Virus record (IMG/VR): IMGVR_UViG_3300027971_000223
Coordinates: 1 to 23,568 of that record
Reading direction: 5' to 3' (one strand)
Origin: a virus
DNA: 23,568 nucleotides
Made by a program: the position numbers and the translations under genes. Below the pieces are notes generated by a model. That model searched no databases. It was not told where the DNA came from and saw only the letters and a program-made list of their open reading frames with translations. Shown here piece by piece: positions 1-23,568 of the stretch. Numbering within the stretch: the stretch's first letter is position 1; every line of letters starts with the position of its first letter.

Positions 1-153
1 AACAAGCTCCAGCAGAAGACCGCCATTGGTAAAAGCGTTCCGGCAGGACAACTCAAAGCAGAGGAAAAGGATTTTTCCAAGCTATCCCAGAAGGAGCAAA
101 GGGATGCGCTCATGCGAGCGATGAGAGAGTTCGACCGGGAAAGCAACCAATAG
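1..153 (+). CDS. C-terminal end of a probable scaffold-type protein (partial)
   Basis: The first 50 codons of the window are an open frame in phase with base 1, ending at TAG 151-153; the start lies outside the window. The visible tail is strongly charged and helix-forming (KAEEKDFSKLSQKEQRDALM), with many Lys, Glu, Arg and Gln and no hydrophobic core. It sits directly before the major capsid gene, where podoviruses usually keep the capsid assembly scaffold, and a charged helical C-terminus is typical of scaffold proteins that bind the capsid shell. Assignment as scaffold rests on position and composition only; it could be another small head protein. Confidence 0.5.
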   Translation, partial: NKLQQKTAIGKSVPAGQLKAEEKDFSKLSQKEQRDALMRAMREFDRESNQ

Positions 154-171
154 CACAACCACAACTAAAAT

Positions 172-1335
172 ATGGCAGGCATTACTAATTCAACCCAACT
201 TACAAACCAGTTCCAAAACTTCTTCAGCAAGGAGCTGCTCTCGATCGTCCAACAGGAGACGATTCTTGATCAGTTTGCCACCAAGGCTACGATCCCCAAG
301 AACAACGGTAACCAAGCCATCACGATGTTCCGCTTTGGTTCGCCGAGCGTTGCTGATGTTAAGACGTTGACTGAGGGAACAGCTATTTCTTCAGGAAACT
401 ACCGTTCCCTTGTTCTGAACAAGCTAACCAAGAGCCTTGCTCAGTACGGTCAGGTGATCGGTTTGACCGACATCCTCCGCGCCACGGACCTGTTCAACTC
501 GCTCCAGCAGGCCACCAAGACCTCTGGTCTGGACATGGCCCTCTGGGTTGACTCGGTGATCCGTAACGTCCTCGTTGGTTCCAATCTCACCGCCAGCGGC
601 TCTTCGATTGGTAACGGTATTGAATCAACGATTTCCAACGATGACGCAATCAACGTCAGTGCGAACGCAAACCCTACGGGTGTTAAGGTCTACGGTAACC
701 CCGCCACGCTGACGACCCAGACCTTCTCTGCGTTGAACAGCGCGACTAGCGCTGCTGATGCCACGATGACCTCTTCGGCTGTCTTGGATTCCATGACTCG
801 TCTGAAGCGTAACCGCGCTCCGATGATCAACGGTGGCTACGTCCTGGCGACTGATCCTCGTGTTGTCCGTGATTTGATGCGCGATACCGATTGGTTGAAC
901 GCCTCCAACTACGGCAACAAGGGTACCCCGTTCTACAAGGGCGAGGTGGGTTCCATCTACGGTTGCCGCGTTGTCACTCAGACCAACTCGTTTGTCAGCA
1001 CCGGTTCCAGCACCGCTGGTGATGAGTTTGTGTATCAGGCTTCCGCCGTGGGTGGCGGTCTGACCGCCGGTAAGGACATCATCGCCTCGTTCTTCCTTGG
1101 TAACGAGGCGTTTGGTATCCCTGCCTTGACCGGTGATGATCCGTTGTCCCCAAAGGTTGTGATCACTGATACCCCCGACAAGAGCGATCCGTTGAACCAG
1201 CTCGTCACCGTTGGTGTGAAGCTGTACTTCGCCGCTCTGCGTTTGGCCGCTGGTAACACCAGTGGTGCTTCTCCTGGGAATATCAACCCGGTGTGGTACC
1301 TGGTGCATCGTACGAAGACCTCTACCACGCTGTAA
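172..1335 (+). CDS. Major capsid protein, N4-gp56 family
   Basis: This 387-residue protein forms the icosahedral head shell. It resembles the N4-gp56 major capsid family in its opening (an N-arm with NQFQNFFSKELLSIVQQETI), then the segment around residues 40-60 with NNGNQAITMFRFGSP, the TEGTAISSGNYRS loop, and the KSLAQYGQVIGLTDILRATD strand that leads into the long spine-like helix. Length fits the family. The gene starts at ATG 172 after an A-rich leader (caaccacaactaaaat) with no Shine-Dalgarno sequence, which is notable for one of the most heavily expressed phage genes. The next gene begins one base after its stop. The family call is from recognised sequence pattern; no search was run. 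Confidence 0.88.
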   Translation: MAGITNSTQLTNQFQNFFSKELLSIVQQETILDQFATKATIPKNNGNQAITMFRFGSPSVADVKTLTEGTAISSGNYRSLVLNKLTKSLAQYGQVIGLTDILRATDLFNSLQQATKTSGLDMALWVDSVIRNVLVGSNLTASGSSIGNGIESTISNDDAINVSANANPTGVKVYGNPATLTTQTFSALNSATSAADATMTSSAVLDSMTRLKRNRAPMINGGYVLATDPRVVRDLMRDTDWLNASNYGNKGTPFYKGEVGSIYGCRVVTQTNSFVSTGSSTAGDEFVYQASAVGGGLTAGKDIIASFFLGNEAFGIPALTGDDPLSPKVVITDTPDKSDPLNQLVTVGVKLYFAALRLAAGNTSGASPGNINPVWYLVHRTKTSTTL

Positions 1336-1336
1336 T

Positions 1337-1732
1337 ATGCGACCTAAGACGGCCACCATCATGGTGATTGCCGTCGGCCCAAAGGGGCATCGTCGAGAAA
1401 TCGGTGGTGCCCCTTCTCATTCCGCTTGCGGATGTGATGAGGCTGACAACAATGCGCCAATGATTGCGATTCCAGTCGAGGCTCTTTCCACTGACACGGA
1501 AGATGGCCAACAGGCTTCCCCCGAGGTTGGTGATGAAGTTCTACTCGATGATGTGCGGGGTATTCTTCGCAAGCTTGAGAACGGTGAAGCTTACGTTGAA
1601 ATTAAGACCGTAAACGGTATGCCCGCTGAATACGAAAACACTGGAGACGATGCCATGGAATCCAAACAGACCATGGACGAAAAAGGCATGCGTAAGATGG
1701 CCATGATGCACGACGGCGAGATGGAGTCCTAA
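1337..1732 (+). CDS. Small head-region protein, function unknown
   Basis: A 131-residue acidic protein starting at ATG 1337, one base after the capsid stop. The frame is open further upstream to 1262, but that extension lies inside the capsid gene, so the later ATG is preferred. The N-terminal half is low in structure; the middle (PEVGDEVLLDDVRGILRKLE, then GEAYVEIKTVNGMPAEY) looks like a compact beta-barrel of the type seen in small capsid-neighbour proteins. The C-terminus is rich in Met and acidic residues. There are Cys and His residues near 29-33 (HSACGC) but no clear zinc motif. It may be a head decoration or completion protein; that is inferred from position only. Confidence 0.6.
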   Translation: MRPKTATIMVIAVGPKGHRREIGGAPSHSACGCDEADNNAPMIAIPVEALSTDTEDGQQASPEVGDEVLLDDVRGILRKLENGEAYVEIKTVNGMPAEYENTGDDAMESKQTMDEKGMRKMAMMHDGEMES

Positions 1733-1733
1733 C

Positions 1734-1988
1734 ATGCCGATCTACACCTTCGAGAACAAAGGCAAGTCCGTGGAGCAAATCGCTCCGATGGGAACCGATT
1801 CTCTTGTTATCAAGGGTGAACGCTGGACGAGGCAGCCGGTAGCCCGCTTCGGGGTTACCGGTTTTGCCCGCGAAGCCGAACTCAAGGACAAGGTGAAGCA
1901 GGGCTTTAGCCGGATGGAAGACCGGCAGGGTACCCGCTTCGAGAGCACTTTCAGCAAGAATCAGATCCGTAAAATTTGGGACATATGA
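1734..1988 (+). CDS. Small structural-region protein, unknown
   Basis: An 84-residue basic protein starting one base after the previous stop. It opens with MPIYTFENKGKSVEQIAPMG, which superficially recalls the start of FmdB-type zinc ribbons, but it has no cysteines and so is not one. The C-terminal half is charged and probably helical (REAELKDKVKQGFSRMEDRQ). The next gene overlaps it by four bases (ATGA at 1985). It lies in the head gene block and is probably translated together with its neighbours. I do not recognise a family. Confidence 0.6.
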   Translation: MPIYTFENKGKSVEQIAPMGTDSLVIKGERWTRQPVARFGVTGFAREAELKDKVKQGFSRMEDRQGTRFESTFSKNQIRKIWDI

Positions 1989-2251
1989 GCATAGAATCTA
2001 ATCTGGCAATCGAGTATTCGATGGGCAATGCGGGCTTCCAGCTCGTGACCTCTACCGCGTTGACCACTGGCCCATTCGTTGCAATCACCACGATTGCCGT
2101 CACCACTTTCACTTCGATCACCGGTAATGGAATCAGCGGATCTTGGTCCACAGTGGCTATCCCCGCTGGCATTACGCTTCCTGGGCCGATTACGAGCTTC
2201 CAGATTTCCAGTGGTCAGGTGGTCGCGTTCAACGGAATCATCAGCTCCTAA
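1985..2251 (+). CDS. Small beta-rich protein, unknown
   Basis: An 88-residue protein rich in Thr, Ser, Ile and Gly, starting at ATG 1985 in a four-base ATGA overlap with the previous stop. An in-frame TTG nine bases upstream is possible, but the overlap start matches the pattern of this genome. The repeated beta-branched stretches (VAITTIAVTTFTSITGNGIS) and absence of charge suggest a small all-beta virion protein, for example a head fibre or stabiliser. There is no transmembrane pattern or signal peptide. Function is inferred from position only. Confidence 0.6.
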   Translation: MSIESNLAIEYSMGNAGFQLVTSTALTTGPFVAITTIAVTTFTSITGNGISGSWSTVAIPAGITLPGPITSFQISSGQVVAFNGIISS

Positions 2252-2253
2252 CC

Positions 2254-2493
2254 GTGACACTCGCTCTTGGAACACGATTGGCTTCAAGTGGGTCTGGCGG
2301 AAACGTCACGCCCGCCGATCTGCCGATCGTGCGCCGGGATCTATTGCAGGAAGACGAGTTCTTCGTACTGCAAGAGGATGGAACTGGGAAGATCGTGTTG
2401 TCTTTTGGCACCTACGATCGAATGGCAACTGAGCAGGGCACCGATCTCATTTTAACCGAAGCATCCGACAAATTCATTCTAACCGTTTACTGA
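2254..2493 (+). CDS. Small protein upstream of the fibre gene, unknown
   Basis: A 79-residue protein most likely starting at GTG 2254, two bases after the preceding stop; the open frame extends upstream inside the previous gene, which argues for the GTG. No SD is visible. The sequence is acidic and beta-rich (EDEFFVLQEDGTGKIVLSFG, ending in ILTEASDKFILTVY). The last segment resembles the short TEASD-type beta repeats found in small phage virion proteins. No enzyme motif is present. The start codon is the least certain element. Confidence 0.55.
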   Translation: MTLALGTRLASSGSGGNVTPADLPIVRRDLLQEDEFFVLQEDGTGKIVLSFGTYDRMATEQGTDLILTEASDKFILTVY

Positions 2494-2496
2494 CCT

Positions 2497-3294
2497 ATGG
2501 CAGACACAAAGATCACAGCACTGACGGCGTTGACCGCCGCTGATCCGGCTAATGACGTTATCCCTATCGTTGATGTCAGCGATACCACGATGGCGGCATC
2601 TGGTACGACTAAGAAGATCAGCGTCAACAACATCCTCGGAGCATCCGGCACCGCCACCCTCGCCTCCGCCACCATCACCGGCGATCTGACGGTGGATACT
2701 AACGTACTGAAGGTTGACTCGACGCTCAATCGCGTATCAGTAAACACGACAACTTTTGCGACTGATTCCGTGTTTGCGGTTAAAACGCCTTCGGGAAAGT
2801 TCGATGTCAGATCTTATGGTGCTGCGTCCGTTAAGATAAGTTCGGATGCCGCGATGGGCTACAACGTATCGACTGGAAATGGTCATATTTTCCAAATAAA
2901 CGATGCGGACGCCATGACCCTCAACTCTACGGGGTTGGGCGTGGGGGTTAGTCCGGCAACAAAGCTGCACATTGCTGGTACTGGAACTCAAACAGCGAAA
3001 ATACAAACGAACACTTCCGGCGATCCGACGTTAATACTTGAAGCGGCTGGTGCTGATGGTGCAAGTATTCTCTACGACCGCACCAATGGCGGACTGCGCT
3101 TTGATGTTAGCTCTATTACCGGAGCAATGCGAATATCGACTGCCGGCAACGTTATTTCAAACGTGACAGGAACCGCGCCCACATTGGCAACAAACAGCCA
3201 GATGGTTTTCAACCTGACGAGCAATACCAACCTACGCATCTCGGTTCGCGGCACTGATGGCACGACTCGCACAGCCAACATCACTCTCGCCTAA
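2497..3294 (+). CDS. Tail fibre/appendage-like protein
   Basis: A 265-residue Thr/Ser/Ala/Gly-rich protein. It begins with MADTKITALTALTAADPAND, a common N-terminal signature of phage appendage proteins that leads into an IVDVSDTT stretch and probably mediates virion attachment. The middle holds GDLTVDTNVLKVDSTLNRVS and GLGVGVSPATKLHIAG motifs, typical of repetitive beta fibres. The C-terminus (SNTNLRISVRGTDGTTRTAN followed by ITLA) is a recurring phage fibre ending. It was probably built from modules shared with the larger fibre at 4464-5612. The exact role (side fibre, whisker or head fibre) cannot be told from sequence. Confidence 0.65.
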   Translation: MADTKITALTALTAADPANDVIPIVDVSDTTMAASGTTKKISVNNILGASGTATLASATITGDLTVDTNVLKVDSTLNRVSVNTTTFATDSVFAVKTPSGKFDVRSYGAASVKISSDAAMGYNVSTGNGHIFQINDADAMTLNSTGLGVGVSPATKLHIAGTGTQTAKIQTNTSGDPTLILEAAGADGASILYDRTNGGLRFDVSSITGAMRISTAGNVISNVTGTAPTLATNSQMVFNLTSNTNLRISVRGTDGTTRTANITLA

Positions 3295-3298
3295 TCCC

Positions 3299-3670
3299 AT
3301 GATTACCCTCTCTTGGATCATCGAACGCCTTCTCGTTAAGCCGACCGAAGGCTCCCTCACTGATGTCGTGATTACCGCCGACTGGCGATGCAACGGCACT
3401 CAGGATCAATACAGCGGCACCTGCTACGGCTCATGCTCGTTCGCTCCGCCGTCTGGTGAGTTCACGCCTTACGAGGACCTGACCGAAGCGCAGGTGCTTG
3501 GTTGGTGTTATGCGAATGGCGCGGACAAGACCGCCATCGAGGCGAACGTCACCGCGCAGATTGAGAATCAGATCAATCCGCCCGTGGTGACGCTGCCGTT
3601 GCCGTGGGCGGCGCAGCCTCCGGTTAAGGTTGCGGAGCCTGTTGTTATCGCTGACGCTCCCGTCGTATGA
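3299..3670 (+). CDS. DUF7936-like phage protein
   Basis: A 123-residue protein starting at ATG 3299, shortly after the fibre stop; the longer upstream frame lies inside the fibre and is discounted. It matches my memory of the DUF7936 family: a short beta strand with DVVITADWRCNG, a Tyr/Gly/Cys segment (YSGTCYGSCSFAPPSGEF) followed by TPYEDLTEAQVLGWCYANG, a helix ending AIEANVTAQIENQINPP and a Pro-rich tail with LPLPWAAQPP. Such proteins are common beside tail fibre genes in environmental phages, and their function is unknown. The next gene overlaps by ATGA at 3667. Confidence 0.7.
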   Translation: MITLSWIIERLLVKPTEGSLTDVVITADWRCNGTQDQYSGTCYGSCSFAPPSGEFTPYEDLTEAQVLGWCYANGADKTAIEANVTAQIENQINPPVVTLPLPWAAQPPVKVAEPVVIADAPVV

Positions 3671-3816
3671 TCAAGATCGAACTCACTCAGGAGCAGGCCA
3701 ACAGCCTTCTCCAACTCATCGACATTGCCATCAAAGCCGGTGGCTATCAGAACGCTAAGGTAGGCGTTCCTTTGGCAGACTTAATCCTCGCAGCCGCTCA
3801 ACCCAAGCCCGAGTAA
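3667..3816 (+). CDS. 49-residue protein, unknown
   Basis: A short gene in a clean overlap chain: its ATG at 3667 overlaps the preceding TGA, and its TAA at 3814-3816 overlaps the next ATG at 3816. The product opens MIKIELTQEQANSLLQLIDI, continues with AIKAGGYQNAKVGVPLADLI and ends AAAQPKPE. This is a helical Leu/Gln-rich segment that small phage proteins of unknown role commonly contain. The exact coupling on both sides and the sensible composition support a real gene despite its size. No membrane segment is seen. Confidence 0.6.
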   Translation: MIKIELTQEQANSLLQLIDIAIKAGGYQNAKVGVPLADLILAAAQPKPE

Positions 3817-3986
3817 TGGAACCAACGAACAGCAGCACCAGCCCTGGACTATCCCTAGCAGCAGCGGCAGGTGCCACCGCTGTTTCGTTTATTCCACAGC
3901 TCACCGACTGGGTAAGGCTTATCACGGCAGTGATCGGCTTACTTTGCGCCTGTTACGCAGCGTTTCGCTTATTTAAATCCAAATGA
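3816..3986 (+). CDS. Small membrane protein, possible holin
   Basis: A 56-residue protein in a one-base overlap with the previous TAA. The N-terminal 20 residues are Ser/Ala rich; residues about 34-52 (VRLITAVIGLLCACYAAFRL) form one transmembrane helix followed by a basic FKSK tail. This layout suits a small single-pass holin or holin partner, and the next three small genes also look lysis-related. No endolysin is visible nearby, so the lysis role is an inference from size, topology and neighbours. Confidence 0.55.
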   Translation: MEPTNSSTSPGLSLAAAAGATAVSFIPQLTDWVRLITAVIGLLCACYAAFRLFKSK

Positions 3987-4174
3987 AAAACACAAAAACA
4001 ACTCTCGCAGGTGTCGGTGCAATCCTCGTCGCTGTTGGTGGGGCCTTGAAGGCTATCTTTGATGGTGACCCCTCGACCAACCTCGACCTGACTACCACCA
4101 TTGCAGCGGTCACCGCTGGCATTGGACTGATCTGGGCTAAGGACGCCAAGGAAGCCGAAGCTCCGAAGCCTTGA
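3983..4174 (+). CDS. Small membrane protein, possible holin
   Basis: A 63-residue protein overlapping the previous stop by ATGA. It has two hydrophobic stretches: residues about 8-26 (LAGVGAILVAVGGALKAIF) and about 36-52 (LTTTIAAVTAGIGLIWA). They are separated by a short acidic DGDPST turn, and the tail is charged (KDAKEAEAPKP). Two helices with a short loop and a hydrophilic C-terminus match a class II-type holin or similar membrane protein. It is followed by a short unknown ORF and a lipoprotein, forming a plausible lysis cassette. Holin identity is not proven by any specific motif. Confidence 0.6.
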   Translation: MKNTKTTLAGVGAILVAVGGALKAIFDGDPSTNLDLTTTIAAVTAGIGLIWAKDAKEAEAPKP

Positions 4175-4335
4175 ACTGGATTTATCAACTCGTGAAGGCT
4201 CTCTTGGACTTCCTCCGGGAGACGCCTGCACCAAAAATAGAAGAAGGAAATGCGCCAAAGCCTCTCAAATCTGATCTGGCTGCTCGTGTTGCCGATCTGC
4301 CTGGGCTGCCAGACAAAAGTGATTCTGGTTCCTAA
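4171..4335 (+). CDS. 54-residue protein overlapping the lipoprotein gene
   Basis: This frame starts at TTG 4171 in a TTGA overlap with the preceding stop and ends at TAA 4333-4335. The product begins MNWIYQLVKALLDFLRE, an amphipathic or membrane-surface helix, then has a Pro/Lys/Glu linker and the segment LKSDLAARVADLPGLPD. Its last 86 bases overlap the downstream lipoprotein gene in another frame, like the nested i-spanin/o-spanin pairs of many phages, although a strong transmembrane helix is lacking. The TTG start and the overlap make it a moderate-confidence gene; GTG 4192 is a possible alternative start. Confidence 0.45.
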   Translation: MNWIYQLVKALLDFLRETPAPKIEEGNAPKPLKSDLAARVADLPGLPDKSDSGS

Positions 4336-4462
4336 CGGTGATCCCGTGATGCTGGCCGAGCCTGTCCGCGCTCGTGTCTACGCTTTTGACAAGGACAAGA
4401 AATTGGTGGGGCCATCTAAGGTGACCCTTCCAGCCGGTTGGTACGTTTTGCCAAAGAACTGA
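4250..4462 (+). CDS. Small lipoprotein, possible outer-membrane spanin subunit
   Basis: A 70-residue protein with a signal-peptide-like start: a basic N-terminus, hydrophobic residues 8-19 (LIWLLVLPICLG) and Cys20 as the probable lipidation site. The lipobox is imperfect (Cys at -3, Leu at -2, Gly at -1). The mature part carries a VILVPNGDPVMLAEPVRARV stretch and a C-terminal VTLPAGWYVLPKN. This resembles small lipoproteins of phage lysis regions, in which a VPxGxxV segment and a final LPxGWYxLP motif recur. ATG 4250 is preceded by an SD-like AGAAGGAA. If it is the outer-membrane half of a spanin, the partner would be the overlapping upstream gene. Confidence 0.62.
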   Translation: MRQSLSNLIWLLVLPICLGCQTKVILVPNGDPVMLAEPVRARVYAFDKDKKLVGPSKVTLPAGWYVLPKN

Positions 4463-4463
4463 T

Positions 4464-5612
4464 ATGGGAACACCACTTACAGGCAGTAGCGTTGCATCGA
4501 CCTACACTGGCCTACTCAAGAACACCGACAACTCCACCGTAGGCGCAACGCTCAAAGCCATCAGCGACGGCAGCGGCAATGACTCCGCTCTCCAGATCTC
4601 CAGCGTTGCAGTTAATACCACCAACGATTTCAGCGTAGCCACTAACAAGCTCACAGTGGCTGCTGCAAGCGGCAACACGGCCATTGCAGGCACTCTTGGT
4701 GTGACCGGGGCTACCAGCCTCTCAAGCCTCGCTACGAGCGGTGCAGCGACCATAGGCGGTGCGCTCAATGTCACCGGAGCAATTACGCTCACTGGCAACC
4801 TGACAGTCCCAGGAAACCTTGCGGTCACGGGAACCTCCACGCTGACCGGCAATACCGCCGTTACCGGTACCCTAGGGGTCACGGGAGCAAGCACCTTGGC
4901 AAGCGTTGGAGTGACCGGTAACACCACGCTAACAGGTGATCTTGCGGCCAATGGGAACACCACGCTTGGAAATGCCGGCACCGACACGCTGACGCTTAAC
5001 TCGGACAACATCACGGTTCCAAACCTCACCCCTGTTGTCGTTGATTTTACCGCTGATAATGTTCTGATCAAAGACGCAACAGACAATAAGGTAAGGCTTG
5101 TTGCTGGAACCTATTTTACTCCGCAAGTAAAACAGACGATTTACAAAGACTCCACCGCATCAGGAAGTCCGTTTGTTGCCACAAATGTTGGATCAGGAAC
5201 AGAGATAACGGTTCTGACTACTTCAATCACTCCTAGGTATACATCTTCAACAGTGTTGGTTTCAATAGTCATAAACTATAGTAATCAGCAATATGCAAAT
5301 TACGGAGTGTTTAGAATCACTCGTAACAATATACCTATTGGAGACAACAACGTAGGTACAGACTTGTTCGGTATTGCGCCTTTTCCTGGTATTGCAAACA
5401 CTAGTAATGTCTCTTTAAGCACCCAGTTTATTCAGATTCTTGATTCACCAGCATCCACATCTGCTGTTACTTACAGAATCCATTTTTACTATGCAAGAAC
5501 GTACATTCCATCAATGTGGCTTAATAAATCATATTATGACGTTACCAGTGGCCAATCTGAAGCTGCATCTCGCGTCAGCTCCTCAATGACATTGCAAGAA
5601 TACTTCGCATGA
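4464..5612 (+). CDS. Tail fibre/receptor-binding protein
   Basis: A 382-residue fibre. Residues about 70-190 form a run of short beta repeats of the type TGNLTVPGNLAVTGTSTLTG, rich in Thr, Gly, Val and Leu, as in trimeric fibre shafts. After residue about 210 the composition changes. The C-terminal domain (from QTIYKDSTASGSPFVATNVG) is Asn/Tyr/Ser rich and ends SSMTLQEYFA, a common end of fibre heads that bind receptors. Codon use also shifts: from about 5090 the DNA is visibly AT-richer. ATG 4464 follows the previous stop by one base. The next gene overlaps by ATGA at 5609. Confidence 0.72.
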   Translation: MGTPLTGSSVASTYTGLLKNTDNSTVGATLKAISDGSGNDSALQISSVAVNTTNDFSVATNKLTVAAASGNTAIAGTLGVTGATSLSSLATSGAATIGGALNVTGAITLTGNLTVPGNLAVTGTSTLTGNTAVTGTLGVTGASTLASVGVTGNTTLTGDLAANGNTTLGNAGTDTLTLNSDNITVPNLTPVVVDFTADNVLIKDATDNKVRLVAGTYFTPQVKQTIYKDSTASGSPFVATNVGSGTEITVLTTSITPRYTSSTVLVSIVINYSNQQYANYGVFRITRNNIPIGDNNVGTDLFGIAPFPGIANTSNVSLSTQFIQILDSPASTSAVTYRIHFYYARTYIPSMWLNKSYYDVTSGQSEAASRVSSSMTLQEYFA

Positions 5613-6370
5613 AACCCTCCGAAGCGGCTCAGGCAGCTTGCGATAAGCTGTCGTTCACAGACTCGGCCACCATCGCGTTGGCCAAGAAGTTCTGTATCCG
5701 CCGCTACTCGATGATCTGGGATTCATGCCTGTGGAACGATACCCTCGGCGTTATCTCTCATCCGGTCACCGCCGGAGATGAGATGATCACCCTATCGGAT
5801 TACGTTGCATCCGCTTACGCTTCAGGTACCGGCTACAACACTTTCATCGACTTCCCCGTCGCCATCCGCTTCACGGTCACCGGAGATACCGATGGCATCG
5901 AAGTGCCCGCCGCGGAATGGGTTTCCTTCTTCCAGCTCGATCCCAACACCTGGAACAACGTCGATAGCCGTAAATCCACCCCCGGAAACTTCGTTAACTG
6001 GACCCGGTTGATTGGTGGAGCTTACGGCGAGGCCGGTGTTCCACGCATCAAACTCGTCCCCACTCCCAATGCCGATGGAACCCTGTTCATCCTCGCCAAG
6101 AAACAGTCGCAGATGCGGCAGTTCGGTGAGGCTGTCACCATCTCGAACGATACCAACTTCGAGCTGCGAGGTGTAGAGAACGCACTGATGGCCTACACCG
6201 AAGGCGATCTCCTCGAATACTCACGCCAGTACGGAAAAGCCCAAGCCAAGTTCCAAGAGGGAGCCGCTCAGGTCTCCATAATGAAAGACATGGAACGCGG
6301 CCAGCAGCAGCAAATCAGCCGCATCATCCCAGATAGCTTGTACGATTACACGTTCCAGGACATCCTGTAA
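5609..6370 (+). CDS. Head-tail adaptor (tail tubular protein A-like)
   Basis: A 253-residue protein placed just before the nozzle gene, where podoviruses keep the adaptor that joins the portal ring to the tail nozzle. The N-terminal helices (MKPSEAAQAACDKLSFTDSA) with CIRRYSMIWDSCLWNDTL are followed by a beta-rich middle. The C-terminal helical part has the sequence NFELRGVENALMAYTEGDLL and a YGKAQAKFQEGAAQ segment typical of adaptor proteins (gp11 of T7 and the SU10-type adaptor share this helical bundle end). It overlaps the fibre by four bases. Exact family (SU10-like or T7 gp11-like) is not settled. Confidence 0.68.
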   Translation: MKPSEAAQAACDKLSFTDSATIALAKKFCIRRYSMIWDSCLWNDTLGVISHPVTAGDEMITLSDYVASAYASGTGYNTFIDFPVAIRFTVTGDTDGIEVPAAEWVSFFQLDPNTWNNVDSRKSTPGNFVNWTRLIGGAYGEAGVPRIKLVPTPNADGTLFILAKKQSQMRQFGEAVTISNDTNFELRGVENALMAYTEGDLLEYSRQYGKAQAKFQEGAAQVSIMKDMERGQQQQISRIIPDSLYDYTFQDIL

Positions 6371-6375
6371 TCGCC

Positions 6376-8334
6376 ATGCCATTCCAATCCTCAGATGCTC
6401 TCGATGATCAGATGCTTCTGGATGGAAGCACGGGGTTCAGCACTGGCGTCATCTCTGCCACTCGTCCTGATGCCATTCCTGCAACCAGCATGGAATCGGC
6501 AATCAACATGGACTATGACGACTTCGGCAATCTCGTCACACGACTCGGAACCGTTTCACTGACCGGAGCCAGCGAAGTATCTAATTGGGAAGATATCGTC
6601 TCGAACTGGGAGTCAACGAATTCCAATTTTGGGTCCAACCTTCAATCCAACTCCACGGTCCTATCGGGATTTTACTTCGATACCGCAACATCCGAACGCC
6701 TTGTCATTGCAGTAAATGACATCAGTACATCAACCAAGAGCCTCTACTTCGGATCACCGGCAACTTCCTACAGTCAGATTTCAGGGTCAACGCTCAACGC
6801 TTCTGCTTTCTACGTCTATTTTGCTCAATTAAATGACAAATTGTTTTATTCAGACGGTCTCGGAACGCTGAAGTACGTCTCAAGCTCGAACCTCAGCAAC
6901 TCCACCGCAGCAGGCAAGATCAGCCGCATCGATGTCATTAATCAGGGATCGAATCACGGCTCCATTCCAACGATAACCGTTGCAGCCCCTCCCAGCGGCA
7001 TCACGGCTACGGCCACTGCGGTTGTTTCTAACGATGGTAATCTCGTATTCATAACGATCACCAATCCTGGAAGCGGCTATACGACCGCTCCAGCGATTAC
7101 TATTTCTCCTGCCTCCTCGTCTCACGCCGTAGCCTTCGTATCGCTCACGCCTCCTGCCAAGCCGATCTTTCTTACCACCCATACCAATCGGTTGTTTGCA
7201 GTTTCCGCGGATACATCCATCCAGCCCGATACCCTCTACTTCTCGGATATCCTCGATGGCGAATCATGGGATCCTCTCGGTTCCATCCGGATCGGTGGTG
7301 ATGGCGATCCCATCAAGGGACTCTACTCTTGGTTCGGCTATCAACTCATCGTCTTCAAGGAACGCTCTATTTGGAGCGTAAATGCCGATCCTACGCAGGA
7401 TGCTGCCGATTGGACCATATCACTCATCAGCGGCAATATCGGCTGCTCATCGCACCGCTCAATCACCGCGGTTGGTCCTGACGTATTCTTCCTGTCCCGA
7501 GATGGCGTCCGATCTCTCCAGCAGATCCAAGCCGGTACCCAGACGAGCGTAGGTCTCGCGCTATCCAGCCCGATCAACGACCTCATCAGTCGCATCGACA
7601 AAACCAAGCTCGACCTCTGCGACGGTGTATTCTGGAACAACCGATATCTGCTGGCAGTTCCGTTTGTCACCGAGGAACCAACGATCCTGGGAGTCGAAAG
7701 CGAGTACGCGCTCCTGACCGAGAACAGCATTGATATCGCCCTTGAAGGAGCACTCAACGAGAACAACGCGGTCATCGTATACCACTCACTGGCCCGCTCG
7801 TGGCTTGGTTACTGGGACAACTGGATCGTAAACGACTTCATCCCAACCTCGTTCTCAACATTTGGACCCGTCCTCATGTTTGCTGGCGATATCATCTCGG
7901 TGTCAGCGGGAGCCGGCCAGGTCTGGTCCTTCAACGATTACCTTCCGAACAGCCGGCTCAATCCGATTTCAAGCTCCGCATACACCGATGGAGGTGCGAA
8001 TTACCAATCCACGGTGATCACCAAGGCTTACAACCTGAACGAACCTATCCCTGACAAGATCGGATACAGCGTTCAATTCGCCTTCGACAACCCGTACACT
8101 TCCGCCACCACAACCGCCGAAGTGTCGCTGTCCAAGGATATGTCGGCCACATTCGTGACGCTCGATTCCGCGCTGGCGATCACCTCAAGCCAGAAGTTCC
8201 TGAAGGCTTACAACCTGATCAGCCAAGGTCGCTGGAATACTTTGCAATTCAAGGTAACCACAGACTCTGGTCGCTTGTCTCTGCAATCTACCATTCTCTC
8301 CGGATTCGTAGACTCGGTGCGTCCCCAGCAATGA
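6376..8334 (+). CDS. Tail nozzle protein (tail tubular protein B-like)
   Basis: A 652-residue protein of a length and position fitting the tail nozzle that lines the DNA exit channel. The N-terminus (DAIPATSMESAINMDYDDFG followed by NLVTRLG) is the entry strand of nozzle beta-propellers. Propeller blades follow with NRLFAVSADTS, PDTLYFSDILDGESWDP, GLYSWFGYQLIVFKERSIW and a conserved CSSHRSITAVGPDVFFLSRD segment. Residues about 182-256 look like an inserted beta domain containing two related pieces (VINQGSNHGSIPTITV and ITNPGSGYTTAPAITI). It starts at ATG 6376, five bases after the adaptor stop, with no SD. Confidence 0.78.
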   Translation: MPFQSSDALDDQMLLDGSTGFSTGVISATRPDAIPATSMESAINMDYDDFGNLVTRLGTVSLTGASEVSNWEDIVSNWESTNSNFGSNLQSNSTVLSGFYFDTATSERLVIAVNDISTSTKSLYFGSPATSYSQISGSTLNASAFYVYFAQLNDKLFYSDGLGTLKYVSSSNLSNSTAAGKISRIDVINQGSNHGSIPTITVAAPPSGITATATAVVSNDGNLVFITITNPGSGYTTAPAITISPASSSHAVAFVSLTPPAKPIFLTTHTNRLFAVSADTSIQPDTLYFSDILDGESWDPLGSIRIGGDGDPIKGLYSWFGYQLIVFKERSIWSVNADPTQDAADWTISLISGNIGCSSHRSITAVGPDVFFLSRDGVRSLQQIQAGTQTSVGLALSSPINDLISRIDKTKLDLCDGVFWNNRYLLAVPFVTEEPTILGVESEYALLTENSIDIALEGALNENNAVIVYHSLARSWLGYWDNWIVNDFIPTSFSTFGPVLMFAGDIISVSAGAGQVWSFNDYLPNSRLNPISSSAYTDGGANYQSTVITKAYNLNEPIPDKIGYSVQFAFDNPYTSATTTAEVSLSKDMSATFVTLDSALAITSSQKFLKAYNLISQGRWNTLQFKVTTDSGRLSLQSTILSGFVDSVRPQQ

Positions 8335-8759
8335 GCGTTCATCCAACAAACATTGAAGCGGCCAAGCTACTGCGAGAGCATTGGCCAACCTGCTCCTCGT
8401 GGACCGATGATCAGATCATCAACTGGATCGGAATCTTCAGCGCAAAGAAGCTGATTGGCATTGTGAAGAATGAGGAAGGAAAGTGCGTCGGGGTGGGAGC
8501 TGTTCGGTTTCTAAACTCCATTGAGGAATCCGAGGATCTCAACAACAACTTCCCAGAAGGTCACATCGCGTGGATCGAGATTGCCATTGGCACCGAGCCG
8601 TATGCGGTTCAAACCCTTTGGTTGGCCATGATGCGGTTGTGCTCTAAAAACGTCACCAAGCTGGGCGGTTTTAGAAAAGGCATTAACCGTTTGTACGATT
8701 TTGACAGGTACTCCAAACTGCTGATGAACAAGAGGATTTCTTATGGGCGGATCATATAA
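8331..8759 (+). CDS. GNAT acetyltransferase-like virion-region protein
   Basis: A 142-residue protein overlapping the nozzle stop by ATGA. It has an N-acetyltransferase-like arrangement: two N-terminal helices, a beta hairpin (KKLIGIVKNEEGKCVGVGAV), a central strand with HIAWIEIAI, a long helix (QTLWLAMMRLCSKNVTKLGG) and a final KGINRLYDFDRYSKLLMNKR segment like the terminal strand/helix of that fold. The acetyl-CoA-binding Q/RxxGxG loop is not evident, so the fold may be reused without catalysis. T7 places gp13 at the same position after gp12. Activity is uncertain. Confidence 0.5.
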   Translation: MSVHPTNIEAAKLLREHWPTCSSWTDDQIINWIGIFSAKKLIGIVKNEEGKCVGVGAVRFLNSIEESEDLNNNFPEGHIAWIEIAIGTEPYAVQTLWLAMMRLCSKNVTKLGGFRKGINRLYDFDRYSKLLMNKRISYGRII

Positions 8760-10092
8760 AGCACCAGACATGGCAGCGGCGAACCGCGAGGCAGTTTATG
8801 CCCAAGCGGAAACCTTTCCTATTATCCGACAGCTAGATGCTGCTTCTCGACTTGGAACAAGTGGAGAGTATGCAGTCCTTGATGAGAAAGGAAATCCACG
8901 GGTTGATGCAAAAGGCAATCCAGTAACGAGGAAATACAACTTTGAAGGTCTAGGGGATGTCGATCTAACGAAACAAATTGCTCAAGTATCCAATGAGTTG
9001 GCCGATCCACAGGCCGCAGCTCAACTTGCTGTAGCTCAAAAATATGGTACTCAGTTTGCACAGCAGCGTAGAAATGAGCTTGAGACTCTTGATCCTAAAC
9101 GCTACGCACTTTATGATTCTTTTATTCAGGATCTAAAAACTGGAAAGAATCAGATTCCTGAAGACACGATCGAGTCTCCTTCCTACGAGCGTGTAGGCAT
9201 GCCGAGTGGTCCTCAAGACACTGGTGAGGCTGCAAGGATTCGTAGTAACCTTGAACGGCAGATTAGTTCTGGTCTCGCTCAAGCTGGTACGCTTGATCCA
9301 GCCATGATCCGAGGTGCGGAACAAGCCGCTCGCGCCCGTGGAACTTCCACTGGCAATCTCCTTGGTAACCTCTCGGCATTCCGCGAGGCCCGCGCTGTAA
9401 ACGAGGCCATCTCCAACGCCGATGTCCAACGCCGGCAGCAAGCTATTGGCCTACTTCAAAGCGGTCAGACCAGCAGTGATGTCGCAAATCGACAGGCGCA
9501 AGAAGCCTTCCAGAACATCCTCGCTGCCACCGGTCAGCGGAACACTGCCATGCAGCAGAGCTTTGCGGGCCAGATGGCTTCGCAGCAGCAACGTCAGGGT
9601 ACCCAGCAACAAAACATTGCGAATATCCAATCCGCTCTTGGACTCCAGCCGATCGTTTCTCAAGCCGCCCAACTTGGTAACCTCCAGCAGGGTGCGTCTC
9701 CGTTTGCTCCGCCTCAATATATCCAAGGTATGCAGCAGGCAGGACCAGGTCAGTTGCTCCAGACTGGATCTAGCTTCGCTCTTCAGAACGCTCAGAATGA
9801 TTTTCAAGCTTCTCAAGCTGGATCTCCGTTGGCCATTCTTAAGGGTGTTACGAGCGCGATCGGATCACTTGGAAGTGCTGCTATAGCCTGCCATGTCGCT
9901 CGTGAGTGTATCCCGGATCAGTGGGAAGCGTTCTACTTCTGGAAGGAACTCGTTGGACCCAAGTGGTTCAAGAGCGTCTATGACAGCAACGCTGAGAAGT
10001 TTGCGAAGTGGCTCAAGGACAAGCCGAAGGCGAAGAAGCTTGTGGCCAACTGGATGATAGCTCGAATCAACAGCATTATCCCCAAAAACTGA
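8743..10092 (+). CDS. Internal virion-type protein, Gln/Ala-rich
   Basis: A 449-residue protein whose start overlaps the preceding gene by 17 bases, with AGAGGA placed seven bases before ATG 8743. The N-terminal MGGSYKAPDMAAANREAVYA and the long Ala/Gln/Arg-rich helical middle (about residues 180-330) resemble proteins ejected from podovirus heads. The last 68 residues differ: they begin CHVARECIPDQWEAFYFWKE and are rich in Trp, Lys and aromatic residues, forming a compact C-terminal domain. Position matches internal virion protein genes after the nozzle. Role is inferred from context and composition. Confidence 0.6.
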   Translation: MGGSYKAPDMAAANREAVYAQAETFPIIRQLDAASRLGTSGEYAVLDEKGNPRVDAKGNPVTRKYNFEGLGDVDLTKQIAQVSNELADPQAAAQLAVAQKYGTQFAQQRRNELETLDPKRYALYDSFIQDLKTGKNQIPEDTIESPSYERVGMPSGPQDTGEAARIRSNLERQISSGLAQAGTLDPAMIRGAEQAARARGTSTGNLLGNLSAFREARAVNEAISNADVQRRQQAIGLLQSGQTSSDVANRQAQEAFQNILAATGQRNTAMQQSFAGQMASQQQRQGTQQQNIANIQSALGLQPIVSQAAQLGNLQQGASPFAPPQYIQGMQQAGPGQLLQTGSSFALQNAQNDFQASQAGSPLAILKGVTSAIGSLGSAAIACHVARECIPDQWEAFYFWKELVGPKWFKSVYDSNAEKFAKWLKDKPKAKKLVANWMIARINSIIPKN

Positions 10093-10095
10093 TAT

Positions 10096-11496
10096 ATGCC
10101 TCGCCCGATCGACCCTCCGGTTCAAGATACAAATAATCAGGCAACTTATGGTGGAAACATAATTCCTCCAGAGCCTCCTGGAATGGTCGATCCCTTTTTT
10201 GACGCTGTTTCTAGACAATGGAAAGATCGTTACGTTTCCACACAAGATCCAGAACCTGCTGCTCCTCCTTACTCATTTGAGTTTCCGACTGGAACTCCTC
10301 AGGAACCGGTGTCTCCGTTTGATAAGTTTCTTGTTGATCTTGAAAGCCTTCAACCTCCTGTTGGATTTACACCTGGTTCGTATCAAGAACCTTCTGCACC
10401 ATCGTTTACACCTACGGCAGCTCCTACGGCTGTTCGGGTGTCTCCTCCTGCAACACCTACGGAACCGGTATCTCCTTTTGAAAAATACTTGATGGATCTG
10501 GAGAATCTTCAACCTCCTGTTGAATTTAAGCCCGGTTCGTATGAGGGGCCTTCCACTCCTACGTTTACCCCGATGGATAAACCGTCGGCTGTTCAGGTGT
10601 CTCCTCCTGCCCAGTTCGGTCCAGTAACCCCATCTGGATATGCTCAACCTCCTGTTGATCCTCTGAGTTACTACTCGGATCCTGAAATAATTCCAGAAAC
10701 TCCTCTTGTAGGTGATCCCGATCTAAGTGTCCCTAATACTTTATCTCCTAGGAAACCTTCAAAACCTGTTCTTGTAGGTGATAACGTAGAGCCAGTTCCA
10801 CCCGATACTACTAATGTTGGGGGCGGAAGTTTTCGATTAAAAAGAATGGAGTTGAGCGATTCTATGGTCAGTAATGATCAAGTAGACGACAACTTTCGTT
10901 TGGTTGATGATAAGTGGGTAGATACAATTCCAAATCCAGACTTTGTAGAGCCAAGAGTAGTTCCAGATCCTCCTAGATTTGGCATTCCTCCAGTTCCTAA
11001 AGATTTAATAGATCCTGTTTTTAATTTTGATACACGGGAGTGGACAGGTCGTAGAATAATAAAACCTGCTACCCCCACTACTCCTAATACTCCTACCGAG
11101 GATGAGAATGTAAAAGACCTTACCGATAAAGAAGTTGAGGATCTGATTGGTGATCAGACTCCAACGCCTCCGGTGCCTCCTAAAGATGATGTTCCAGTAC
11201 CTTGGAAGTACAATGTTGTAAGAGATGTAATTACAACCAATATTCCTAAGGCTCCTATTCCTAAACCTTATCAATTCAAGGAATATCCAACTCAAACATC
11301 TACTGGGATAACTAGAAGAGAAGGAAAAATAATCCCATTTAAGATGCCAACGGAAGTTCCGATTCCACCTCGTAGGGAAGCAGGATTGCTTGCTCCTGGA
11401 TACTCTCAAGATATCAACTATGATCCCGATGAGATCCTCGCAGCAGCGATGAGGGTGATTCGTGGACGTAGCGCGGGAAGATCTTTGATGTACTAA
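10096..11496 (+). CDS. Proline-rich, repeat-containing virion-region protein
   Basis: A 466-residue protein with very high Pro, Thr, Ser and acidic content and almost no Cys, probably largely disordered. It carries a 53-residue tandem repeat: residues 70-122 begin EPVSPFDKFLVDLESLQPPV and residues 123-175 begin EPVSPFEKYLMDLENLQPPV. Further Pro/Thr stretches (PATPTTPNTPTEDE) follow. The C-terminal part has basic patches (GITRREGKIIPFKMPTEVPI). Codon choice is unusual, with CCT strongly preferred for Pro, and the DNA is more AT-rich than neighbours. It sits between internal virion genes, so a virion role is likely but unproven. Confidence 0.6.
   Translation: MPRPIDPPVQDTNNQATYGGNIIPPEPPGMVDPFFDAVSRQWKDRYVSTQDPEPAAPPYSFEFPTGTPQEPVSPFDKFLVDLESLQPPVGFTPGSYQEPSAPSFTPTAAPTAVRVSPPATPTEPVSPFEKYLMDLENLQPPVEFKPGSYEGPSTPTFTPMDKPSAVQVSPPAQFGPVTPSGYAQPPVDPLSYYSDPEIIPETPLVGDPDLSVPNTLSPRKPSKPVLVGDNVEPVPPDTTNVGGGSFRLKRMELSDSMVSNDQVDDNFRLVDDKWVDTIPNPDFVEPRVVPDPPRFGIPPVPKDLIDPVFNFDTREWTGRRIIKPATPTTPNTPTEDENVKDLTDKEVEDLIGDQTPTPPVPPKDDVPVPWKYNVVRDVITTNIPKAPIPKPYQFKEYPTQTSTGITRREGKIIPFKMPTEVPIPPRREAGLLAPGYSQDINYDPDEILAAAMRVIRGRSAGRSLMY
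10303..10620 (+). repeat. Tandem 159-bp coding repeat (two copies)
   Basis: Two direct copies, 10303-10461 and 10462-10620, encode matching 53-residue units starting EPVSPF and ending VSPPA plus three variable residues. The period is an exact multiple of three, so the reading frame is kept. The copies have drifted in both DNA and protein, which points to an old duplication rather than an assembly artefact. Confidence 0.85.
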
Positions 11497-11500
11497 CACT

Positions 11501-11938
11501 ATGGCTTTAGAAAACTTCCTACAGAACGCCGCGAATTTTGCTACAGGTGGTTTGTATAACAACCTCAGCGGGCGCGACAAAGAGCTTCAGCAGCAACAAC
11601 TTGCTGAGGCCGAAGCATTCCGCGTAAACCCCGAGCTGGTTCGCGAGGCTGCGAAATACGATCCCTCCATCATGGAACGCCTTGGCAATCTGCTGACTGG
11701 GGGTATCTATGGACAGGCCAGTGGCATGAACGACAAGCTCGAAAAACGAGCTATGGCAATGAAGCAGATTAGAGATGAAGAACTTCAGCGGCGCATGGAG
11801 GATCGAATGAATCAATACAGAATGGGTCCAGTACAAGAACCTGTTGGGAGCGAAATGAATCCCGATCGCAGCATGGCCCCCACGCCCGTCGCACCCGGAA
11901 CACTTCGCAAGAAAAACACTTTCGCTGGAGGCTACTAA
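11501..11938 (+). CDS. Small ejection-type protein with internal repeat
   Basis: A 145-residue protein with two related amphipathic segments: FATGGLYNNLSG at residues 13-24 and LLTGGIYGQASG at 64-75, each followed by a charged helix. The second half (AKYDPSIMERLGNLLTGG onward) also matches the N-terminus of the next gene, which has AKYRPGVASNIFNVLTGG. The C-terminus is Pro/Met rich. Size and helical nature suit a minor internal virion protein. It starts at ATG 11501 with no SD; the next gene starts three bases after its stop. Confidence 0.6.
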   Translation: MALENFLQNAANFATGGLYNNLSGRDKELQQQQLAEAEAFRVNPELVREAAKYDPSIMERLGNLLTGGIYGQASGMNDKLEKRAMAMKQIRDEELQRRMEDRMNQYRMGPVQEPVGSEMNPDRSMAPTPVAPGTLRKKNTFAGGY

Positions 11939-11941
11939 CCT

Positions 11942-13456
11942 ATGGCTACGAACTACAACTATCCCGATCCCGCCGACATCGAGGCTCAGGCGAAATACCG
12001 CCCTGGTGTCGCTTCCAACATCTTCAACGTCCTGACTGGCGGTCTTGCCGGCGCAGTGACTGGAACCACTCAACGCGGTCAGGAGGCTGCTCGTGCGCGT
12101 CAGGCGTTGCTTCAGGAGGAGTTTGGTAAGCGGGACGAGCAGCGGATGCTTGATCGTCAGTTGATGATCAATGCGCTTCAGCAGGGGATTGAGGCTCCTA
12201 CCGGAGCAACCCTTGAAGAGAAGATGGCCGACTTTAGGAACAAGTCTCTTCGTAGGCAAATTGCTGCCACTGAAGGGAAACTGTTCGGCTATGGACAATC
12301 AATGGGGCCAATGCAGTCTCAAGCTGATCCCGCGTTCAACATTGCAGCGGGCCAAGCTCAAGCTGAATTGGCTCAACAAGGTGCTGGGCTTAAACAAAGA
12401 AGGGATATAGCAGCAGAAGAAAATCGTCAGTTCCTTGAAGGGCGAGGAATAAACATTCCCGATGGAGCAACCGCTGGCCAACTTGAGGCTCTTCGACGCA
12501 CTGAAGATATCAAGATGCAGTCAGCTATTCCATTTGAGCAACGCGGTGATATTTCTCGTGCGGCTCTTAGAAACATGCAATCGAAAGGCTTTTATCCGTC
12601 TCCTATTGATGTATCAAAGTTTTCCGCTGCTCAAGCAATTGCAGAAGAGGAACCGGTTTCAAAGCAATATGCTGAAAGCAAGCGAGTGTTTGCTTTTCAA
12701 GAGCGAGAAAAACAGGATCAGAATTCAATCCGTGGATTCATGCAGGAAGCTCGAAAAGAAGCTCCTGATCAGGCTAAGTTGCAGGAGATGTTCTATGCTC
12801 TTCCTTTGGATGCTCAGAAAGATGCTCGTAATCGCGATATAGCTGGAGTTACGAGCGTTGCGACTCCTAAGGAGCGCGAGCAACTCACCAAATATACTGG
12901 TTTGCTTTCTAAGGCTCAGACACTTGCTGGAAATATCTCTGAGTTGGCCAAGAGCGAAGACCTCTCAAAAGTATCTCAGCAGAACTTCAATGGATTCACA
13001 AGCTGGCTTCGAGGTGTTGGCAATAAATACGGTTCTGAGGATCCAAAGGTTGCTCTGCTAAACGAAGTTGTTCAGCAATTTGAACAAGTTGTTGCTGGGA
13101 CACGAAAAGATCTGTTCGGTGCTTCGCTTACTGGAAACGAACTGGTTTCAGCGCGCTCTCAGTTCGGTGATCCTAACTCGGCAAACTTCCTGCCTCGAAT
13201 GATCGGATTCTTGGATGGCGTGTTTAGCCGAGATGTTGTTCAAGAAGACTTTAAATCCTTTGGAATTCAAGTTCCTGAATCGCTTGAGAAGCGCACACAA
13301 GAGGCCCGTAATTCTTGGCTAAAAACTCGTGAGAGTCTTAACTTCGGAGGGAAACAGGGCACATCCAAAAACAAAGACAGCAGAATTCAAGATCTTCGAG
13401 GAGAGTTAAACGCTCTTCGTTCTGCTCTCACCAACACTCCTCCAGCTAACCGATAA
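11942..13456 (+). CDS. Internal virion/ejection-type protein
   Basis: A 504-residue mostly helical protein with a Gln/Ala/Arg/Glu-rich composition. Residues 30-41 (VLTGGLAGAVTG) form a glycine-rich amphipathic segment shared with the previous gene. Long helices fill the middle, including KYTGLLSKAQTLAGNISELA at about 318-337. A coiled coil (SRIQDLRGELNALRSALTN) ends the protein. It lies in the internal virion gene run, before the largest member. Proteins of this kind are injected with the DNA in T7- and N4-type phages and form a channel across the envelope; that role is inferred from order and composition. Confidence 0.6.
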   Translation: MATNYNYPDPADIEAQAKYRPGVASNIFNVLTGGLAGAVTGTTQRGQEAARARQALLQEEFGKRDEQRMLDRQLMINALQQGIEAPTGATLEEKMADFRNKSLRRQIAATEGKLFGYGQSMGPMQSQADPAFNIAAGQAQAELAQQGAGLKQRRDIAAEENRQFLEGRGINIPDGATAGQLEALRRTEDIKMQSAIPFEQRGDISRAALRNMQSKGFYPSPIDVSKFSAAQAIAEEEPVSKQYAESKRVFAFQEREKQDQNSIRGFMQEARKEAPDQAKLQEMFYALPLDAQKDARNRDIAGVTSVATPKEREQLTKYTGLLSKAQTLAGNISELAKSEDLSKVSQQNFNGFTSWLRGVGNKYGSEDPKVALLNEVVQQFEQVVAGTRKDLFGASLTGNELVSARSQFGDPNSANFLPRMIGFLDGVFSRDVVQEDFKSFGIQVPESLEKRTQEARNSWLKTRESLNFGGKQGTSKNKDSRIQDLRGELNALRSALTNTPPANR

Positions 13457-13461
13457 TCATT

Positions 13462-16071
13462 ATGGAAAATAGACCCACTCGTGAGGCTGCTTTAGCCCGC
13501 ATGGCTGAGATTGAGAGAGAACTTGCTAAGCTAGAGACACAAGACATTCCGGCCACAGAACAACAAGTGGCCAGCTTGAGCAGACTCCCGATGACCGGCG
13601 GTGCGTTCATGCCTCCCACCAGACAGACAATCGGAGAAGAGTCGATGGCTGAAGCCGAAGCTATTCAGCGCGAGAAAATGAGCGATCTTGGAAAAGCTTC
13701 GCTTCGATATGGTGTGCCTCTTGCGGTTGGTATGGCTACTGGAGGGGCTAGTATTCCTATTCAAATCGCAGCGGGATCGACTTCTGCTGCACTAGGAGAA
13801 ACAGGCGCACAAACTTTTGAAGATGGAGATTATCGAAAAGGTGAAATTGCAGGAGCGTTTCTTCGCGGTGCTGCTCCCGTTTTTAAAGGAGCATCTGGTC
13901 TCGCAAAAACGGTTGGAGGAGCTGGACTTTCTGGCCTGCTTGGTGGAGCAGCGGAAGGTAAGGTTACTGGACTGGGAAGCGGAGCAAAAGAATTCGCATA
14001 CGGCGCACTTCCGGCTGGGATACTTCAAGGTGCTGGCACTATGCTTGGAGCCAATCGACAAAGGCTTACTGGAGGCATAACTCGTTCTCAGGACATAGAG
14101 AGAATTGCTCCAGGTCAAATCAAAGCAACTTTCGGTCAGGCTTTTCCGGAGTTTGCGGGTCTTGAAGCTCGCGTTGCTTCACAAACTGGAAGTCAGGAAC
14201 TCAATCAGCAGCTTCTCGATCAATCCAGAGCTGTTGCAAATGCGGTCCAAAAAATCACCGGTATTCCCGCTGAGGCTCACTCTGATCTCGTAAGCAGAAT
14301 AGCTCAAACCTTTGGAGGTCTGAGTCCTGAGACCGGGGCAAGGTTGGCCAATGAGGCGCAAGGTGTTAATGATGCGTTTTTTGCCGTTGAACGCGCTCGT
14401 TCAGCAGCCCAGAAAAGCGTTGCTCAAGACGCTCTTGCTGAGGCTCAACAGTCATTCCAAAAATCCGTTGAGATGGAAACACTCAAGGGTGGAATCCGTG
14501 GAGGCGGTGTCAGACCTTATCAGTCCGCGGTAATGGGAAATAAAATCGAGGAGGTGCTTGGAAATACCAAGAAGGCTTTTTCTAATCACGCCGATATCCT
14601 ATACACTCCGGTTAAACAGTTTGAGAACGACCCTGTTTTTGTTCTGACCGGAAGAGCCGGTCCAACCGATCCTTCGGTGGAACAAGAGGTTCTCAACCTG
14701 ATGGACAAATACCCGGTTCTCAGCACTGGAGAGCAGAGCAGGGCGTTCACTCCATACTTCAAAAAGCTTCAAGAAATCATCGATGGAAAGATCCCGACAT
14801 CACTCAATCAGCTCAGGGCAATCAGAGATCAGTTGTACGACGTATCGGACGTTGCTGGTCAAGCGTTTGGAACTTCCGCAAAACGGGATATTCGTGGCGT
14901 AGCCAACCGGATCACTCAGACCATTGATTATCAGGCTCCATCCTTTCTCGGACAGGCGAACGCAGATTCTCTGAAAACAGCCAACTCGTTCTATAGCGAG
15001 TTCCGCCCTCGCTTCGATGAATTCGGAGTTGTTCAAGCGTTCAAACCTGGCACAATGGAGACAGGGCAGATGGCCGACTTGTATGCCGGTCGAGTCGCTC
15101 GTCAGGGAACTGCAACGCCAGCGTTCGAGAATGCCTCATCGCTGCTTGAGGATCTTGCCAAAGCCAAGGTTCAAAACGTACCTAGCTCTTCAAATCTTAT
15201 CGATATTACGCGATCTGGGATCGTGGATCGGTCGATTGATCCAGTTACCAATCAACTAGACCTTAAGAAGCTTGCCGGCGATCTAAACTACATTGAGCAG
15301 CAGAAACCTGGCGGATTGGCCAAGCTTGGATTTGGAACTAAATCGGAACTAAACCGGTTTGTCCAATACATGGAGAATCTTGATCCTGCCAAGGCCAAGG
15401 GACCAGAAGTGGTGCTTGATCTTCTCAAGAGCGGCACTCCAGCCGGGTTCGCTGTGGCATCGAGGGCGGTCCAAATGCTTCCAGACCTTGCCACCGTGGA
15501 TTCGGTGCTGAAATCGCTGGAAAAACAGGCAGTTAAGGGATCGAAAGCAGCCGGCGAGACTCTTCTGAACATCCGCGCCAGGGAAATCGAGAATATCCTT
15601 CTCGAAGCCAGCAAGACCGGACCAAAGCCCAACCTCGGATCGTTGATTGAGCTGACTAACCCGGAAATGCGCCAAAAAGTTCAGTTGATCCTCGGACCTA
15701 AACTGCTGAAGACCATTGATGATGTCTTCGTGCCAGGATTCCGAGTGATGGAAACCGCTCGGGAATCTGCGGGAATGGCTGGATCTACGGTTCGGGGTGC
15801 GGCGGTCGAACGTCTTGGCAAAGCTGCTCTTGAGGCTCCAATTCAGATGGCAAGTGGTGATTTGGTCAAACCCGCCGTCAACTTGGCCAGTAAGTTAGGG
15901 AGTACCTTAGGATACGCTTACTGGTCTAGGGTTCTCGCAAAGGGGGCCGGTGTCAGTGGGCTTCGAGATCGCAAGCAATTCTACGGTTTACTCAAGCAAA
16001 TCGCTGAAAAACCGCAGCCGCAGCAGCTCCAACTCCTCCGTCGATACGCGGACGAAGACCGCTCCGAGTAA
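13462..16071 (+). CDS. Large internal virion/ejection protein
   Basis: The largest gene here, 869 residues, in the place where podoviruses keep the large ejected protein. The N-terminus is a coiled coil (RMAEIERELAKLE). Residues about 75-185 contain a Gly/Ala-rich hydrophobic region with GVPLAVGMATGGASIPIQIA and GGAGLSGLLGGAAEG, compatible with glycine-zipper membrane insertion. The rest is long helices, with a folded helical region near residues 420-500 (KIPTSLNQLRAIRDQLYDVS). No peptidoglycan hydrolase motif is seen. It ends the late structural block; the gene order changes to DNA metabolism right after. Confidence 0.65.
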   Translation: MENRPTREAALARMAEIERELAKLETQDIPATEQQVASLSRLPMTGGAFMPPTRQTIGEESMAEAEAIQREKMSDLGKASLRYGVPLAVGMATGGASIPIQIAAGSTSAALGETGAQTFEDGDYRKGEIAGAFLRGAAPVFKGASGLAKTVGGAGLSGLLGGAAEGKVTGLGSGAKEFAYGALPAGILQGAGTMLGANRQRLTGGITRSQDIERIAPGQIKATFGQAFPEFAGLEARVASQTGSQELNQQLLDQSRAVANAVQKITGIPAEAHSDLVSRIAQTFGGLSPETGARLANEAQGVNDAFFAVERARSAAQKSVAQDALAEAQQSFQKSVEMETLKGGIRGGGVRPYQSAVMGNKIEEVLGNTKKAFSNHADILYTPVKQFENDPVFVLTGRAGPTDPSVEQEVLNLMDKYPVLSTGEQSRAFTPYFKKLQEIIDGKIPTSLNQLRAIRDQLYDVSDVAGQAFGTSAKRDIRGVANRITQTIDYQAPSFLGQANADSLKTANSFYSEFRPRFDEFGVVQAFKPGTMETGQMADLYAGRVARQGTATPAFENASSLLEDLAKAKVQNVPSSSNLIDITRSGIVDRSIDPVTNQLDLKKLAGDLNYIEQQKPGGLAKLGFGTKSELNRFVQYMENLDPAKAKGPEVVLDLLKSGTPAGFAVASRAVQMLPDLATVDSVLKSLEKQAVKGSKAAGETLLNIRAREIENILLEASKTGPKPNLGSLIELTNPEMRQKVQLILGPKLLKTIDDVFVPGFRVMETARESAGMAGSTVRGAAVERLGKAALEAPIQMASGDLVKPAVNLASKLGSTLGYAYWSRVLAKGAGVSGLRDRKQFYGLLKQIAEKPQPQQLQLLRRYADEDRSE

Positions 16072-16125
16072 ACTTTCCGAAAGAAAACTCTCGACAGTTT
16101 GCAACACGCTGCTACTTTGGCTTGC

Positions 16126-16299
16126 GTGAGCGTAAAACTTCTAACCGTCCAAGAGATTGCCTCGGCTCTCGGGACTCATCCCGAGACGGTGCGTCGGTGG
16201 ATCCGGTCAGGAAAACTTCCGGCTATGAAAGCTACGAAGCGCACCATCCGTGTCCGCTCCGATGTAATCGAGGAACTACTCAGACAAAACCCACAATGA
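16126..16299 (+). CDS. Excisionase/MerR-type helix-turn-helix protein
   Basis: A 57-residue DNA-binding protein that follows the excisionase-family HTH pattern: LLTVQEIASALGTHPETVRR then WIRSGKLPAMKATKRTIRVR, that is helix-turn-helix followed by the wing and the SDVIEELL closing helix. GTG 16126 is the preferred start because it gives the usual LTVQEIA beginning; an upstream in-frame TTG at 16099 would add nine residues. Its stop overlaps the RecT-like gene start (ATGA at 16296). It could regulate the early operon or assist recombination; no integrase is in the window to support a directionality role. Confidence 0.75.
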   Translation: MSVKLLTVQEIASALGTHPETVRRWIRSGKLPAMKATKRTIRVRSDVIEELLRQNPQ

Positions 16300-17081
16300 A
16301 CAACTCAATCGCAACGACAACGCCCTCGGATAACTCCGAGATGTACTCCAAAATACAGGATCCAATCTCAGCCATCGAGAAGATGGGCGAGTGGATCGCG
16401 GCCAGCGGAATGCTTGGCTGCACCAAGGTCGAACAAGGTAAACTCATCGCGTGGCAATGCGCCGCCGAGAAGAAGACCCCGTTCGATTTCAAGAGAGAAT
16501 ATCACATCATCAACGGATCCTTGAGCATGCGCTCCGATGCCATGCTTGCCGGATACCGTGCCCGCGGAGGTAAGATCCTCTGGAAGCAGTTCGACTCCCG
16601 CGCCGCCATAGCTCTCTGGACCTACGATGGCAATGCTTGCGAGATTGGTTTCTCAACCGAGGACGCTAAGATGGCTGGCTTACTACCCGCCAAGCCGGGC
16701 TCTGGATGGGCCAAGGATCCTTCCGCAATGCTCCGCGCTCGGTGTATCAGCAAAGCGGTTCGCATGCTCGCCCCAGAGGTTGTGGCCGGCGTCTATACCC
16801 CAGAGGAGACCGAGGACTTCCAGCCCTCCATCACCGAGGTTACAGTCGCTCCCACCAAGAGCTTCGACATCACCGCCAAGCTTGAAGCCCTGTTCGAGGA
16901 TCGCGAGCAAGAGGTTAACGCCCTGCTGCTCAAGGCCGGTCGCATTCAGGATGGTCAGACCTTCCGCGATCTCCCCGATGCGGTTGCATCCAAGTACATC
17001 TCCAAGCCGGACCTCATCCTCAGCAAGCTCGCCGTCATCGTCACCCCTGAGATCGCCACCACGGAGGTTTCCAATGGTTGA
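16296..17081 (+). CDS. RecT-like single-strand annealing protein
   Basis: A 261-residue protein resembling the RecT superfamily of phage recombinases, which anneal complementary single strands. Supporting features are the AIEKMGEWIAASGMLGCTKV opening helix, the CAAEKKTPFDFKREYHIING segment followed by SMRSDAMLAGYRARGGKI (matching the place where RecT relatives have INGRPTIWGDA-like text), and SAMLRARCISKAVRMLAPEV at residues 143-162, matching the MLRARxxxxxxRxxxPxVxxGxY core. ATG 16296 is chosen because the open frame upstream lies inside the HTH gene. The next gene is a RecE-like nuclease, the usual partner. Confidence 0.75.
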   Translation: MNNSIATTTPSDNSEMYSKIQDPISAIEKMGEWIAASGMLGCTKVEQGKLIAWQCAAEKKTPFDFKREYHIINGSLSMRSDAMLAGYRARGGKILWKQFDSRAAIALWTYDGNACEIGFSTEDAKMAGLLPAKPGSGWAKDPSAMLRARCISKAVRMLAPEVVAGVYTPEETEDFQPSITEVTVAPTKSFDITAKLEALFEDREQEVNALLLKAGRIQDGQTFRDLPDAVASKYISKPDLILSKLAVIVTPEIATTEVSNG

Positions 17082-17850
17082 TATCATGCACGACATGCCC
17101 GCTTCGGATTACCACGAGGCGAAGGCTTTATCGAAGTCTGGTCTCGACCAGTTCCGCAAGTCGCCCGCGCACTTCCGCGCTTGGCAGGATGGCAAGACTC
17201 GCAACGAATCCAGCCCCGCGCTGGAGTTCGGTACCGCCGCCCATTGCGCCGTCCTGGAGCCGGAACGCTTCATCCTGACCTACAGGATGTTCACTGGTGA
17301 TCGTCGCACCAAGCAGGGTAAGGAGGACTTCCAACTGATCATCGACAACGGACAGATCCCGCTGCCTCAAGATCAGTGGAACAATCTCACCGGAGCCGCT
17401 GATGCGGTTCACGCTCATCCCGCTGCCGCTGGCCTACTTGATGGAATCAAGACCGAGGTCTCCTACTTCGCCGAATGGTCCGGCATCGAGGTCAAAGCTC
17501 GCATCGATGGGATCGGCAAGGATTACATCATCGACCTCAAGACCACCCAGGACGCTTCACCCGCGGCGTTCGCGAAATCATGCGCTCAGTTTCGCTACCA
17601 TGTCCAAGCGGCTTGGTATCAGCGCATCACCGGCATAAACCGGTTCATCTTCATCGCAGTCGAGAAGGAAGCTCCCTACGGAGTCTGCTGCTACGAGCTT
17701 GATCAGCAGGCCATCGATCTTGGTAACTCCATTATCGACGAGCAGCTCCGCACGTTTATCGAATGCCAAGAACTCAACTCTTGGCCTTGTTACCCGTCCA
17801 CTACCCAAACACTCTCGCTGCCCGCGTGGGCGGCTCGTCAGTCCGAATAA
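17074..17850 (+). CDS. RecE-like PD-(D/E)XK exonuclease
   Basis: A 258-residue nuclease of the RecE C-terminal/DUF3799 type, which degrades one strand at double-stranded ends for the annealing protein. Visible motifs: SKSGLDQFRKSPAHFRAW near 20-37, GTAAHCAVLEPERF at 53-66 with His57, Asp145 in KARIDGI, the IDLKTT motif with Asp154 and Lys156, and QFRYHVQAAWY at 172-182. A strong SD (GGAGG, 17063-17067) sits six bases before ATG 17074, which overlaps the RecT-like gene by eight bases. A much longer upstream frame is rejected because it lies inside that gene. Confidence 0.82.
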   Translation: MVDIMHDMPASDYHEAKALSKSGLDQFRKSPAHFRAWQDGKTRNESSPALEFGTAAHCAVLEPERFILTYRMFTGDRRTKQGKEDFQLIIDNGQIPLPQDQWNNLTGAADAVHAHPAAAGLLDGIKTEVSYFAEWSGIEVKARIDGIGKDYIIDLKTTQDASPAAFAKSCAQFRYHVQAAWYQRITGINRFIFIAVEKEAPYGVCCYELDQQAIDLGNSIIDEQLRTFIECQELNSWPCYPSTTQTLSLPAWAARQSE

Positions 17851-17857
17851 ACAAACA
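17849..17857 (+). repeat. AAAC leader repeat, 2 units
   Basis: AAACAAACA lies between the exonuclease stop and the start at 17877. It belongs to a set of AAAC tracts found next to starts in this region. No SD is present here, so the A/C-rich leader may keep the start unstructured. Confidence 0.6.
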
Positions 17858-17876
17858 TCAACCAACGCACACTAAT

Positions 17877-18296
17877 ATGAAATTCACAGTAGATAGAGCA
17901 TCCGCAGAAGTTAAACCGTTCGCCCAACCCGGCGAATACACCGTCACCGTCAATTCCTGCAAGGACGATGGACTCGACAAGAACGGTAACGCCGTCGCAA
18001 CCCTCCGTTACAAGGGGCCAGCCGGTGAGATCATCAGCGACCGGTTCGTGTTGAAGGACACGATGATGTGGCGGCTTCAGGCCCTCATCAGTGCCACCGA
18101 AGCTAATATCGCTGATGGAGATGAGTTCGATTTTAGCATTGGAGGGGCGTTCCTACGGTTCTTGCAGGGATTCGTTGGCTTGTCCCTCGTGATCGTGATC
18201 GAGGAAGAGAAGTACATCGACAAGCACGGAGCCGAACAGACGACCTTCAGGGTCAAGCGGATGAAGAAGGTGCCCGCTGATCTCGACGGCATCTAA
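17877..18296 (+). CDS. DUF669-like, probable single-stranded DNA-binding protein
   Basis: A 139-residue acidic protein. The pattern of an N-terminal strand, FAQPGEYTVTVNSCKDDGLD, then NGNAVATLRY, a helix with MMWRLQALISATEA and a closing barrel strand (SLVIVIEEEKYIDKHGAEQT then FRVKRMKKV) matches DUF669-like phage proteins. These are found beside RecT, exonuclease and helicase genes and are thought to act as single-stranded DNA-binding proteins. It starts at ATG 17877 after an AAACAAACA-containing leader with no SD. The family call is fairly good; the binding function is inferred. Confidence 0.65.
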   Translation: MKFTVDRASAEVKPFAQPGEYTVTVNSCKDDGLDKNGNAVATLRYKGPAGEIISDRFVLKDTMMWRLQALISATEANIADGDEFDFSIGGAFLRFLQGFVGLSLVIVIEEEKYIDKHGAEQTTFRVKRMKKVPADLDGI

Positions 18297-18310
18297 CCTA
18301 CAAACGAAAG

Positions 18311-18338
18311 CCCCCCAGAGAGTGCAAGCTCCGGGGGG
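18311..18338 (+). promoter_or_regulatory. Strong RNA hairpin between DUF669-like and helicase genes
   Basis: CCCCCCAGAG (18311-18320) pairs with CTCCGGGGGG (18329-18338): six G-C pairs, one A/C mismatch, then three more pairs, closed by an eight-base loop. No U-run follows (next bases TGATCG), so it is not a standard intrinsic terminator. It could be a processing site, a stability element or a translation control element for the helicase. Confidence 0.7.
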
Positions 18339-18350
18339 TGATCGAGTCCC

Positions 18351-18358
18351 AAACAAAC
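18351..18358 (+). repeat. AAAC leader repeat, 2 units
   Basis: AAACAAAC sits between the hairpin and the helicase ATG at 18377, again without an SD. It repeats the pattern of the leaders at 17849 and 19497. Confidence 0.6.
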
Positions 18359-18376
18359 AGAGCGCAACGACACGCT

Positions 18377-19498
18377 ATGCAACACCAAGATCATCCCGAA
18401 ACCAATTCGACGCAAGCTTTTCTGCTGCGTCCCTATCAACAACGAGCAGTCGAGTGGGCTAAGTGTGGAGCCGATGGACTCATCATCGCTCCTGCTGGAT
18501 GCGGCAAAACCGTCATCGCCTCCTCCATAATCAAGCACTTTGCTCGATGGCCCGAGTGGACCTTCGGATGGCTCGCTCCCACCCGTGAAACCTGTCAGCA
18601 GGCAATCGATTCGCTCATAGCAGTAGGAGTCGATGCTTCACGGGTCGAGGTTCGTTGCCCCCATGAATCCGTAGATTTCTCCCGCAAGAACCTGATCATC
18701 GTTGACGAGTGTAAACATAGTCCAGCGAAAATTTGGCACAAAATTATAGACCAGTGCAAAGGACTTCGCTTCGGATTTGATGCGACCCCTTGGTCCGATG
18801 ATAGCGAGCGCAATGAGATCCTTCGCAAGCTCTTCCGCGATACCCAGTTCGAGATCCGCCGTGAGGAGCTAGCCGGGATACTGGCTCATGCCACCGTGTA
18901 CATGCATTCTGCCACTGACCTCTATCTCCAGCAGTGGATCGATGATCAAATCGAGAGGCTGTTCACCGCTCGCAAGAGGTACATGCAAGTGAGTCAGCCC
19001 ATCCTTCGGGCCATGTGCGCTTGGGAAGCACTCACCGAGATCGGTATCTGTGGGAACAAGAAACGGAATGAGGAAGCTATCAAGTTGGCCAACTGCTCAT
19101 CTGCAACTGGACCTACCCTGGTGCTTGTCCCCCGGGTAAGCCTTGGCGAGGTGTACGCCTACGAGATCAAAGGATCGGTACTGGTTCATTCCAAGATGCC
19201 TAAGAAGGATCGCCGGGAAGCAATGGAAGAGTTCAAGGCAGGGAACATCCCAACCATGATCGCCACCTCCTTGGCCGATGAGGGGCTTGACCTTCCTAAC
19301 GTCCACACCCTCGTAATGGTATCTGGAGGGCGGAGCGCACAGAAAACCATCCAGCGGGCCAGCCGTGCGCTGCGGCGGGCACCGGGCAAGGACACTGCAA
19401 TCATCCATGACTTCAAGGATACATTCCATCCTCTGGCTCAGGCTCACTCCAAGAAACGGGTCAAGTGCTACAAGGAACTTGGATGCTCGATCCTATAA
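18377..19498 (+). CDS. Superfamily 2 DNA helicase
   Basis: A 373-residue ATP-dependent helicase with all core motifs: Walker A APAGCGKT (38-45), Ia in WLAPTRETCQQ (65-75), motif II VDEC (109-112, a DECK variant rather than DEAH/DECH), motif III-type FGFDATP (132-138), motif IV around LVLVPR, motif V IATSLADEGLDLP (295-307) and motif VI QRASRALRRAPGK (326-338). This is the layout of XPB/UvsW-type phage helicases that remodel DNA forks and recombination intermediates. ATG 18377 is preferred; GTG 18338 would sit in the hairpin. Leader is AAACAAAC-containing without SD. Confidence 0.85.
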   Translation: MQHQDHPETNSTQAFLLRPYQQRAVEWAKCGADGLIIAPAGCGKTVIASSIIKHFARWPEWTFGWLAPTRETCQQAIDSLIAVGVDASRVEVRCPHESVDFSRKNLIIVDECKHSPAKIWHKIIDQCKGLRFGFDATPWSDDSERNEILRKLFRDTQFEIRREELAGILAHATVYMHSATDLYLQQWIDDQIERLFTARKRYMQVSQPILRAMCAWEALTEIGICGNKKRNEEAIKLANCSSATGPTLVLVPRVSLGEVYAYEIKGSVLVHSKMPKKDRREAMEEFKAGNIPTMIATSLADEGLDLPNVHTLVMVSGGRSAQKTIQRASRALRRAPGKDTAIIHDFKDTFHPLAQAHSKKRVKCYKELGCSIL

Positions 19499-19512
19499 AC
19501 AAACAAACAAAC
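19497..19512 (+). repeat. AAAC leader repeat, 4 units
   Basis: Four perfect AAAC units begin within the helicase TAA stop and end just before the resolvase ATG at 19515. No SD is present. This is the clearest of the A/C-rich leaders. Confidence 0.75.
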
Positions 19513-19514
19513 CA

Positions 19515-19970
19515 ATGAACAAAACAATCGTAGCCTGTGATCCAGGCGTAAACGGCGGATTCGCAATCCACACCAAGGACGGGATACTCCTGTTCGCAAT
19601 GCCCGAATCCTTACCGGATATGGCGCAACTCATCAGCGGATTCAAGGTGGCGGACTCCCACCTATGGGTCGAGAAGGTACCCAAGTTCGTAAGCAATCTC
19701 ACCCCCTCATCGAGCGTGGCTACACTGCACGAGAACTACGGAATCATCCAAGGACTAGCCTACTCTCAAGGCTACGCACTTCACCGTGTTGAACCCAAGG
19801 TCTGGCAGGAACCTCTTGGACTCGGTGGAAAGCGTTCATGCGCTACTGGTCCTGAATGGAAGCGAAAGCTCAAGAGCAAGGCCCAGGAGCTGTATCCGCA
19901 ACTAGACGTGACGCTTCGAAACTGCGACGCGCTGCTCATCCTTCACTACGCACTCGGAGGTGGTCGATGA
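19515..19970 (+). CDS. RuvC-like Holliday junction resolvase
   Basis: A 151-residue nuclease of the RuvC-like RNase H fold, which cuts branched DNA. The first strand gives IVACDPGVNGGFAI with Asp9, the second acidic site is Glu53 in LWVEKVPKF, the Thr/Ser-rich helix follows, and the C-terminal acidic site is Asp138 in NCDALLILHYAL. These match the catalytic layout of small phage resolvases. It starts at ATG 19515 after an (AAAC)4 leader. Its end carries GGAGG (19956-19960), which is the ribosome binding site of the first gene of the coiled-coil chain, coupling the two by ATGA. Confidence 0.82.
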   Translation: MNKTIVACDPGVNGGFAIHTKDGILLFAMPESLPDMAQLISGFKVADSHLWVEKVPKFVSNLTPSSSVATLHENYGIIQGLAYSQGYALHRVEPKVWQEPLGLGGKRSCATGPEWKRKLKSKAQELYPQLDVTLRNCDALLILHYALGGGR

Positions 19971-20239
19971 GCGATCATATTCCTGACGCCACGAAAATGA
20001 TCAGCGATACCCCGAGGACAGATGACGCTGAGTATCTTAGTTACGATTCGGAGCCGCCAGAATCGCTTGAGATGGTAGATGTGGCCTTTGCTCGACAACT
20101 CGAACGCGAACTCTATGCGGCCAACGAGCGCATCAAGCGGCTGGAGGAGGCGGGGGATGCGCTATGCGCTGCTGCCGCCTTTATGGGGTGGCACATGGAG
20201 ATTGAGAAGTGGAACAAATCCAAGGAGGCCAAGCCGTGA
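19967..20239 (+). CDS. Coiled-coil chain protein 1
   Basis: A 90-residue protein, first of eight related small genes. It has all three recurring parts: SDTPRTDDA near residue 13, a heptad segment RQLERELYAANERIKRLEEA with Leu/Ile at a and d positions (about three heptads), and the KSKEAKP tail. ATG 19967 is coupled to the resolvase stop by ATGA, with GGAGG six bases upstream. Its tail codons form the binding site for the next gene. Similar TPRTDA plus ERELNAANERI proteins are common in environmental phages but have no assigned role. Probably oligomerises through the coiled coil. Confidence 0.7.
   Translation: MSDHIPDATKMISDTPRTDDAEYLSYDSEPPESLEMVDVAFARQLERELYAANERIKRLEEAGDALCAAAAFMGWHMEIEKWNKSKEAKP
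20126..20151 (+). repeat. 26-bp perfect direct repeat, copy A
   Basis: Identical to 21533-21558. It encodes the ERIKRLEEA part of the heptad segment in chain protein 1. Confidence 0.85.
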
Positions 20240-20243
20240 GTGA
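20214..20243 (+). repeat. 30-bp perfect direct repeat, copy A
   Basis: This stretch is identical to 20635-20664. It covers the KSKEAKP codons, the SD and the first codons of the next gene. The flanks diverge at once. Confidence 0.85.
20222..20239 (+). promoter_or_regulatory. Chain junction 1: RBS plus GTGA start
   Basis: AAGGAGGCCAAGCCGTGA ends one gene (codons for KEAKP and stop), provides a perfect SD and starts the next gene at its GTG with a seven-base spacing. This is the first of five copies. Confidence 0.85.
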
Positions 20244-20457
20244 AACACCGAGGACGGATGCGGCGTGTAACATTTACGATCTACAAATAGTAGCTGAGAA
20301 CATCGAACGCGAACTCAACGCGGCCAATGAGCACATCAAGCTACTCAAGAGTTCTGGTAACGAGCTGATTGAATGGCTGAAGGATGGTGCTATTTCCGAC
20401 TCAAACTATCGGTTGCTGGCCAACGCATGGCAGCGAGCAAAGGAGAACAAGCAATGA
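20236..20457 (+). CDS. Coiled-coil chain protein 2
   Basis: A 73-residue relative starting at GTG 20236 in a GTGA overlap. It begins MSETPRTDAACNIYDLQ, then carries the heptad segment ENIERELNAANEHIKLLKSS and ends QRAKENKQ. The tail differs from KEAKP but keeps the same design: the codons for Lys-Glu supply AAGGAG (20440-20445) eight bases before the next ATG. The middle (ELIEWLKDGAISDSNYRLLA) is not shared with the other members, so each gene has a private segment. Function unknown. Confidence 0.7.
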   Translation: MSETPRTDAACNIYDLQIVAENIERELNAANEHIKLLKSSGNELIEWLKDGAISDSNYRLLANAWQRAKENKQ

Positions 20458-20660
20458 GTGAATCCGAAAATACAATTCAAGAGCAATGCTACGGCACTTG
20501 TTGGGGCGCACAGCAACGGATTGACGAGCTAACCCAGCAGCTCAACGCAGCAAACGAGCGAATCAAGCGGTTGGAGAGCGTAGAAAACAGCCATGCCGCT
20601 GTTCTAAATGCCATCGACAACTGGATTCGGCAGTACAAATCCAAGGAGGCCAAGCCGTGA
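20454..20660 (+). CDS. Coiled-coil chain protein 3
   Basis: A 68-residue member starting at ATG 20454 (ATGA overlap, AAGGAG upstream). It lacks the TPRTDA motif; instead it begins MSESENTIQEQCYGTCWGAQ with two cysteines. The heptad segment is DELTQQLNAANERIKRLESV and the tail is YKSKEAKP. Its last 26 bases plus the start of the next gene form part of a 30-bp perfect copy of the chain protein 1 end (20635-20664 against 20214-20243), a sign of recent exchange or selection. Function unknown. Confidence 0.7.
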   Translation: MSESENTIQEQCYGTCWGAQQRIDELTQQLNAANERIKRLESVENSHAAVLNAIDNWIRQYKSKEAKP

Positions 20661-20664
20661 GTGA
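20635..20664 (+). repeat. 30-bp perfect direct repeat, copy B
   Basis: Second copy of the 20214-20243 repeat, 421 bp downstream. It joins chain protein 3 to the membrane protein gene. Recombination between the copies would delete chain proteins 2 and 3 without breaking a frame. Confidence 0.85.
20643..20660 (+). promoter_or_regulatory. Chain junction 2: RBS plus GTGA start
   Basis: Identical to junction 1, and embedded in a 30-bp perfect repeat with it. It starts the membrane protein gene at GTG 20657. Confidence 0.85.
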
Positions 20665-20845
20665 CAAATATTTCCCGTGGCCAATTCTGATCCTCCCTTT
20701 CGGTTTGGGGTTTGTTGTTGGTATGTTGCTCGGAACGATATCAACCAACAGCTCATGGAAAACATCAGCGGTGAAGACGGGCCATGCTCAATGGGTTGCG
20801 AACGAACGCGGAGAAGCGGAGTTTAAATGGAAGGAGTGCAAATGA
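20657..20845 (+). CDS. Small membrane protein in the coiled-coil chain
   Basis: A 62-residue protein with one transmembrane segment at about residues 7-28 (PWPILILPFGLGFVVGMLLG), a short polar region and a charged tail. It has no heptad segment or TPRTDA motif, so it is not a family member, yet it starts at the same GTGA junction (GTG 20657, AAGGAGG seven bases upstream) and ends with KECK, whose codons give AAGGAG for the next gene. It looks like an unrelated gene inserted into the chain. It may anchor or partner the soluble coiled-coil proteins; this is speculation. Confidence 0.65.
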   Translation: MSDKYFPWPILILPFGLGFVVGMLLGTISTNSSWKTSAVKTGHAQWVANERGEAEFKWKECK

Positions 20846-21159
20846 GCGAACCAATCTACTTTTCAACCAACAGCCACCCAATATCCAATCCAACGACCCA
20901 AATCATGCGGGTCGATCTGGATGGTGGGTTCACGGTCAACGAATCCATACCCGCCACAGACGCTGCCAAAATGGTTCTTGGACTGATGAAGCAGGAATGG
21001 CTGGCCGATGCACAGGCCACCAAGATTCGCGAGCAAGAGGAGTATATCAATCGGTTAGTGAAAGCTGGAAACTACTTAGACGAATGTCTTTTATCTATAG
21101 CTGGAGAGAATCTTCCAGCAAAGCAATTGTGGCACAAAGCCAAGGAGGTCAAGCCGTGA
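20842..21159 (+). CDS. Coiled-coil chain protein 4 (divergent)
   Basis: A 105-residue protein. ATG 20842 is preferred over an in-frame ATG at 20827 because it makes an ATGA overlap with AAGGAG five bases upstream. The N-terminal half (VDLDGGFTVNESIPATDAAK) looks like a small beta domain unlike other members. A weaker heptad segment, KIREQEEYINRLVKAGNYLD, takes the place of the ERELNAANERI region, and the tail is AKEVKP, with one codon change (GTC for GCC). It shares the junction at 21142-21159 with the others, so it is a member by architecture. Confidence 0.65.
   Translation: MSEPIYFSTNSHPISNPTTQIMRVDLDGGFTVNESIPATDAAKMVLGLMKQEWLADAQATKIREQEEYINRLVKAGNYLDECLLSIAGENLPAKQLWHKAKEVKP
21142..21159 (+). 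promoter_or_regulatory. Chain junction 3: RBS plus GTGA start
   Basis: AAGGAGGTCAAGCCGTGA differs from the others by a single base (GTC for GCC), so the tail reads KEVKP. It starts chain protein 5. Confidence 0.85.
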
Positions 21160-21401
21160 GCGACACCCCCATATCCGACTCAACCGCTCACAACGTAGGC
21201 GACCTCGGTATGCTGTGCAGGAGGCTGGAACGTGAACTCAACGCAGCAAACTCAATTATCCGTCAGCAGCAATTGTTGAATGAAGAGAACCTTAGGTTAC
21301 AAGACCGCATCAAGCGGCTGGATGAAACATTAGAAGCTGTTACCGATAAAATTGATAATGCGTGGGGAATCTACATGAAATTTAAGGAGGCCAAGCCGTG
21401 A
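21156..21401 (+). CDS. Coiled-coil chain protein 5 (extended coil)
   Basis: An 81-residue member starting at GTG 21156. It begins MSDTPISDSTAHNVGDLG, a drifted form of the TPRTDA motif, then RRLERELNAANSIIRQQQ. An extra helical piece (LLNEENLRLQ) follows before a second heptad block, DRIKRLDETLEAVTDKIDNA, giving a longer coiled coil than its relatives. The tail is KFKEAKP. This looks like an insertion inside the heptad region. Coupled by GTGA on both sides. Confidence 0.7.
   Translation: MSDTPISDSTAHNVGDLGMLCRRLERELNAANSIIRQQQLLNEENLRLQDRIKRLDETLEAVTDKIDNAWGIYMKFKEAKP
21384..21401 (+). promoter_or_regulatory. Chain junction 4: RBS plus GTGA start
   Basis: Exact copy of junction 1, starting chain protein 6. 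The bases before it (ttt) differ from the other copies, so conservation stops at the SD. Confidence 0.85.
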
Positions 21402-21676
21402 GTGACGAACACTATTGCCCTCGGTGTAAGGCTGAATTTCTGTGTTTTAATGGAGTTAATACGCGCCATTTCAAGTGCGGATCAAGCACTCAAATTCCTT
21501 CCGTAGCATGCGGGTATGCATCGCAGCTTCAAGAGCGCATCAAGCGGCTGGAGGAGGCTTTAGCTTGGTACGAAACCAAAGTTTCGGACTGCAACCGACA
21601 AGGACCAGAAGGTGATGCTGCGCGTGATGCTCTCGCAAAAGACTACGGGCGCAAAGCCAAGGAGGCCAAGCCGTGA
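21398..21676 (+). CDS. Coiled-coil chain protein 6 with cysteine cluster
   Basis: A 92-residue member starting at GTG 21398. The N-terminal part is a probable zinc-binding module: CPRC at 7-10, then Cys16, Cys27 and Cys38. It replaces the TPRTDA motif. The heptad segment LQERIKRLEEALAWYETKVS follows, then a private stretch with DAARDALAKDYGR and the KAKEAKP tail. The codons for ERIKRLEEA are part of a 26-bp identical repeat with chain protein 1. The fusion of a different N-terminal module to the shared coil and tail is good evidence of modular shuffling. Confidence 0.7.
   Translation: MSDEHYCPRCKAEFLCFNGVNTRHFKCGSSTQIPSVACGYASQLQERIKRLEEALAWYETKVSDCNRQGPEGDAARDALAKDYGRKAKEAKP
21533..21558 (+). 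repeat. 26-bp perfect direct repeat, copy B
   Basis: Identical to 20126-20151, in the same frame relative to the encoded heptad segment, within chain protein 6. The two genes differ elsewhere, so the identity is local. Confidence 0.85.
21659..21676 (+). promoter_or_regulatory. Chain junction 5: RBS plus GTGA start
   Basis: Exact copy of junction 1, starting chain protein 7. The bases after GTGA (aca) differ from the GTGAGTGA seen at junctions 1, 2 and 4. Confidence 0.85.
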
Positions 21677-21858
21677 ACATTGAACAACGACTGCTTTACA
21701 TAGCGGAAGACCCTTTTGGCCTTTGTGATAAAAACTCACTGCGAAAAATTGCTCTGGAGGTCCGTAAAATAGAAGACCGCATCAAACAACTCGAAACCGA
21801 GAACGACGCAATGCGAGCGGATCTATTGCTCTATTGGGAGGACAAATGGCGTGAGTGA
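21673..21858 (+). CDS. Coiled-coil chain protein 7
   Basis: A 61-residue member starting at GTG 21673 from the fifth copy of the junction. It lacks TPRTDA and begins MNIEQRLLYIAEDPFGLCDK, then RKIALEVRKIEDRIKQLETE, a heptad segment with the RIKQLE core. The tail (YWEDKWRE) has lost KEAKP. The next GTG lies inside its end with an eight-base overlap and GGGAGG upstream. This marks the point where the chain's junction design weakens. Confidence 0.65.
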   Translation: MNIEQRLLYIAEDPFGLCDKNSLRKIALEVRKIEDRIKQLETENDAMRADLLLYWEDKWRE

Positions 21859-22033
21859 CACCCCACGCATGAAAGCGGCGCAGATGGCCGCATTGGAACA
21901 CATGACTGGAGATGTTTATCGTGTCGGTTGTGATATAGAACGTGAACTTAACGAAGCGAAGGAACTCATCAAGAGGCTGGAAAAGGCAGCATGGAAAAAC
22001 TATAAAAACGCCCACAAGAAGGAAGACAAATGA
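21851..22033 (+). CDS. Coiled-coil chain protein 8
   Basis: A 60-residue member starting at GTG 21851, with GGAGG (21837-21841) nine bases upstream. It has MSDTPRMKAAQMAALEHM, a drifted TPRTDA motif, and the heptad segment DIERELNEAKELIKRLEKAA. The C-terminus is basic and ends KKEDK, keeping the Lys-Glu tail whose codons supply AAGGAA for the following ATG. It is the last recognisable member. Function unknown. Confidence 0.68.
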   Translation: MSDTPRMKAAQMAALEHMTGDVYRVGCDIERELNEAKELIKRLEKAAWKNYKNAHKKEDK

Positions 22034-22227
22034 GAGACTGCGCCTTCATCTACGTCCACAAATCTAACGGACTAGTTCGCGTGGAGAGTCTAGATACAGC
22101 TAAACACATCGATGGCAATCCAGAGTGGAATCACGTTGCGACAATCAACCCTCACGTTGTTCTAGAGAGCATTCTCCGAGCGACGATTAAAGACAGAAAT
22201 CAGATCATCAAACACCTTCTGACATGA
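22030..22227 (+). CDS. 65-residue protein, unknown
   Basis: A small protein starting at ATG 22030 (ATGA overlap with the last chain gene). It begins MRDCAFIYVHKSNGLVRVES and has the helical ending HVVLESILRATIKDRNQIIK. The N-terminal half suggests a small beta sheet (FIYVHKSNGLVRVESLD). It shares no module with the chain family. It is coupled to the next gene by ATGA at 22224. No function can be assigned. Confidence 0.6.
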   Translation: MRDCAFIYVHKSNGLVRVESLDTAKHIDGNPEWNHVATINPHVVLESILRATIKDRNQIIKHLLT

Positions 22228-22766
22228 CCTACTCACAAGCGGGCCAACTGCCCCATCACCAATATTGCTTCGTCGATGCCTCGTTCATCTCCAGTCGCAC
22301 CGGGTTTGCCCCCTGCGTCTGGTTCGGCCTGGTCTCGATCCCAGGTCGAATGTGGGGCTGTACCATCATGCTGGAATGCGGAGCGGTCTACCGGGCGGTT
22401 CCGCCTCACGCCATAGCATTCGATCTACAACCTGACCCCATTTGGAGCAAACAAAACGCCCAGCGATGGGACTGCTACGGAACCGATTTCACCACCATCG
22501 AGTACACGTTCCTGCGGGGGCTGGAATGCAACGTCAAATGCGATGATTTAATCACCACTGGCGACTACCTCTTCACCGCCGCCCCCATAGGCGATAGCTG
22601 GAGTCGTCAGCCTAACCAGGCTAAGGAGTTCATGTTCATCCGAACCGAGGGCGAACGCCTCACAATTCAACCCACCGACAAAGTAATCTTCATCGAGAAG
22701 TCATTCACTACAACTGGATGGCCAACTGGACTGATCACAACCGACACCGTCTTCTCCTGCGAATAA
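22224..22766 (+). CDS. Conserved-looking phage protein, unknown
   Basis: A 180-residue protein rich in aromatic residues, Cys and Gly, starting in an ATGA overlap at 22224. It has dense, well-folded sequence: CFVDASFISSRTGFAPCVWF, then GRMWGCTIMLECGAVYRAVP, AQRWDCYGTDFTTIEYTFLR, DYLFTAAPIGDSWSRQPNQA and KEFMFIRTEGERLTIQPTDK. This is compatible with a mixed alpha/beta globular domain. No catalytic motif is obvious to me. Good codon use and the length make it a confident gene. It ends two bases before the next ATG. Confidence 0.72.
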   Translation: MTYSQAGQLPHHQYCFVDASFISSRTGFAPCVWFGLVSIPGRMWGCTIMLECGAVYRAVPPHAIAFDLQPDPIWSKQNAQRWDCYGTDFTTIEYTFLRGLECNVKCDDLITTGDYLFTAAPIGDSWSRQPNQAKEFMFIRTEGERLTIQPTDKVIFIEKSFTTTGWPTGLITTDTVFSCE

Positions 22767-22767
22767 A

Positions 22768-23019
22768 ATGAGCATACTCAAACAATTACGGTTGACCAAG
22801 GAGTCAATGGAAAAGATGTTGGGACCAGTCACCGCCTTCAAAGACCCTGACCCCAAGATTCCCAGGCGGTGGGAAGCCGTTCCAGAAGAAATTAAGGAAG
22901 CCATCCTCAAGGAACACGCAACCTTCACATGCAGGGAGTTGGCCAAGAAATACGGAATCTCATCATCATGTGCATGGAACATCATGAACAAGAAAAACAA
23001 ACAAACAAACAAACAATAG
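22768..23019 (+). CDS. Small helix-turn-helix protein
   Basis: An 83-residue protein with a homeodomain-like HTH at about residues 52-75: TFTCRELAKKYGISSSCAWN, preceded by a helix EEIKEAILKEHA. The pattern fits the resolvase/transposase-type HTH often found in small phage regulators. The N-terminus (LKQLRLTKESMEKMLGPVTA) is helical. The last eight residues, KNKQTNKQ, come from the (AAAC)5 tract and look like a neutral tail. It starts two bases after the previous stop. It may regulate the downstream transcription gene; this is a guess from proximity. Confidence 0.68.
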   Translation: MSILKQLRLTKESMEKMLGPVTAFKDPDPKIPRRWEAVPEEIKEAILKEHATFTCRELAKKYGISSSCAWNIMNKKNKQTNKQ

Positions 23020-23156
23020 AGGAACAACGATGGAAACAGTTATGTCACGAATTGGCCGCATGCTTGGGCTGCGGATGCACAACACAAACCGGACTGTGTG
23101 TCCAGTGCCACAAAGCAAACAAACGGTATCGAGCGGTCCAGATACCATTGCAATAG
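22974..23156 (+). CDS. Cys-rich small protein (start uncertain)
   Basis: An open frame ending at TAG 23154-23156 whose second half looks like a small zinc-binding protein: RWKQLCHELAACLGCGC then TGLCVQCHKANKRYRAV, with a CxC-x6-CxxC arrangement (Cys33, 35, 42, 45 from ATG 22974). The start is unclear. ATG 22974 gives 60 residues but overlaps the HTH gene and reads through the AAAC tract. An ATA at 23016 would make an ATAG overlap with that gene's stop. No SD fits either. It also overlaps an upstream extension of the next gene, so only one of the two frames may be translated there. Confidence 0.42.
   Translation: MEHHEQEKQTNKQTIEEQRWKQLCHELAACLGCGCTTQTGLCVQCHKANKRYRAVQIPLQ
22995..23014 (+). 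repeat. AAAC tract, 5 units, in coding sequence
   Basis: Five perfect AAAC units encode the KNKQTNKQ end of the HTH gene at 22768-23019 and also lie in the frame of the Cys-rich ORF. Because the unit is four bases, a change in copy number would change the reading frame. Confidence 0.8.
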
Positions 23157-23203
23157 ATAAAGCAGTCAGCAAGAAAAGAAGGAAGCTTCTCAAACATACA
23201 TAC

Positions 23204-23568
23204 ATGAAAATCAACGACTCAATCATTAAGATAAAAGAACTGAGGCTTAAGGGTTACACCTACAAAGCTATCGGTGACGAGATGAAGATCTCGAAGCAAC
23301 GGGTATCACAAATCATCTCTGCCAGCAAAAAGCGCGATGATGACAAAAACAAATGGACCAGCGGTCTCAGCACTCGCAACGTCCTCTTGATGGAGAAACT
23401 CGGAGTCGAAGACAAGGCGACCGCCATTATGTTGATCGAAACCCGTGAAATCGTTCCGTTCAAGTGGCCCAACTTCGGTCGCAGATCTTACCACGATCTG
23501 TGCGCCTGGCTTGATACCCAACCCATCGACCCCGGCCTAGGCAGGCACTGCCCGCATTGCGGCAAAAC
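23204..23568 (+). CDS. Sigma-4/alpha-CTD-like transcription regulator (partial at 3' end)
   Basis: The frame is open to the end of the window (121 codons and two bases from ATG 23204). It joins three parts. Residues about 10-38 are a sigma-region-4-type HTH (LRLKGYTYKAIGDEMKISKQ then RVSQII). Residues about 53-104 resemble the RNA polymerase alpha subunit C-terminal domain, with GLSTRNVLLMEKLGVED and WPNFGRRSYHDLCAWLD, the helix-hairpin-helix that in alpha binds DNA and activators. CPHCGK at 116-121 looks like the first half of a zinc ribbon. The frame also extends up to ATG 23030 with AGAGG seven bases ahead, adding 58 residues, so the start is open. Confidence 0.62.
   Translation, partial: MKINDSIIKIKELRLKGYTYKAIGDEMKISKQRVSQIISASKKRDDDKNKWTSGLSTRNVLLMEKLGVEDKATAIMLIETREIVPFKWPNFGRRSYHDLCAWLDTQPIDPGLGRHCPHCGK

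Follow-up and report, generated by a model that had tools for sequence, protein, structure and literature searches.

The last gene of a linear viral record in IMG/VR (IMGVR_UViG_3300027971_000223; 23,568 bases, analyzed in full and hereinafter the window) raises the question of whether a single small phage protein can join a helix-turn-helix (HTH) domain of the sigma region 4 type to a domain related to the C-terminal domain of the RNA polymerase alpha subunit (alphaCTD) and, if so, what such a protein would do. An earlier note on this DNA, made from the sequence alone, had proposed this fusion, together with a zinc element, and had placed it near another HTH gene. The genes that are relevant to this question are the following:

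23204..23568, plus strand: the regulator gene, with 121 of its 125 codons inside the window and the stop just past the window end
22768..23019, plus strand: the gene for an 83-aa HTH protein, weakly Mor-like by comparison with PHROG 836 and Pfam Mor
23031..23156, plus strand: the conserved segment of a short Cys-rich ORF, recognized by third-position variation and near-invariant cysteines in 29 sequences

The remainder of the regulator gene was recovered from a near-identical contig (L002), which adds four residues (TSKQ) and thus completes a protein of 125 aa with the C-terminus CPHCGKTSKQ. Upstream of 23204, the open frame continues to an ATG at 23030, and this stretch appears to be conserved. 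An N-terminal extension to that ATG was nevertheless dismissed because the coding signal there sits in another reading frame: within 23031-23156, this other frame varies at 37 of the 42 third positions, compared to 18 and 14 at the first and second positions, respectively (29 sequences), so the segment was assigned to a separate small gene. Furthermore, in several relatives, the stop of the upstream small ORF overlaps the start of the 125-aa gene as ATGA. Given the frame analysis and this coupling, the start at 23204, as proposed in the earlier note, is correct. The 125-aa gene itself shows excess variation at third codon positions; a scan for promoters and terminators around the gene yielded nothing beyond chance.

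Within the protein, the following features were delineated:

23204..23350, plus strand: residues 1-49, predicted trihelical HTH of the sigma region 4 type (Pfam Sigma70_r4, AlphaFold)
23354..23524, plus strand: residues 51-107, alphaCTD-like helix-hairpin-helix (HhH) domain (hhalign, Foldseek, residue counts)
23549..23560, plus strand: residues 116-119, CPHC knuckle, possible half zinc site (alignments)

The N-terminal domain passes the gathering cut-off of Pfam Sigma70_r4 (PF04545) marginally (24.6 bits compared to 24.1), and the same family was matched by all 16 relatives that were scanned, with E values of up to 5. In the AlphaFold model, the helices of this domain comprise residues 3-15, 20-27 and 31-49, and judging from the sequence and the model, trihelical HTH of the sigma-4 type is a fair description of residues 1-49. 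Given that the Sigma70_r4 match is marginal and spans only the 25 residues of the HTH core, with HTH_23 and other HTH families ranking after it, this domain may also be a generic trihelical HTH. The HTH originally proposed is thus supported, whereas its specific connection to sigma region 4 is less secure than the earlier note had it. Pfam detects no sigma-70 region 2, the region responsible for -10 recognition and core binding, in the 125-aa protein, so this protein is not a sigma factor. The N-terminal assembly domain of the alpha subunit is absent as well (Pfam), and the HTH is found in its place.

Searches with single sequences reveal little about the C-terminal part of the protein. Residues 51-107 gave no relevant match in the single-sequence scans of Pfam, NCBIfam and PHROGs; RNA_pol_A_CTD (PF03118, gathering cut-off 23.8 bits) matched neither the protein nor its relatives even at E values of 5 or 10; and a sequence-profile search of the PDB returned mostly matches to the HTH region and no alphaCTD. 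The failure of single-sequence search to find alphaCTD, along with the weak matches to many HTH families, is compatible with a conventional small repressor or autoregulator of the phage, in which a generic HTH would be followed by dimerization or stabilizing helices and the likeness to alphaCTD would be due to chance. Comparison of profiles argues against this possibility. A profile of 22 relatives was aligned using hhalign with an alphaCTD profile consisting of Bacteroidota loci and the E. coli, B. subtilis and T. thermophilus sequences (the latter three confirmed), resulting in a score of 25.4, compared to 13.6 for HHH_5, 8.5 for HHH_2 and 10.6 for HHH_3; the best of 300 column shuffles reached 17.2 against alphaCTD. 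With 43 relatives, and with six phage and plasmid alphaCTDs added, the score was 26.6, whereas 300 shuffles peaked at 18.6. Taking both runs together, alphaCTD scored 25.3-26.6, compared to 8.5-14.0 for the three HhH families, and none of the 600 shuffles reached the alphaCTD score. As a control, other HhH families were compared with the alphaCTD profile and scored 16-19.

The same comparisons bear on the alternative that the C-terminal domain is a generic HhH domain of the repair or recombination type. The profiles of HHH_2, HHH_3 and HHH_5 obtained probabilities of 0.2-2.2% and scores of just 9-14, which shuffles also attain when compared with alphaCTD; by this yardstick, hhalign detected no similarity to these repair-type families above background. 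Given that the hhalign probability for alphaCTD itself is 49-61%, the profile evidence is good rather than conclusive, and we consider it probable that residues 51-107 are related to alphaCTD, with strong divergence. The two parts of the earlier proposal that are central here, an alphaCTD-like domain and its presence as a module separate from the HTH in the same protein, are accordingly supported by the Sigma70_r4 match and by a profile score that favors alphaCTD over generic HhH families and shuffles.

Structural comparison adds to this picture in a limited way. Foldseek search with the full-length model was dominated by HTH-containing proteins and returned no alphaCTD, an outcome that also fits an ordinary repressor. 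Because of this dominance, residues 46-125 were modeled alone (AlphaFold, pLDDT 79). With the latter model, E. coli alphaCTD (1coo) ranked first among 350,542 PDB chains, although the match is weak (E 0.84, TM 0.47) and the superposition gives an rmsd of 12 Å; given the E value and the rmsd, the rank alone is informative. Ranks 2 and 3, also weak, were occupied by a repair polymerase and a helicase, as could be expected of a repair-type HhH domain. The comparison of a predicted structure with alphaCTD, which the earlier note had suggested, thus supports the relationship through the rank of 1coo but not through the quality of the fit.

The conserved residues also bear on the question of chance similarity. 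In alphaCTD, the DNA-contact (265) determinant consists of R265, N268, C269, G296, K298, S299 and E302. The profile alignment equates R58 with R265, G92 with G296, R94 with K298, S95 with S299, and D98 with E302 (E. coli alphaCTD numbering), so that five of the seven contact positions are kept and N268 and C269 are not. Among the aligned relatives, R58, G92 and S95 are invariant, position 94 is R or K (T in one clade), and position 98 is D or E; the 43-sequence set was gathered with a motif that itself imposes G92 and S95 and constrains R94 and D98 in part, leaving R58 free. The inclusion of alphaCTD DNA-contact positions among the conserved residues, together with a profile score well over those of shuffles and other HhH families, makes the simple repressor with a fortuitous resemblance to alphaCTD rather unlikely in our estimate. 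In place of the acidic 261 determinant (D259, E261), through which alphaCTD contacts sigma, the protein has T and G, and a 3-residue insertion separates the two alphaCTD contact clusters. Compared to E. coli alphaCTD (1coo, 1lb2), the window protein has the equivalents of the five contact residues in common but is fused to an HTH and lacks the N-terminal domain of alpha, N268, C269 and the acidic 261 determinant.

Most relatives possess CPHCGK or a CPHCxK-like motif at the C-terminus. The CPHCGK sequence on which the suggested zinc element was based is indeed present, but its interpretation as a full zinc site is not supported because there is a single CPHC knuckle and because this knuckle is missing in one sub-clade (L106, L107, L108, L111 and L112), where the proteins end with YNAIIHS or YHAIIHP. 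Close relatives of this sub-clade, L104 and L105, retain CPHC.

The scans of viral contigs yielded 34, 75 and 96 matching loci, and a scan with the C-terminal half alone yielded 154; up to 80 loci were kept from any scan, and the relatives in the loci kept reach down to ~34% identity. Among the best 80 of the 154 loci, 77 contain the strict HTH pattern, 2 more show an HTH by eye, and the remaining one is cut by the contig end; all complete copies among these best 80 encompass both modules in the same order. In the INPHARED collection of annotated phages, no direct relatives were detected. Among bacteria, where 84,980 species genomes were scanned twice, the sole match was a partial one of 26 residues in the HTH region, in a Chitinophagales MAG.

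No description of an HTH fused to an alphaCTD-like domain was found in the open-access papers that were searched, and the earlier note knew of no such fusion. Precedents do exist: both Sigma70_r4 and RNA_pol_A_CTD pass the Pfam cut-offs in a protein from a Chryseobacterium plasmid and in two proteins from gut phage contigs. The protein of the Chryseobacterium taklimakanense plasmid (WP_124785686.1, annotated as "DNA-directed RNA polymerase subunit alpha C-terminal domain-containing protein") likewise combines, in one polypeptide encoded by a mobile element, a Sigma70_r4-type HTH followed by alphaCTD; it differs from the window protein in being more than twice as long (294 aa) and in having a strong alphaCTD match (56 bits). 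The gut phage contig proteins L279 (MT835636.1, 332 aa) and L280 (MT837876.1, 303 aa), unlike the window protein, contain an additional N-terminal HTH_17 domain, long linkers and a much less diverged alphaCTD. Lone alphaCTDs are encoded by Bacillus phage Goe8 (QDP42789.1), Microbacterium phage Mazun (gp26) and Mycobacterium phage Marley1013 (gp51); Pfam detects no HTH in these proteins, which have other partner regions. The pairing of an HTH with an alphaCTD-like domain is real, with looser precedents elsewhere; set against these Sigma70_r4-alphaCTD fusions, the window protein is far smaller and more strongly diverged.

The other HTH gene mentioned at the outset lies upstream of the fusion gene and occupies the same position in the aligned relatives. 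Its 83-aa product matches PHROG 836, "late transcriptional activator" (E 2e-6), and scores 19.2 bits against Pfam Mor (PF08765), under the gathering cut-off of 24.9. The Cys-rich ORF (22929-23156), which has no Pfam match and the start codon of which is probably inside the preceding HTH gene, includes, immediately upstream of the fusion gene, the core WKxLCHELAxCLGCGCxxxxGLCxQCHKAxKRYRA; in this core, C5, C11, C14, C16, C23, C26 and H27 are kept in all aligned clades.

RecT, exonuclease, helicase and RuvC-like genes are located upstream of the fusion gene and, in relatives, small genes and then a primase/helicase gene follow downstream. Given this position, with recombination genes on one side and a primase/helicase gene on the other, a function in phage DNA replication or recombination can be proposed, with the C-terminal domain acting as a generic HhH. 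Considering the low scores of the HhH families and the presence of the HTH, which indicates site-specific DNA recognition, we find such a function highly doubtful.

Several additional features of this region were observed. The homologue of window 18338-19498 in contig L041 (282-2483) is a helicase gene with a ~350-aa insertion that is absent from the window copy; the insertion has intein-like ends (CFPSW... and ...ILVHNC), assigned by eye, and contains an out-of-frame ORF (901-1686) with CxxC motifs and, also by eye, an endonuclease-like C-terminus. Window positions 19856-22033 encompass a series of small, paralogous-looking ORFs that start with (M)SDTPRTD or similar, have coiled-coil-like sequences and often terminate with KEAKP. 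A 66-aa ORF between the structural and recombination genes (16099-16299) appears, by eye, to encode an excisionase-type HTH.

With respect to function, we lean, with moderate confidence, toward a phage transcription regulator of ~125 aa with two DNA-binding modules acting at promoters. The HTH would read a specific sequence in the promoter region. In RNA polymerase, alphaCTD grips the minor groove of A/T-rich DNA at UP elements, and the alphaCTD-like domain could grip adjacent DNA in a similar manner, most likely in an A/T-rich minor groove. At phage promoters, the bound protein would then recruit the RNA polymerase of the host to its place or dislodge it, thereby switching the expression of phage genes, perhaps in cooperation with the product of the weakly Mor-like HTH gene upstream. 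The sequences establish the gene, its bipartite composition, its conservation, its neighborhood and the retention of alphaCTD DNA-contact positions; DNA binding, promoter targeting and the effect on polymerase, including its sign and the redirection of host polymerase suggested in the earlier note, are inferred.

Given that the DNA-contact positions are kept and the 261 determinant is absent, DNA binding without a productive contact with sigma is conceivable. This combination would suit an inhibitor of host transcription, that is, a mimic of alphaCTD that would silence host promoters by sitting on UP elements or on the surfaces of activators; the HTH, however, suggests site-specific rather than global action, and we regard general shut-off as quite improbable.

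Returning to the promoter-specific regulator, the joint action of the fusion protein and its Mor-like neighbor is an attractive possibility because Mor of phage Mu acts at a promoter with the host alpha bound beside it (PMC4390567). The resemblance to Mor, weak as it is, is a property of the 83-aa neighbor and not of the fusion protein. A more specific version of the regulator, in our view unlikely, is a site-targeted surrogate of alphaCTD supplied by the phage: the HTH would set the module at phage promoters, where it would take over the UP-element role together with the Mor-like activator. To our knowledge, Mu brings no alphaCTD-like protein of its own. Should the surrogate scenario hold, the phage would carry its own detachable version of a part of the host polymerase.

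Few proteins of mobile elements pair sigma region 4 with alphaCTD, and the environmental phage family described here enlarges this set by a highly diverged branch that Pfam does not see. If the C-terminal domain works as it looks, alphaCTD would have been borrowed as a free-standing grip on promoter DNA within a regulator of 125 aa and, if so, this protein would provide a simple system for asking what alphaCTD does when untethered from the polymerase.
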